Assembly: GCA_027061805.1 (NCBI GenBank)
Contig: JAMOWA010000015.1
Span: forward strand, 1-58,160
Direction: 5' to 3'
Source: Thermoanaerobaculia bacterium
GTDB taxonomy: Bacteria > Acidobacteriota > Thermoanaerobaculia > Thermoanaerobaculales > Sulfomarinibacteraceae
DNA length: 58,160 bases
Shown one piece after another: positions 1-58,160 of this stretch. Numbering within the stretch: position 1 is the stretch's first letter; every line of letters starts with the position of its first letter. The notes beneath the pieces were generated by a model. It did no database searches. It was not told where the DNA came from and worked only from the letters and a program-made list of their open reading frames with translations. A program made the position numbers and the translations under genes.

Positions 1-442
1 GTCCCGCCCCCGACCCGCGGGAAGCTCCCCAGAGAGTTGTAGAGGGAACTTTTCCGAACCCGATCCAATGATATCAACCACTTACGCTCGTAACTGTCGA
101 ACTTGGGGGACCTGGTCGGGATCGCGGGATCGCGACGGTTCTCGAGCCTGGAAGCGCTGCAGCATAGCATTTCCCGGACGCGGCGCTCAGATACCGGGGC
201 ACGCACCTGCCGTCTCGCGTCATCGCGCACCGGAACGAGCGTGGCAGCACCATCACGTCCGACGTCTCGATCCGTGAAATACAGCAGCCCCTGGGGTGCC
301 ATCCCCCATGACCAACCTCCGTTGAGCCCTTGAGCTCGTCTTCTTGCAGACACCACGGTACCAGGCCGGAGGGATCGACCTTCTCATCCCATTCCTGACA
401 CGGTCCGGCGCACCGATCTGACCGCGTTGCAGCGGCAATACT
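1..442. other. Non-coding stretch at window edge
   Basis: No open reading frame here has a convincing start, ribosome binding site or recognisable protein pattern. The stretch lies downstream of the alanine racemase gene. I see no clear terminator hairpin with a T-run for that gene and no repeat shared with the rest of the window. Confidence 0.5.
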
Positions 443-1591
443 TCAAGGCCTTGAACGTGTCCCCTCCACGACCCTCCGCGGCACCGCAGGCGAGAGGCGT
501 GCCAGGATCTCGTAGTTGATGGTCCCGGACAGGGAGGCCAGCTCCTCGGCCGTCACGGCCTCGGCACCCTCGCGACCGAGGAGCACCACGGGATCACCCA
601 CCCGGACCCCGGGAATGTCGGTCACGTCCACCATCATGATGTTCATGCAGACCCGCCCCACCACGGGTGCGGGCACCCCCTGCACGAGCACCCTCGCCCG
701 GTTGCCCAGCGCACGGGGGTAGCCATCCGCGTATCCCACGGGGAGCACCGCCAGCACCGTGTCGCGCAGGGCCCGCCACGACCGCCCGTAGCCCACCGTC
801 TCGCCCGCGGGCACGCGCTTCACCTGCCCGACCACGGTACGCCACGTCAGCACCGGCTCGAGCTCCAGCGCCTCCGTGCCATGCTCCAGCATCCAGGACA
901 GCCGGGTCTCCCGCGAGGGCCAGTGACCGTACAGGGAGATCCCCACCCGGGCCAGCGTGAAGTCGGCATCCCGGAAGAGGAGGGCTGCCGCCGAGCACGC
1001 CGAATGGATCCAGGGGGGCCTGTGGCCGAGGGCCCGCTCCGTCACCTCGATGGCTCCACGGAATCTCTCGAGCTGTTCCCTGGCGAAATCGTGCTCCAGG
1101 GTGTCCTCGATGTTGGCGAAGTGCATGGCCACGCCAGCCACCTGGAGACCGGCCCTCTGCACTGCGGTACACAACTCCGGAATATTCTCGGAGCGGACCC
1201 CCTGCCGGTTGGTTCCCGTCTCCACCTTGAGGTGGACAGGAATTGCCACGCCTCTTTCCTGCCTCAATTCACCGAGCCAGGTCACGACCTCGACGGACGA
1301 GACCACGAGATGACATCCGTCGTCCAGGAGACGGAGTTGTTCCGGCATGGCGAAGCCCATGACGAGGATGGGTTTTGCGACCCCGAGCGCACGGATTGCC
1401 GCCGCCTCTTCCGGGGTATGGACGGCCAGCCAGTCCACCAGCTCCGAGACCACCTGCACGACCTCGGAAAGCCCGTGACCATAGGCGTTGGCCTTGACGA
1501 CAGCAGCCAGCCTCGTGGCCGGTGTCAGGACACCCCGGAGGACGGAAATATTGTGCCTCAGGGCCCTGGCGCTCACATCCATCTGCTGCAT
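443..1591 (-). CDS. alr: Alanine racemase
   Basis: This PLP enzyme interconverts L- and D-alanine in the cytoplasm and supplies D-Ala for peptidoglycan. The 382-residue length is normal for the family. The PLP-binding lysine is K33 in the segment VVKANAYGHG near the N-terminus. The second catalytic tyrosine is expected in VGYGRSW just before the conserved GYADGYPR segment, and the C-terminal barrel carries VCMNIMMVDVTD followed by GDPVVLLG. The first ATG at 1591 is preceded by a G-rich GGGGGATGGG element; an ATG nine bases downstream is an alternative. It stands alone, divergent from the unknown gene at 1875, and no partner gene follows it. Confidence 0.95.
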   Translation of the reverse strand: MQQMDVSARALRHNISVLRGVLTPATRLAAVVKANAYGHGLSEVVQVVSELVDWLAVHTPEEAAAIRALGVAKPILVMGFAMPEQLRLLDDGCHLVVSSVEVVTWLGELRQERGVAIPVHLKVETGTNRQGVRSENIPELCTAVQRAGLQVAGVAMHFANIEDTLEHDFAREQLERFRGAIEVTERALGHRPPWIHSACSAAALLFRDADFTLARVGISLYGHWPSRETRLSWMLEHGTEALELEPVLTWRTVVGQVKRVPAGETVGYGRSWRALRDTVLAVLPVGYADGYPRALGNRARVLVQGVPAPVVGRVCMNIMMVDVTDIPGVRVGDPVVLLGREGAEAVTAEELASLSGTINYEILARLSPAVPRRVVEGTRSRP

Positions 1592-1874
1592 TACCCATCC
1601 CCCAGATCACGGAAAGTCTATCACGCGGCATGGACGGACAGACCGGAAGCCAATCCGTTGCGTACCGATCCCTTCTGGTCCGGAAGACGATCCGACCTGC
1701 TGTCCGATATCTCCGTCACATCAGTCCCAGGAGTGATCTACAAACTCTGCAAACTCGAATGGAAACAGCGTTCTCTTCCCGATTCGTATTGTGATGTGAA
1801 AGATCAAGCCAATCAATCTTGACTCCAGGGGCTCGAGCTGGTATTCTTGGAGTTCCTGAGAATGGAGGTGACAG
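1592..1874. other. Divergent intergenic region
   Basis: This 283-base gap separates the divergent alr and the 129-residue unknown gene. It is visibly lower in GC than the surrounding genes. It holds the clear promoter at 1819-1847 for the rightward gene. I could not identify a comparable promoter for alr on the other strand. Confidence 0.5.
1819..1847 (+). promoter_or_regulatory. Sigma-70-type promoter for the 129-residue protein
   Basis: TTGACT at 1819-1824 and TATTCT at 1842-1847 are separated by exactly 17 bases. The start codon of the next gene lies 27 bases beyond the -10 box, leaving room for a short leader with a strong GGAGGTGACAG ribosome binding site. Confidence 0.6.
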
Positions 1875-2264
1875 ATGCCATTTGAACGATTCATCCCGAA
1901 ACCTGACGCTCAGGCCAAACCGAAGGTATCGATCCGGCCAAGCGGCCTCATTTCATTCGACGCAACGGCAGTCGAAGCCTTCGACCTTTCGAAGGCCACC
2001 CACGCCGTCGTCTTTTTCGACAAGACGAAGAAACTCGTGGGCATCAAGCCCACCCGGGATGCCTCCGAGGAGGGGGCCGTTCCCCTGAACAGACGGCGCC
2101 GTTCCATGAGCCTGAGGATCCCTTCCTTCTTCGAACAGTACGCCATCAACCTGGACCAGCCCCAGCGCTTCAACGCCTCCTGGGACGAGGCCAGCGGCCT
2201 GGTGATCGTCAACCTGAAGTCCGTTCACCGCAAGCGCGGCCGGCGCCCCAAGGCCCAGGGCTGA
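1875..2264 (+). CDS. Conserved-looking protein of unknown function
   Basis: This small soluble protein of 129 residues is not one I can name. It has alternating hydrophobic beta-type segments such as THAVVFFDKTKKLVGIKP, a basic central stretch NRRRRSMSL, and a basic tail KRGRRPKAQG. It has no signal peptide or membrane segment. The ATG at 1875 is preceded by a near-perfect GGAGGTGA Shine-Dalgarno seven bases upstream and by the promoter at 1819-1847, so it is probably well expressed. It ends three bases before the stop of the convergent metal-receptor gene. The basic segments would allow nucleic-acid binding, but that is speculation. Confidence 0.75.
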   Translation: MPFERFIPKPDAQAKPKVSIRPSGLISFDATAVEAFDLSKATHAVVFFDKTKKLVGIKPTRDASEEGAVPLNRRRRSMSLRIPSFFEQYAINLDQPQRFNASWDEASGLVIVNLKSVHRKRGRRPKAQG

Positions 2265-2267
2265 GGA

Positions 2268-3131
2268 TCAGGGATCGCCGCCGGAAACCGGTGGCGCATC
2301 CCCCATGGCCTGCTGCACGGTCCGGACGATCCAGGGGAGGCCCTCCTCGAGGAGCCACGGTCCGTGATGGGCCAGCACGTCCCCCTCGGTGACCACCAGC
2401 ACGGCCCCACGCTCGAACCAGCTCCCAAGGCCCCTGCCGGCGAGGGTCTCCCTCACCGTCTCGATGGTGCTTCCCCTCCGGGGTTGCGGATCGTAGAGGA
2501 CCAGCCGGGGCGCGAGCTCCTCGAGCCAGCGACCGTCCGGCGAGAACCACGCCCGGGGATCCTCCCGGGTCACCGGCCGCAGGCCCAGCCACTCCAGCGA
2601 CCAGAGGAGGTACGATCCGGCCCCCACCGTCACCGCTTCCCCGAGGTCGATCTCCACGTAGGTCTCCAGGGGTGGGAGGACGCCCCGGCACCCGCTCAGG
2701 GCCGCCCACAGGGCCTCCAGCGGCCCGTGGGCCGCTCCGGGCTCTCCGCACACCACGGCGGTGGTGGTGAGGTTCTCGAGAATGCCCCACGGCGTGACGG
2801 GAAGCGGCAGCTGGTAGACCGGCACGCCCTCGCCCGCGAGTTTCCGGGCGAGCTCCTCCTGGACGCCCGAGGTGGTGAGCACGAGGTCCGGTGCCAGCTC
2901 CTCCAGCCGGTCCCGCCGGACCCCCGTGTAGCTCCCCACCACGGGAAGCTCCTCCACGCCCCCGGGCCGCCAGCACCATGCCGAGCGGCCCACGAGGCGG
3001 GAACCGAGTCCGAGGCGGAACACCGCGTCCGTGAGGCTCGGCGAGAGCGAGACGATCCGGTCCACATGTTCGGGGAGCTCCACCTCGGCCCCCAGCGCCG
3101 GACAGGGGATCCGCCTCACGCCCGGCCCCAT
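2268..3131 (-). CDS. Helical-backbone metal receptor (BtuF/FepB-like), lone cytoplasmic type
   Basis: The 287-residue protein shows the pattern of the periplasmic-binding fold used for vitamin B12 and ferric siderophores (PF01497). VDRIVSLSPSLTDAVFRLG is near residue 20, then ELPVVGSYTGVRRDRLEELAPDLVLTT, and a second lobe around PRLVLYDP. There is no signal peptide or lipobox, so it is probably a soluble cobalamin- or metal-chelate-binding protein of the lone type rather than part of an ABC importer; no permease or ATPase lies nearby. The ATG at 3131 overlaps the end of tatD by 16 bases, which suggests translational coupling. An upstream extension of the reading frame into tatD is excluded as shadow sequence. 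Confidence 0.75.
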   Translation of the reverse strand: MGPGVRRIPCPALGAEVELPEHVDRIVSLSPSLTDAVFRLGLGSRLVGRSAWCWRPGGVEELPVVGSYTGVRRDRLEELAPDLVLTTSGVQEELARKLAGEGVPVYQLPLPVTPWGILENLTTTAVVCGEPGAAHGPLEALWAALSGCRGVLPPLETYVEIDLGEAVTVGAGSYLLWSLEWLGLRPVTREDPRAWFSPDGRWLEELAPRLVLYDPQPRRGSTIETVRETLAGRGLGSWFERGAVLVVTEGDVLAHHGPWLLEEGLPWIVRTVQQAMGDAPPVSGGDP

Positions 3132-3907
3132 CCGTCGGGCAATCCGAAGAGGTGCCGGACGTTCCGGGTCGTGGTCCGTGCCACGTCGTCCACGGGGGCC
3201 TCCAGCTCCTCTGCCACACGCTCGGCCACATGGACGACGAACGCGGGTTCGTTGCGCCGTCCCCGGTGGGGCACCGGCGCCAGGTAGGGGCTGTCCGTCT
3301 CCACCAGGAGGCGTTCCAGACCAGCCGCACGGACGGTCTCCCGGACGTTGTCGGCCCGGTTGAAGGTCACCATGCCCGAGATCCCCACGAAGAGCCCCAG
3401 CTCCACCACCCGCCGGGTCACCGCCTCCCCCTCGCTGAACGAGTGGCAGACGCCCTGGAGCCTCCCGGCGTACTCCGCCAGGATGTCCCGGAGATCCTCC
3501 CAGGACTCCCGGTTGTGGAGGATGACGGGGAGCCCGGCTTCCAGGGCCAGGTCCAGGTGCCACCGGAGGGCGGCGAGCTGGTCCTCCCGGGGGGAGCTCA
3601 TGTAGTGGTAGTCGAGACCGACCTCGCCCACCGCCACGATCCCCCGCCCCTCGAGAAGGGTCCGGACCCGCCGCTTCAGCCCGTCGTCCAGCGCGCTCGC
3701 CTCGTGGGGATGGACCCCCACGGCTCCCGCGACGCGGTCCGGCCAGCGGTCCGCGAGCTCCACCACCGGGTCCAGATCACCCGGCCCCGTGGCCGGGACG
3801 ACCACGCCGCCCACGCCCGCGGCCGCGGCACGATCGAGGACCGCCTCCACCTCATCCGGCTCGAACATGGTCAGGTGCGCGTGGGAATCCACCAGCAGGG
3901 CGCCCAT
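3116..3907 (-). CDS. tatD: TatD family metal-dependent deoxyribonuclease
   Basis: The 263-residue protein has the TatD signature order: DSHAHLTMF at the N-terminus (first metal pair), the central GEVGLDYHYM glutamate segment, then PVILHNRES, CHSFSEG and the terminal VETDSPYLAPVPHRGRRNEP. These residues build a two-metal TIM-barrel hydrolase active in DNA repair or turnover. The ATG at 3907 is chosen because GGAGGAGAG lies just upstream and the product begins directly at the barrel; longer frames would run into the tRNA. It is the first gene of a two-gene unit with the metal-receptor gene. Confidence 0.92.
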   Translation of the reverse strand: MGALLVDSHAHLTMFEPDEVEAVLDRAAAAGVGGVVVPATGPGDLDPVVELADRWPDRVAGAVGVHPHEASALDDGLKRRVRTLLEGRGIVAVGEVGLDYHYMSSPREDQLAALRWHLDLALEAGLPVILHNRESWEDLRDILAEYAGRLQGVCHSFSEGEAVTRRVVELGLFVGISGMVTFNRADNVRETVRAAGLERLLVETDSPYLAPVPHRGRRNEPAFVVHVAERVAEELEAPVDDVARTTTRNVRHLFGLPDGWGRA

Positions 3908-4117
3908 CTCTCTCCTCCGTCCCGGTCGTTCCGGTCCCAGGGGACAGAGGGTAGCAGGACCCTCCGCCTCCGGCGGGTCGCCACAGGGGTCCGGTTCACG
4001 GGGACCGGAGGCTCGGGAGGGCGGGGTGGCGTTCCTGCCCCTTTCCCGTTCTCTCTCGTGGTCCCTTCCATGGGCGTGCTTCCGGACCTCAAACGGCACC
4101 CTCCGGTGCCAGAAAAA

Positions 4118-4195
4118 TGGCGACCCCAACGGGATTTGAACCCGTGTTGCCGGCGTGAAAGGCCGGTGTCCTGGACCTGGCTAGACGATGGGGTC
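4118..4195 (-). tRNA. tRNA-Glu (UUC)
   Basis: On the minus strand the gene begins GACCCCATCGTCTAG, a typical tRNA-Glu 5' end. The seven-base acceptor arm pairs with TGGGGTC. The anticodon loop reads CTTTCAC with anticodon TTC, closed by the GCCGG/CCGGC stem. The T arm contains GGTTCAAATCC, and the 3' CCA is encoded. A short T-run follows directly after CCA. Confidence 0.95.
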
Positions 4196-4300
4196 GCGTC
4201 TCCTGCTCTTCGGTTGTCGGCCCACGAGGAGCCCCCCGGAGCCGCCGGGGGCAATCATCCTACACGAAAACGGGACGTTGCGGAAGACCGGCGACGGAGC

Positions 4301-4418
4301 TTCCCGTATCGCTCTCCAAACCCGAACACCCGGAAAACGCTGCACCGGACTCTGCACGGTGAGGTCACCTGGAGACGTGGTCCACCATCGTGAGAGGCGG
4401 CTCACCCGCCGGAGCCGG
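4301..4418 (+). repeat. Dispersed intergenic module, copy 1
   Basis: It aligns nearly without gaps to 30411-30527. Shared landmarks are TTCCCG, AACACCCGG, AAACGC, CACGG and GAGGCGG at constant spacing. I estimate roughly three quarters identity by eye. In this copy the inverted repeat that is perfect in copy 2 is degenerate. A hexamer array follows both copies. Confidence 0.55.
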
Positions 4419-4426
4419 CAGAAGGA

Positions 4427-4512
4427 ACAGGAACATGGACAGGGACATGGTCAGGGTCAGGTCCAGGGTCTGGGTCACGGGTCCGGACAGGGTCACTGTC
4501 ACGGTCACGGAC
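4427..4512 (-). repeat. Degenerate GTGNCN hexamer array
   Basis: Read on the minus strand this is a run of six-base units such as GTGACC, GTGACA and CTGTCC with much drift. Similar arrays occur at 12043-12076, 30629-30888 and 57941-57995, always between genes. Confidence 0.6.
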
Positions 4513-4580
4513 CCTTCGCCGTGTTGGTGGAGGCCGCCTTCACCTCTTCACCGGGCGGGTGGTGGTCCCCCCGGCTTCCC

Positions 4581-5651
4581 TCACCGCGCCGCGAGGTGCT
4601 GCACGGCGTTGAGCACTCCATCTACCACGCCGGCCATGGCGTCGTGGTCCAGGGTGCCGGGGGTGTCCGTCTCCCGGTGGTAGTTGGGGTTGCGAAGGTG
4701 ACCGGTGTCGGTGACCATCACGGCCTCCCACCCCTGGCGCCAGTAGTTCCGCTGGTCGGACAGGTCCGCGCCCACGGAGGTGGGGCCGGAGTAGCTGCAG
4801 GCGGGCAACTCCGTGGCGCCGCGGAAGGCCCGCTTGATGGTCCGGGCCAGGCCACGGTCCCGCCACCGGCCCACCACGGCGATGAAGCGGCCGTGCCGGG
4901 GGTAGGCGGCCGCCCCCATGAGCGGGCTGTGGTGGGCCGGGTCGTCGGTGAAGTAGCCGATCATCTCCAGGCAGATCATGCAACGGACCCGGGCCCTGCC
5001 GGCCTTCAGACCCGCCGCGTGCACGGCACTGCCCATCTCGGCGGTGCCGAAGAAGGGGGGCTCCTCGGTGGAGTAGGCCACGAGCTCCACGGCACCCTCC
5101 ACGCCCCGCTCCCCCAGCAGCCGGGCCAGCTCCAGGAGCCCCGCCACTCCGCTGGCGTTGTCGTCGGCCCCGGGCAGGTCACCGAAGACGTCGTAATGTG
5201 CGCCCACCACCACCCGGGGGCCGCGGTCCGCCCCGAAGCGGGCGATGACGTTCCGCTGGTCCGTCCCACCGGCCGTGTAGGGCTGGACCTCCACCCGGCC
5301 GCCAGCCGCGGCGAAGGCCTCCAGCACGTACTCCGCGACCTCCCTCAGGCGTCCGGGATGACCGGGGTTCCGCGGAAGGTCTCCGCCGGCCAGGAACTCC
5401 ACGTGCCGCCTCAGGAGCTCCGGCTCGGCGCGGGGCCCGTCGGCCATGGGCAGGAGCCCCCGGACGGGCTGCCGCACGGCCAGGCCCACCAGGGCCACAG
5501 GTGCCAGGACCGCCCCCGCGGCGAGCAGGCCGAGGCGGGTCCTCCTGCCGAGGCGGCCGCCGGCCGCAGGCTCCCCTGCTGTGGCAGCATCACCGGGAGC
5601 CACTTCCCCGGGCACCACGGATGTGCCTTCCGCGCTCCGCTCGTCCCCCAC
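4581..5651 (-). CDS. M28 family zinc aminopeptidase, membrane-anchored
   Basis: This is a co-catalytic zinc exopeptidase. Metal-ligand and catalytic motifs in order are VVVGAHYD (His ligand, acidic neighbour), GADDNASG (bridging Asp), YSTEEPPFFG (Glu pair), CLEMIGY and a C-terminal RETDTPGTLDHD region supplying the last ligand. An N-terminal hydrophobic segment beginning RLGLLAAGAVLAPVALVGLAV would anchor it with the catalytic domain outside the cytoplasm. The GTG at 5651 is preferred because GGGAGGGTGAGG precedes it; a GTG at 5741 would add 30 residues without such a site. It diverges from the Nramp gene. Substrate is unknown. Confidence 0.85.
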   Translation of the reverse strand: MGDERSAEGTSVVPGEVAPGDAATAGEPAAGGRLGRRTRLGLLAAGAVLAPVALVGLAVRQPVRGLLPMADGPRAEPELLRRHVEFLAGGDLPRNPGHPGRLREVAEYVLEAFAAAGGRVEVQPYTAGGTDQRNVIARFGADRGPRVVVGAHYDVFGDLPGADDNASGVAGLLELARLLGERGVEGAVELVAYSTEEPPFFGTAEMGSAVHAAGLKAGRARVRCMICLEMIGYFTDDPAHHSPLMGAAAYPRHGRFIAVVGRWRDRGLARTIKRAFRGATELPACSYSGPTSVGADLSDQRNYWRQGWEAVMVTDTGHLRNPNYHRETDTPGTLDHDAMAGVVDGVLNAVQHLAAR

Positions 5652-5791
5652 GTCCTCACCCTCCCTGTGTCTCCAGTGCCCGACCGGAACCGGGCGGGCC
5701 CCATTCCTGGCATCGTACACCGGAGCCCTCCGGGCGGGCACGCCACCACCCTGGATTCCACGGACGGATCCCGTACCATGGAATCACGACC

Positions 5792-7699
5792 ATGACCGAG
5801 CACCGTTCACTGGAGGAGGTCCACGAGACCGTCGACGTGCCCAGCGGGGGCCCGCTGTTCCGCCGCTGGTGGGCGGTGGCGGGCCCTGCGCTCATGGTGG
5901 CCGTGGGCTACATGGATCCCGGCAACTGGGCCACGGACCTGGCCGGGGGCAGCCGCTACAACTACACGCTCCTCTGGGTGCTGCTCATGTCCAACCTCAT
6001 GGCGGTGCTGCTCCAGAGCCTGGCCGCCCGCCTGGGCATCGTCAGCCGGAGAGACCTGGCCCAGGCCTGCCGCGAGACCTACCCCCGCTGGGTGAACATC
6101 CCGCTCTACGTGCTGGCCGAGATCGCCATCACGGCCACGGACCTGGCCGAGGTCATCGGCTCGGCCATCGCCTTCCAGCTCCTCTTCGGCCTCCCCCTGC
6201 TCTGGGGCGTGCTGATCACCACGGCAGACGTGCTGCTGCTGCTCATGCTGTCGAGCTTCGGCATCCGCAAGCTGGAGGCCCTGGTGCTGGCCTTCGTGGG
6301 CACCATCGGGATCGCCTTCCTGGTGGAGATCTTCCTGGCGAAGCCCGACTGGGTGGGCCTGGTCCACGGCTTCGTGCCCTCGCTGCCCGACGCCACGGCA
6401 CTGTACATCGCCATCGGCATCCTGGGCGCCACGGTCATGCCCCACAACCTCTACCTCCACTCGTCGCTGGTGCAGACCCGGCGTGTGGGCCGATCCTCCC
6501 GGGATCTGAAGGCCGCCATCCGGCTCAACACCATCGACTCCGCCGTCTCCCTCAACCTGGCCTTCCTGATCAACGCGGCCATCCTGGTGATGGCCGCCGC
6601 GGTGTTCTACCGGACGGGCCACCACGGGGTGGCCGAGATCCAGGACGCCCACAGGCTGCTCGAGCCCATCCTGGGTACCGCCATCGCCCCCATCGCCTTT
6701 GCCGTGGCCCTGCTGGCCTCCGGCCAGAGCTCCACCATCACCGGGACCCTGGCGGGCCAGATCGTCATGGAGGGCTACCTGAACTTCCGGATCCGGCCCT
6801 GGCTCCGCCGCATGATCACACGGCTGCTGGCGGTGGTCCCCGCAGTGGCCACCATCCTCTGGTTCGGCGAGGGCTCCACGGGGGGGCTCCTGGTGCTGAG
6901 CCAGGTGATCCTCTCGCTCCAGCTCCCCTTCGCCGTGATCCCCCTCATCCAGCTCGTGGCCGACCGGACTCGCATGGGTGAGTTCACCATCCGCCGGTGG
7001 GTCCAGGTGGCGGCCTGGATCGTGGCGGGTATCATCGTGGCGTTGAACGTGAAGCTCGTGGTGGACGAGATCACCGGGTGGCTGGCCGGGGCGGGCACGG
7101 CGGCCCTGACGGTGAAGCTCGTGGTGGTTCCGCTGGCGCTGGCGGTGGCGGGGCTCCTGGTCTACGTGACCCTCAAGCCCCTCCTCGACCGCCTCCGGGC
7201 ACGGCCCCGGCCCGAGGTGCCCACCGGCGTCCACAGCGCGGCGGCCGAGCCCGAGGTCCGGCTGGAGGTCCCCCGGGGCTACCGCAGCGTGGCCGTGGCC
7301 CTGGACTTCAGCGGCGGGGAGGAGCGCATGCTCAACGAGGCCCTCCGGCTCGCCCAGGGGAGCGGGGAGGCCCGCATCACACTGCTCCACGTGGTGGAGA
7401 GCCCCGCGGCCCGCATCATGGGCGACCACACCGCGGACCTGGAGACCGAGGCCGACCGGAAGCGGCTCGAGGTCCTGGTGGCCAGCCTGGAGCGGGCCGG
7501 CTACACGGCGGGGTGGCGGCTGGGACTCGGCCACCCCGTGAAGGAGCTGGCCCGGCTCGTGGCCGAGGTGGAGGCCGACGTGGTGGTGCTGGGCGCCCAC
7601 GGCCACCGCGGTGTGGCCGACCTCATCCACGGCACCACGGCCGACGCGCTGCGCCACCGCGTGGACGCCACGGTGGTGATCGTGCCGCTGGAGGGCTGA
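5792..7699 (+). CDS. Nramp divalent-metal transporter fused to universal stress protein domain
   Basis: Residues 1 to about 430 are an Nramp/MntH-type proton-coupled Mn/Fe importer with the two metal-site helices: YMDPGNW near residue 35 and VMPHNLYLHS near residue 215. About eleven membrane helices follow the family plan. The last 140 residues form a UspA-type domain beginning RSVAVALDFSGGEERML and ending with VVLGAHGHRG and the DATVVIVP strand; the ATP-loop pattern G-x2-G-x-H-G is close to the usual G-x2-G-x9-G(S/T) form but not a clean match. The 635-residue length therefore reflects a real fusion. The ATG at 5792 is chosen because upstream sequence is not Nramp-like. Its stop is seven bases from that of the convergent cysteine-cluster gene. 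Confidence 0.93.
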   Translation: MTEHRSLEEVHETVDVPSGGPLFRRWWAVAGPALMVAVGYMDPGNWATDLAGGSRYNYTLLWVLLMSNLMAVLLQSLAARLGIVSRRDLAQACRETYPRWVNIPLYVLAEIAITATDLAEVIGSAIAFQLLFGLPLLWGVLITTADVLLLLMLSSFGIRKLEALVLAFVGTIGIAFLVEIFLAKPDWVGLVHGFVPSLPDATALYIAIGILGATVMPHNLYLHSSLVQTRRVGRSSRDLKAAIRLNTIDSAVSLNLAFLINAAILVMAAAVFYRTGHHGVAEIQDAHRLLEPILGTAIAPIAFAVALLASGQSSTITGTLAGQIVMEGYLNFRIRPWLRRMITRLLAVVPAVATILWFGEGSTGGLLVLSQVILSLQLPFAVIPLIQLVADRTRMGEFTIRRWVQVAAWIVAGIIVALNVKLVVDEITGWLAGAGTAALTVKLVVVPLALAVAGLLVYVTLKPLLDRLRARPRPEVPTGVHSAAAEPEVRLEVPRGYRSVAVALDFSGGEERMLNEALRLAQGSGEARITLLHVVESPAARIMGDHTADLETEADRKRLEVLVASLERAGYTAGWRLGLGHPVKELARLVAEVEADVVVLGAHGHRGVADLIHGTTADALRHRVDATVVIVPLEG

Positions 7700-7706
7700 T
7701 CGCAGC

Positions 7707-8126
7707 TCACCCGGCGACCCGGGTCCTCCTCCGGCGCCACAGTGCCTGGCGGTCGTCGAGCCAGATGGAGCGCAACACCCGGAGGACCACGCCCGGCCGG
7801 ACCGCGAACTCCCGCCAGTGTGGGCACCAGGTGTCGAAGTCCACCTGGTCCTCCTCCTCGTAGTAGACCAGCGGGTAGGTGCGGCAGCCGTCGGGACGGA
7901 TGGGATAGACCGAGCACGCGCCACCCGACAGGAAGACGCAGTGCCCGTCCACGGTCCTCAGTCGCAGGTACCCCCTGTCATCGGCCACGGTGAAGTCCCG
8001 GTGACCTGCGAGCTCGAGGCGGACGATGTCCTCCTCCAGCAGGCTCAGGGTGGTGTCCCAGCAGCAGGCGGTGCAGGCGTGCCGGGTGCAGGGGTGCTCG
8101 GCGAAGGGCAACCGGGGGCCGATCAC
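7707..8126 (-). CDS. YkgJ/Fe-S type cysteine-cluster protein
   Basis: The 139-residue protein belongs to the family with the N-terminal C-x4-C-x2-CC cluster (HPCTRHACTACC near residue 10) and the second cluster CSVYPIRPDGCRTYP. A further Cys occurs in TWCPHW. These are thought to bind zinc or an iron-sulphur centre; the role is unknown. The GTG at 8126 overlaps the ubiD stop in the four bases GTGA, so it is translated after ubiD by coupling. A longer frame to 8189 would lie inside ubiD and is rejected. Confidence 0.85.
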   Translation of the reverse strand: MIGPRLPFAEHPCTRHACTACCWDTTLSLLEEDIVRLELAGHRDFTVADDRGYLRLRTVDGHCVFLSGGACSVYPIRPDGCRTYPLVYYEEEDQVDFDTWCPHWREFAVRPGVVLRVLRSIWLDDRQALWRRRRTRVAG

Positions 8127-9934
8127 GACAGGTGGCCCCGCTCCGAGTCCCCCATCTCCACATCCCCGCCGGGGAAGTACTCGGCCCACCGCCGGGTCAC
8201 CAGCGCCGCCGTCTCCGGGTCACAGTGGAGCTCCCCCGGGTAAGAGGGCCGCAGGCGGGCGTCGATGAGGATGGGGGGCGTCCGCACCACCCGGTTGCCC
8301 TCGAGCCGCGTGGCCGCGGCATGGATGTCCGAGGCGGGATCGAAGCGCGTGAAGGTGGTCCAGAGGAAGTTCATGGGGCCAGCCGCGGCCCGGGCCGGCT
8401 CGTCGGAGAGCACCACCAGGGGCCAGCCGGCGAAGGCCGGGTGGGCGGCCAGGCGCGCGGCGGCCTCCGGCTCATCCTCCCAGGAGGGGCCGTCCACCAC
8501 CAGGCAGCCGCCGCAGAAGACCCGCACGTGGGTCACGCCCGCCGGCAGCTCCGCCGCGGAGAATTCCCGGGGCAGGTCGCGGACCGGGTCGCCCAGCCCC
8601 AGCCAGACCCCCTTGGAGCCACGGTTCACGGCGGGCCCCGTGTAGTCCAGGGTGTCCATGGCCAGGTGGGGGAACACGAAGAGGTCCGTCTCCGGCCGGG
8701 TCCGCGCCAGCACGTGCTCCAGGGTGGCGGGGAAGTCCCTCAGGTCCACGGGCCGGTCCGTCACCAGCAGGAACTTGGTCAGCGCCAGCTGCCCCTCCCC
8801 CAGGATCCGGAAGGCCGAGACCATGGCCTCGCGGCCGTAGCGTTCCCGCACCACCGCCGCCGACAGGGCGTGGTAGCCCGTCTCCCCGTAGGACCAGAGG
8901 TCCACCACGGTGGGCATGGCCAGCGGGAACAGCGGGGACAGCAGCTCCTGGAGCAGGTCCCCGATGAAGAAGTCCTCCTGGCGGGGCTTGCCCACCACCG
9001 TGGCGGGGAACAGGGCGTCCCGCCGCCGCCAGAGCCGCTCCACCTCGAAGACCGGGCAGTCGTGCTCGAGCGAGTAGTAGCCGTAGTGGTCGCCGAAGGG
9101 GCCCTCGGGCCGCCGCACGCCGGCGGGCACCCGCCCCACCAGGGCCATCTCGGCGCCGGCCACCAGGGGGTGGGGGCCGCGGCCCGGGATCACCTTCAGG
9201 CGGCGCCCAAGGATGAGCGAGGCCAGCAGCAGCTCGGGCACGTTCTCGGGCAGTGGGGCGATGGCCGCCAGGGTCAGGGCGGGCGGCCCGCCCAGGAAGA
9301 CGGTGACCGGCAGATCCTCGCCCCGGGCCTCGGCGGCGGCGTGGTGAAAACCCCCGCCCTTGCCGATCTGCCAGTGCATGCCCGTGGTCCGGGGGCCGTG
9401 CACCTGCATGCGGTACATGCCCAGGTTGTGGCCGTGGCCCTCCGGGTGCTCCGTGTAGACCAGCGGGAGCGTGAGGAAGGGACCGCCGTCCTCCGGCCAG
9501 GAGGTCAGCGCAGGCAGCCTCGTGAGGTCGGGGGGCTCCTCGCAGAGCTCCGTGACGGCGCCCCGGCCGGTGCGCCGGAGCCCCACCCGGAGCAGCTCCC
9601 CCACCACGTCCCGTGCCGACCAGAGCCTCCCCGCCGTGGGCGGCACGAGCTCGTGGGCCAGCTCCGCGAGGCGCTCCACCAGCGCCAGGGGCCGCTCCCC
9701 GAAGGCCAGCGCGGCCCGCCGCGGGGTTCCGAAGAGGTTCGTCACCAGCGGCATGGAGGCGCCCCTCGGCCGGGTGAACAGGAGCACCGGACCCCCCGCG
9801 GCGATCACCCGGCGGTGGATCTCCGCGGCCTCCAGGCGGGGGTCCACCGGGGCCTCCACAACGGCCAGGTCCCCCTCTGCCCGGAGACGGTCCAGGAAGG
9901 CGCGAAGGTCGGGGAAGCCGGATCGGTCCGCCAT
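8123..9934 (-). CDS. UbiD family prenylated-FMN decarboxylase
   Basis: The 603-residue protein matches the large UbiD group used in ubiquinone, menaquinone (futalosine route) or aromatic acid decarboxylation. It opens with DLRAFLDRLRAEGDLAVVEAPVDP, has the internal GMHWQIGKGGGFHH segment typical of the substrate/cofactor region, the PEGPFGDHYGYYS motif with the conserved acidic residues, and a C-terminal INRGSKGVWLGLGDP-like segment (here VNRGSKGVWLGLGDP). No UbiX-type prenyltransferase is in the window. The ATG at 9934 follows AAGGTGACGCC. It is coupled to the cysteine-cluster gene by a GTGA overlap. Confidence 0.92.
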   Translation of the reverse strand: MADRSGFPDLRAFLDRLRAEGDLAVVEAPVDPRLEAAEIHRRVIAAGGPVLLFTRPRGASMPLVTNLFGTPRRAALAFGERPLALVERLAELAHELVPPTAGRLWSARDVVGELLRVGLRRTGRGAVTELCEEPPDLTRLPALTSWPEDGGPFLTLPLVYTEHPEGHGHNLGMYRMQVHGPRTTGMHWQIGKGGGFHHAAAEARGEDLPVTVFLGGPPALTLAAIAPLPENVPELLLASLILGRRLKVIPGRGPHPLVAGAEMALVGRVPAGVRRPEGPFGDHYGYYSLEHDCPVFEVERLWRRRDALFPATVVGKPRQEDFFIGDLLQELLSPLFPLAMPTVVDLWSYGETGYHALSAAVVRERYGREAMVSAFRILGEGQLALTKFLLVTDRPVDLRDFPATLEHVLARTRPETDLFVFPHLAMDTLDYTGPAVNRGSKGVWLGLGDPVRDLPREFSAAELPAGVTHVRVFCGGCLVVDGPSWEDEPEAAARLAAHPAFAGWPLVVLSDEPARAAAGPMNFLWTTFTRFDPASDIHAAATRLEGNRVVRTPPILIDARLRPSYPGELHCDPETAALVTRRWAEYFPGGDVEMGDSERGHLS

Positions 9935-9980
9935 GGCGTCACCTTAGCACCGCGCGCTGGTGGAGCGGACGCCGGGGGTT

Positions 9981-11165
9981 TCAGCCCGCCACGGCTCCCC
10001 AGGCGAGGCCGGTGAGCGTGGCCATCACGATGACCAGCCCCACGTAGGCGCCGGTCCTCCTCGGTCCCAGGTAGGAGTTGATCACCAGCATGTTGGGCAG
10101 GGAGAGGGCCGGGCCCGCCAGGAGGAGCGTCAGGGCGGGCCCCTGGCCCATGCCCGCCCCCAGGAGGGTCTGGAGGATGGGCACCTCGGTGAGGGTCGCG
10201 AAGTACATGAAGGCTCCGGCCACGGCGGCGAACAGGTTGGCCGCCACCGAGTTCCCACCCACGGCGGTGGCGATCCAGGCCGCCGGGATCAGGCCGGCAT
10301 CACGCCCCGGACGGCCCATGAGCCAGCCGGCCACCAGCACGCCGCCGAAGAGCAGCGGCAGGATCTGGACCGCGAAGGCCCACGTGGCGCGGACCCAGCC
10401 CTCGAGCTCCTCCCTCCGGTACCAGCGGAGGATCATGTACGCCAGGGCCACGAGCAGGGCACCCGCGAGCTGCCAGTGGACCCTCCACACCAGGGCGAAC
10501 AGCCCCACCTCCCGGTTGGGCGCGCCCCAGTTGGCGAACACCAGGATGCCCACCATCACCGCGAGGAATGCCGCGTCCTGCCAGCCCCTGCGGGACCCTC
10601 CGGCCACGGGCCCCTGCACCGAGAACGGGTCCGGGCCGTTTTCCAGGCGCTCCCTCTCTTCGGTCCGGAAGAGCCACGCCATGATCAGGCCGATGACCAC
10701 GGAGAACACCACGGCGCCCACGGCGCGGGCGATCCCCAGGCCGACCCCCAGGACCCTCGCCGTGAGGATGATCGCCAGCACGTTGATGGCCGGCCCGGAG
10801 TAGAGGAAGGCGATGGCGGGTCCGAGACCCGCGCCGCGCCTGTGGATGCTGGCAAAGAGCGGCAGCACCGTGCACGAGCACACGGCCAGGACGGCTCCGG
10901 AGACCGACGCCACGCCGTAGGCCACCGTGCGCGGAGCCGAGCTGCCCAGGTACCTGAGGACCGCCCCCTGGCTGACGAACTCGGCGATGGCCCCAGCGAT
11001 GAAGAAGGCCGGCACGAGGCACAGCATCACGTGCTCGCGGGCGTACCACCTGAGCAGCCGGAACCCTTCCAGGAGGGCACCCTGCACCCTGGGATGCTCG
11101 ATGGGGAGAACGTAGATCGCAAGGAACACCCCGGCCATGAGCAGGAGCTTCGTCCGTTCCTTCAT
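9981..11165 (-). CDS. ArsP/YraQ-like permease (SO_0444 type)
   Basis: The 394-residue membrane protein has about ten helices. It carries the conserved VCSCTVLPLFASIHRRGAG segment with its paired cysteines and the following FLYSGPAINVLA motif. This pattern defines the permease family that includes ArsP, an exporter of trivalent organoarsenicals. Family members are often encoded with a mini-thioredoxin and ArsR, and the thioredoxin is present here. The ATG at 11165 is preceded by GGAGGGC; a GTG four codons upstream is less likely. It follows the thioredoxin gene and shares its divergent control region with an arsenate-reductase-like gene. The substrate cannot be settled from sequence. Confidence 0.85.
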   Translation of the reverse strand: MKERTKLLLMAGVFLAIYVLPIEHPRVQGALLEGFRLLRWYAREHVMLCLVPAFFIAGAIAEFVSQGAVLRYLGSSAPRTVAYGVASVSGAVLAVCSCTVLPLFASIHRRGAGLGPAIAFLYSGPAINVLAIILTARVLGVGLGIARAVGAVVFSVVIGLIMAWLFRTEERERLENGPDPFSVQGPVAGGSRRGWQDAAFLAVMVGILVFANWGAPNREVGLFALVWRVHWQLAGALLVALAYMILRWYRREELEGWVRATWAFAVQILPLLFGGVLVAGWLMGRPGRDAGLIPAAWIATAVGGNSVAANLFAAVAGAFMYFATLTEVPILQTLLGAGMGQGPALTLLLAGPALSLPNMLVINSYLGPRRTGAYVGLVIVMATLTGLAWGAVAG

Positions 11166-11225
11166 GCTGCCCTCCACCGGCTCCGCCGCGGCGTGCAGGG
11201 CGTCATTCCCACCCCGGCACCCCCG

Positions 11226-11477
11226 TCAGCCCGCGATCCCGAGCAGCTCCCGGACGAGCCCGGCCTCCGGCACCCGGCCCGCCACCCTGACCCGGCCGTC
11301 CACCACCACGGCGGGCGTTGCCAGGATCCCCATCTCGACCATGCGGTCGATGCTGTCCACCTTGCGGACCTCCACCTCGAGCCCCGCATCCTCCACCACC
11401 TGCCGGACCACGCGGTACGCCTGCTCGCACCGCGGGCACCCCGGCCCCAGGACCTCGATCCTCTTCACGGACGACAT
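11226..11477 (-). CDS. Mini-thioredoxin (TM0996/MTH895 family)
   Basis: This 83-residue protein begins VKRIEVLGPGCPRCEQAYRVV with a CPRC redox motif and continues through GILATPAVVVDGRV, containing the cis-proline of the thioredoxin fold. It likely supplies thiol electrons to the neighbouring permease or arsenate reductase. The ATG at 11477 has GGGGAGG seven bases upstream. It is first in a two-gene unit with the permease. Confidence 0.9.
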   Translation of the reverse strand: MSSVKRIEVLGPGCPRCEQAYRVVRQVVEDAGLEVEVRKVDSIDRMVEMGILATPAVVVDGRVRVAGRVPEAGLVRELLGIAG

Positions 11478-11517
11478 CGGACGCCTCCCCTCACTGGCCC
11501 GGCCAGAATAGTTCGTC

Positions 11518-11531
11518 ACATTTCGAAATGT
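11518..11531. promoter_or_regulatory. Palindromic operator candidate ACATTTCGAAATGT
   Basis: A perfect 14-base palindrome lies midway between the divergent mini-thioredoxin and arsenate-reductase-like genes, in a short AT-rich island. TAGTAT directly to its right and TATTCT on the opposite strand are possible -10 boxes. Position and symmetry suit a dimeric repressor such as ArsR, but no such gene is in the window. Confidence 0.45.
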
Positions 11532-11593
11532 AGTATCACTGGAATGTGCCGTCAAGCGTCCCACGGTGCTATCGTCAGGCCAGGGAGGAAGCA

Positions 11594-12028
11594 TTGCACC
11601 AGAACGGCGGCAGGAAGCGGGTCCTGATCCTCTGCACGGGCAACTCGTGCCGCTCCCAGATGGCGGAGGGGTTCGTCAACCACGTGCTGGGCGGAACCTG
11701 GCAGGCCCGCTCGGCGGGCACCGACCCCGCAGACGAGGTCCACCCCCTGGCGGTCCGCGTCATGGCGGAGGTGGGTGTCGACATCTCGCGGGGCATCCCG
11801 GAGCCCGTGGAGCGGTACCTGGACGATCCGTGGGACCTGGTGGTCACCGTGTGCGATGCGGCCAGGGAGACCTGCCCCCACTTCCCCCGTCCCGTGGAGG
11901 TCCTCCACATGGGCTTCCCCGATCCCGCCGGCGCCACCGGCACCCCGGAGGAACGCCTCGCCGTCTTCCGGGCTGTCCGTGACGCCATCCTCGAGAAGCT
12001 CGTCCCGGAGCTCCGGAAGCGAAGCTGA
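11594..12028 (+). CDS. Arsenate reductase-like low-molecular-weight phosphatase
   Basis: The protein starts RVLILCTGNSCRSQMAEGF, the C-x5-R-(S/T) loop of low-molecular-weight tyrosine phosphatases and thioredoxin-linked ArsC. RSAGTDPADEVHPLAV follows, then DLVVTVCDAARETCPHFP, containing the two further cysteines that ArsC of this class uses to relay oxidation to thioredoxin. A TTG at 11594 is favoured because AGGGAGGAA ends three bases before it; the ATG at 11546 would add 16 residues of poor character and remove the leader. With 144 residues it is normal for ArsC. Divergence from a thioredoxin and ArsP-like permease supports an arsenic role. Confidence 0.85.
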   Translation: MHQNGGRKRVLILCTGNSCRSQMAEGFVNHVLGGTWQARSAGTDPADEVHPLAVRVMAEVGVDISRGIPEPVERYLDDPWDLVVTVCDAARETCPHFPRPVEVLHMGFPDPAGATGTPEERLAVFRAVRDAILEKLVPELRKRS

Positions 12029-12042
12029 CCCGGATCGCCGGG

Positions 12043-12076
12043 GTGTCCGTGCCCGTGTCCGTGTCGGTGTCCCTGG
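12043..12076 (+). repeat. GTGTCC hexamer array
   Basis: About five head-to-tail hexamers of GTGTCC, GTGCCC and GTGTCG lie just after the arsenate-reductase-like gene. This is the shortest of four such arrays in the window. Confidence 0.6.
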
Positions 12077-12271
12077 CCCCGGCCCTGCCCCAGTTCCGGG
12101 CCCTCTCCCCGTCTCCGGTTCCGCCCACCGGGATCGGGTGAGCCGTGAGGGTGGTCGGCGGCGGTGAACGGGCGACGGCGGCAGCAAACGAACACGCCCT
12201 CGCCCCCTCGCCCCTGCTCCCCTAGCCCCCTCCAGCCGTTCGGTGCTACCGTTGCACGGGAGGCGGACGCC

Positions 12272-14719
12272 ATGTTCAGGATCATCGCCGAGGGCATGGA
12301 CTACCGGGAGCACGTGCTCCTCAAGGACGGCCAGGGCGTGCTCCTCCGCCCGGCCACGGAGGCGGACATTCCCGCCGTCACGGAGTTCATGAGGGGGCTG
12401 TCCCAGGAGAGCCTCCGCATGCGCTTCATGGCCTCGGTCTCCGAGGTCCCGGAGTCGGTGATCCGGGACATGTGCACCGGGGACTTCACCGACCGGGGGT
12501 GCCTGCTGGCCATCATCGGGGAGGGGGACGAGGCCAGGGTCATCGGGCTGGGGAACTACGTGGGCCTCGGCAACGGAAGGACGGCCGAGGTGGCCTTCCT
12601 GGTGGCCGACGAGTTCCAGGGCAAGGGGATCAGCACGCTCATCCTGGAGCGGCTGGCCGGGCTCGCCGCGGCGCAGGGCTACGTGGAGTTCGAGGCCGAG
12701 GTGCTCTGGGAGAACCAGGCCATGATCAACGTCTTCCGCAGCTCGGGCTTCGAGGTCCACCAGGGGGTGGACGGCGGCCTCGTCCACGTGGAGTTCCCCG
12801 TCCGCGGCGCGGCGGCGGTCCGGGAGCGCGGCGAGCTCAGGGAGCGGATCGCCGTGGCCAACTCCCTCGGCCCCCTGCTCCGCCCGCGCGTGGTGGCCGT
12901 TGCGGGAGCCTCCCGGGACGCCCGGGGAATCGGGAACATGATCTTCCGCCACATCCTCCACGCGGGCTTCCCGGGCACGGTGTACCCGGTGAACCCCCAG
13001 GCCGAGTCCGTGCACGGGGTCCGGGCCTACCCCTCCATCCAGGACCTTCCCGAGAGGGTGGACCTGGCCGTGGTGGCCGTCCCCGCCGAGGCCGTGCTCC
13101 AGGTGGCGGAGCACGCCGTCCAGGCGGGAATCAAGGGGCTGCTCGTGGTGAGCTCCGGCTTTGCCGAGGCCGGCCCCGAGGGCGTGGAGCGCGAGCGGAA
13201 ACTCCTGGAGCTGGTGCGGGCCCACGGCCTGCGGCTCATCGGTCCCAACTGCCTCGGCATCATGAACACAGACCCCGACGTCCACCTCAACGCCTCACTG
13301 GCCCCCGACATCGCGCCCCTGGGCCGGGTGGGTTTCTTCTCCCAGTCCGCGGCCCTGGGCCTGGTGATCCTGGAGCACGCGGCCTCCAAGGGCCTGGGCT
13401 TCTCCACCTTCGTCTCGGCGGGGAACCGTGCCGACGTTTCCGGCAACGACCTGCTGCAGTACTGGGAGGAGGACCCCAACACGGACATGGCCCTGCTCTA
13501 CCTGGAGACCTTCGGCAACCCCAGGAAGTTCACCCGGATCGCCCGGCGCTTCGGCCAGCGCAAGCCCATCCTCTGCGTCAAGGGTGCCAGCAGCGCCACG
13601 GCCCAGAGCGCCTTCCGGACCGTGGACGGCAAGACCTTCGGGGGCGCCGCCGAGGTGGAGGCGCTCTTCCGCCAGGCGGGAATCATCCGGGCCGAGACCC
13701 TGGACGAGATGTTCGACGTGGCCATGGTGCTCACCCACCAGCCCCTGCCCCGAGGCCGGCGGGTCGCCATCGTGGCCAACTCCCACGGTGTCGCGACGCT
13801 CTTCGCCGACTCGTGCGAGGCCAACGGCCTCGTGGTCTCCGGGCCGGGCATGGTGGACCTGGGGGCCCTCACCGCCCCGGAGGACTACGAGGCCGCCGTC
13901 CGCCAGGCCCTGGAGCACGAGGAGGTGGACGCCCTCCTGGTGAGCTTCGCCTGCGTGGGCGATTGCACCGGTGAGCCGGTGGTGGAGGCCATCCAGCGCG
14001 GCGTCGGAGCCGCCCGGGACAACGGTGGTGGCGGCAAGCCCGTGCTCCTGTGCCTCATGGGCGCTGCCGGCGCCGTCTCCACGCCCGGGGCGAACCGGCC
14101 CGGCGGGGAGGGGGGTCTCGTGTTCCCCTCGTTCCTCTTCCCCGAGTCGGCCCCCCGGGCTCTGGCCCGGGTGGTGGAGTACGCCGAGTTCCGGCAGCGG
14201 AAGACCGGAACCGTCCCGTGGTTCGAGGACGTGGACGCCGCGCGGGCCCGGGAGCTGGTCAGGGCGGCCCTGGCGGAGGGCGAGCCGGATGGCTCCGGTG
14301 TGATCTGGCTCGAGGGCGAGCGCGCCAGGGAGATCCTGGACTGTTTCGCCATCCCCTCCACGCCGGAGGACTCCACGGCCGGGGACCGCACGGTGCTGGA
14401 CCTCGGGATCCGGCCGAGCCGCCACTTCGGCCCCCTGGTGGAGCTCGAGTGCGAGGGACACCCCACCGTGCTCCGGATCACCCCGCTCACGGACCGGGAC
14501 ATCGCGGAGACGGTGGAGAACCTGGGGTGCCCTCCCGGCTGCGGCGTGGAGGACATCCTGGGCCGCGTCTCGCAGATGATCGAGGAGCTCCCGTGGCTGG
14601 CGGCCATGCACGCCCGGGTGGAGTTCGGCGCCGGGGACGCACCCCGGCCCCGGCTCGTCCGGCCGCGGCTCGGCATCCGGCCCGTGGTGGGCTCCCGGCC
14701 CGGACCCGGCCCGAACTGA
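12272..14719 (+). CDS. Pat-like protein lysine acetyltransferase: GNAT fused to degenerate NDP-forming acyl-CoA synthetase
   Basis: The 815-residue protein probably acetylates lysines on enzymes such as acetyl-CoA synthetase. Residues 20 to 180 form a GNAT domain with the acetyl-CoA loop FQGKGIS near 113-120. From about 205 there is the CoA-binding domain (VVAVAGASRDARGIGN), then two succinyl-CoA-ligase-like domains. The family phospho-histidine loop (usually SHTGALAG) reads AFRTVDGKTFGG, so the His is missing. The usual NAGG loop reads NSHG. After ILDCFAIPSTPE (about 690) the sequence jumps to FGPLVELECEG (about 720), so most of the ATP-grasp N-lobe is absent. An inactive synthetase half is known for Pat. 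The ATG at 12272 follows GGGAGG. First gene of an acu-type operon. Confidence 0.88.
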   Translation: MFRIIAEGMDYREHVLLKDGQGVLLRPATEADIPAVTEFMRGLSQESLRMRFMASVSEVPESVIRDMCTGDFTDRGCLLAIIGEGDEARVIGLGNYVGLGNGRTAEVAFLVADEFQGKGISTLILERLAGLAAAQGYVEFEAEVLWENQAMINVFRSSGFEVHQGVDGGLVHVEFPVRGAAAVRERGELRERIAVANSLGPLLRPRVVAVAGASRDARGIGNMIFRHILHAGFPGTVYPVNPQAESVHGVRAYPSIQDLPERVDLAVVAVPAEAVLQVAEHAVQAGIKGLLVVSSGFAEAGPEGVERERKLLELVRAHGLRLIGPNCLGIMNTDPDVHLNASLAPDIAPLGRVGFFSQSAALGLVILEHAASKGLGFSTFVSAGNRADVSGNDLLQYWEEDPNTDMALLYLETFGNPRKFTRIARRFGQRKPILCVKGASSATAQSAFRTVDGKTFGGAAEVEALFRQAGIIRAETLDEMFDVAMVLTHQPLPRGRRVAIVANSHGVATLFADSCEANGLVVSGPGMVDLGALTAPEDYEAAVRQALEHEEVDALLVSFACVGDCTGEPVVEAIQRGVGAARDNGGGGKPVLLCLMGAAGAVSTPGANRPGGEGGLVFPSFLFPESAPRALARVVEYAEFRQRKTGTVPWFEDVDAARARELVRAALAEGEPDGSGVIWLEGERAREILDCFAIPSTPEDSTAGDRTVLDLGIRPSRHFGPLVELECEGHPTVLRITPLTDRDIAETVENLGCPPGCGVEDILGRVSQMIEELPWLAAMHARVEFGAGDAPRPRLVRPRLGIRPVVGSRPGPGPN

Positions 14720-14731
14720 TCGGAGGCTCCC

Positions 14732-15358
14732 ATGCTCGTTCGCGAAATCATGCATCCCGATCCCGTCACCATCGCGGCGGGCGCCTCGCTGCAGGAGGCC
14801 TATGCGCTCATGCAGGAACGGGGGATCCGCCACCTTCCCGTCATGGAGGGCGGGCGGCTCGCCGGCATCGTCACCGACCGCGACCTCCGCCTGGCCACCA
14901 GCGCGCTGAGCCCCAGCCCCTTCCCGCCGGACACGGGGCTCGCAGAGATCATGCGCCGGCCGGTCCACACGGCCGACCCGCTGGACCCCGTGGAGGTGGC
15001 GGCCCGCACCATGCGCGAGCTCAAGATCGGCTGCCTCCCCGTGCTGGAGGACACCCGGCTGGTGGGCATCGTGACGGGGATCGACCTGCTGGACGCCATG
15101 CTCAGGCTCACGGGCGTCCACCGTCCCTCGGGCCGCCTGGAGGTCTGTGTGCCGGACCGCCCCGGGGAGCTGGCCCGCCTCACCGGCCTGCTGAGCTCCC
15201 GGAACGTGAACATCCAGTCCATCCTCAGCTACCCCGACGCCGACGGCAACGTCCGGATCGTGCTCCGCATCGCCTCCATCGACACCCGCCCCCTGGCCGA
15301 GGCCCTGTGCGGTGCAGGCTTCGACGTGGTCTGGCCACCCCATCACGCATGCCGGTAG
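14732..15358 (+). CDS. acuB: AcuB-like CBS-ACT protein
   Basis: The 208-residue protein has two CBS motifs (residues 1-60, with REIMHPDPVTI and HLPVMEGGRLAGIVTDRDL; and 70-125, with IMRRPVHTADP and CLPVLEDTRLVGIVTGIDLL). A C-terminal ACT domain starts LEVCVPDRPGELARLTGLLSS. This is the architecture of AcuB from the Bacillus acetoin/acetate-utilisation operon acuABC. CBS domains bind adenine nucleotides and ACT domains bind small ligands, so it is a likely sensor. GGAGG precedes the ATG. It follows the Pat-like gene by 12 bases and overlaps acuC by 10 bases. Confidence 0.88.
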   Translation: MLVREIMHPDPVTIAAGASLQEAYALMQERGIRHLPVMEGGRLAGIVTDRDLRLATSALSPSPFPPDTGLAEIMRRPVHTADPLDPVEVAARTMRELKIGCLPVLEDTRLVGIVTGIDLLDAMLRLTGVHRPSGRLEVCVPDRPGELARLTGLLSSRNVNIQSILSYPDADGNVRIVLRIASIDTRPLAEALCGAGFDVVWPPHHACR

Positions 15359-16479
15359 TCGTCTACCACCCCGGCTACGCCTCCTACCGTTTCGGCGGGG
15401 AGCACCCCTTCAGCCCGGTGCGCATGGAGATGGTGCTCGACCTCCTCAGGGAGACCGGCAACCCCGTCCGGCCCGTGGAGCCCCCGGCCGCCACCGACGA
15501 GGAGCTCCTCACCGTCCACACGGCCCGGTACCTGGAGGCCGTGGCGGCCGCCAGCCGGGAGGGGGGCGCCCCCTCGCCGGTCTTCGGCCTGGACACCCCG
15601 GACAACCCCATCCTCCCGGGCCTGGACGAGGGCGCGCGGCTCGTGGTGGGCGGCACCCTCCACGGGGCCCGCCTCATCGCCGACGGCGAGGCCAGGCAGG
15701 TGCTCCAGCTGGGCGGCGGCCTGCACCACGCCATGCCCGAGCTGGCCTCCGGCTTCTGCATCTACAACGACCTGGCCATCGCCATCCGGGAGCTGGTCTC
15801 CCGGGGCCTCACCGTGGCCTACCTGGACATCGACGTCCACCACGGCGACGGTGTCCAGCAGATCCTCTACACCGACGAGAAGGTGATGACCATCAGCCTC
15901 CACGAGTCCGGCGAGTACCTCTTCCCGGGCACGGGCTGGCTGCACGAGCTGGGCATGTCCTCCGGACACGGCTTCAAGCTCAACGTTCCCCTGGAGCCCT
16001 TCACCGAGGGGGACAGCTACCTGGAGGTGGTGGAGCGGCTGGTGGAGCCCGCCCTGGCCTACTTCCGTCCCGACGTCCTGGTGGTCCAGGCGGGCGCCGA
16101 CGCCCACTGGTGCGACCCCCTGGCGGACCTCATGCTCACCACCCAGACCTACGAGAAGCTGTTCAGGGCCATCCTCGACTTCGCCGAGCTCTTCACCGGG
16201 GGCCGCCTGCTGGTCACCCTCGGCGGGGGCTACTCGCTCCGTGCGACCCCCAGGGTCTGGACCATCCTCCACCTCACGCTCTCCGGCCTGCCCCTCTTCG
16301 ACGAGCTGCCCGCTCCCTGGCTCGAACGCTGGTCGGCCCAGCTGGGCGACGACCCACCTGCCCGGCTCCACGACCCGCCATCCCCCTACGAGCCCATCCC
16401 CCGCTGGGAGGAGATCAACCGCCACAACCGCCTCATGGTCCAGCGCCTCCAGGACGCCGTGTCCATGCTGTGGCTGTAG
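15349..16479 (+). CDS. acuC: AcuC-type protein deacetylase (histone deacetylase family)
   Basis: The 376-residue zinc hydrolase removes acetyl groups from lysines. Visible active-site motifs are GGGLHHAMPE (His dyad), DIDVHHGDGVQQ (zinc Asp and His), QAGADAHWCDPLADL (second zinc Asp) and LVTLGGGYS (transition-state Tyr). Length and motifs match AcuC, which in Bacillus reactivates acetylated acetyl-CoA synthetase. The ATG at 15349 lies inside the end of acuB, in a different frame, so the two are translationally coupled. Together with the Pat-like acetyltransferase upstream this makes an acetylation-deacetylation switch. Confidence 0.92.
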   Translation: MPVVVYHPGYASYRFGGEHPFSPVRMEMVLDLLRETGNPVRPVEPPAATDEELLTVHTARYLEAVAAASREGGAPSPVFGLDTPDNPILPGLDEGARLVVGGTLHGARLIADGEARQVLQLGGGLHHAMPELASGFCIYNDLAIAIRELVSRGLTVAYLDIDVHHGDGVQQILYTDEKVMTISLHESGEYLFPGTGWLHELGMSSGHGFKLNVPLEPFTEGDSYLEVVERLVEPALAYFRPDVLVVQAGADAHWCDPLADLMLTTQTYEKLFRAILDFAELFTGGRLLVTLGGGYSLRATPRVWTILHLTLSGLPLFDELPAPWLERWSAQLGDDPPARLHDPPSPYEPIPRWEEINRHNRLMVQRLQDAVSMLWL

Positions 16480-16768
16480 GCCGGCCCGCCGCCCATGTCG
16501 TGAGGGGGTCGGAACGTGAAGGTGTGGGGAGGGCCCCCCGCCCAGGCGGGAGCAGGGGTGCCATTCGTGTATCTGGATGGAGCCATCGCCCTGGCGGGGA
16601 TGGGTGTGGCGTGCGACATGTCCCGATGAAAGGGATGTACCTAAGGGGAACGAAACGCACCAGACCGAGCCGCCAGGACTCCGATGGCCAGTCATCGGTG
16701 CAAGAACGCCCCGGCAATCTTGAGATTGCCAGTCGTCTGTGTCGGGATGCTTTCCTTCGCCTTAGTAA
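16480..16768. other. Intergenic region between convergent genes
   Basis: No gene is supported here. A 7-bp hairpin (GGCAATC, loop TTGA, GATTGCC) sits at 16713-16730 between the convergent acuC and DUF364 genes, but it lacks a T-run on either strand. GC content drops towards 16750. Confidence 0.4.
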
Positions 16769-17563
16769 TTACTCAATGGCATCCCCGGCACCAGTTTCAC
16801 TGGCACCAGTTTCACCCCACAGGCACACGCGCCGTACGCCCGTGATCTGGCCGGTCACGGCGCCCTCCCCCACCGTGCGGACCACGGCCGCGGGGTCCTC
16901 CACCACGGTGCCACAGAGGACGTCAAAGCCCAGCTCCAGGAGGGGTGCCGCCATGGGCGTGCTGGGCCCCAGCATCATGAGGAAGGCATCCTGCGGGACC
17001 CGCTCCAGGATCTCCGGCAGCGTCCCGTTGAGCAGCGTTGTGGCGGTGAGGGCCACCACGTCGGCGGAGCCCAGGTCCCGGAGAAGCTCGTCTCCCCCCC
17101 CTCCCCCGCCCCGGCTCCCGCGGTCGTGGACCACGAGCTCTCCCACGGCCCCGTCCAGCCTGGGGGTGAAGGGGAAGCGCCCCACCATGACCACGCGCCG
17201 GCCCCGGCCCCTTCGCGCGATGATCTCGACGGCGTTCTCTTCCGTGATCCTCCCGGCGGCCTCGCCGAGGAGGGCGTTGGCAGTGGCGAGGCCCACCGAG
17301 GCCTCCAGGAGCGAGGGGGAGCGAAGCAGGCCCAGGAGCTCGGAAGGGCTGCGGCCGGCGAGCGAGCCCGCCCACGCCACGGGCGTCTCGCCCGTCAGGT
17401 GGGCCTCCCCCCGCAGGGTGGAGGCGAGCCCCGCACCCGCGGTGGTTCTCACCGCGGTCCAGAAGGCCCCCACGCGGACCGCCAACACCTCGGCCTCTCT
17501 CGAGGACGGGCACCACAGGGCCGCCCCGAGCACGGCCTCCAGGGGATCCCGGACTCCGGTCAC
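16769..17563 (-). CDS. DUF364 / putative metal-chelation protein
   Basis: The 264-residue cytoplasmic protein resembles the DUF4213-DUF364 family, named as putative heavy-metal chelation proteins. Recognisable segments are ALWCPSSREAEVLAVRVGAFWTAVRTTAGAGLAS at the N-terminus, ASVGLATANALL, VVMVGRFPFTPRL, VALTATTLLNGTLPEIL and the LGPSTPMAPLL-type loop (LGPSTPMAAPLLELGFDVLCGTVVEDP). Family members often lie near molybdenum or metal-transport genes; here there is no such neighbour apart from a relic of a molybdoenzyme FAD subunit just upstream. GTG start at 17563. The C-terminus carries an imperfect ETGAS/ETGAG repeat caused by a 15-base direct repeat. Confidence 0.8.
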   Translation of the reverse strand: MTGVRDPLEAVLGAALWCPSSREAEVLAVRVGAFWTAVRTTAGAGLASTLRGEAHLTGETPVAWAGSLAGRSPSELLGLLRSPSLLEASVGLATANALLGEAAGRITEENAVEIIARRGRGRRVVMVGRFPFTPRLDGAVGELVVHDRGSRGGGGGGDELLRDLGSADVVALTATTLLNGTLPEILERVPQDAFLMMLGPSTPMAAPLLELGFDVLCGTVVEDPAAVVRTVGEGAVTGQITGVRRVCLWGETGASETGAGDAIE

Positions 17564-17577
17564 GGTCCCACTCTACC

Positions 17578-17706
17578 GTGGCGGAGCGTGGCCGGGCGGC
17601 GCAGGCCGTGCTCCGGGACGCCGAACCGCTCGAGCACAACGCCTACAAGGTGGAGCTGTTCCGGAACCTGATCGTCACCGTGGCACTGGAGCTGACGGAA
17701 AGGTGC
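17578..17706 (+). pseudogene. Relic of a xanthine-dehydrogenase-type FAD subunit C-terminus
   Basis: In one frame the sequence reads VLRDAEPLEHNAYKVELF followed by RNLIVTVALEL. This resembles the last residues of FAD-binding subunits of xanthine dehydrogenase-like enzymes, which commonly end with a PL-x-NAYKV-x-L segment. There is no start or upstream domain, and the frame runs on into shadow sequence. It looks like the remaining tail of a deleted gene. The family assignment is from memory of the motif and is weak. Confidence 0.3.
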
Positions 17707-17710
17707 CGAG

Positions 17711-18166
17711 TCAGGACCGTTCCCGGAGCAGGCCGCACCGCTCCCTCCAGAGGATCCTGGAGGAGCGGAAGAGGGCCACGCCGACGGCGAGATAGAGCAG
17801 GCCCACGGGGCCACCCGCCCCCACCGTCGCCCGGAGCAGCCGTCCACCGCCGGACATGAGCGCCACGAGCAACCAGGTCTTCCAGGAGAGGAAGCCCCCC
17901 AGGCACCGGCCGTCGCCCCGCTCCACGATCCGTGCGGCGATGCGCGCGGCGGAGTGGTCCAGCACCCAGACGGACTTGGCCCAGCCCACGGCGGCCGCCA
18001 CGGCAATTCCGGCCCAACCGGCAGGGCCCGGCCACGCCTCCACCACCCACAGGCCTCCGAAGAAGCCCAGGAGGGCCCCCACCACGGTCCACATGATCCC
18101 GGCCAGGAGCAGGTGGGCACTGGCCGGGGCTGCGGGTTTGAGGCGGTGGGCCAGGGAGCCTTCCAT
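17711..18166 (-). CDS. Small integral membrane protein, unknown function
   Basis: This 151-residue protein has four hydrophobic segments: AHLLLAGIMWTVVGALLGFFGGLWVV near residue 18, AGWAGIAVAAAVGWAKSV, TWLLVALMSGGGRLL and VGLLYLAVGVALFRSS. Between helices two and three, KSVWVLDHSAARIAARIVERGDGRCLGGFLSWKTW looks conserved and may define an uncharacterised family with a K-x-x-x-VLD core; I recall similar short membrane proteins in other phyla but cannot name one. No strong ribosome site precedes the ATG at 18166. It stands alone, convergent with nothing recognisable. Confidence 0.6.
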   Translation of the reverse strand: MEGSLAHRLKPAAPASAHLLLAGIMWTVVGALLGFFGGLWVVEAWPGPAGWAGIAVAAAVGWAKSVWVLDHSAARIAARIVERGDGRCLGGFLSWKTWLLVALMSGGGRLLRATVGAGGPVGLLYLAVGVALFRSSRILWRERCGLLRERS

Positions 18167-18217
18167 GGGCGCATCATACAGCGCCCCGCAGGTCCGCATT
18201 CCCTCCGGCGGTACAAC

Positions 18218-18319
18218 ATGGCCGACGAGCGGATCCCCGTCCGCGCCCTCGAGTTCGGGACGGACGTGATCTCGGAGGTCCTCCTGCGGATCGGGCGGGA
18301 GGACGGCCCACACCGCTGA
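18218..18319 (+). CDS. Very short ORF, doubtful
   Basis: A 33-codon frame begins MADERIPVRALEFGTDVISE and ends DGPHR. The residue composition and GC-rich third positions look coding, but there is no Shine-Dalgarno site. It could be the surviving N-terminus of a deleted gene. Confidence 0.2.
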   Translation: MADERIPVRALEFGTDVISEVLLRIGREDGPHR

Positions 18320-18329
18320 CCGGCCGCCC

Positions 18330-18416
18330 TCAGTCGCCGGCGAGGTCGAAGCCGGTGCCGTCCAGGAAGGCCTCCAGGGCGGGAAGGCCGATCAGCGGTT
18401 GGCCGGCCACCGGCAT
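18330..18416 (-). CDS. 28-codon ORF coupled to cstA
   Basis: The cstA stop overlaps a new ATG as TGATG. The following 28 codons read MPVAGQPLIGLPALEAFLDG and end FDLAGD. In many genomes CstA is followed by a short DUF466 (YbdD) protein; PLIGLPALEAFL is faintly like that family's VGxPDYExYL core, but this product is less than half as long. It may be a relic of that partner or a chance frame. Confidence 0.25.
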   Translation of the reverse strand: MPVAGQPLIGLPALEAFLDGTGFDLAGD

Positions 18417-19627
18417 CAGGTGGCCACCGTCTCCGGCGTGTCCGTCCCGGTGGGCGTGATGCGGAGGAACCTGATGAGCCCCTCCACGGCGATCCAGAGA
18501 GCCACCACCAGGATGACGAAGTTGAGGACCTCGAGGATGAGGTTCTCCTGCGACACGAACTTGAACTGGTTCAGCACCAGGGCCCAGACCGTCATGACGA
18601 TCATGAAGACGGCGGGAATGCCCGTGACGAGCCACTTGAGCCCACCCCTCGACCTCAGGTACACCGAGCCCACGATGAGGGCCAGGGCCGCCAGGGTCTG
18701 GTTCGTGGCGCCGAAGAGCGGCCAGAGCTTCAGGGCTCCCCTGCCGCTGGCACCCGACATGAACGCCAGCACCGCAGCCGTCCCCACGGCGATGAAGGTG
18801 GCCGTGAACCGGCCGGTGAGGAAGTCCATCTTCAGGTCGCCAAAGAGCTCGGCGATCACGTAGCGCTGGATCCGGGTGGCGGTGTCCATGGTGGTCCCGG
18901 CGAAGGAGGCCACGAAGACGCCCATGATCACCAGGGCGATCCCGTGGGGGATGCCCAGGGACTGGATCATGTTGGCCGATCCGGTCACGAAGGCGCCCAC
19001 CTTGGAGGCGAGCCCGGCCGCCGAGGCCCAGGAGGCGTAGTGCGCCGTCCAGGCCGGGAGACCCGTCAGGAGCTCACCGCCCTTGGTGGCGTAGCCCATC
19101 CCGATGCCGGCGCAGGTGGCGATCACCACCAGCGTGGACAGCACGCCCTCCATCAGCATGGACCCGTAGCCCACGAAGAGGGCGTCCTCCTCGTTGCGGA
19201 CCTGCTTCGACGTGGTCCCGGAGGACACGAGGGAGTGGAAGCCCGAGATGGCGCCGCAGGCGATGGTGATGAAGAGGAAGGGCCACAGGGGCGGCGCCTG
19301 CTCCGGAGTGGCGTTGAAGGCCGGGGCCACCACGTGGAGCTCCCCGCCGAAGGCCGACGCCACCACACCGAGGACCAGGAGCGCCAGGGCGATGACCGCG
19401 ATGGCGGGGCCGACGATGGGTCCCGTGCCGGCGATGGAGGCGTAGTGGTGGCCGAAGATCACCTCCTTGGGCGTCGGCACGTAGTCGATGCCGTCCTCGA
19501 GCTCCACGGCGGGAACCGGGGCCGTCCTCGAGAGCATGAAGATCCGCCGGCCCACATACTTCCCGTAGAGCTGGTAGGCCCCGAGGAACCCTGCGAAGGT
19601 GACGATCATGATCAGCAGTGCGTCCAT
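18416..19627 (-). CDS. cstA: CstA-family peptide/pyruvate transporter with internal deletion
   Basis: CstA proteins import peptides or pyruvate. The start (LYGKYVGRRIF, DGIDYVPTPKEVIFGHHYASIAGTGPIVGP) and the second half (WPFLFITIACGAISGFHSLVSSGTT, VGYGSMLMEG, FVASFAGTTMDTATRIQRY, LWPLFGATNQ) match the family closely. However, the product has only 403 residues against about 560-700 in most members. The family segment that should follow GPAIAV, containing the conserved DF motif and the SVLPVWLLL-type helices, is missing; the join lies near residue 79 and keeps the reading frame. About 150-180 residues, several helices, are gone. Function is therefore doubtful. The ATG at 19627 follows a GGAGGGGG element. 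Confidence 0.8.
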   Translation of the reverse strand: MDALLIMIVTFAGFLGAYQLYGKYVGRRIFMLSRTAPVPAVELEDGIDYVPTPKEVIFGHHYASIAGTGPIVGPAIAVIALALLVLGVVASAFGGELHVVAPAFNATPEQAPPLWPFLFITIACGAISGFHSLVSSGTTSKQVRNEEDALFVGYGSMLMEGVLSTLVVIATCAGIGMGYATKGGELLTGLPAWTAHYASWASAAGLASKVGAFVTGSANMIQSLGIPHGIALVIMGVFVASFAGTTMDTATRIQRYVIAELFGDLKMDFLTGRFTATFIAVGTAAVLAFMSGASGRGALKLWPLFGATNQTLAALALIVGSVYLRSRGGLKWLVTGIPAVFMIVMTVWALVLNQFKFVSQENLILEVLNFVILVVALWIAVEGLIRFLRITPTGTDTPETVAT

Positions 19628-19649
19628 ACCCCCTCCTCTCGATCCGTGA

Positions 19650-19817
19650 CCGTTCAGAGGCCGGGCGGCGGCGGTGGTCCGCGCACTGGTGGAGCGCTTC
19701 GGGATCGCCCCCTCCCGCCTGGAGGCCCATGGCGTGGGGCCCCTCGCCCCCGTGGCCACGAACGCCACCGAGGAGGGGCGGAAGCTCAATCGCAGGGTGG
19801 AGCTCGTGGCCCGCTGA
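19650..19817 (+). pseudogene. C-terminal relic of an OmpA-family protein
   Basis: After an in-frame stop the sequence reads [20 protein letters not shown], then [20 protein letters not shown] and [12 protein letters not shown] before TGA. That is the characteristic end of the OmpA peptidoglycan-binding domain, including the N-x-T-x-EGR-x-x-NRRVE motif. There is no start codon, signal peptide or upstream part of the domain. It lies between divergent cstA and the dynamin gene. Confidence 0.7.
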
Positions 19818-19898
19818 ACGCTGTCGGCAATACCCTCCAGGGGAGTTCCGGTTCCCGACGTCCGGCGGCGGAATCTCCGGCAATGCTAAGGTACCGCC

Positions 19899-21638
19899 AT
19901 GCTCGAGTCGATCCTCACCCCGGACCAGCACACCCTGCTCACGGAGGTCCGCCGGACGCTGGCATCCGTGGGAGAGACCCTGGCGGCCTGCGAGGCCACG
20001 GAGGAGGACCGGCAACGCTTCGCCGACTCGGTCCGCCAGCTCGACGAGCTCTTCCTCCTGGTGGTGGTGGGCGAGTTCAACGCCGGAAAGAGCGCCCTCA
20101 TCAACGCGCTGCTCGGTGAGGACCTCCTGGAGGAGGGCGTCACGCCCACCACCGCGAGGATCCAGCTGATCACCTGGGGCGAGACGCCCTCCCGGGAGCC
20201 CGGTGGCCCCGCCCTGGACCTCGTCCGGGTGCCCGCCCCCCTGCTCCGCGAGGTGGACATCGTGGACACGCCGGGAACCAACGCACTGAACCGCGAGCAC
20301 GAGGCCATCACCTCCCGCTTCGTGCCCCGCTCGGACCTGGTGCTGTTCGTGACCTCGGCCGACCGGCCCTTCTCCGAGAGCGAGCGGGCCTTCCTGGAGC
20401 GCATCCGGTCCTGGGGCAAGAAGATCGTCATGGTGATCAACAAGAAGGACATCCTGGAGGGCCCCGCCCAGGTCCGCGAGGTGGAGGACTACGTGGCCAC
20501 GCAGAGCCAGCGGCTCCTGGGCATCACCCCCAGGGTCTTCCCCGTGTCCGCACGGTGGGCCCGGGAGGGGCGTTCCACGGGAGACGAGGCCATGCTGGCG
20601 GCCAGCGGCCTCTCCGAGATCGAGACCTTCCTCAGGACCACGCTGGACGAGGCCGAGCGCTTCCGCCTCAAGCTCCTCAACCCCATCGGCGTGGCCGGGA
20701 GCCTGGCCTCCTCCCTGCTCCACACCCACACCCGGCGCCTGGAGCTCCTCGCGGACGACTTCCAGACCCTCGACGACATCGAGACCCAGCTCGAGGCCTA
20801 CCGGCAGGACATCGGCAGGGAGTTCGAGCTGCGGCTGGCCGACATCGACAACGAGCTCCACCAGATGGAGCTCCGCGGCATGGAGTACTTCGACCAGACC
20901 ATCCGGCTCGCGCGCTTCCCGGACCTCGTGCGCAAGGAACGCATCCGTGCGGAGTTCGAGCGGGTGGTGGTGGGCGACACGCCGCAGGCCATCGAGCACA
21001 AGGTGGAGGCCCTCATCGACTGGCTCGTGGAGTCGGACCTGCGCCAGTGGCAGGCCGTGGTCCAGCACGTTGGCCGGCGGCAGGCCGTCCATGCGGACCG
21101 GATCGTGGGGCAGGTGGGTGGCCGCTTCGAGTCGGACCGCAGCCGGCTCCTGGACACCGTGGGCCGTGCGGCCCGGGAGGGCATGGAGAGCTACGACCGG
21201 TCCGGCGAGGCCCACCGGATGGCCAACGACGTCCAGCAGGCCGTGGCGGGCACGGCCCTGGTGGAGGTGGGAGCCGTGGGGCTCGGCGCCACCGTGGCCC
21301 TCATCGCCTCGTCCACGGCGGCCGACGTGACCGGCCTGCTGGCCGCTGGCGTGATGGCCACCCTGGGGCTGTTCATCATCCCCGCCAGGCGGGCGCGCGC
21401 CAAGAAGAACCTCCGGGAGCGCATCGCGGCCACCCGGGAGACACTCATGACGGCCATCACGGAGCAGTTCCACAGGGAGGCCGACACGAGCCTGGCGCGG
21501 ATCCGCGAGACCATCGCCCCCTACTCCCGCTTCGTGAGGGCCGAGGGCGAGCGCCTCGAGGCCCGCCGCGAGGAGCTCACCGCGGCCCACCACGCCCTCG
21601 CCTCGCTGTCGGAGCGGGTGAAGGCGTCCGGTACCTGA
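19899..21638 (+). CDS. Bacterial dynamin-like GTPase
   Basis: The 579-residue protein has a dynamin-type GTPase domain: P-loop GEFNAGKS at 58-65, TPTTARI switch I threonines, DIVDTPGTNA, and the NKKD base-recognition motif near 184. A long helical stalk region follows. A hydrophobic paddle-like stretch around residues 450-490 (ALVEVGAVGLGATVALIASS and VTGLLAAGVMATLGLFIIP) ends in basic RRARAKK, suitable for membrane insertion. Such proteins remodel or protect membranes. Many bacteria carry two dynamin genes side by side; here there is one. AAGGTACCGCC precedes the ATG. Confidence 0.88.
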   Translation: MLESILTPDQHTLLTEVRRTLASVGETLAACEATEEDRQRFADSVRQLDELFLLVVVGEFNAGKSALINALLGEDLLEEGVTPTTARIQLITWGETPSREPGGPALDLVRVPAPLLREVDIVDTPGTNALNREHEAITSRFVPRSDLVLFVTSADRPFSESERAFLERIRSWGKKIVMVINKKDILEGPAQVREVEDYVATQSQRLLGITPRVFPVSARWAREGRSTGDEAMLAASGLSEIETFLRTTLDEAERFRLKLLNPIGVAGSLASSLLHTHTRRLELLADDFQTLDDIETQLEAYRQDIGREFELRLADIDNELHQMELRGMEYFDQTIRLARFPDLVRKERIRAEFERVVVGDTPQAIEHKVEALIDWLVESDLRQWQAVVQHVGRRQAVHADRIVGQVGGRFESDRSRLLDTVGRAAREGMESYDRSGEAHRMANDVQQAVAGTALVEVGAVGLGATVALIASSTAADVTGLLAAGVMATLGLFIIPARRARAKKNLRERIAATRETLMTAITEQFHREADTSLARIRETIAPYSRFVRAEGERLEARREELTAAHHALASLSERVKASGT

Positions 21639-21907
21639 CCCACCGGGGACGGCTCCGGCCGGCCCTGTGGAGAGCGGACGATCCATGTGAGCCTGAAGCC
21701 CGAACCCCTCGGCAGCCCGGGGTACCTCCCTCACGGCCCGCGAGCCTCTCAGCAGCGAACTCCTCGAATGCGACGGCGAACCGCACGAGCGCCGCAGCTG
21801 CCGGCTCTCCGGCCTCCAGGGGAACCCGCACCCGGGGTGGGACCCTTCGCCGCCCGGCGGCACTGCCGTTCCCATGGCGCATGGGGCCAGCCTCCCGGCC
21901 CATGTTC
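21639..21907. other. Intergenic region
   Basis: This 269-base gap between the convergent dynamin and TetR genes shows no supportable gene, repeat or T-tailed hairpin. Confidence 0.4.
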
Positions 21908-22561
21908 CTACCCGTCCGTCCGTGCCACCGCGTCCCGGAGGAGCTCCTCGATGAGGGCGGTCACGATCGCGGCGTCACCACCGTGCCCCTGCGACCGGAC
22001 GATGAGGGAGGGACCACCGGCGAAGAGGGCACCGAAGGCCCCGGCCGTCAGCAGCTCGAGGAGGCGGACCACCCGGTCTCCCCGGCCCACGAGCCACGGG
22101 CAGGCGCGCTCCACGGCGGCACCCGTGACCGACCGCCTCTCCTCCTGCCATGCCGCGAGGTCGACCATGCCCGACTGATCGGTCAGCCGCTCCACGGCCA
22201 GGGGCATCAGGGCGAGGATCCGCGAGATTCGCGGATGGTCCCGCAGCCACCGGCTCAGGCGAGCGGCCACGTCCGCGGGCTCGACGGGCCGTTCCCACGC
22301 CTCCACGGTCCGCTCCAGGCCGTCGTACCACGCCTCGAGCTCCAGCCGGGCCACGGCCAGGAAGAGGTCCTCCCGAGATCCGAAGTGGAGCGCCGAGGTG
22401 CCCTGCGGCACCCCGGCCTTCCGGTCGAGGTACTCCAGCGAGACGTCCTCCCACGGCAGCCGGCCCAGGGCCTCCCTGGCCGCCACGAGGACCTGCCGCT
22501 TCCGCTCGGCCCTGAGCCCCCTGGCCCGCCGCCGCCGATCCTGATCGATGAGCCTGCCCAT
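21908..22561 (-). CDS. TetR family transcriptional regulator
   Basis: The 217-residue protein starts with a basic leader and a TetR helix-turn-helix around residues 20-65 (RQVLVAAREALGRLPWEDVS, LEYLDRKAGVPQGTSALHFGS, REDLFLAV). The usual YYHF after the recognition helix reads ALHF. The ligand-binding helical domain follows with no recognisable ligand signature. It lies 35 bases downstream of the chimeric hydrolase ORF in the same direction and could be the last gene of that unit. Confidence 0.82.
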   Translation of the reverse strand: MGRLIDQDRRRRARGLRAERKRQVLVAAREALGRLPWEDVSLEYLDRKAGVPQGTSALHFGSREDLFLAVARLELEAWYDGLERTVEAWERPVEPADVAARLSRWLRDHPRISRILALMPLAVERLTDQSGMVDLAAWQEERRSVTGAAVERACPWLVGRGDRVVRLLELLTAGAFGALFAGGPSLIVRSQGHGGDAAIVTALIEELLRDAVARTDG

Positions 22562-22596
22562 CTCTACCCCTCCGTCGGCCGGTGGCTCACGCCATC

Positions 22597-23166
22597 TCAG
22601 TGGAGCACGCGGATCTCCAGCGCGCTGGGATGCTCCGCCGTGTGGTACACGCGGTTGGTCACGGGAACGAAGTCCCCGGCCCTCGCCTCGAGGATGTTGG
22701 GGACCCAGGTGCCGGGGTTCCGGTCGATGAAGGGGAACCAGGTGCTCTGGACCTGCACCATGATCCGGTGCCCCTTCAGGAAGGTGTGGAAGATGTCGTG
22801 GAGCTCGTGGTGCAGGTGCGTCACCTTCCCCGGTGGCGGCCACGTGTCGAAGCGGCGCCAGCGGTTGGCCCCCGTCTCGAACACCAGGGCCTCGGGCTGT
22901 TCCAGCTCCCCCTCCCCCTTCAGGTCGTGGCGGAAGAAGGGAAGCTCCACCTCGTCCTGGTAGAAGGCCGAGGTCTCGAAGCCGAAGTCCGCATCGCCCA
23001 GGGCACGCCGGCAACGCCGGTCCCGCACGACCACCATGCGGACCGGCTGGAGGTTGCCCGCGCTCGGGGCCCACCGCGCCGCCTCGAGGAGATCGCCGAT
23101 GACCTCCGAGGACACCTCACGGCTGGAGAACACGCGGCAGGAGAACCGCTGCCGGATGGCCTCCAT
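22597..23166 (-). pseudogene. Chimeric ORF: nitroreductase head joined to gapped CocE/NonD hydrolase tail
   Basis: Residues 1-58 are the start of a nitroreductase (MEAIRQRF, LLEAARWAPSAGNLQPVRMVVV). From residue 60 the sequence becomes the C-terminal part of a CocE/NonD alpha/beta-hydrolase: FFRHDLKG, VFETGANRWRRFDTWPPPGK, then directly HDIFHTFLKGHRIMVQVQS, FPFIDRNP and VYHTAEHPS. Between PPGK (114) and the HDIF segment, the roughly 100-150 residues of the jelly-roll domain are absent. Neither part can be active: the flavin domain is cut at one third and the catalytic triad of the hydrolase is missing. All joins keep the frame. The ATG overlaps the upstream stop as TGATG. Confidence 0.7.
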
Positions 23167-23900
23167 CACGTCCACGCGGCTGCCCCTCCCTCCCCTCCCT
23201 GCCGGGCGAGCCAGGCCGCGATCCGTCTGACTCCGTCGCCGTCCAGCCCCAGAAACCGGACGGCGAACCCCTGGACCCCCTCCCGGTCGGGCCTGGAGAC
23301 CCTGACCACCTCGGCGGTCCCGGTGACGGGCCGCGCCTCGCCGGGAAGCCGGAAGGTGAGCCGCACCCGCGTCCCGGGGCGAAACACGCCGGGCGCCTGG
23401 AGCAGCATGCCCGAGGTGGAGACGTTCACCGCCTGGCTCAGCTCCAGCTCCTCCCCGTCTTCCATCTCGACACCGAGATGCACCAGCACCCGCAGGCCGG
23501 CGCGGGGCGCCACGTGCAGGAGGTCGGCCACGGCCTGCCACAGGTGGGCGTCCGTCCACCCCGCCGCCGTCACCCTGTTGACGCCCTCCTCCTCCCACGA
23601 GGCCGCCTCCCCCAGCGCCTCCTCCGGTGCCAGGAGGACGACGCCGGCCCGGCGGCTCGGCGAGTCCGGCGAACGGACGGTGGCCAGGAGCTCCTGCAGG
23701 TCCAGCTCCGGGAGCGGATAGGCCACCACCAGAAGATCGAAGGGGGTGTCCCGCAGCAGGTTGAGCACGGCGGGCGCCGGCTCGGTGGACAGCACCTGGA
23801 GCTCCTCGCGCTGAAGCAGGGGGACCATCCGCTCCACCACCTCCCTCTCCACACCAACCAGGAGCACGTGCCGGGAGGAGCCCTCCATGCTCACCATCAT
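23166..23900 (-). CDS. Receiver-like domain fused to PilZ domain
   Basis: The 244-residue protein has an N-terminal receiver-like domain (VLLVGVEREVVERMVPLLQR, FDLLVVAYPLPELDLQELL) in which the usual phospho-acceptor aspartate position is hard to assign. A C-terminal PilZ domain from about residue 130 follows (LRVLVHLGVEM, SQAVNVSTSGMLLQAPG, GTRVRLTFRLPG, FAVRFLGLD). The N-(V/I)-S-x-x-G part of the c-di-GMP motif is present; the R-x-x-x-R part is reduced to RAGLRVLV. Binding may be weak. A diguanylate cyclase lies 0.5 kb away. Three in-frame ATGs at the start make the exact N-terminus uncertain. Confidence 0.75.
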   Translation of the reverse strand: MMVSMEGSSRHVLLVGVEREVVERMVPLLQREELQVLSTEPAPAVLNLLRDTPFDLLVVAYPLPELDLQELLATVRSPDSPSRRAGVVLLAPEEALGEAASWEEEGVNRVTAAGWTDAHLWQAVADLLHVAPRAGLRVLVHLGVEMEDGEELELSQAVNVSTSGMLLQAPGVFRPGTRVRLTFRLPGEARPVTGTAEVVRVSRPDREGVQGFAVRFLGLDGDGVRRIAAWLARQGGEGGAAAWT

Positions 23901-23937
23901 ACTGCGGCGCCATGGCCCGTGGTGTGACCGGTCGCCC

Positions 23938-23966
23938 TTGATTCGAGCGGCCGATACCGGTAGACT
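23938..23966 (+). promoter_or_regulatory. Promoter of a putative small RNA
   Basis: TTGATT at 23938-23943 and TAGACT at 23961-23966 are 17 bases apart. The intrinsic terminator at 24077-24102 lies on the same strand with no protein gene between. Confidence 0.5.
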
Positions 23967-23972
23967 GTTTCC

Positions 23973-24102
23973 AGTCTGTCAGGAGTCAACATGACGTAGG
24001 GACCGAACAGGGCATACCTGCCGCCGGGAGCTCCGGCTCCCCGTGGCCTTCTGTTCTTTCTGTCCCCATTCTCTTCTCCGGACCGCCCGGTCCGGATTTT
24101 TT
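23973..24102 (+). ncRNA. Putative 130-nt small RNA or leader
   Basis: A good promoter and a good intrinsic terminator bracket about 130 bases without a protein gene. Inside are a hairpin GGGAGC-TCCG-GCTCCC and a minimal reading frame: AGGAG at 23981, then ATG ACG TAG at 23991-23999. It could be an independent sRNA or an attenuated leader for the Gly-rich ORF downstream. I cannot match it to a known RNA family. Confidence 0.4.
24077..24102 (+). terminator. Rho-independent terminator
   Basis: Eight base pairs TCCGGACC/GGTCCGGA with a GCCC loop are followed by six T residues at 24097-24102. On the other strand no T-run follows, so it acts rightward. Confidence 0.7.
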
Positions 24103-24394
24103 GTGCACCGGGTGCAGCGGCCCTGCAACACCTTCGATCGTCCGTCCGCGACCGGCGAACGGTATCGGGGATCATCACAATCGTCCCGGCAAGACCGGCG
24201 CGAATGGTAACACCCAGGGCCAGGGCAAGAAGTACGGACCCGACGACGGCTCCGGGAACAACGGGACCCGTCCCATGGATGGAACGGGCCATGGCGCCAG
24301 GTCCGGCTCGGGCAGCGGGAGCGGTTCCTGCACCGGTGGTGGCGGCGGCCGTGGCGGGCGTGGTGGCGGCGGCGGTGGTCGCGGCCGGCACTGA
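24101..24394 (+). CDS. Small glycine-rich protein
   Basis: The frame encodes repeats such as GNTQGQGKKYGPDDGSGNNG and MDGTGHGARSGSGSG, ending in a Gly/Arg tract and His. Small proteins with GxGKxYGPGDGTGN-like repeats occur in various bacteria, with no function known to me. The only start in this frame is a TTG inside the terminator T-run with no ribosome site, so either the true start is non-standard or this is a relic. The coding frame is supported mainly by the repeated DGxG pattern. Confidence 0.35.
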   Translation: MCTGCSGPATPSIVRPRPANGIGDHHNRPGKTGANGNTQGQGKKYGPDDGSGNNGTRPMDGTGHGARSGSGSGSGSCTGGGGGRGGRGGGGGGRGRH

Positions 24395-24460
24395 CCCCGG
24401 ACACCATCGACCAACCCCCTCTTTCCTCGGGGACTGCCATGGCGGTCCCCGCGTCTCGCG

Positions 24461-25636
24461 TCACCGGGCGACGGCGACCCTGTTCCGTCCCTGGCGCTTG
24501 GCACGGTACAGGGCCCTGTCGGCGGCCTGGAGCACCTCCCCGGGGCTCTGCCGCTTCGGGCCCGGTGCCGCCACGCCGGCGCTCACGGTGATCCCCACGC
24601 CCGGGCTCCGGGTCCGCGCCGGCGGGGCCTTCCTGGGCTTCTTCCGGGGCCGGTCCAGGCCACGGAACCTGAAGGGCCGCCGGGCGATGGCCTCCCGGAC
24701 CGCCTCCACCGCGGTGCGGGCCGTCTCGAGCCGTGCCGAGGGAAAGACCACGGCGAACTCCTCGCCTCCGTACCGGTAGGTTCTCCCTCCCCCACCCATC
24801 CGCGAGAGCTCGCGGGCCACCATCCGCAGCACCTGGTCACCGGCCTCGTGACCGAAACGATCGTTGAAACGCTTGAAGTGATCGATGTCCACCATGGCGA
24901 TGGCGAAGGTGCCCCGGAGGCGGGTCAGGGCATCGTCGAAGGCCCGCCGGCCCGGCAACCCGGTGAGCTCGTCGTGGTAGGCGAGCCGGTGGGCCTCCTC
25001 CACGATGGCCAGCAGCAACACGGCCTGGGCCGCCACCAGCGCCACATCGGGGGCGACACCGTCGAGAAGCTGCCGGTCCGCCACGGCCACGCCGAGGAGC
25101 GCCATCAGCAGCCCCGCCTCCACCGTGCTCCGCCGGACCAGCCAGCTGGCCGCCAGCACGACTGCACCCACCAGGAGACACCACAGGATCACCTGGGTGG
25201 ATCCCAGGAAGCCCAGGAGCACCGAGCCCGTACTGCCGGAGGGTGCCACCCGGGCCACCGCCAGCACGAGGGCGCCGGAGGCCAGGGGCAGGGCGAGCTG
25301 CAGCGCTCCGCGCACCGACCAGGGTGTCTCGTCACCCGCCGGACCCAGGAGCATGAGCCCCAGGGGCAGGATCGAGCCCACGAACGCCCCGGCCACCGGA
25401 AGTCCACCGGACGCCGCGCCACCGGTGAAACGTGCCGCCACCACCACGAAGAGCGCCGCGGCGGCCAGGCGGCTCCGGCGGAAGCGCACGGCCAGCAGGA
25501 CCACGAGGACACCCCCGAGCTCCGGCAGCACCGAGAGGACCGGCCAGGCCGCCGCCGGGATCCCCACCACGCCGGCGACCCACGCCACTGCGACCAGCAC
25601 GGCACCTCCCGTCAGGGTCAACGAGCCAGACGACAT
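24461..25636 (-). CDS. Membrane-bound diguanylate cyclase
   Basis: The 391-residue protein has about eight hydrophobic N-terminal helices (residues 1-215) and a C-terminal GGDEF domain. The domain starts AYHDELTGLPGRRAFDDAL, has MVDIDHFKRFNDRFGHEAGD for metal and GTP binding, and an intact active-site loop YRYGGEEF near residue 295. The RxxD inhibitory site normally five residues before the loop is absent, so product inhibition through that site is not expected. An insertion rich in Arg, Lys and Pro (RPRKKPRKAPPARTRS) interrupts the domain before the final strands. It likely makes c-di-GMP, which the nearby PilZ protein could bind. Confidence 0.9.
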   Translation of the reverse strand: MSSGSLTLTGGAVLVAVAWVAGVVGIPAAAWPVLSVLPELGGVLVVLLAVRFRRSRLAAAALFVVVAARFTGGAASGGLPVAGAFVGSILPLGLMLLGPAGDETPWSVRGALQLALPLASGALVLAVARVAPSGSTGSVLLGFLGSTQVILWCLLVGAVVLAASWLVRRSTVEAGLLMALLGVAVADRQLLDGVAPDVALVAAQAVLLLAIVEEAHRLAYHDELTGLPGRRAFDDALTRLRGTFAIAMVDIDHFKRFNDRFGHEAGDQVLRMVARELSRMGGGGRTYRYGGEEFAVVFPSARLETARTAVEAVREAIARRPFRFRGLDRPRKKPRKAPPARTRSPGVGITVSAGVAAPGPKRQSPGEVLQAADRALYRAKRQGRNRVAVAR

Positions 25637-25779
25637 GCTGTCCAGGGTACATCAGCGCGGTCCGGGGACCGGGGTGGCGGAGGACCCCGAGGTGAAAGTA
25701 AGGAGCGAGGGGGTCGGCACCTCCCATGGCGAAGTTCCCGGGTTGGCATTCCACGACGGGTTCCGGGATAATCGGCCCC

Positions 25780-28377
25780 ATGAAGATGACGCCCATGCTG
25801 CGTCAATACCTGGAGCTGAAGGAGCAGGCGGGCAACGCCCTGCTGCTCTATCGCATGGGCGATTTCTACGAGCTCTTCTTCGAGGACGCCCAGGTGGCGG
25901 CCCCGGTCCTGGGCATCACGCTCACGCGGCGCAAGCACAACAACGACGTTGAGGCGCCCATGTGCGGTGTGCCCCACCACGCCTTCGACGGCTACCTGGG
26001 CAGGCTCCTGGAGGCGGGGTTCCGGGTCGCCGTGGCGGAGCAGGTGGAGGATCCGGCCAAGGCGAAGGGCCTGGTCCGGCGGGAGATCGTCCGGATCCAT
26101 ACCCCCGGCACCGTGTCGGACGCCGACCTGCTGGAGGGCACGGAGCACTGCTTCCTGGCCGCCGTGGGCGGGGGCGCCGACGACCCCGCACTGGCCTGGC
26201 TCGAGGTGAGCACCGGCGTCTTCGAGGGGATCCAGTGCCACGACGCCCGGGCCGCCGCCGAACACCTGGCCCGCCTCCGCCCCCGGGAGCTCCTGGTGAG
26301 CGAGGGGTGGGACGGCTGGAGAGAGCTCTGGCCCCCCGACCTCCCCGAGCCCACCATCACGCCGCTGCCCGCCTCCGAGTTCTCGCCCACCACGGGCGAG
26401 GAGCGCCTCAAGCGCATCCTCGGCGTGGCCACCCTGCGGGGTTTCGGCCTGACGCCCGGCGAGCCCCTCACGGGCCTCGCCGGCTCCCTCCTGGGCTACG
26501 CCGAGCTGACCCAGCGCGGCAGCCTTTCGCACCTCCGCGCCTTCGTGCGCCGGCACGAGGCGGACGCCCTCCTGCTGGATGGCGCCACCCTGCGCAACCT
26601 CGAGATCGAGCGGGCGGCGGACGGCTCGCGGCGGGGCAGCCTCCTGACCATCCTGGACCACACGAGCACCAGGATGGGCTCCCGCCTGCTGGGCGACTGG
26701 CTGACCCGGCCCAGCATCGACACCGAGGTGATCGCGGGCCGCCACCGCGCGGTTGCCGAGCTGGTGGAGGAGCCCGAGCTCCTGGAGGCCCTCCGCTCGG
26801 CACTGGACGGGCTGCCGGACCTGGAGCGCCTGGCCGCCCGGACCGGGCTGGGCCAGGTCACCCCACGGGAGCTCCACGCCCTCCGGAACGGCCTCGACAG
26901 GCTCCCGGACCTGGCCGCCGTCGTCCGGCGGGCCGCCTCGCCCCTCCTCTCCGGCCTGGCCCGGCAGCTCGACCCACTGACCGACGTGGCCGCGACCCTC
27001 CACACGCAGCTGGCGGAAGATCCCCCGCCCCAGGTCGGCCAGGGCGTGATCCGATCCGGGTTCGACGCCGAGCTGGACGAGCAGCGCCGCCTGGCCCGCG
27101 GGGGCAAGGAGCTCCTGTCCGGCATCGAGGCCACCGAGCGCGAGCGGACCGGCATCGGCTCGCTCAAGGTCCGTTACAACAAGGTGTTCGGCTACTTCAT
27201 CGAGGTCAGCAGGTCCAACCTCGACCGCGTCCCGGATCACTACGAGCGGCGCCAGACCCTCACCAACGCCGAGCGTTTCGTGACGCCCGAGCTCAAGGAG
27301 CTGGAGGCGAGGATCCTGGCCGCTGAGGAGCGCTCCACCAGCCGCGAGCGGGAGCTCTGGGCCGGGCTGGTGGCCTCGCTGGTGGGCGAGGCCCGCCGGC
27401 TCGCGGCCACCGCGGCCGTGGTGGCCCAGCTGGACGTCCTGGCGGCCTTCGCCGACCGCGCCCGGCGCCGGGGGTACTGCCGGCCCGTGGTGGAGGACAG
27501 CCGCCGCATCCTGATCCGCGAGGGCCGTCACCCCGTCCTCGAGGAGGTCCAGCGCGACGCGCCCTTCGTGCCCAACGACTGCATCCTGGATCCGGGAGAC
27601 ACCAACGTCGTCCTGCTCACGGGCCCCAACATGGGCGGCAAGTCCACCTACCTCCGGCAGGTGGCCCTGATCGTCCTCATGGCCCACGCGGGTTCCTTCG
27701 TCCCGGCCGCCGAGGCCACCGTGGGGCTCACCGACCGGATCTTCACCCGCGTGGGCGCCTCGGACATGCTGGCCCGCGGCGAGTCGACCTTCATGGTGGA
27801 GATGACCGAGACGGCCAACATCCTCCACCAGGCGACACCCCGCTCCCTGGTGATCCTCGACGAGGTGGGACGGGGCACGGCCACCTTCGACGGCCTCTCC
27901 CTGGCCTGGGCCATCGTGGAGTACCTGCACGACCGGCCCGACCACGCCGCACGGGTCTTCTTCGCCACCCACTACCACGAGCTCACCGACCTGGCGCGCC
28001 GCCTGCCCCGGCTGGCCAACCGCTCCATGGCCGTCAAGGAGTGGCGGGGACAGATCCTCTTCCTGCACCGGGTGGTGGACGGGCCCTCCGACCGGTCCTA
28101 CGGCATCCACGTGGCCCGCCTGGCCGGTGTCCCCGAGGAGGTCTGTGCCCGCGCCGAGGAGATCCTGGCGGGCCTCGAGCAGCACGAGCTCACCGTCCTG
28201 GATGCGGCCGGCGAGCCGTCGGTTCCCGCGGAGCCCGTGGACCGCCTCCACCAGCTGGACCTCTTCCGGCCCGCCACGGACGAGATCGTCCGGAGGCTCC
28301 GGGACCTCGACCCCGACACCCTGACACCGCTGGAGGCCCTCCGGATCCTCGCCGAGCTCAAGGACCAGATCCGGTGA
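25780..28377 (+). CDS. mutS: DNA mismatch repair protein MutS
   Basis: The 865-residue protein recognises mismatches and small loops. The mismatch-contacting F-x-E motif is in [12 protein letters not shown] near residue 30. The connector, core and clamp domains follow. The ATPase domain has Walker [10 protein letters not shown], the signature stretch [20 protein letters not shown] (here TDRIFTRVG), Walker [17 protein letters not shown] and the FATHYHEL segment. The C-terminal helical region ends at the GTGA overlap with nagZ. The ATG at 25780 fits the normal start [12 protein letters not shown]; an ATG at 25726 would add 18 atypical residues. Confidence 0.96.
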
Positions 28378-29411
28378 CCACCGAGATCCTTCCCCTGGTG
28401 ACCGGCATCCCGGGCCCCACGCTCGAGGCGGAGGAGCGGACCATCCTGGAACGCGTCCGGCCCGCGGGGATCATCCTCTTCTCCCGCAACGTGGTCTCGG
28501 CAACCCAGGTGCGGGAGCTGGTGGACCAGCTCGAGGAGCTGCCGTCCAACCCCTTCCTCTGCATCGACCTCGAGGGCGGGGCCGTGAACCGCCTCTCCGG
28601 GCTGTGGGGGGAGCTGCCCTCGCCCGCCGAGGCCGCCGCCGTTGGGCGCCGGGCCGTGCGAGCGCTGGGCGAGGCCGCAGGTGCCGCGTGCCGCTCCCTG
28701 GGCATCCACCTGGACCTGGCGCCGGTGGTGGACCTGGAGACGCCCGAGGGGCTCCTGGCCCGCGAAGGGCGCTGCCTCAGCGACGACCCGGAGCGTGCCG
28801 CCGCTCTGGCCGGGGTCTTCACCGCCGGTCTGGCCTCGTGGTGCGTCTCGGGCTGCCTCAAGCACTACCCCGGCCTGGGGCCCATCCCCCTGGACACCCA
28901 CCTGGAGCTTCCGGTCCTGGAGGGCGACGAGGCCTCCCTGGAGCCCCACCTGGCCCCCTTCGAGACGCTCTCGGCCTCGGTGCCGACCGTCATGATGGCC
29001 CACGTGGTGGTCCCCGCCCTGGGCGACGCCGAGCGACCCGCCTCCCTGGTGCCCCGCCTTGTCCGACGGGCTGCCGAACTTCCCGGCCGCCCCGTGGTCC
29101 TCTCCGACGACCTGGAGATGGGCGCGCTCGGCCCCTGGGGGGACCTGGAGGACCGGGCCGTGGCCGCGCTGGCGGCCGGCAATCACGGCATCATCGTGTC
29201 GAAGGCCTTCGACCGGCTGCCGGCGATCGCCGGGCGCCTGGTCACTGCCATGGAGACCGACACGCACCTGTGGCAGGCCATCCAGGAGGCCTCCGCACGG
29301 CTGGGAACCCTGCGCAACGACCTGTGTCGCACGGCCGCCTCCATGCCAGCGCCCGACGACGATCTGGTGGCCACCCTGTGGGAACAGGCCCGCCGGGAGG
29401 CGACGCCGTGA
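28374..29411 (+). CDS. nagZ: Glycoside hydrolase family 3, NagZ-like beta-N-acetylglucosaminidase
   Basis: The 345-residue protein is a single-domain GH3 enzyme of the kind that trims GlcNAc from anhydro-muropeptides in cell-wall recycling. [55 protein letters not shown] and the nucleophile motif [12 protein letters not shown] are present. The usual KHFPGHG reads KHYPGLG, while the catalytic D-x-H dyad (DTH) is kept. Its GTG overlaps the mutS stop in GTGA, and its own stop overlaps queC the same way. The functional link with MutS is unclear. Confidence 0.88.
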
Positions 29412-30109
29412 GCCACGGCAACGACAGCCCCCGGGCGGTGGTGCTGCTGTCCGGCGGTCTGGACTCCGCCACGACGCTGGCTGTCGCACTGTCCGAGGGG
29501 TTCGCCTGTCACTGCCTCACCGTGGACTACGGCCAGCGGCACCGGGTGGAGCTGGAGGCGGCCGCGGCCGTGGCACGGCAGCTGAGGGCGGCCTCCCACC
29601 GCGTGGTCACCATGGACCTGCGGGCCATCGGCGGCTCCGCCCTCACCGACGACATCGAGGTCCCCCACCACGACGCCCCCGGATCGGGCCCCATTCCCGT
29701 GACCTACGTGCCGGCCCGCAACACCGTGCTCCTGGCCCTTCTCCTGGGCCTCGCCGAGGTCGTGGGCACCCGCGACCTCTTCATCGGGGCCAACGCGGTG
29801 GACTACTCCGGCTACCCCGACTGCAGGCCGGAGTTCCTCCGGGCCTTCGAGGAGCTCGCGGCCCTCGCCACACGTGCGGGTGTGGAGGACGGCGTGCGCT
29901 TCCGGGTCCACGCCCCCCTGCTGCACCTCGCCAAGGCCGAGATCGTCCGGCTGGGGACCGGACTGGGGGTGGACCACGGGCTCACCTGGTCCTGCTACGA
30001 CCCCCGTCCCGGCGGCCTCGCCTGCGGCCTGTGCGACGCCTGCATCCTCCGGCTCCGGGGTTTCGAGGAGGCGGGGATCCCGGATCCGGTGCCGTACGCG
30101 GAGGTCTAG
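29408..30109 (+). CDS. queC: 7-cyano-7-deazaguanine synthase
   Basis: The 233-residue enzyme converts CDG to preQ0 with ATP in queuosine biosynthesis. The PP-loop [14 protein letters not shown] is near residue 13, followed by [40 protein letters not shown] and the zinc-binding cysteines in [21 protein letters not shown]. It starts at a GTG overlapping the nagZ stop. Its TAG stop coincides with the left end of the MITE-like element at 30107, which suggests the element inserted next to or into the gene's end. Confidence 0.95.
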
Positions 30110-30287
30110 CCCGGATGATTCAGGAGGGTTCGCAGCGAGCGGCGCGAGGCGCCGTTGCTGGTGGCGTTCTCGCAAGACGAGGGTGTGAAGGCGTGCTCGC
30201 GGCACGTCGAACGACCGAGTCGAGAAAACGCCGCCAGGAATGGTGGATCGCGCCGCACAGCCGAAGCATCATGAATACTCCGGGCTA
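30107..30287 (+). mobile_element. MITE-like palindromic element, copy 1
   Basis: A 181-base element homologous to 39909-40091. Its ends are inverted repeats: TAGCCCGGATGATTCA on the left and the complement of TAGCCCGGAGTATTCATGA on the right. The inversion extends imperfectly for about 65 bases inwards (GCGGCGCGA, TGGTGGCGTT against TGGCGGCGTTTTCTCG), so the whole unit could fold as one hairpin. It has no coding capacity. The first three bases form the queC stop codon. Confidence 0.7.
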
Positions 30288-30300
30288 GGACCCCGGGCCG

Positions 30301-30375
30301 CCCCCCACCCACCCGGTGAAGAGGTGAAGACGTAAGGACGTGAGGACGTGAGGACGTCCCCCACCCACCCGGAGA
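30301..30375 (+). repeat. GTGAGGACGT/CCCCCACCCACCCGG block
   Basis: Short G-A-rich units (GTGAAGAG, GTGAAGACG, GTAAGGACG, GTGAGGACG twice) are flanked on both sides by CCCCCACCCACCCGG. A related block lies at 50876-50944 and fragments at 57861-57896 and 57994-58118. Confidence 0.6.
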
Positions 30376-30403
30376 AGGTGGCGCCCGGCGGCGCGTGCCG
30401 GGC

Positions 30404-30453
30404 ACGGCGTTTCCCGTGACGCTTTCCGAATCCCAACACCCGGGAAACGCCGT
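30404..30453 (+). repeat. Perfect 13-bp inverted repeat within dispersed module
   Basis: ACGGCGTTTCCCG at 30404-30416 is the exact reverse complement of 30441-30453, with a 24-base loop. It has no T-tail, so it is more likely part of the repeat element than a terminator. Confidence 0.65.
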
Positions 30454-30527
30454 ACCGGGCTCCGCACGGGAAGAAGGCCCGGAGAAGTGGCCCGCCATGG
30501 TGGGAGGCGGCCCGCCCGCACTCCGGC
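30411..30527 (+). repeat. Dispersed intergenic module, copy 2
   Basis: It aligns to 4301-4418 with a constant offset. Here the internal inverted repeat is perfect and covers the start of the module, so this copy may be closer to the ancestral form. Confidence 0.55.
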
Positions 30528-30628
30528 GAGGCTGGAGCTCCCCCGGGCGACCAGACCGTTCAGCCTCGCCGGAGGAGGACGGCGGGGCCGTGCGACAGCA
30601 CGGACCCGGCCGCCGGAGCACGGAGAAA

Positions 30629-30888
30629 TGTCCGTGCCCGTGACGGTGCCCGTGACGGTGGCGGTGTCCGTGACTGTGACCGTGTCCGTGCCGGTGGCCA
30701 TGCCCGTGACGGTGTCCGTGTCGGGGTCAGGGACAGGGCCGGGGACGGTGGCAGTATCGGCGCCGGAGGGCGGCGGCCGCGAGCGGCGACTGCTTTGGAG
30801 TCCGTGACCGTGTCCGGGACCGTGACCGTGTCAGTGTCGGTGTCCGTGTCCGTGTCGGTGACCGTGCCCGTGCCGGTGTCCGGCCCCC
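30629..30888 (+). repeat. Long GTGNCN hexamer array
   Basis: Two blocks (30629-30760 and 30798-30888) are made of units GTGTCC, GTGACG, GTGACC, GTGCCC and GTGTCG, with a less regular spacer. All forward frames therefore encode dipeptide runs such as Val-Thr and Val-Ser, none with gene-like context. The array ends five bases before the feoB stop. Confidence 0.7.
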
Positions 30889-30892
30889 CGGC

Positions 30893-32803
30893 TCAGGCGA
30901 GGACGGCGAACCCCAGGCGGACCGCCACGGCGAGCGCGGTGGCCAGGGCGACGGTCATGGCGCCGATCCAGACCGTGTCCTTCCAGCCCACCTCCCGCGC
31001 CATGACGGCGATGGTGGCAACGCAGGGGATGTAGAAGACCACGAAGATCACGAAGGTCACCAGCTGCGCCGGGCTCAGCACCGACGCGATCGCCGTGGTT
31101 CCCAGGGCCTGCACCAGCATCACCACCGTCAGCTCCTTGCGGAGCACGCCGAAGATCAGGGTCACCCCCACCGCCGCCGGCAGCCCCAGCAGACCCACGG
31201 TAAACGGCGACAGCACGGTGTTGAGGAGCTCGTCGGCATGGAGCCACTCCAGGACACCGAGGACCGCCGAGGACGCGATGAGCAGGGGCCAGGCGATGAC
31301 GATGAACTCCCGCAGGGACAGCCAGGTCTTGGCCAGCAGGGTCCTGGCGGCGGGCATCCGGAGGTCGGGGATCTCCAGGATCAGACCCGGCGCCCTGCCC
31401 TTCATCCTGCGGGCCAGGGTGACACCGACCCCTCCGATGACCGCGAGGTTGAGCACGTAGACCCCGAAGGCCCACAGGGGGCCCATGTAGGCCCCTACCA
31501 CGGCGTAGATCACGGTGGTGCGCGCCGAGCACGGCACCAGCACCGTGAGCGCGGTGGTGATCCGGCGGTCTCGGGGGGACTCCAGGATCCGGGTGGCCAT
31601 CACCGCCGGGACCGAGCAGCCGTAGCCCAGCATGAGCGGCACCACCGACTTGCCGTGGAGCCCGATGCGGTGCATGAGATTGTCAAGGATGTACGCCATC
31701 CGGGGCAGGTACCCCGTGTCCTCCAGGACGGCGAGGCCCACCAGGAAGGGCACCAGGTACGGGAGGACGATGGCCACGCCACCCGAGATGCCCAGGATCA
31801 GGCCGTTGACCAGGGTCCCGGCAAAGGTCTCCAGCGGGAGAGCACGGGCCAGGTTGGCGGCGAGACCGTCGAACACCGCGACCAGGGGGCCTTCCAGGTG
31901 CTTCCCGAGCCCGAAGACGGCATAGAAGAAACCCATGAGGATCAGCACCATGAGCGGACCGCCGCTGACCGGGTGCAGCAGCAGGCGGTCCATCTTCTCC
32001 CGCCAGCCCACCTTCCGCCGGTGATGCCGGGACACCCGGTCCTCGATGGTATGCGCCACGGCGTGCCGGGCTCCAGAAATCACCTGGTCGGCCGGCCATC
32101 CGTGCTCCGACTCGAGCCGACTCTTCGCGATCTCCAGGACCCTGCCGTTCCGCCCCGCCAGGCGCCGGTGGATCTCCGGGTCTCCCTCCAGGAGCTTGAT
32201 GGCCAGGAAACGGGCGGGAACACCCGGTCCGGGCAGCTGGTCCGCGAGGCAGGCAGTCACCTCGCCCACGGCCCGTTCCACCTCACGGTCGTACGAGGGG
32301 GGCTCGGACCGGGCCTCCATGAGCCCGGCCCGCATGGCCTCCCGGAAGAGCTCCTTCAGGCCGGCGCCCCGCCTCCCGATGGTGGGTACCACCGGAACTC
32401 CCAGCTCCCGGGACAGCGCCTCGGAATCCACCTCGATGCCCTTCCGGCGGGCCTCGTCCACCATGTTGAGCGCCACCACCATGGGACGCCGGAGCTCCAG
32501 GAGCTGGAGCGTCAGCTCCAGGGACCGGCCCAGCCGGCTCGCGTCGAGCACGTTGATGATCACGTCGTCCGGGTGCTCCAGGAGGTAGGCCAGGGCCTCC
32601 CGCTCCGCAGCGTCGGTGGAGGTCAGCGAGTACACGCCGGGGAGGTCCACCACTGCCACCTCACGGCCGAGGATGAGGGCGCGGCTCACCGTGTAGGTCA
32701 CAGAGGTCCCGGGAAAGTTCGCCGTGGCGGCCCGGTACCCGGCCACGGCGTTGAAGATCGTGCTCTTGCCCGAGTTAGGCTGGCCGGTCAGAACGAACCG
32801 CAT
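30893..32803 (-). CDS. feoB: Ferrous iron transporter FeoB
   Basis: The 636-residue protein joins an N-terminal G domain to a transport domain. G motifs are GQPNSGKST (G1, residue 7), the VTYTVS switch region, DLPGVYSLTS (G3) and NMVD (G4). The membrane part has two Gate motifs, one around GYGCSVPAVMATR and the second around FYIPCVATIAVM, each with the conserved cysteine thought to contact Fe(II), plus PCSARTTVI. The length is slightly below that of E. coli FeoB (773), which is normal for short-linker forms. Its start overlaps feoA by 29 bases. Confidence 0.95.
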   Translation of the reverse strand: MRFVLTGQPNSGKSTIFNAVAGYRAATANFPGTSVTYTVSRALILGREVAVVDLPGVYSLTSTDAAEREALAYLLEHPDDVIINVLDASRLGRSLELTLQLLELRRPMVVALNMVDEARRKGIEVDSEALSRELGVPVVPTIGRRGAGLKELFREAMRAGLMEARSEPPSYDREVERAVGEVTACLADQLPGPGVPARFLAIKLLEGDPEIHRRLAGRNGRVLEIAKSRLESEHGWPADQVISGARHAVAHTIEDRVSRHHRRKVGWREKMDRLLLHPVSGGPLMVLILMGFFYAVFGLGKHLEGPLVAVFDGLAANLARALPLETFAGTLVNGLILGISGGVAIVLPYLVPFLVGLAVLEDTGYLPRMAYILDNLMHRIGLHGKSVVPLMLGYGCSVPAVMATRILESPRDRRITTALTVLVPCSARTTVIYAVVGAYMGPLWAFGVYVLNLAVIGGVGVTLARRMKGRAPGLILEIPDLRMPAARTLLAKTWLSLREFIVIAWPLLIASSAVLGVLEWLHADELLNTVLSPFTVGLLGLPAAVGVTLIFGVLRKELTVVMLVQALGTTAIASVLSPAQLVTFVIFVVFYIPCVATIAVMAREVGWKDTVWIGAMTVALATALAVAVRLGFAVLA

Positions 32804-33026
32804 CGGCCTCGACCCTCACCTTCTTTGCCACCCCGCGGCCGAGAGCGACCCTGGTGCCGTGGATCTCCACCAGGACGGGGCCCCGGAAAGGCGCGCGTTC
32901 CACCACCCGGATGGCATCACCCACGTGAATCCCGAGGGTATTGAGGTGGGTCCGGACTCGCATCCCTCCATCGATATCAGTGACAGTCGTCTCACGGTCC
33001 AGCTCCACATCCACCAGGGTTGTCAT
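32775..33026 (-). CDS. feoA: Ferrous iron transport protein FeoA
   Basis: The 83-residue SH3-like protein contains the FeoA core LNTLGIHVGDAIRVVERAPFRGPVLVEIHGTRVALGRGVAKKV and supports FeoB-mediated Fe(II) uptake. The ATG at 33026 is preceded by GGAGAAGGGA. It overlaps feoB and is transcribed first. No FeoC is present. Confidence 0.92.
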   Translation of the reverse strand: MTTLVDVELDRETTVTDIDGGMRVRTHLNTLGIHVGDAIRVVERAPFRGPVLVEIHGTRVALGRGVAKKVRVEADAVRSDRPA

Positions 33027-33048
33027 CGGTGTCCCTTCTCCCCGGGGG

Positions 33049-33077
33049 AGCATACCTCAGACCGGCCAGAATTTGAA
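33049..33077 (-). promoter_or_regulatory. Possible feoAB promoter
   Basis: On the minus strand TTCAAA (33072-33077) and TATGCT (33049-33054) are 17 bases apart, with the feoA ATG about 23 bases beyond the -10 box. Each box matches consensus at four of six positions. I see no Fur-box-like palindrome here. Confidence 0.35.
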
Positions 33078-33200
33078 CCCCTGTCGCAATATCTGCCTCG
33101 GGTCACGGGACAGGAACCGCACGGACGGCACCGGGGAGGTGGCCATGGGAGCACCTCGGCCACCCCCTGTCGCTCCCCGCCCCGAACGATCCGGAGCGCC

Positions 33201-35699
33201 CTACTTCTGGAACCATTTCTTCCTGAGGACCTTCAGGGGCCTCATGTGGGTGCCCAGCAAACCCGTGTGGCCCGACCTGTCGGTGGCCAGAACCCAGAAC
33301 TCCACGGTGGTGTTGCCATGGATGGCGGGGGTCAGGAGAAGCACGTACCGTCCCCCGCTGGTGGGCTCCAGCGGGATCTCCCGGAACTCGGCCTCCCCCC
33401 GCCGCCGGACCATGGCCTTCACGCTGGCCACGCCCAGGTCGTCCGTGACCTGGAAGGGAATCGCCAGGGTCTGGTTCTTCTTGAAGCGCAGGGTCGCCGA
33501 CGGGTCCAGGACCACCTTCGGGGCCTGCTCGTCCATGGCCCGGAGCTTCTTTTCCAGGCGGGTCCGGAGGGAGGCGAAGCGGCCCTCGTAGGGTGCCGTG
33601 GGCGTGGCGCTCCCGAGGATCTCGAGTCCCCTTTCGGGGTCACCTGCCTTCAGGGCCTCCTCCGCCCGGGTCAGGATTCTCTCCAGTTTCTCGTTCCGAT
33701 CAGCCTTCCGGCGGAGCTCCTGGATGCGCTCCGACAGCCCCTGCCGGTCGGGCCACAGCATCCGGAGCCTTTCCAGCAGGGCGATGGCACCCTGGAGGTC
33801 GCCCGAGGCCTCCATCCCGGCCGCTCGCGTCTCCACGTTGCGAGCGGCCTCCTCCCTGAGCTTCAAAGCCCCCGAGTAGGTGGGCAGGTCCCGGATCAGG
33901 ACGTTGGCCCGTTCGATCACCTGGAGATCGTCGCCGGACTTCTTTGCCCGCCACATGAGGGTGTGGGTCCTGAGGATCTCCCGCGCCCTCGCCATCCGGG
34001 CCTTCAGGCCCCGGACCCCGGCAATCTCCCGGGACGGCAGGTCGGACAGGGCGTTGAGGGAACGCCGGATCATCCTGATGCTACCGCTGGCCAGGCCCTT
34101 TTCCAGCTCCCGGCTGGCCGTCTCCAGCGTCATTCCCTTCTGGAGCTGCTGCACCTCGTCCCAGATGGCCCGCTCCTCCTCGGAGAACGCGGTCACCTCC
34201 TCGGCGGAGATGCCCTCGAGCGCGGTCCGGGCCGCAGCCGCATCACCCCGGCTCAGGGCATCCTGCGCTGCCACGAGCCTCGGGTCGAGACCGGGTGCGA
34301 CCGTGGGTTCCTCCCGGACCTCCACCACCTCCACCACGGAGGGCTCCATCGCCACCGGCTCGGTCCCCTTCTTCCGGCCTCCGCTCCGGAGCAGGAGTCC
34401 AAGGACCACCACGGCGACCACGAGGCCCAGCACGCCGAGTGCCACAAGCAGGGCGCCCCTGGAGATCCGTGGGACGTCCTTCCCAGCGGCGGGCCGCAGC
34501 GGCTTCGCCTTCTTCCTCTCCGTTTCTTCCTTCTTCTCCTTCTTCTCTGGAGCCCTCGCCGGCTCCACAGCACCGGGCCTGTGATCCGGCGGGCCACCGG
34601 CCGGCCCCTTCGCTGTCGGCGGGGGTGGCGCCGGGGGTATCCCGCCGGCCTCCGGCGGAGCCGGCGCAGGGGCCTGCACCTTCGCCGAGGTCTCTCCATC
34701 CCCGGGATCCCGAGGCATCGCCACCGTGGGGGACAGCTCGGCCGGGTCGATGGCAGGGTGGGTCTGGTTGGGGTCGAGCCGGGGCGGGGGCGGTGGTGGT
34801 GCCGGGGCCGGAGGCGGGGCCACCCGGCAGGTTTCTCCCGTCTTCCGGACCGCAGACTCCAGCGCGGGGTCCGGCTGCGGTGTGGGTCCGGGCGCGGAGG
34901 CACCTCCTGTGAGCAGGGCCTCTGCCAGGCCCCCCAGGGTCAACGTCCGCGCGGCGGGATCTCGCCGCAACGCCAGCCCGAGCACCCTCTCCAGTCCCAC
35001 GGGGTCCGCCACCTCGTCGCGGACGCCTGCGGGCAGGGTCACCACCGGCTCCGGTGCGCCCACCGCCTCCACCTCGGCGCCCAGGACCTGGCACGTCACG
35101 AGGGCCGCCGAGTAGAGGTCAGCCCTCCAGGCCGCCCCGGCGCCGCCCAGCTTCGTGTCCACGAGCTCCGGCGCCGCGAACGCGTCCCACTCGGGGGAGT
35201 GCCCCATGAGGGCGCCCGTCTCACCTGACCCCAGGTACGAGGGTGACCCGAGGCCCAGCAGCAGGACCCCTTCTGGCGTGACCATGATATTGCTCGTGGA
35301 GAGGTTGCGATGCACGAGACCCCGGTCGGCCATGCCGGCCAGGCATGAGGCCACCTCGCCGAGGACCACGAGGAGCTCCCCGGGCGGGCTCTCCTTCCGC
35401 TGGGCCAGGAGCCCACCCTCCCGGCGGACCGTCACCAGGAAGGCCCGGCCCTCGGGCGTGAAGCCGTAGTCCATCAGCTCCGGCAGGCAGGGCAACCTCA
35501 CCAGCCGCAACCTGGCCATGTCCTCCAGGAACCGCTTCCTGTTCTCATCTGAAACCGTCCCACCGAGGGCGTTGAGGAGCTTGAGCACCACGTCCCGGCC
35601 GGAGGCGGGGTCCTGCGCGTGGAACACCGTGGTCTGGGGCGCCGCCTTGAGCAGCGTCACGATCCGGAGCTCGTCGACGATCTTCCTCGGCTCGCTCAT
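33201..35699 (-). CDS. Transmembrane pseudokinase with periplasmic helical and Ig-like domains
   Basis: The 832-residue protein has a Hanks-type kinase fold at residues 8-260. The ATP-anchoring lysine is present (VVLKLL, K40), as are the APE (176-178) and subdomain IX Asp. However, the glycine loop has no glycines, the catalytic HRD is HRN (130-132), and DFG is GLG (149-151). It should be unable to transfer phosphate. A Pro-rich linker (290-400), basic patch and one membrane helix (about 414-438) follow. The outer part is a long helical, TPR-like region and a terminal beta domain (VTDDLGVASVKAMVRRRGEAEF, FWVLATDRSGH) like Ig/cadherin folds. The ATG at 35699 follows GGAGG. It stands alone. Confidence 0.85.
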   Translation of the reverse strand: MSEPRKIVDELRIVTLLKAAPQTTVFHAQDPASGRDVVLKLLNALGGTVSDENRKRFLEDMARLRLVRLPCLPELMDYGFTPEGRAFLVTVRREGGLLAQRKESPPGELLVVLGEVASCLAGMADRGLVHRNLSTSNIMVTPEGVLLLGLGSPSYLGSGETGALMGHSPEWDAFAAPELVDTKLGGAGAAWRADLYSAALVTCQVLGAEVEAVGAPEPVVTLPAGVRDEVADPVGLERVLGLALRRDPAARTLTLGGLAEALLTGGASAPGPTPQPDPALESAVRKTGETCRVAPPPAPAPPPPPPRLDPNQTHPAIDPAELSPTVAMPRDPGDGETSAKVQAPAPAPPEAGGIPPAPPPPTAKGPAGGPPDHRPGAVEPARAPEKKEKKEETERKKAKPLRPAAGKDVPRISRGALLVALGVLGLVVAVVVLGLLLRSGGRKKGTEPVAMEPSVVEVVEVREEPTVAPGLDPRLVAAQDALSRGDAAAARTALEGISAEEVTAFSEEERAIWDEVQQLQKGMTLETASRELEKGLASGSIRMIRRSLNALSDLPSREIAGVRGLKARMARAREILRTHTLMWRAKKSGDDLQVIERANVLIRDLPTYSGALKLREEAARNVETRAAGMEASGDLQGAIALLERLRMLWPDRQGLSERIQELRRKADRNEKLERILTRAEEALKAGDPERGLEILGSATPTAPYEGRFASLRTRLEKKLRAMDEQAPKVVLDPSATLRFKKNQTLAIPFQVTDDLGVASVKAMVRRRGEAEFREIPLEPTSGGRYVLLLTPAIHGNTTVEFWVLATDRSGHTGLLGTHMRPLKVLRKKWFQK

Positions 35700-35774
35700 C
35701 CCGGAACCTCCATGGCGCCCCCGGAGTTCTCCAGGGGAAACCCCGACCCTCCCGGCAGCAGTACGCTTCACTTG

Positions 35775-35780
35775 ATTATA
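35775..35780 (-). promoter_or_regulatory. -10 box upstream of the pseudokinase gene
   Basis: A perfect TATAAT on the minus strand lies 76 bases before the start codon. The -35 region at 16-18 bases distance (around CATATCCCG) is poor, so an activator or extended contact may be needed. Confidence 0.35.
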
Positions 35781-36010
35781 TGCCAACACGGCCCGTCCGG
35801 GATATGACCGCCCCGTCATCACGACAATGCGGGTCCGAGGTTGTTGCATTGTTCCCAACGCACGTGGGCACGAGAGATACGATGGCATCGACAATGTGCC
35901 TTGCCTCGAGGTCGGAGGCCCGTCCACGCCGTGGAGGTCGATGTCCTGGAGCGCGAGTTCAGTCCGCAGGGACCATCATCCGTCCCCATCCTCCTGCGAC
36001 TCAGGAGAAT

Positions 36011-36026
36011 GCGGGCTGAAGCCCGC
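36011..36026. repeat. Short palindrome GCGGGCTGAAGCCCGC
   Basis: Seven perfect pairs around a GA centre. It resembles REP-type palindromes seen scattered in many genomes. Only one copy is present in this window and there is no T-tail. Confidence 0.4.
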
Positions 36027-36140
36027 TCTCCAACGATCCCGGTCTGATAACGGCGGACAGCACAGCGACCTCGACCCCCCGCACGTGCCCCCTCACTCTC
36101 AGCGCGCTACAATGCCGCCGGACCGCAGTGGAGGTGCTCC

Positions 36141-38141
36141 ATGAAACCCACCGTCACCGTCGAGCTCACCGACCTTCCCGAGCCGGCGCCCTTCGAGCCC
36201 GGCATCCGTCGGGCGCCCAGCCGGGGGTACGACCTCGACCGGCGCGAGACCATCCTGGCCCTGAGGAACGCCCTCCGGTACGTGCCCGAGGAACACCACG
36301 GGGTGGTGGCCCCCGAGTTCCTCCGCGAACTGAAGACCATGGGCCGGATCTACGGCTACCGGTACCGCCCCGCCGGGCGTATCTGGGGCCGGCCCGTGGA
36401 GGAGTACCGCGGCGCCACCCTCGAGGGCCGGGCCATGCAGGTGATGATCGACAACAACCTGGATTTCGAGGTGGCCCTCTACCCCTACGAGCTGGTCACC
36501 TACGGCGAGTCCGGCCAGGTCTGCCAGAACTGGATGCAGTACCGCCTGATCAAGCGCTACCTGGAGATGGTGGACGAGAACCAGACCCTCGTGGTCAGCT
36601 CGGGGCACCCCCTGGGACTCTTCCCCTCGCGCCCCGAGGCGCCCCGCGCCATCGTCACCAACGGGCTCATGGTGGGCATGTTCGATACGCCGGAGGACTT
36701 CCACCGCCTGGCCGCCCTGGGCGTGGTCAACTACGGCCAGATGACCGCCGGCGGCTGGATGTACATCGGGCCCCAGGGCATCGTCCACGGCACCTACATC
36801 ACGCTGCTCAACGCGGGCCGCCTCTACCTGGGTGTCCCCGAGAACGGGGACCTCCGGGGCCACACCTTCGTCACCTCGGGCCTCGGCGGCATGTCCGGAG
36901 CCCAGGCCAAGGCCCTGGAGATCGCCGGCGGCGCCGGGATCATCGCCGAGGTGGACGCCTCCCGCATCGAGACCCGGCACTCCCAGGGCTGGGTGGGGAA
37001 GGTCACCTCCGACCTCGCCGAGGCCGTGCGCTGGATGCTGGAGGCGCGGGACCGCGGCGAGGCCGTCTCCATCGCCTACCACGGCAACGTGGTGGACCTC
37101 CTGGAGCACCTCGACGAGAAGAACGTTCCCGTGGAGCTGCTCTCCGACCAGACCTCCTGCCACGACGTCTACGGCGGCGGCTACACCCCCGCCGGCGTGA
37201 CCTTCGAGGAGGGCCGGGAGCTGCTCGAGACCGACCGTGAACGCTTCTGCGCCCTGGTGGACGAGAGCCTCCGCCGTCACTACCGGGTCCTCCGCCGCCT
37301 GACGGACAGGGGCGCCTTCTTCTGGGACTACGGCAACTCCTTCATGAAGGCCGTCTTCGACGCGGGCGTCACCGAGATCGCAAAGAACGGGCGGGACACT
37401 TCGGAGGGCTTCATCTGGCCCTCCTACGTGGAGGACATCATGGGGCCGCTCTGCTTTGACCACGGCTACGGCCCCTTCCGCTGGGTCTGCCTCTCGGGGA
37501 GGCCCGAGGACCTGGCGAAGACCGACCGGACCGCCATGGAGTGCATCGACCCCGAACGGCGCGGCCAGGACCGTGACAACTGGCAGTGGATCCGCGATGC
37601 CGGGAAGAACCGCCTGGTGGTGGGCACGCAGGCGCGGATCCTCTACGCCGACGCCGAGGGCCGGACCCGCATCGCCCGGGCCTTCAACAGGCTCGTGCGC
37701 GACGGCAAGATCGGCCCCGTCATGATGGGCCGCGACCACCACGACACGGGTGGCACCGACTCGCCGTTCCGGGAGACCGCCAACATCTACGACGGCTCGA
37801 ACCTGACTGCCGACATGGCGCACCACTGCTGGGCGGGCAACGCCGCCCGGGGCATGACCATGGCCGTGCTCTCCAACGGCGGCGGCGTGGGTACGGGCAA
37901 GGCCATCAACGGCGGCTTCGGCCTCGTCCTGGACGGCTCGGAGCGGGTGGACCGCATCCTGGACACCGCGCTCGAGTGGGACGTCATGTGCGGCGTCACC
38001 CGCCGCGCCTGGGCGCTGAACCCCAACGCCCTGGAGACCGTCACATCCTGGAACATGGCCAACGGGGAGCGGGGCCACCTCACCGTCCCGCGGGAGGCCG
38101 ACCAGGGGCTTCTCGAGGAGCTGGTGGACCGGGCGGAGTGA
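36141..38141 (+). CDS. hutU: Urocanate hydratase
   Basis: The 666-residue NAD-dependent enzyme converts urocanate to imidazolone propionate in histidine degradation. Family landmarks are YGYRYRPAGRIWGRP, NNLDFEVALYPYELVTYGESGQVCQNW, VNYGQMTAGGWMYIGPQGIVHGTY, the NAD-binding FVTSGLGGMSGAQAKA, ELLSDQTSCHD, GPVMMGRDHHDTGGTDSPFRE and SNGGGVGTGKAINGGFG. It is about 110 residues longer than the enterobacterial enzyme and like the long form of animals and some bacterial phyla. GGAGGTG precedes the ATG. No other hut gene is nearby, so it is an isolated pathway gene here. Confidence 0.95.
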   Translation: MKPTVTVELTDLPEPAPFEPGIRRAPSRGYDLDRRETILALRNALRYVPEEHHGVVAPEFLRELKTMGRIYGYRYRPAGRIWGRPVEEYRGATLEGRAMQVMIDNNLDFEVALYPYELVTYGESGQVCQNWMQYRLIKRYLEMVDENQTLVVSSGHPLGLFPSRPEAPRAIVTNGLMVGMFDTPEDFHRLAALGVVNYGQMTAGGWMYIGPQGIVHGTYITLLNAGRLYLGVPENGDLRGHTFVTSGLGGMSGAQAKALEIAGGAGIIAEVDASRIETRHSQGWVGKVTSDLAEAVRWMLEARDRGEAVSIAYHGNVVDLLEHLDEKNVPVELLSDQTSCHDVYGGGYTPAGVTFEEGRELLETDRERFCALVDESLRRHYRVLRRLTDRGAFFWDYGNSFMKAVFDAGVTEIAKNGRDTSEGFIWPSYVEDIMGPLCFDHGYGPFRWVCLSGRPEDLAKTDRTAMECIDPERRGQDRDNWQWIRDAGKNRLVVGTQARILYADAEGRTRIARAFNRLVRDGKIGPVMMGRDHHDTGGTDSPFRETANIYDGSNLTADMAHHCWAGNAARGMTMAVLSNGGGVGTGKAINGGFGLVLDGSERVDRILDTALEWDVMCGVTRRAWALNPNALETVTSWNMANGERGHLTVPREADQGLLEELVDRAE

Positions 38142-38288
38142 CCGGAACCCCACGACGGGCCGGGAGGCTGGTGCACCCACCGGAGGGCTCCGTCCGCCGT
38201 GCATCCCGGGGGACCGTCCGGTTTTGCCGTGCTGCCGCACCGCCACGGGCCGGAAGGTCTTCCCGCGGACCGCCAGGATGTCCTCAGA

Positions 38289-38366
38289 TGCCCCGACGAT
38301 CCCATCACCCGAGGCCAGATGGCCGTCTACCTGGCAGCGGCCCTCGGCCTCCACTGGCCCACCTGA
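38289..38366 (+). pseudogene. Orphan SLH tail cassette 1
   Basis: The frame reads CPDDPITRGQMAVYLAAALG followed by LHWPT and TGA, nearly identical to the ends of the two secreted proteins downstream. It lacks a start and any N-terminal domain. Confidence 0.65.
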
Positions 38367-38548
38367 TCCCGGACCGGCATGAAGGAAGCCTCCACCACAG
38401 TCTCCCCGGAGCACCCCACTCCGGGGAGATTGGCAGTGCCCGGAACGGGACCCCGACACGCGAGTCGATTGCACGAGTCCCGGGATTCTCGTGACGGCAG
38501 GCCCCCACCCGCCCGGGAACATGAACCAGGCTCACGCTGTGCCGCCAA

Positions 38549-38577
38549 TTGACATCATGCCCATAAGGGTTTATACT
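38549..38577 (+). promoter_or_regulatory. Strong sigma-70 promoter of SLH-tailed protein 1
   Basis: TTGACA at 38549-38554, a 17-base spacer and TATACT at 38572-38577 form the best promoter in the window. The start codon lies about 130 bases further, leaving a leader with several CCGGA repeats. Confidence 0.7.
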
Positions 38578-38708
38578 CAGGAAATTGACACGAGCCCATT
38601 CTCATCTGGCAATCCGGGTTGTTCCGGATGGTCCCGGATGATTCCGGACTCGGGGGATCATGGTGATCACGGTCCGGGGGCTCAGAACAGCACAAGGAGT
38701 ATCACACC

Positions 38709-39575
38709 GTGCAGGAATCACGAACCCCTACCATCGTCGCCGTGCTCATCGTACTCTGTGCCCTGATCGGACCACCGGCCGCAACGGCGCAACAGACCAA
38801 CAACGGGATCAGGACACCCGACGCGCTTCATCCAGGCGCTTCTGCGGGTTTCCAGTATCATGGTCCACAGGGCGCCGCCCCGGAGGCCTTCGGGTCCGAT
38901 TTGCAGTTCACCGTCTTCCACGCCTCGCGGTTCCTTCCCTGGGACGGACACGTCATTCCCAAGTATTCGGGTTCGGGCTATGTTTCCCCCAGTTCGGCAG
39001 AGGGTGACTACTGGGCGCAGATCGACCTTCCCAACGGCGCGGCCATCGGCTATGCCTATGCCGTGTTGTATGATGCCTCCACCACGGGGTACTGGTACTT
39101 TGACCTCCACGGCTACGAGGGGGCCTTCCCCGAAGGAGGCTCTACCACACCTTCTTACACCTCTTTTGCCGATGCCAGTACCGGTATTTCTGATGCCCCA
39201 GGCTACGTGATCCTTCCCGTCTATCCGTCACCGCCCGTTGTGGTTCGCGAATGGACCGACATGAACGGTGACTCCGTCGAGAGCACCGTCTCGTACAACC
39301 TGAGCCTCGAGGCTTACGACAGTGACGGCGCCGGTGACCTCCGGTTCTGGGGCGTGGCGGTCCGGTGGACCCGCACCATCTCTCCGGCTCCCGCCTCGGC
39401 CACCTTCGCCGACGTGCCCACGGACCACTGGGCCTTCCAGTTCGTGGAGGCCCTGGTGGATGCGGGCATCACCGCCGGCTGCGGCGGCGGCAACTACTGC
39501 CCCGACGACCCCATCACCCGAGGCCAGATGGCCGTCTACCTGGCAGCAGCCCTCGGCCTCCACTGGCCCATCTGA
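38709..39575 (+). CDS. Secreted beta-rich protein with C-terminal SLH motif (1)
   Basis: The 288-residue protein begins with a signal peptide (IVAVLIVLCALIGPPAATAQ, cleavage near residue 28). A middle domain of about 190 residues is rich in Tyr, Gly and Ser (for example YWYFDLHGYEGAFPEGG, WTDMNGDSVESTVSYN) and is likely an all-beta fold of unknown function. The last 55 residues form one S-layer-homology unit: FADVPTDHWAFQFVEALVDA, CGGGNYCPDDPITRGQMAVY. A single SLH unit could tether it to the cell envelope. GTG start at 38709 preceded by AAGGAG. The gene has an unusually good promoter and a hairpin terminator, so high expression is likely. Confidence 0.8.
   Translation: MQESRTPTIVAVLIVLCALIGPPAATAQQTNNGIRTPDALHPGASAGFQYHGPQGAAPEAFGSDLQFTVFHASRFLPWDGHVIPKYSGSGYVSPSSAEGDYWAQIDLPNGAAIGYAYAVLYDASTTGYWYFDLHGYEGAFPEGGSTTPSYTSFADASTGISDAPGYVILPVYPSPPVVVREWTDMNGDSVESTVSYNLSLEAYDSDGAGDLRFWGVAVRWTRTISPAPASATFADVPTDHWAFQFVEALVDAGITAGCGGGNYCPDDPITRGQMAVYLAAALGLHWPI
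39464..39556 (+). repeat. 93-bp identical SLH cassette, copy within gene 1
   Basis: This segment is base-for-base identical to 39778-39870. It encodes GITAGCGGGNYCPDDPITRG and the first part of the following helix. Confidence 0.85.
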
Positions 39576-39601
39576 TCCCTGGCGCTGATTTACCGGCAAC
39601 A

Positions 39602-39634
39602 GGCGGCGCGCCACATGGCGCGCCGCCCTTCTTC
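39602..39634 (+). terminator. Intrinsic terminator after SLH protein 1
   Basis: An 11-bp perfect GC stem GGCGGCGCGCC/GGCGCGCCGCC with an ACAT loop is followed by CTTCTTC. The tail is only partly T-rich. Confidence 0.5.
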
Positions 39635-39760
39635 GACGGTCCCGGGGAAGGGTGTCACCGTCTTCCGGCGGTCTCCACCCGGTCTCCCTCCCGCGACGCT
39701 CTCATCCTGGCGGCCAGTCCCAGGGACTCCGGCTGACCGTAGGCTCCGGGCGCGAGGTAG

Positions 39761-39889
39761 GTGCCCCGCTCGGCCTCGGGCATCACCGCCGGCTGCGGCG
39801 GCGGCAACTACTGCCCCGACGACCCCATCACCCGAGGCCAGATGGCCGTCTACCTGGCAGCAGCCCTCGGGCTCCACTGGGACCTCTGA
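39761..39889 (+). pseudogene. Orphan SLH tail cassette 2
   Basis: The frame opens with GTG after a stop and reads through CGGGNYCPDDPITRGQMAVY to LGLHWDL and TGA. Its 93-base core (39778-39870) is identical to the end of SLH protein 1. The product would be 42 residues without a signal peptide. It is probably the remainder of a deleted third paralogue. Confidence 0.65.
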
Positions 39890-39908
39890 CTCTGACCCGA
39901 TCAACAAC

Positions 39909-40091
39909 CCAGCCCGGACTGTTCACGAGGGTCCGTCGCGAGCGGCCCGAGGCGCCGTTGCCGGTGGTGTTCCCCTACGGCGAGGGAGCGAAGGCGTGCG
40001 TATGGCATGTCGAGCGACCGGGTCGGGACAGTGCCGCCAGGAACGGTGTATCGCGCCGCGCAGTCGACGCATCATGAACAGTCCGGGCTGG
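39909..40091 (+). mobile_element. MITE-like palindromic element, copy 2
   Basis: The left end CCAGCCCGGACTGTTCACGA and the complement of the right end CCAGCCCGGACTGTTCATGA differ at one of 20 positions. The interior aligns with copy 1 along its whole length (GAGCGGC-CGAGGCGCCGTTGC, GAAGGCGTGC, CGCCAGGAA-GG, CGCGCCGC). It has no coding capacity. No transposase with matching ends is present in the window. Confidence 0.75.
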
Positions 40092-40239
40092 ATGGCTTCC
40101 CGTCAATCCTCAGGATTGGATCAGGGTTTCCTCAGGACTTCACGTCGCCTCCTCGTCCACACTCTTCCCGTCAGACGACACAGGAACCGTCGTCCCGAGT
40201 TCGGGATACCAGTAACGACGACAGGACAGGAGGCACGCC

Positions 40240-41043
40240 ATGAACCCCAGAAAACCACAATCCGCGTCGATACTCGTCTGGACATCCTTTCTACTCCTGA
40301 TACTGGCCACAAGCCTGCCCACGGTTGCACAGGAGATGACGCCACCCGGGGCTCCTGAAGGCTTCGGTGGACAGGACCAGATCGAGATCCTGGGAGCCGC
40401 ACGCTGGAACGGGTTCTTCGCCCCGGCCCAGTGGGGCTACAAGGGCGGAGGGTACATCTTCCTGACCCGCGGCAACGACAACCTCTGGACGGACCTCCCC
40501 CTGCCCGTCGGTGCCGGCCTCAAGGGCATCGGCCTCATCGCCTACGACAACGACACGAGCTGCGGCTGGCTCCTCCAGCTCGCCCGGTACGAGGCCGGAA
40601 GGGGGACCAGGGGACCGTTTGGGGAGAACCTCCTGCAGGTCACCACCAGCCAGGACTCCGCGACAGGGTACAGGCTGGTGGAGGCCAGCTTCACCGACCC
40701 GGTCGTCATCCGCGCGTGGGAGGACCTCGACGGCGACGGCCTCTCCAACCCCGTCGTCTACGCCCTCAAGGCGTCGATGCTCGGGACCTGCGCAGGAGAC
40801 AGCAACATGGCGTTCTTCGGAGCAGAGATCTGGTGGAGGAGGACCGTCGCCCCCGCTCCGGCCACCGCCACGTTCAATGACGTGCCCACGGGACACTGGG
40901 CCTTCCAGTTCGTGGAGGCCCTGGCGGCCTCGGGCATCACCGCTGGCTGTGGTGGCGGGAACTACTGCCCCGACGACCCCATCACCCGTGCTCAGATGGC
41001 CGTCTACCTGGCTGCCGCACTCGGGCTCCACTGGCCGTACTGA
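40240..41043 (+). CDS. Secreted beta-rich protein with C-terminal SLH motif (2)
   Basis: The 267-residue protein has a signal peptide (LVWTSFLLLILATSLPTVAQ, cleavage near residue 31). A middle domain (WNGFFAPAQWGYKGGGYIFL, GLKGIGLIAYDNDTSCGWLL, VIRAWEDLDGDGLSNPVVYA) shares with protein 1 the VVIRxWEDxDGDxxxxxVxY pattern and the following FxGxxxxWxRT strand. The C-terminus is the same SLH unit (FNDVPTGHWAFQFVEALAAS, CGGGNYCPDDPITRAQMAVY). The two are paralogues with strongly diverged middles. AGGAGG precedes the ATG. Confidence 0.8.
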   Translation: MNPRKPQSASILVWTSFLLLILATSLPTVAQEMTPPGAPEGFGGQDQIEILGAARWNGFFAPAQWGYKGGGYIFLTRGNDNLWTDLPLPVGAGLKGIGLIAYDNDTSCGWLLQLARYEAGRGTRGPFGENLLQVTTSQDSATGYRLVEASFTDPVVIRAWEDLDGDGLSNPVVYALKASMLGTCAGDSNMAFFGAEIWWRRTVAPAPATATFNDVPTGHWAFQFVEALAASGITAGCGGGNYCPDDPITRAQMAVYLAAALGLHWPY

Positions 41044-41065
41044 TCCGGGGATCCGCTGCCCTCGA

Positions 41066-41096
41066 CTGCGGCGCGCCCCCCCCGGGCGCGTCGCAG
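41066..41096 (+). terminator. Hairpin after SLH protein 2
   Basis: A 13-bp stem (CTGCGGCGCGCCC against GGGCGCGTCGCAG with one G-T pair) follows the gene by 22 bases. There is no T-run, so termination is only suggested by position. Confidence 0.35.
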
Positions 41097-41175
41097 CCGC
41101 GGCCGGTTTCCGCTCGTGTTCCAGGACCCCACACCATTCCGCGGTATCATGGGCCATCTCCTGGAGGTGACGACC

Positions 41176-42651
41176 ATGTTCGCGACCCGCCGTTTCCGCA
41201 CTCTCGTGTTCGCAACAATGCTCCTGCCGGCCCTCATGCTGGCAGGGCCGCAGGACGACCAGACAGGCATCCTGGAGCAGGGGCTCGCGGCCTACGAGGC
41301 CGGAGAGTACCAGGAGGCCCTGAAGCTCTGGCGGCCGCTGGCGGCCCAGGGCGACCCGGAGGCCCAGTTCCGCATCGGGTACCTCTACGCCATGGGGCAG
41401 GGTGTTCCACGGGACCCCGAGCTTGCGCTGACCTGGTACCGGAAGGCCGCGGAGCTCGGACACGCCAAGGCCCAGTACAACGTGGGGCTCGCCTACCTGA
41501 AGGGCAACGGTGTCGAGAAGGACCCTGCGGAGGCCGTCAGGTGGATCACGCGGTCGGCCTCCCAGGGGTGGGCCCCCGCCCAGTTCGCGCTCGGGCTCGC
41601 CTACACCCAGGGCCTCGGCGTGGAAAAGGACTTCACGGAGGCGGCCAGGTGGATCGGCAAGGCCGCCGACCAGGGCCATGCCGACGCCCAGTTCGCCCTG
41701 GGAATGATGTACAGAGACGGCACCGGGGTGGAGAAGAACACGAAGAAGGCCGTGGAGCTCCTGCGCCAGTCGGCGGAGAACGGCAACCTCGGGGCCATCT
41801 ACCAGCTCGGAGCGCTCAACCCGGCGCGGGGGCTCAGGCCCGACTCCCCCGAGGCCATCTCGAGGATCCGGAAGGCCGCGGAGCTCGGCTACGCCCAGGC
41901 CCAGTACGACCTTGGCGCGGCCTACGCCAGGGGAGCCGCAGGGCTCGAGAAGGACCCCGCCGAGGCCGCGAAGTGGTTCCGGAAGGCCGCCGACCAGGGT
42001 CTGGCCGCGGCCCAGTTCGACCTTGGATGGCTCCACGAGAACGGCGAGGGCGTGGAGAAGGACCAGGAGAAGGCGGTGGAGTGGTACACGAAGGCCGCCG
42101 ACCAGGGTTTCGCCCGGGCCCAGTACCAGCTCGGCATGCACTACGCCTCCGGACGCGGTGTGGAGCAGGATGCCAACCGCGCCTTCCAGCTCATCCTCGC
42201 GGCCGCCGAGTCGGGTTTCGTGGAGGCCCAGTACGCGGTGGGCGTCATGTACGACAACGGGAACGGCGTGCAGCAGGACTACTCCAAGGCCATGGAGTGG
42301 TACAGGAAGGCCGCGGACAACGGGAACGCCACCGCCATGTTCGCCGCCGGAAACCTGCATGCCAACGGGTACGGCGTGCCCAAGGACTTCTCCGAGGCCA
42401 AGAAGTGGTACTGCCGGGGTGCGCGCCTGGGCCATCCCCAGTGCCTCCAGATGCTGGGGGACGACGTGGACGTGGAGAAGGTGTGCAGCGAGGAGTCCCT
42501 GAAGGCCACATCCCGGAAACCGGAGGCGGCGGGCCCACCACAGCCCGTCCCCGGACAGCTGCCACCCGGGATGGTCCCACCGGGACAGGCGCCCCCCGGA
42601 CAGCAGCCGCCACCTCCCCCGGCCCCGCCGCAGGGATCCGGCGGAAGCTGA
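41176..42651 (+). CDS. Secreted Sel1-repeat protein
   Basis: The 491-residue protein has a signal peptide (TLVFATMLLPALMLAG) and then about eleven 36-residue Sel1/TPR-like repeats from residue 40 to 440. They repeat the pattern A-x-x-W-(F/Y)-x-KAA-(D/E)-x-G-x-A-x-AQ-(F/Y)-x-LG-x-x-Y-x-x-G-x-GV-x-KD. One repeat (AVELLRQSAENGNLGAIYQL) is atypical. A Cys-containing last repeat and a Pro/Gln-rich tail (PPGMVPPGQAPPGQQPPPPP) end the chain. Such solenoids are protein-protein scaffolds. The ATG at 41176 follows GGAGGTG. No cognate partner is evident. Confidence 0.88.
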   Translation: MFATRRFRTLVFATMLLPALMLAGPQDDQTGILEQGLAAYEAGEYQEALKLWRPLAAQGDPEAQFRIGYLYAMGQGVPRDPELALTWYRKAAELGHAKAQYNVGLAYLKGNGVEKDPAEAVRWITRSASQGWAPAQFALGLAYTQGLGVEKDFTEAARWIGKAADQGHADAQFALGMMYRDGTGVEKNTKKAVELLRQSAENGNLGAIYQLGALNPARGLRPDSPEAISRIRKAAELGYAQAQYDLGAAYARGAAGLEKDPAEAAKWFRKAADQGLAAAQFDLGWLHENGEGVEKDQEKAVEWYTKAADQGFARAQYQLGMHYASGRGVEQDANRAFQLILAAAESGFVEAQYAVGVMYDNGNGVQQDYSKAMEWYRKAADNGNATAMFAAGNLHANGYGVPKDFSEAKKWYCRGARLGHPQCLQMLGDDVDVEKVCSEESLKATSRKPEAAGPPQPVPGQLPPGMVPPGQAPPGQQPPPPPAPPQGSGGS

Positions 42652-42670
42652 GCCGCCCCACCGTCGGGGA

Positions 42671-44419
42671 TCAGGCCGCCAGGAAGGCCTCGCCGGCCCG
42701 GACCAGGGCGGCGTAGCGCCCGCCGGCCTCCATGAGCTCGTGATGGGTCCCCTGCTCCACGATGCGGCCGGCCTCCATCACCACGATGCGGTCCGCGTTG
42801 CGGACGGTGGAGAGCCGGTGTGCCACCACGATGACGGTCCGTCCCTCGAAGAGCCGGCCCAGGGCCTCCTGGATCAGCCGCTCCGTGACGGGGTCCACGC
42901 TGGCCGTGGCCTCGTCCAGGATCAGCACCCGCGGGTCGTGGGCCATGGCCCGGGCGAAGGTCACGAGCTGCCCCTCCCCCACCGAGAGGCCGGCGCCCCG
43001 TTCCCGCAGCACACCCTCCCAGCCCAGGCGCTCCACCACCAGGTCGGCGTGGACGGCCCGGGCCGCGGCCTCGCACCTCTCGAGCGTGATGGCGGGGTTC
43101 CCCAGGTCCACGTTGAAGCGCAGGGTGTCGGAGAAGAGCTGGATGTCCTGCCGGACCCCGGCCACCTTCCGGCGGACCTGCCGGGGGGCCAGCGACGCCA
43201 GCTCCCTCCCATCCAGGAGGATGCTCCCGCGGTAGCCGCCGTAGGAGGTGTCGAGCAGGCGCGTGAGGGTGGTCTTCCCCGAGCCCGTGGCACCCACCAG
43301 CGCCACCAGCTCGCCCGGCCGGACCTCCAGGTCGACCCCCCGGATGACGTCCGTCCCCTCCGGGTAGGCGAAGCGCACGTCCCGGAGCACCAGGTGCCCC
43401 CGGACCTCCTCCACCGGTGCGCCCCGCTCGGGGTCGGGCACCGGCTCGTCCAGGAGCTCGAAGACCTTGGCCAGGGAGGCCATCCCCCGCTGGATCACCG
43501 CCACCTTGCCGGAGAGCTCCCGGAGGGGGCGGAACAGCCGGTCCAGGTAGCCGATGAAGGCCACCAGGAGGCCCGCGCTCACCGAGCCGTGGAACAGGGG
43601 ACCCAGGAGGCCGCCAGGGCCGCCCGAGCCGAACCACACCATGGCCGCCACGGCCATGGCCGAGGCACCGTCCACCAGCGCGTAGGTGAGGGCGTCGTGG
43701 ACGTTGCTCCGGGTGGCGGCGTCACGGAACCTCCTGCCCAGACGGGCGAACTGCCGCTGCGCCACCTCCTCGTGGGCGTAGAGCTGGACCACCTCCACCC
43801 CGTCCACCCGCTCGGCCAGGAAGGAGTTGATGGCCGACAGCGCGCTCCGGACCGCCATGAACACGGTCCGCAGGCGGCGCCGGAGGAGCTCGAGGACCGC
43901 CAGGAAGGGCGGGGCCAGCAGCAGGAGGAACAGCGTGAGACGCCAGTCGAGCAGCGCCATGGCCACCACCGTGCCCGCGATCATGAGCAGGTCCAGCAGG
44001 ATCATCACCACGCCCGAGCTGAACGCCTCGCCCAGGGCGTCCACGTCGCTGGTGATCCGGGTCAGCAGGCGGCCCGCGGGCTGCCGGTCCAGAACCGACT
44101 GGGGCAGGCGCAGGAGGTGCTCGTACAGCGCCTGACGCAGCCTCACGATCCCCCGCTGGCCGCCCCAGGCCAGGGTCAGGCCGTAGCCCGCCTCCACGAT
44201 CCAGGCACCCACCACGGCTCCCAGGTAGAGGACCATGAGCCGGCCCATCCCCTCCATGGAACCCGTGACGATGTGCCCGTCGATGGCCCGCTTCACCAGC
44301 CACGGCTGGAGCAGGCTCAGGCCCGCCGCCGTCGGCGTGAGCACCAGCGCCACAGCGAAGGCCCAGGCGTCCTTCCGGAGGAAGGGGAGCAGCCGCCCCA
44401 GGAGCTTCAGGTCCCTCAC
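42671..44419 (-). CDS. ABC exporter half-transporter, canonical-site subunit
   Basis: The 582-residue protein has six membrane helices (residues 20-300) and a nucleotide-binding domain. Walker A is VGATGSGKTT, the Q-loop is VRQDIQLFSDTL, the signature reads LSVGEGQLV, Walker B is RVLILDEATASVD with the catalytic Glu, and the switch is VAHRLSTVRNADRI. It pairs with the gene upstream as an MdlAB/LmrCD-like heterodimer. It begins at a GTG overlapping that gene's stop in GTGA. Substrate is unknown: lipids or drugs are typical. Confidence 0.92.
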   Translation of the reverse strand: MRDLKLLGRLLPFLRKDAWAFAVALVLTPTAAGLSLLQPWLVKRAIDGHIVTGSMEGMGRLMVLYLGAVVGAWIVEAGYGLTLAWGGQRGIVRLRQALYEHLLRLPQSVLDRQPAGRLLTRITSDVDALGEAFSSGVVMILLDLLMIAGTVVAMALLDWRLTLFLLLLAPPFLAVLELLRRRLRTVFMAVRSALSAINSFLAERVDGVEVVQLYAHEEVAQRQFARLGRRFRDAATRSNVHDALTYALVDGASAMAVAAMVWFGSGGPGGLLGPLFHGSVSAGLLVAFIGYLDRLFRPLRELSGKVAVIQRGMASLAKVFELLDEPVPDPERGAPVEEVRGHLVLRDVRFAYPEGTDVIRGVDLEVRPGELVALVGATGSGKTTLTRLLDTSYGGYRGSILLDGRELASLAPRQVRRKVAGVRQDIQLFSDTLRFNVDLGNPAITLERCEAAARAVHADLVVERLGWEGVLRERGAGLSVGEGQLVTFARAMAHDPRVLILDEATASVDPVTERLIQEALGRLFEGRTVIVVAHRLSTVRNADRIVVMEAGRIVEQGTHHELMEAGGRYAALVRAGEAFLAA

Positions 44420-46272
44420 GAGGCCGCCTCCCCCGTGACCGGGCCCCCGTCCGCCATCCCAGCCCGCCGGGCCAGCCACACGTCGCGAAGGGGCCCGGGC
44501 CGCGCCACCACCTCGGCGAACGGTCCCGAATCCACCAGGAGCCCCCGGTCGAGCACGAGCACGTGCCCGGTGCGCTGGAGCACCGACAGGCGGTGGCTCG
44601 CGATGACCACGGTGGGATGGCCCGGTCCCCCGGACAGGCCCTCCAGCGTCTCCACCAGCCGGGTCTCCGTGGCGTGGTCCACGGCGGACAGCACGTCGTC
44701 CAGCAGCAGCAGGTCGCCGCCCCGGTAGAGGCCCCGGGCCAGCGCCACCCGCTGCCGCTGGCCCCCGGAGAGCATCACGCCCCGCTCGCCCACCAGGGTG
44801 TCGAGGCCCTCGGGCAGTGCCCTCAGGTCATCCTCGAGGACCGCCGCCCCGACGGCCCACCGCACCCGCTCCATGTCGGGCTCCTCGGTGAGCGCCACGT
44901 TGAAGGTCACCGTCTCGGAAAAGAGGAAGGGCCGCTGCGGTACCAGCACCACGCGGCGGCGCCACGCCTCGAGGGGGATCTCCACGAGATCCTGCCCGTC
45001 AACGAAGAGGCACCCCGGTGGTGGCTCCTCCAGGCGGGCCAGGAGGCGGAGCAGCGTGGACTTGCCGGCCCCGGTCCTGCCGAAGATCCCCACCATGGAA
45101 CCCGCGGGGATCACGGCGCCGGAGATCTCGAGGGCCGGTGCCGCACCGCCCGGGTAGGTGAACTCCAGCCCCTTCACCATGATTCCGGGACCCGAACCCG
45201 GCGTCGCCGCCGCCGCCGTGGCGCCGCTCTCCTCCGGCACCGGGGCCTGGAGAATCTCCAGGAGCCGCTCCAGCGCCGCCCTGCCGCGCTGGGCCACGGA
45301 CACCAGCCAGCCCAGGGACCGCAGGGGCGGCAGGAGGACCATGAGCAGGGCCACGAAGGCCGTCAGCTCGCCCACGCTCAGCGTCCCCGCGTGGACCATG
45401 GCGCCGCCCACCGCCACCAGGACGCCCACGGCCAGGCCGCCCGAGAGGGCCAGCACCGGCATGGCGAGCGAGCGGACCAGGGCCATGCGCATGCCGGTCC
45501 GGAGCCAGTCAAGGTTCCGGGCCCGGAAGCGGTCGGTGAAGGCGTCCTCCGCCGCGAAGCCCTGGATCGTGGCCATGCCCTGGAGGCTTCCCAGCACGTG
45601 GTCCGAGATCTCGCCCAGCTGCTCCTGGTTCCTCCGGAAGAGGGCGATGAAGCGGCGGATCCCCCACTGCACCACCGCCATGCCCACCGCGATGGGCGCC
45701 ACGGAGAGCAGGGTGAGCCGGGGCGAGAGCGCCACCATCTTCCAGCCGGTGAGCCCCAGGGCCAGCGAGACGTTGAGGGCCTGGAGTCCCCCGTAGCCCA
45801 CCATCACCCGGACCCATCCGATGTCGTTGGCCGCCCGGCTCACGATGTCCCCCCGGCGATGGGTGACCCAGAAGGCCATGGGAAGCCTGAGGAGGTGGGC
45901 GAAGAAGTCCTGCCGGAAACGGTACTCCATGTCCCGGACCGGGTTGAAGATCAGGATGCGGGACAGGGCGCGGATGACGATGATGGCCGCACCCATGAGC
46001 GCGATGGCCAGGGCGTGCCCGCCCACGGGCAGGCCACGCTGCAGGGCATCCACGGAGCGGCCGATCTCCCCGGGGATGGAGACCGTCAGCCAGTTGGTGA
46101 GCGCGAGGAACACCGCACCCGCCGCCAGGCTCGCGCGGTGGGGCCACACGTGGGTCCGGAACAGGCCCCGCAGGGGCAGGCCACCCGGCCCGCTTCCGGA
46201 GCGGTCCTTCTCCACAGTGATCTCGGCTCCCTCGCTCACCGCCTCGGCCAACCGTCCACCTCCGGCCAGCAT
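44416..46272 (-). CDS. ABC exporter half-transporter, degenerate-site subunit
   Basis: The 618-residue protein has six helices and an ATPase domain with Walker A FGRTGAGKST, signature LSGGQRQRVALARGLY and H-switch IASHRLSVL. Walker B ends LLLLDDVLSAVD, with Asp in place of the catalytic Glu. Such a change defines the degenerate site of heterodimeric exporters like TM287/288. The partner downstream keeps the Glu but has a variant signature, so the two subunits complement each other. The N-terminal 25 residues before the first helix are poorly conserved and the start is uncertain. Confidence 0.92.
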   Translation of the reverse strand: MLAGGGRLAEAVSEGAEITVEKDRSGSGPGGLPLRGLFRTHVWPHRASLAAGAVFLALTNWLTVSIPGEIGRSVDALQRGLPVGGHALAIALMGAAIIVIRALSRILIFNPVRDMEYRFRQDFFAHLLRLPMAFWVTHRRGDIVSRAANDIGWVRVMVGYGGLQALNVSLALGLTGWKMVALSPRLTLLSVAPIAVGMAVVQWGIRRFIALFRRNQEQLGEISDHVLGSLQGMATIQGFAAEDAFTDRFRARNLDWLRTGMRMALVRSLAMPVLALSGGLAVGVLVAVGGAMVHAGTLSVGELTAFVALLMVLLPPLRSLGWLVSVAQRGRAALERLLEILQAPVPEESGATAAAATPGSGPGIMVKGLEFTYPGGAAPALEISGAVIPAGSMVGIFGRTGAGKSTLLRLLARLEEPPPGCLFVDGQDLVEIPLEAWRRRVVLVPQRPFLFSETVTFNVALTEEPDMERVRWAVGAAVLEDDLRALPEGLDTLVGERGVMLSGGQRQRVALARGLYRGGDLLLLDDVLSAVDHATETRLVETLEGLSGGPGHPTVVIASHRLSVLQRTGHVLVLDRGLLVDSGPFAEVVARPGPLRDVWLARRAGMADGGPVTGEAAS

Positions 46273-46311
46273 TCCACCATTGCTGCGGCGGCCACGCCAC
46301 CCCCACCCGGC

Positions 46312-48564
46312 CTACAGCAGCCAGGCGTACCCGATCTTGAGGAACACCGTCCGGTTCGTGGTGGTGAGATCGATGCCGGTGAAACCGCGCTGGCTGTCGG
46401 AGTACCCCAGGAAGAACACCGTCTGGGGATTGACCTTGTAGGAGAAGAGCAGCTGGGTGAAGAAGCGCTTGGAGCTGGGGTCCACGGGAAAGTCGTACAG
46501 CGCGGGGTTGCGGTCCACACCCGTGTACTGGAAGATCCCCCGGACGAAGGCCCGGATGTTGAACTGGTAGATGAGCCGGAGCTCGGTGACATCCGCGGAG
46601 TAGAGCGTTCCCCCCTCCACGTCCAGTGCCTCGTGACGGTGGCTGAGCGTGGTGCTCAGGTGGTTTCCGGCCCTCCAGACGAACCCGGGACCGAGGCTCA
46701 GCCGGGTTCCCGGCCTGGCGTGGGCATAGTCGATCCCGTCACCGTAGGTGGCCCAGAGCCTGAGCTCCAGGCTCCCGCTGGGCCGTGAGCTCAGGAAGAA
46801 CATGGCCCCGTCGTTGCCGAACTCCCGCCCCAGGTAGAACTGGCGGCCCGAACGCAGGTTGACGAAGCCGTTGATCTGGGCCCGCGCGCTGAACGAGGCC
46901 CAGACCTCCGCCTGGTCGTGGAGACGGTTCCCGGCCTGGTCCTCGGATCCGTCCACGTCGACCCCCAGCTTGAAACGGCTGAAGAAGGCTCCCTCGGAAG
47001 GCCACCAGGTGTGGCCGGCCCGGGCCTTGACGAGGCGGTAGCCCCCGCGGGGCATGAAACCGAGGTCGGCACGGAACCCGTCGGAGACGCTCTGAAACTC
47101 GGCGTCCCACTCCCAGTTCCGGGTGTCGTGCAGGTAGGCCGCCGAGATGGCGGTGCCGGAGAACCGCCCGCGCTCCTGGCCGTACCCATCCGCCAGCGCG
47201 TCGGGATACCCGGTGCTGGAGCCCAGCACCTGGAACTCCAGGCTGTCCGACTTTCCGAGCCGGACGAGGCCGTCGACCCCGAGAACCCCGTTGGTGTAGT
47301 CGTCGCCCGTCCTCCCCGTGGCGATCACGCCCAGCGTGGAGCTCCCTCCGAGATCGTGCCGGTAGCGGAAGACGCTCGAGGTGTTGCCCTTGTCCAGGAA
47401 GGCCGACATGGAGCCCTCCGGCCCTGGAAGGATGATGTTGGTGACGTCGTCCCGGACCACGAAGGCCCCCATGGCACTCCGGCCGACCTTGCCCGTGAGC
47501 TTCGCCCCCCAGGAGGGGTCCGCGATCATGCGGGTGTGGACCACGTTGAAGGGGGTCTGGAAGTAGTCCGCGCCCTCCTGGAAGAAGGGCCGCTTCTCCG
47601 GGTAGAAGAGGGCGAAGCGGCGGTTCACCTCCAGCTGGACGCTGTCCGCCTCCACCTGGGAGAAGTCCGGGTTGATGGTGCCACTGAGCACCAGGTTCGG
47701 GGTAACTCCCCACCGGGCGGTGAGGCCCAGGTCCACCTGGGTTCGATCGTCATCCATGGGGCCGTCCGGAAAGTCCTCCCGCGACTGGGACCAGCTGGAG
47801 GTCAGCGTTGGATCGAGCTCGAGGGCCTTGCCCGGCGTGATCCCCTCCAGGCCCTCGAGCACCGAGAGCTGGCACAGGCCGCAGGAGTTGTCGCGATCGT
47901 CGGGTTGCATCTCGAAGGTGTAGCGCCGGTCACGGGGAAAGCCGCGAATCAGGCCGATGCCCCAGGTCTGGGGCCCGTCCGCCTTCTGGAACCGCAGGGA
48001 GGAGAAGGGAATCGCCACCTCCACCACCCAGCCCTCGGGAGTGATCCTCCCCATGGAGTCCCAGATGGCATCCCACGAGGCATCCTCCCTGCCGCTGGCC
48101 TCATTGAGCACCAGGTCCATCTGGACGCCGAATGGGTTGACGAGAAACCCGAAGGCCCTCCTCTGGGCATTGAAGGTGTCCAGGATGACACCCAGGAAGT
48201 CGTCACCCCACGCCCGGTCCCGGTCCATGTAGTGCGCCCGGATCTTCGATGGTTCCGGGTCCCGTGCCACGCACCCGAGGTAGAGCGCCTCGTGGTCGTA
48301 GAGGAGTCGGCACTCGGTCTCCACCCGTGCGGGAATGTTCTCGCCGGGATAGGTCTCGTAGGGCAGGTCCACGGGTGTGGCCTCCCGCCAGGCCGGCTCG
48401 TCCAGGACGCCGTCCACGGTGATCCCACCGGAGATCCGGTGGACCGTGATCACATGCCTTCCGGTCGGTCGCTCTTCCGCCAGGGACGGTCCGGCCGCTG
48501 CCACGGCCACCACGACCGCCAGCCCCCGCACCACCATCCCGCCTGCTCCGCGCCTCGATCCCAT
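46312..48564 (-). CDS. DUF5916-type outer-membrane protein with N-terminal CBM9-like domain
   Basis: The 750-residue protein has a signal peptide (GLAVVVAVAAAGPSLAEERP) and a carbohydrate-binding-like domain at about 40-220 (ITVDGVLDEPAWREATPVDL, ECRLLYDHEALYLGCVARDP, FGFLVNPFGVQMDLVLNE, GWVVEVAIPFSSLRF). The long DUF5916 region ends in alternating beta strands and the aromatic terminus FLKIGYAWLL, consistent with an outer-membrane barrel. FALFYPEKRPFFQEGADYF is the family hallmark. Such proteins occur beside peptidases or TonB receptors; here an ABC exporter lies downstream by 39 bases in the same direction. AGGAGG precedes the ATG. This implies a diderm cell. Confidence 0.88.
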   Translation of the reverse strand: MGSRRGAGGMVVRGLAVVVAVAAAGPSLAEERPTGRHVITVHRISGGITVDGVLDEPAWREATPVDLPYETYPGENIPARVETECRLLYDHEALYLGCVARDPEPSKIRAHYMDRDRAWGDDFLGVILDTFNAQRRAFGFLVNPFGVQMDLVLNEASGREDASWDAIWDSMGRITPEGWVVEVAIPFSSLRFQKADGPQTWGIGLIRGFPRDRRYTFEMQPDDRDNSCGLCQLSVLEGLEGITPGKALELDPTLTSSWSQSREDFPDGPMDDDRTQVDLGLTARWGVTPNLVLSGTINPDFSQVEADSVQLEVNRRFALFYPEKRPFFQEGADYFQTPFNVVHTRMIADPSWGAKLTGKVGRSAMGAFVVRDDVTNIILPGPEGSMSAFLDKGNTSSVFRYRHDLGGSSTLGVIATGRTGDDYTNGVLGVDGLVRLGKSDSLEFQVLGSSTGYPDALADGYGQERGRFSGTAISAAYLHDTRNWEWDAEFQSVSDGFRADLGFMPRGGYRLVKARAGHTWWPSEGAFFSRFKLGVDVDGSEDQAGNRLHDQAEVWASFSARAQINGFVNLRSGRQFYLGREFGNDGAMFFLSSRPSGSLELRLWATYGDGIDYAHARPGTRLSLGPGFVWRAGNHLSTTLSHRHEALDVEGGTLYSADVTELRLIYQFNIRAFVRGIFQYTGVDRNPALYDFPVDPSSKRFFTQLLFSYKVNPQTVFFLGYSDSQRGFTGIDLTTTNRTVFLKIGYAWLL

Positions 48565-48626
48565 ATTTCTGGTCCTCCTGGAAACAGTCTCGAACCGGCC
48601 GCCGCGCAGCCCCCTTCCCTCATGTA

Positions 48627-48994
48627 TTACGGAGACCCGGGGATTTTGTTTGGCAGCGGATCCCTCGGACGGCACCTCGGCAGCCCGCAAGGCTCTCCGG
48701 GGCCATCGGCTCCCAGGCCGGGCGCAGCCACCGGTACCAGGATCGTCCCGCGGTCCTCCACCTCGAAGAGCGCCCGCACCAGGCCCCGGAGCATGCTCAG
48801 GTGTCCCTCCCGCTCGCCCGGGGCACCGAAGGGAAGGGTGGCCCGTGGGGGTGTGGGACGAAGACCGCCCGGGGTGCCACGATCCTCCGGGTGATCTTCA
48901 GGTTGACGGAGCGGTTCACGAGGCGCGTGCCCGCACCCGTGTTCGGGAGGGCCCCGACCCGCCTCCAGAATCCCACGAGCTCCACGATTCCCAT
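48627..48994 (-). pseudogene. Frameshifted relic, glycine/betaine-reductase-like
   Basis: From 48994 one frame reads MGIVELVGFWRRVGALPNTG and continues to IVAPRAVFVPHPHGPP, then goes out of frame near 48830. The adjacent frame continues PFGAPGEREGHLSMLRGLVR, ALFEVEDRGTILVPVAAPGL and stops at 48627. The order (PPRA-x-F-V-PFPFG-x-P-x-GxPG, then a helix) resembles the C-terminus of selenoprotein-B-like reductase components, as I remember them. Both halves look coding, so either a real frameshift mutation or an assembly error lies between. Family assignment is tentative. Confidence 0.4.
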
Positions 48995-49062
48995 GCGACC
49001 CCCCCCCCCGGCGCGGTCACTGCCACCTCCTGTCGTCCGGGGTCATTCCGGCCCGCTCCACC

Positions 49063-49094
49063 GAGAAGAAACGGCGGCCCCGGAGGGCCGCCGT
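49063..49094 (-). terminator. gdhA terminator
   Basis: A 10-bp GC stem with a four-base loop (49071-49094) is followed on the minus strand by TTCTTCTC. It lies 22 bases after the gdhA stop. Confidence 0.65.
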
Positions 49095-49116
49095 GCGACA
49101 GGTCGATGGAGAGAGC

Positions 49117-51086
<1,970 letters not shown>

Positions 51087-53024
51087 TCACCCCTTCAGCT
51101 GCTCCCGGACCTCGGCCAGGCGCGCCTCCAGCGCCTCCAGGTCCTCCGCAGCCTCGGCCCAGCGATCCTCCAGCTCCTCCAGGCCGTCGCGGGCGGCCTC
51201 GAGCTCGGCCTTCACCCCCGCCAGCCGCTCCGGGTCCGACCAGACCAGGCGGTCGGCCATGGCCTCCTGGGACTCCGCGATCACCCCGTGGCGCCGCTCC
51301 ACCTCGGCCTCCAGCGACTCCACCTCCGCGCGGAGCCGCTCCACGTCCCGCCGCAGCCGGCGCTCCTCCTCGGCGAGGGGGCTCCTCCGCCCCGTCCCCG
51401 CCGGCTGCCGCTCCTTCCGGACGGAACGTGCCGGCGCCATGCCGAAGGCCGCCAGGGCCTCGGACACGGAGCCCACCTCCTCCACCCTCCCGTCCCGCAC
51501 CAGCACGAAGCGGTTGGCCACCCGCTCCAGGAGGCGCCGGTCGTGGCTGACCAGCAGGAGGGCGCCGGGGTAGGCGCCCAGCGCCGTCTCCAGCGACTCG
51601 CAGGTGGGCAGGTCCAGGTGGTTGGTGGGCTCGTCCAGGAACAGCAGGTTGGGCGCCAGCGCCAGGATCCGGGCCAGGGTGAGCCGGCCCCGCTCCCCCC
51701 CCGAGAGGACCGCCACCGGCCGGTCGGCGGCCTCGCCGGAGAACCCGAAGCGCGCGGCCCAGGAGCGCGCCTGGGTGGGGCTCCACGAGGGGTGGGCCTG
51801 CCACAGGACGTCCAGCACCGTGCCCTCGCCGGGGAGGTCCTGGAGCTCCTGGTCGTACCACCCGTGGAGCACGCCGTGCCCCAGGGTGACCCGCCCCGCA
51901 AGCGGCGGCATCCGGCCGGCCAGCACGCGGAACAGCGTGGTCTTCCCCGCGCCGTTGGGCCCCAGCAGCGCCACCCGCTCGCCCCGCCGCACCACCAGGT
52001 CCACCCCCTCCACCACCGGGACACCGCCGTAGCCCGCGGCCACGCCCTCGGCGGCCACCACCACGTCCCCGGAGCGGGGCACGTCGCCCCAGACGAAGTC
52101 CGGCACGGCCTCGTCGCCCGCCGGCCGCTCGATGCGCTCCAGCCGTTCCAGCTCCTTGCGCCGGGCCTGGGCCTGCTTCGTCTTCTGGCCCGCGATGTTC
52201 TTCCGGATGAAGTCCTCGGTCTTGCGGATCTGCTCCTGCTGGCGCTCCCACGCCCGCCGGGTGCTCTCCAGGGCCTCGTCACGGGCGCGACGGTAGGCCT
52301 CGTAGCCCGCCGGCCAGCGCCTCAGCCGCCCGCCCTCCACCTCCACCACGGCCGAGGCCACCCGGTCGATGAGGGCCCGGTCGTGGGTGGCCACAAGGAA
52401 CGCGCCCCGCCGCTTCGCCAGGAGCCCCGCCAGTGCCTCCGAGCCCAGCAGGTCCAGGTGGTTGGTGGGCTCGTCCAGGAGCAGGAGGTCGGCGGGTTCC
52501 AGGAGGGCTCGCACCAGGGCGAGCCGCGTCCGTTGCCCCCCCGAGAGGGCCTCCACAGGCCGCCCCGCGAGGTCGTCCCCGAGGCCGAAGGAGGCCAGGG
52601 CCGTGAGGGCCTCGGCCTCGGCCCGGTAGGGATCGTGCGCCTCCAGCTCCTCCTGCAGCGCCGCCAGGCGCTCCAGGAGCTCCGGATCGCCGGGCCGCCC
52701 GGTCAGCTCCTCCGTCACGAGCTCCAGCTCCTCCTCGAGCCGGGTCACGGCCGCGAAGGCCCCCATGGCGTACTGGAGCACGGTGGTCCCCGGGGGCGCC
52801 TCGAAGTGCTGCTTCAGTGCGACGACGGTCAGCCCGCGGACCCTCGTGACCCGCCCGCCGTCCGGCTCCACCTCGCCCAGGATCAGCCGGAGGAACGTGG
52901 TCTTGCCGGCACCGTTCCGGCCCACGAGCACCAGGTGCTCCCCGGGGTTGTGCTGGAAGTCGGCCCCGTCGAGGATGGTCTCCCCGCCGAGCCGGACGCT
53001 CGCCCCCTCGACCCTGTAGAGCAC
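51087..53024 (-). CDS. ABC-F family ATPase
   Basis: The 645-residue soluble protein has two ABC domains and no membrane helices. Domain 1 has GRNGAGKTTFLR near residue 36, LSGGQRTRLALVRALL and LLLLDEPTNHLDL. Domain 2 has GPNGAGKTTLFR, LSGGERGRLTLARIL and LLFLDEPTNHLDL. The interdomain linker (AYRRARDEALESTRRAWERQ and following Lys/Arg helix) is the P-site tRNA-interaction motif of ABC-F factors. A C-terminal coiled coil (residues 560-645) is rich in Glu, Arg and Leu. It probably acts on stalled ribosomes. GTG start at 53024 preceded by TGAGGGA; 12 bases after deoA in the same operon. Confidence 0.93.
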   Translation of the reverse strand: MLYRVEGASVRLGGETILDGADFQHNPGEHLVLVGRNGAGKTTFLRLILGEVEPDGGRVTRVRGLTVVALKQHFEAPPGTTVLQYAMGAFAAVTRLEEELELVTEELTGRPGDPELLERLAALQEELEAHDPYRAEAEALTALASFGLGDDLAGRPVEALSGGQRTRLALVRALLEPADLLLLDEPTNHLDLLGSEALAGLLAKRRGAFLVATHDRALIDRVASAVVEVEGGRLRRWPAGYEAYRRARDEALESTRRAWERQQEQIRKTEDFIRKNIAGQKTKQAQARRKELERLERIERPAGDEAVPDFVWGDVPRSGDVVVAAEGVAAGYGGVPVVEGVDLVVRRGERVALLGPNGAGKTTLFRVLAGRMPPLAGRVTLGHGVLHGWYDQELQDLPGEGTVLDVLWQAHPSWSPTQARSWAARFGFSGEAADRPVAVLSGGERGRLTLARILALAPNLLFLDEPTNHLDLPTCESLETALGAYPGALLLVSHDRRLLERVANRFVLVRDGRVEEVGSVSEALAAFGMAPARSVRKERQPAGTGRRSPLAEEERRLRRDVERLRAEVESLEAEVERRHGVIAESQEAMADRLVWSDPERLAGVKAELEAARDGLEELEDRWAEAAEDLEALEARLAEVREQLKG

Positions 53025-53036
53025 CGCCCCGTTCCC

Positions 53037-54338
53037 TCAGCCGCCGGCGGATTCCACGGTGCCGAGGACGAGGCGGCCCTGCGCTGGAGCCTCGTCCCCC
53101 AGGACGAAGGCCTCGCGAACCCGTTCCACCAGGGGGGGCACGTCCACCTCCCTGCGGCCCAGCAGCAGCGTGGCCAGGGGCTGGCCCTCCGCCACCTCGT
53201 CGCCGATCCGTCCGTGCACCAGCAGGCCGGCCGCGTGGTCCAGCCGGTCGTCCCGGCGCCTCCTGCCCGCCCCCAGGTCCACCGCGACCCAGCCCAGCGC
53301 CTCCCCGTCCACCGCCGAGACCACGCCGCCCCGGGGTGCCGTGACGGCCACGGTCCGGGCCGGGGACTCCAGCAGCGCCGGGTCGGGATCCCCTCCGTGG
53401 GCCCGGACGAAGCGGTCCCACGCCTCCCGGGCCGACCCGTCCGCGAGCGCCCGCTCCAGGCTGGCGGCGGCCTCGTCACGGTCGTGGTCCCGGAGCACCA
53501 GGGCCTCCGTGGCCAGCGCCAGCGTGACCTCCCGGAGCCTGGCGTCCCCGCCGCCCTCCAGCACCGCCAGGGCCTCGCGTACCTCGCAGGCGTTGCCGAG
53601 GGCCGGGCCCAGCGGCTCGTTCATGTCGGTGATCAGGGCCTCGCAGGCCATGCCGGCATCCCGTGCCACGTCCCGCAGGGCCGCCGCGAGCTCCACGGCC
53701 TCGGGGACGGTCTTGCGGAAGGCCCCGCTTCCCCACTTCACGTCCAGCACCAGCGTCCCGGCACCCAGGGCCAGTTTCTTGGACATGATGGAGCCCACGA
53801 TGAGCGGCAGCGAGGGCACGGTGGCCGTCACGTCCCGGAGGGCGTAGAGGGTCCGGTCCGCCGGGGCGATGGCGTCACTCTGGGCCACCACCGCGGCACC
53901 GCAGCGGTCCAGGAGCCCGAGCATCCCGTCCCGGTCCCAGCCGGTCCGGAACCCGGGGATCGACTCGAGCTTGTCGATGGTGCCCTGGGAGTGGCCCAGG
54001 CCCCGGCCCGCCATCATGGCCACGGGAACCCCCACCGAGGCCAGCAGGGGGGCGAACACCAGCGAGACCGTATCGCCCACACCCCCGGTGGAGTGCTTGT
54101 CCACGGCGTCGGGCCGGAGGGAGGCCAGCTCCCAGATCTCGCCAGAGCGCAGCATCTCCCGCGTGAGGCACCGGGTCTCGCCCGCGTCCATGCCGCGGAT
54201 GCAGATGGCCATCAGCAGCGCGGCCAGCTGCTCGGGAGGGAGCGTCCCCCTGCCGGCCCCCTCGACGAACCACGCGATCTCGTGGTCCTCGAGGCGAAGA
54301 CCGTCGCGCTTGCGCGCGATCACCTCCACGAAGCTCAC
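53037..54338 (-). CDS. deoA: Pyrimidine-nucleoside / thymidine phosphorylase
   Basis: The 433-residue protein splits thymidine, deoxyuridine or uridine to the base and sugar-1-phosphate. The signature is intact: KHSTGGVGDTVSLVFAPLLA near residue 80, MAGRGLGHSQGTIDKLESIPGF, SMSKKLA-like IMSKKLALGAGTLVLDVKWGSGAF, and ITDMNEPLG. Whether it is a thymidine- or broad-specificity enzyme is not clear from motifs alone. Start GTG at 54338, three bases after the upstream gene's stop; second-last gene of a four-gene operon. Confidence 0.93.
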   Translation of the reverse strand: MSFVEVIARKRDGLRLEDHEIAWFVEGAGRGTLPPEQLAALLMAICIRGMDAGETRCLTREMLRSGEIWELASLRPDAVDKHSTGGVGDTVSLVFAPLLASVGVPVAMMAGRGLGHSQGTIDKLESIPGFRTGWDRDGMLGLLDRCGAAVVAQSDAIAPADRTLYALRDVTATVPSLPLIVGSIMSKKLALGAGTLVLDVKWGSGAFRKTVPEAVELAAALRDVARDAGMACEALITDMNEPLGPALGNACEVREALAVLEGGGDARLREVTLALATEALVLRDHDRDEAAASLERALADGSAREAWDRFVRAHGGDPDPALLESPARTVAVTAPRGGVVSAVDGEALGWVAVDLGAGRRRRDDRLDHAAGLLVHGRIGDEVAEGQPLATLLLGRREVDVPPLVERVREAFVLGDEAPAQGRLVLGTVESAGG

Positions 54339-54341
54339 GGC

Positions 54342-55013
54342 TCAGCCCAGCTCGGCCAGCTTCTGCTGCGCCTGCCGCAGGTAGGGCGACTGGGGGAACT
54401 CCTCCACGAGCTTCTGGAGGTACTCCCTGGCCTGCTCCACGTCGTGCTCGGCCTCGTAGGCCGCGGCCAGCTCGAAGAGCGCCACGTCCGGGGGAAGGCG
54501 GTCGTCCGTGCCCATGGCCATGGCCTGGAGCTCCTTCACCACCTCCGACGCCTGGCCCGAGGCCACGCGGAGACGGATCAGGTCCAGGGTCGCGGCCACC
54601 CCAATGGCGTCCCCGCGATGACGGGCCGCCACCTTCTCGAGCACCGACTTCGCCTCATCCACCCTGCCGTCCATGAAGTCCATCCTGGCGAGGTAGACCC
54701 TGGCCACGTCGGCCTGCTTGGTGCTCCCGTACTTCGAGAGCACCTCCTCGAACTGGCTCCGGGCCGCCGCCACGTCCCCGCCGGCGGCCTGGGCCTCCTG
54801 GTAGGCCACCACGGCCTGGTGCAGGGCGTAGGCCGCGGCGTCCTCCTTGCCCCCGCGCCAGGTGGAGATCCCCCACCACAGCAGCGCGATGGCACAGACG
54901 GCCCCGAGCCCGGCGGCCAGCGGCTTCCAGTTGTCGATGATCCAGTTCACGAACTCGTCCACCACCGACACGAACTCGTCCTGCCTGAGCTTCTTTCGTG
55001 TCAAACGTCGCAT
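54342..55013 (-). CDS. YfgM-like membrane-anchored TPR protein
   Basis: The 223-residue protein has a short basic N-terminus, one membrane helix (PLAAGLGAVCAIALLWWGIS, residues 32-51) and then TPR-type helices facing outward (SQFEEVLSKYGSTKQADVAR, YLARMDFMDGRVDEAKSVLE, EQAREYLQKLVEEFPQSPYL). This is the layout of YfgM, which binds SecYEG-associated chaperones. Elsewhere yfgM sits beside bamB and der; here it sits in an operon with deoA. GGGAGGAATGC precedes the ATG. Confidence 0.8.
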   Translation of the reverse strand: MRRLTRKKLRQDEFVSVVDEFVNWIIDNWKPLAAGLGAVCAIALLWWGISTWRGGKEDAAAYALHQAVVAYQEAQAAGGDVAAARSQFEEVLSKYGSTKQADVARVYLARMDFMDGRVDEAKSVLEKVAARHRGDAIGVAATLDLIRLRVASGQASEVVKELQAMAMGTDDRLPPDVALFELAAAYEAEHDVEQAREYLQKLVEEFPQSPYLRQAQQKLAELG

Positions 55014-55057
55014 GCATTCCTCCCGGAGGGGACGCGCCCCTCGCCGTCATCGCCCCA

Positions 55058-55480
55058 CTATCTCTTCTTGATCTTCAGCTCGGACCTGCCGCTCTTGAGG
55101 AACTTCTCCACCTTCTTCACCGCCTTCGCCAGGCGTTTCCGGAGCTTCTCCAGCTCCTTGTAGTGGGTCATCCCCCCCACGTCCAGGACGATGAGCTGAT
55201 CCCCGACCTGGAAGAGTGCGCCCACCGAGAGGTGCCCCTCCTTCATGATCAGCTCCTTGAAGGTCTCCTTGTCCATCTCCGTGAGGTCCACCTGCCGCCC
55301 TCCCCGGAGGTCGGCCATGATCCTCGCCGAGGTCACCTCGGTGGCTCCGGTCACGTCGTAGGTGGCACTGCCCACCCTGATGATCTTGCGCCCGTCCTCG
55401 CTCTTCTTCCCCGCGGCAACGGGTGCCGCCAGCGCCAGCACGCCGAGCACCACCACCATGAGAACGACTGCACGTCGCAT
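55058..55480 (-). CDS. Small secreted protein of unknown function
   Basis: The 140-residue protein has a signal peptide (VVLMVVVLGVLALAAPVAAG, cleavage near residue 23) and a mature part of about 115 residues. It contains KIIRVGSATYDVTGATEVTS, RQVDLTEMDKETFKELIMKE, then a very basic helix LRKRLAKAVKKVEKFLKSGR. The ATG at 55480 is chosen because AAGGAGAGCTCG precedes it; the ATG five codons upstream overlaps that site. First gene of the operon leading to yfgM, deoA and the ABC-F gene. Confidence 0.7.
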   Translation of the reverse strand: MRRAVVLMVVVLGVLALAAPVAAGKKSEDGRKIIRVGSATYDVTGATEVTSARIMADLRGGRQVDLTEMDKETFKELIMKEGHLSVGALFQVGDQLIVLDVGGMTHYKELEKLRKRLAKAVKKVEKFLKSGRSELKIKKR

Positions 55481-55968
55481 CGAGCTCTCCTTCATGGGTC
55501 CATCCCTCTCCGGTCATCGGGGTTCCCCGGGCCCGGCTCCGGGACACCTCCAGAACCGCGCCGCGGAAGTGTACCACCGCCGGGACGGCTCTCCCCGGCC
55601 TCCCTGAAGGAACCCTGCCGTGGATGAGACTGAGCCGCGTGCACGATCCTCCGCTGGAAGGCACCCCGTCTCCGGACCTGTGCATGAAGGTGCATGCTGT
55701 CCGGTGTTCTCTTCATACTTCCCTCCAGATCCATGAAATCCTCAGATCCCCGGGTGGGTGAGGGCCCGACGCCACGAGAATCGACTCGGATCCAGGAGTC
55801 TTGCAGGTGACTCTCCTGAGAAGATTCTCCGGATGATCTTCGACGGCACCGAGACGATCATCGCCAGGTGGCAGAGGATGAAGAAGGAGGTCACAAAGGA
55901 GCAGGCCCGGGCGAAGAAGGGCGACTGACCACCGGCGGGATGGCAGGCCCCGGAGGCGGCCCGCGGCC
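55481..55968. other. Intergenic region with one possible small gene
   Basis: Between the secreted-protein gene and the metzincin-like gene I can support only the small rightward frame at 55758-55928. No repeats or T-tailed terminators are evident. Confidence 0.4.
55758..55928 (+). CDS. Possible small basic protein
   Basis: A 56-codon frame starting at GTG reads through DSPEKILRMIFDGTETIIAR and WQRMKKEVTKEQARAKKGD to TGA. Nearly all third codon positions in the second half are G or C, as in the confirmed genes. The segment would form an amphipathic charged helix. There is no clear ribosome site; an ATG at 55833 is an alternative start. It may be the end of a lost gene. Confidence 0.4.
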   Translation: MRARRHENRLGSRSLAGDSPEKILRMIFDGTETIIARWQRMKKEVTKEQARAKKGD

Positions 55969-57108
55969 TCAGGTCTCCTCGTCGAAGAGGAGCTCGGCCT
56001 TGATCTCGCCCTCCTCCTCCAGGTTCCCCCCGAGGGCCGCCGCGATCACGCCGAGGGTGGCCATGAAGGCGGCGTAGGCCGCCACGGGGAGCCGTCCGGG
56101 AGGCACGTGGGCCCATGCCGCGAAGACCTCGCGCGGAAAGAGGGCGGCCACGCCCCAGGACACCAGGAACAGCACCACCCACAGGGACCCCAGGCCCAGC
56201 AGGAGCGTTCCGAACAGGACGATGTGGGTGCGGGCGAGCTGCTCCCTCCAGCCATGCTCCCTGCCCACCTGCGCGATGTTCTGTCCCCAGAAGACGGCCA
56301 GCGTGGCCAGGAGCACCGACGCCACCGGGCCCGCCATCAGCCAGCGGCGGTCCAGCGCCACCCCCACCTCCCAGGAATCGGCGGCCAGCAGCATGTAGAC
56401 CAGCGAGACCGCCGCCGCCGCGGTCAGCCTTCCCAGGGCCATCGGCATGCGCCACGGCCTGTAGCCCACGATGTCCCTGACGATACCCCGGGGATCGGTC
56501 CAGAAGGCCCGCCAGTAGAACATCACCCTCCCCCACCGCCGTCCCTGCTCCTCCAGACGGGTGTCCGTGCTCTCGGCGAGCTGGCGGCGGGCCCTCTCGA
56601 GCTGCCAGACCGGGAAGGGCTCCACGGCCATCTCCTCGGGCTCCTCGAAGGGACGCATGGGCCCGGTCTCCGCGTGCTCCAGTCCGAAGAGGTGTCCCAG
56701 CAGGTGCAGGGCGAGCGCCACCATCCGCTCCACGAGCTCCTCCGCGGAGCCCAGCCGGGCCGAGGACAGGACCGCGGTCTCCAGAGCCGACGAGGGGACG
56801 CCCACCGTGGCCACGCGCTTCCTGGGGATCAGCTCGTTGGGAACCACCACCAGTGCGTAGTCCCAGTGCCGGTGCAGCTTCTCCTCGGCCCCCAGCTCCA
56901 GCAGCGGCAGGGTCTCCAGCGCGCCGCGGGGCGGGTTGAGACGGCGCTCCACCCACGGCATCTCCCACCGGAAGTCGGGGAGCTGTTCCTCCAGCACCCC
57001 GAGCAGGCGGTCCCGTGCCGCGGCGTAGGCCGCCAGGAGCGCCGGATCCCGGACATCGGAGCCCAGCACCCACCCGACCGCAAGCCGGGGCCCCCCACCG
57101 GCGTCCAT
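55969..57108 (-). CDS. Membrane protein with archaemetzincin-like domain lacking the catalytic Glu
   Basis: The 379-residue protein has an N-terminal domain with ALHLLGHLFGLEHAETGPM at about 133-151. This fits the metzincin pattern H-E-x-x-H-x-x-G-x-x-H plus Met (H135, H139, H145, M151) except that the catalytic Glu is Leu136. VVVPNELIPRKRVATVGVPS and AVLSSARL resemble the strands before the zinc site in archaemetzincins. Four hydrophobic segments follow from about residue 245 (LTAAAAVSLVYMLLAADS, GPVASVLLATLAVFWGQ, FGTLLLGLGSLWVVLFLVSW, LPVAAYAAFMATLGVIAAAL), with an acidic tail. It may bind zinc but should not cleave peptides. Divergent from the PAP2 gene. Confidence 0.7.
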   Translation of the reverse strand: MDAGGGPRLAVGWVLGSDVRDPALLAAYAAARDRLLGVLEEQLPDFRWEMPWVERRLNPPRGALETLPLLELGAEEKLHRHWDYALVVVPNELIPRKRVATVGVPSSALETAVLSSARLGSAEELVERMVALALHLLGHLFGLEHAETGPMRPFEEPEEMAVEPFPVWQLERARRQLAESTDTRLEEQGRRWGRVMFYWRAFWTDPRGIVRDIVGYRPWRMPMALGRLTAAAAVSLVYMLLAADSWEVGVALDRRWLMAGPVASVLLATLAVFWGQNIAQVGREHGWREQLARTHIVLFGTLLLGLGSLWVVLFLVSWGVAALFPREVFAAWAHVPPGRLPVAAYAAFMATLGVIAAALGGNLEEEGEIKAELLFDEET

Positions 57109-57199
57109 GCCATCCCGCTCCTCCGTGCGCCTCGTCTCCACCGGGTGGAGCCTACCACGCCCCCACTGCCCCGCCCCCGCATCCCTGTACAATGAGGCC

Positions 57200-57862
57200 A
57201 TGGACTCGCCCCCCGGCCGCGCCACCTTCATGAAGCGACTTGCCGGTGGTGGGATCCTCCTGCTCCTGGCCTTCCTCCTGGACCGCCCCGCCTTCCCGTT
57301 CCTCCGGACCGTGACCCTCTACGACCACTGGGGCGAGATGCGCGAGGGGCTCACCACGGCCAAGTTCCTGGCCTCCGGGCTCGGCACGTTCCTGGTGGGC
57401 CTCGTGGTGGCGTACCTGGACCCCCGCCGCTGGCGGCGTGCCGGTACCTTCTTCCTCGCCGTGGCCCTCGCCGCGAGCGCGGGCAGCATCCTCAAGGTCA
57501 CCTTCGGCCGGGAGAGGCCCTCCCGGGAGGGCCAGGTCCGGGGACAGGAGCGCACCGTGTTCCACGGTCCCTCCATGGGTCTCCACCACGCCTCCTGCCA
57601 GTCCTTCCCCTCGGGCCACACCCTCTCCGCCTTCGCCTCGGCCACCACGCTCTCGGCGTTCTACTCGCCCGCCGCTCCCGTCTTCTACACCGTGGCCACC
57701 GCCACCGCCGTCAACCGGGTTGTCAAGCACCAGCATTTCCTCTCCGACGTGGTGGCCGGCGCCCTGCTCGGCCACCTCCTGGCCCTCTGGATACTCTGGC
57801 GGCCGAGGGTGCAGCGGTGGTGGAGGGCGCCCCGCGCGGAAGGTGGGGGCGTGGGGACCTGA
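57200..57862 (+). CDS. PAP2-family membrane phosphatase
   Basis: The 220-residue protein has about five membrane helices. It carries the three PAP2 motifs: K-x6-RP (KVTFGRERP, near residue 105), PSGH (CQSFPSGHT) and R-x5-H-x3-D (NRVVKHQHFLSDV). Substrates are typically undecaprenyl pyrophosphate or phosphatidyl-glycerol phosphate. The SR of the third motif is NR here. The ATG at 57200 lies eight bases after TACAAT, which is too close for a normal leader, so a leaderless or short-leader transcript is possible. Confidence 0.88.
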   Translation: MDSPPGRATFMKRLAGGGILLLLAFLLDRPAFPFLRTVTLYDHWGEMREGLTTAKFLASGLGTFLVGLVVAYLDPRRWRRAGTFFLAVALAASAGSILKVTFGRERPSREGQVRGQERTVFHGPSMGLHHASCQSFPSGHTLSAFASATTLSAFYSPAAPVFYTVATATAVNRVVKHQHFLSDVVAGALLGHLLALWILWRPRVQRWWRAPRAEGGGVGT

Positions 57863-57940
57863 CGAGGTAAGGACATCCCCCGCCCGCCCGGGGGAGCAGG
57901 GGTGCAGGGGTGCAGGGGAGAGGCTCCCACGCGCAACGCC

Positions 57941-57995
57941 GTCACGGACACAGACACCGCCACGGATACGGTCACGGTCAGGGTCACGGTCAGGA
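57941..57995 (-). repeat. Degenerate GTGNCN hexamer array
   Basis: Read on the minus strand: CTGACC, GTGACC, CTGACC, GTGACC, GTATCC, GTGGCG, GTGTCT, GTGTCC, GTGACG. Confidence 0.55.
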
Positions 57996-58120
57996 GGTGA
58001 AGGAGTAAAGAGGTGAAGAGTGAAGAGGAAGGCCCGGTTGGACTGCCGCACCTCGCAGGCCTGCACAGAATCGCGAACGGACGTCCTGACTTCCTCACGT
58101 CCTAACGTCCTCACGCTCTT

Positions 58121-58151
58121 TCGTTTCACGTTTCACGTTTCACGTTTCACG
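58121..58151. repeat. CGTTTCA heptamer tandem repeat
   Basis: Four perfect head-to-tail copies of CGTTTCA run from the CTTT at 58121. A single copy (CACGTTTCACGA) also occurs at 51062-51073, next to the end of the ABC-F gene. Confidence 0.7.
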
Positions 58152-58160
58152 AACGGGTGG

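Follow-up and report, generated by a model that had tools for sequence, protein, structure and literature searches.

The window, as we call the whole 58,160-nt stretch of DNA analysed here, contains three adjacent genes, pat, acuB and acuC, that a preliminary description had read as writer, sensor and eraser of lysine acetylation. Its writer appeared to be doubly degenerate, with neither the phospho-histidine loop nor most of the ATP-grasp N-lobe in the synthetase half. The locus raises two questions: is a Pat without this lobe a real variant or a damaged gene, and what could such a protein still sense in an operon that also encodes AcuB?

Gene layout and domain composition

The genes pat, acuB and acuC form a tightly coupled trio at positions 12272-16479 (Table 1). 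The coupling described earlier is borne out by the coordinates, by the SD-like sites and by the start of acuC, which lies inside the end of acuB with an overlap of 10 nt. Pfam searches identified GNAT, CoA_binding_2 and Succ_CoA_lig domains in Pat, a CBS-CBS-ACT arrangement in AcuB and a histone deacetylase domain in AcuC. The writer is consequently a GNAT domain fused to an NDP-forming synthetase and not a single-domain AcuA, as had been recognised. Domain, structure and linkage evidence supports the assignment of writer, sensor and eraser.

Table 1. Coordinates of the genes, domains and altered regions of the pat-acuB-acuC locus in the window
Feature	Residues	Position	Strand	Evidence or remark
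pat, GNAT + reduced NDP-forming acyl-CoA synthetase	815 aa	12272..14719	+	SD-like GGGAGG 12258-12263
GNAT domain	12-176	12305..12799	+	AEVAF...QGKGIS motif; Glu106 at usual catalytic Glu position
CoA-binding domain, intact	206-332	12887..13267	+	PF13380 7.8e-25
Succinyl-CoA-ligase-like flavodoxin domain	351-487	13322..13732	+	PF13607 1.7e-46
Degenerate phospho-histidine loop, no SHTG	441-462	13592..13657	+	Alignments; pLDDT < 50 at residues 449-455
ATP-grasp remnant (linker + C-lobe, N-lobe missing)	641-802	14192..14677	+	AlphaFold2 model of the piece alone
Deletion junction, ~70 ATP-grasp N-lobe residues absent	695-717	14354..14422	+	Family alignment
acuB, CBS-CBS-ACT protein	208 aa	14732..15358	+	SD-like GGAGG 14722-14726
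acuC, Zn-dependent HDAC-type deacetylase, from ATG 15349		15349..16479	+	PF00850 2.4e-84

The AlphaFold2 model of Pat, based on 45 family sequences, reached a pLDDT of 86 and a pTM of 0.86. Its GNAT fold is nearly superimposable on that of S. lividans PatA (4nxy, 4u5y), the type II enzyme in the classification of GNAT acetyltransferases (PMC8556138). The match to 4u5y, an entry in which the S. lividans GNAT was crystallised with the C-terminal domain of an acetyl-CoA synthetase (Acs), has 34% identity, Z 26.1 and rmsd 1.4 over 165 residues. Type II features are also seen in the N-terminal position of the GNAT, with its acetyl-CoA motif and catalytic Glu (sequence and fold match), and in a synthetase half that lacks the catalytic His, the SHTG loop being absent from the alignment. 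However, the complete synthetase half of type II Pats, including the ATP-grasp, is not present. Window Pat lacks the N-lobe and has shortened versions of domain 5 and the C-lobe, measures 815 aa against about 900 aa, and differs further in that its gene shares an operon with acuB and acuC.

The synthetase half matched ADP-forming acyl-CoA synthetases, with ckcACD1 (4yaj) at Z 43.1 and a 4-hydroxybutyrate-CoA ligase (8wzu) at Z 43.0 over 576 residues (rmsd 2.7); the CoA-binding, flavodoxin and domain 5 folds are alike. In contrast to these enzymes, window Pat has neither the phospho-His nor the N-lobe, and thus cannot be an active ADP-forming synthetase. The type I enzymes E. coli PatZ and S. 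enterica Pat likewise combine a GNAT with inactive acyl-CoA synthetase modules (fold match to PatZ 9it0, Z 36.4), but in the opposite domain order, and PatZ retains the whole ATP-grasp domain, which was crystallised with ligand (9isb).

Deletions in the ATP-grasp region

Alignment with 15 full-length type II relatives demonstrated that the segment between positions 694 and 718 of window Pat counts 23 residues, as against 91-96 in these proteins, so that the gap had been placed correctly at about residues 690-720. The extent of the loss had been underestimated, since two further deletions were missed: one in domain 5 (8 residues against 27) and one that leaves 28 residues in place of 40 in the C-lobe of the ATP-grasp. 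All three are clade-wide, being present in 29/29 members of the clade to which window Pat belongs, and none of them occurs in the full-length proteins (0/15). A Pfam search did not detect ATP-grasp_5 in window Pat; at a permissive cut-off of 0.01, this domain was matched in only 24 of the 45 aligned family members.

When folded alone with AlphaFold2, the C-terminal piece gave a pLDDT of 91. Compared with the ATP-grasp domain of E. coli PatZ (9isb), which has 226 residues, it superimposes over 138 (Z 16.7, rmsd 2.3), and is therefore an ATP-grasp fold minus its N-lobe. It also lacks two C-lobe elements of the full-length proteins, the GLGG glycine loop and the LNP motif.

The phospho-histidine loop follows a different pattern. 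It is degenerate in window Pat and across its own taxonomic family, and SHTG or SHTA is kept by 14/15 full-length relatives. Nine of the 29 clade members retain a His there (as AHIG, AHIA or EHTG); accordingly, its loss was rejected as a clade-wide trait. Every clade member has thus lost the lobe but only some have lost the His, and the term "doubly degenerate" fits window Pat but not the clade as a whole. Mean pairwise identity in the clade is 37% at the loop and 22% at the deletion junction, against 63% and 60% in full-length proteins, which supports relaxed constraint at both places. We infer that the N-lobe was lost first and that the loop decayed afterwards.

Textbook accounts describe the synthetase halves of type II Pats as inactive. 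Most full-length type II fusions in our set (L023-L033) keep both the SHTG/SHTA loop and the full ATP-grasp block, and with these elements intact their synthetase halves may still be active.

Distribution and descent of the truncated Pat

A survey of relatives retrieved 28 proteins with all three deletions, sharing 48-74% identity with window Pat. According to the record titles, the truncated clade includes Acidobacteriota, Ignavibacteriota, Calditrichota, Bacteroidota and Chlorobiota. Both trees group the 29 truncated proteins in a single clade, supported at 100/100. The same three deletions were found in GNAT-synthetase proteins of Thermaceae, in 24/24 copies measured (50 genomes searched) and in Meiothermus granaticius (L056). 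Unlike members of the clade, these proteins have had the phospho-His loop excised entirely, and neither acuB nor acuC was adjacent to their pat in the 1.5 kb flanks checked. As judged from alignments and trees, the deletion defines a clade that spans several phyla, and the Thermaceae form is more reduced still. When Thermaceae were included in a single origin of the truncation, the AU test gave p = 0.24, and the rooted tree showed a three-way split; one loss shared with the clade or two independent losses would both be compatible with the trees.

The draft state of the source genome (68 contigs) could suggest faulty assembly or annotation as the source of the gap, or a recent pseudogene. Close relatives with a complete ATP-grasp would be expected if so. 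Instead, the gaps of window Pat are also seen in orthologues of 65-74% identity that come from other assemblies, which excludes an assembly fault, and the same deletions recur in 28 further loci, assembled independently, and in all Thermaceae copies that were measured. This explanation was rejected and has become scarcely credible. Because the loss is common to relatives in several phyla, usually beside the same partner genes, these comparisons identify it as an inherited variant and not damage; nor is it an oddity of one genome. Pat without the ATP-grasp N-lobe is a real, conserved variant, and our search of open-access full text found no description of an ATP-grasp-less Pat or of an acs-pat-acuB-acuC operon.

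A universal spread was considered for the class of one Melioribacteraceae genome (G104) and rejected: the gene was found in only 3/61 genomes, so its distribution there is patchy. Another genome, G004, carries a second truncated Pat (L091, 1376-3691), a diverged paralogue of 48% identity with no acuB or acuC adjoining it.

Operon linkage and the proposed Acs target

The genes acuB-acuC directly adjoin pat (gap ≤ 0.5 kb) in 31 of the 35 truncated loci. In 15/35, acs stands at the head of the cluster, on the same strand and within 1.1 kb, and in two it is divergent. Where acs is linked, the usual order is acs-pat-acuB-acuC; acs-acuB-acuC-pat was also seen. Tandem acs-pat recurs in several phyla. 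No acuB was detected beside three truncated Pats, namely L044, L052 (~1.1 kb of downstream sequence only) and the paralogue L091, and in L084 acuB lies 9 kb from pat.

The window contains no acs gene, as had been stated, because the gene is located elsewhere in the genome, on contig C26, unlinked to the operon. The encoded Acs shares 80-90% identity with most of the linked Acs copies and 68-76% with the rest. Its PKTRSGK site is intact, with the same MPKTRSGKIMRRVL site as in the linked copies; PDMPKTRSGKIMRRVL is kept. The window genome also encodes other GNATs and a SIR2 homologue.

At the genome level, mostly in MAGs, an AcuB orthologue was present in 17/17 genomes with a truncated Pat, in 7/16 with full-length Pat only and in 1/67 with neither. 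The difference between truncated and full-length Pat genomes gave a Fisher p of 3e-4, from counts that ignore phylogeny. Some genomes with a full-length Pat also carry acs-acuB-acuC without pat (L087-L089), which makes it probable that AcuBC can function with a writer of either type. Two tandem HDAC + CBS-ACT gene pairs were observed in genome G039 (L095, 63-3258), with a like arrangement in G042.

AcuB, AcuC and the acuABC system of Bacilli

Window AcuB matched the Geobacillus and Bacillus AcuB structures (9s4w, 9s4v). The adenine-nucleotide residues of B. subtilis AcuB, Arg33, His34, Arg51 and Cys105 (PMC13121692), correspond to R33, H34, R50 and C101, which are kept in 44, 44, 44 and 42 of 44 related copies, respectively. 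Sequence and structure match thus both identify a CBS-CBS-ACT AcuB with its nucleotide-binding residues; B. subtilis Lys120 is aligned with a Gly. AcuC has the HDAC fold (PF00850) with its Zn and catalytic residues: H129, H130, D163, D165, H167, D254 and Y298 are all present, and invariant in related copies wherever the position is covered.

The locus shares with the acuABC system of Bacillus a KAT, a CBS-CBS-ACT AcuB, an HDAC-type AcuC, overlapping acuB and acuC and an RSGK target in Acs (PMC13121692, PMC13039410, PMC11910552). It differs in that the writer is an 815-aa multidomain reduced Pat in place of the single-domain AcuA, and in that acs, divergent as acsA in Bacilli, is usually upstream in tandem in linked relatives. 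The present variant is moreover found outside Firmicutes. In Bacilli, AcuB inhibits AcuC (PMC13121692, PMC13039410); the studies disagree on the potent ligand, which is AMP in one (PMC13121692) and Ap4A in the other (PMC13039410).

Proposed mechanism

The domain architecture, deletions, conservation, operon linkage and intact Acs site, as read from the sequences, point to an Acu-type feedback switch on Acs, the AMP-forming acetyl-CoA synthetase, in which a reduced Pat would sense CoA or acetyl-CoA but not ATP and AcuB would be the adenine-nucleotide sensor. We give this reading a probability of roughly 80%. Counting against it are the truncated Pats whose acuB is distant or was not detected nearby, the separate pat of Thermaceae, the unlinked acs, other GNATs and SIR2 homologue of the window genome, and the further substrates of AcuC in Bacillus (PMC13039410). 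Homology and linkage speak for the roles of writer, sensor, eraser and target; catalysis, ligands and direction of control would be as follows. At high acetyl-CoA, the reduced type II Pat would acetylate the catalytic Lys of Acs (PKTRSGK) and switch the enzyme off; this putative activity is suggested by linkage and the GNAT fold. AcuC would strip the acetyl group from Acs, and AcuB would inhibit AcuC on binding an adenine nucleotide, which in Bacilli is AMP or Ap4A. The writer may use its CoA-binding and flavodoxin domains as a CoA- or acetyl-CoA-responsive regulatory module, and the remaining ATP-grasp C-lobe may be structural. With the N-lobe gone, the writer should be unable to phosphorylate a His or to bind ATP at that domain, and it could not use ATP via the ATP-grasp, where the N-lobe and the conserved C-lobe loops are both missing. 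The writer has thus probably lost nucleotide sensing, which would leave AcuB, acting on the eraser, to sense energy. A synthetase half acting as a pure CoA or acetyl-CoA sensor, as had been proposed, is plausible because the CoA-binding domain is equally conserved in the truncated clade (60% mean pairwise identity) and in full-length relatives (57%).

The switch need not act on Acs alone. B. subtilis AcuC deacetylates several proteins (PMC13039410), and the writer could be a broad acetyltransferase for which Acs is one target of many, so that the operon sets the global acetylome; the recurrent linkage specifically to acs, including tandem acs-pat in several phyla, argues against this, and we hold it to be possible but doubtful. 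Window Pat might also itself respond to energy charge, through nucleotide binding that persists in the C-lobe or at a site between domains. Conservation of the C-lobe and the ligand in the crystallised PatZ ATP-grasp domain speak for such binding, which is nevertheless unlikely given the missing N-lobe, GLGG loop and LNP motif. Equally improbable, or slightly more so, is a synthetase half that is a decaying relic beside a GNAT working alone. Loss of the N-lobe, the phospho-His loop and parts of domain 5 is what decay would look like, but the CoA-binding and flavodoxin parts are conserved as in full-length Pats (60 vs 57% and 77 vs 78%), the C-lobe keeps a clade motif of its own, FGP...RITPLTDRD...LGRxSQ(M/L)IEELPW, and the isolated GNAT of PatZ is inactive (reviewed in PMC8556138).

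The feedback switch with a CoA-sensing writer, if correct, brings together two textbook systems that are usually treated separately, the writer of Pat type on the one hand and AcuBC, as sensor and eraser, on the other; the pair also occurs far from Bacilli. The natural deletion of one lobe makes it testable what the inactive synthetase half of Pat senses, and with which part, because CoA sensing can be told apart from any ATP sensing when the reduced Pat is compared with its full-length relatives. More tentatively, the ATP-grasp of Pat enzymes may be a nucleotide sensor, and in the clade the writer may have given up this sense to AcuB, which acts on the eraser. Such a transfer is supported by the association of truncated Pats with acuBC and weakened by the coexistence of full-length Pats with AcuBC, and we would not favour it at present. 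If true, the acs-pat-acuB-acuC operon would be a record of a regulatory input shifted between the opposing enzymes of a futile cycle.

Surroundings of the operon in the window

Immediately 5' of pat, positions 9981-12028 look like an arsenic cluster, with an ArsP_1 permease (9981-11177, minus strand), a thioredoxin-like protein (11226-11594, minus strand) and an arsenate reductase-like member of the low-molecular-weight phosphatase family (11546-12028, plus strand). A DUF364/DUF4213 putative heavy-metal chelation protein (16769-17563, minus strand) is convergent to the pat-acuB-acuC operon. It is followed by a CstA-type carbon starvation protein (18416-19789, minus strand), for which the best Pfam stretch covers the second half of the model only (258-560).
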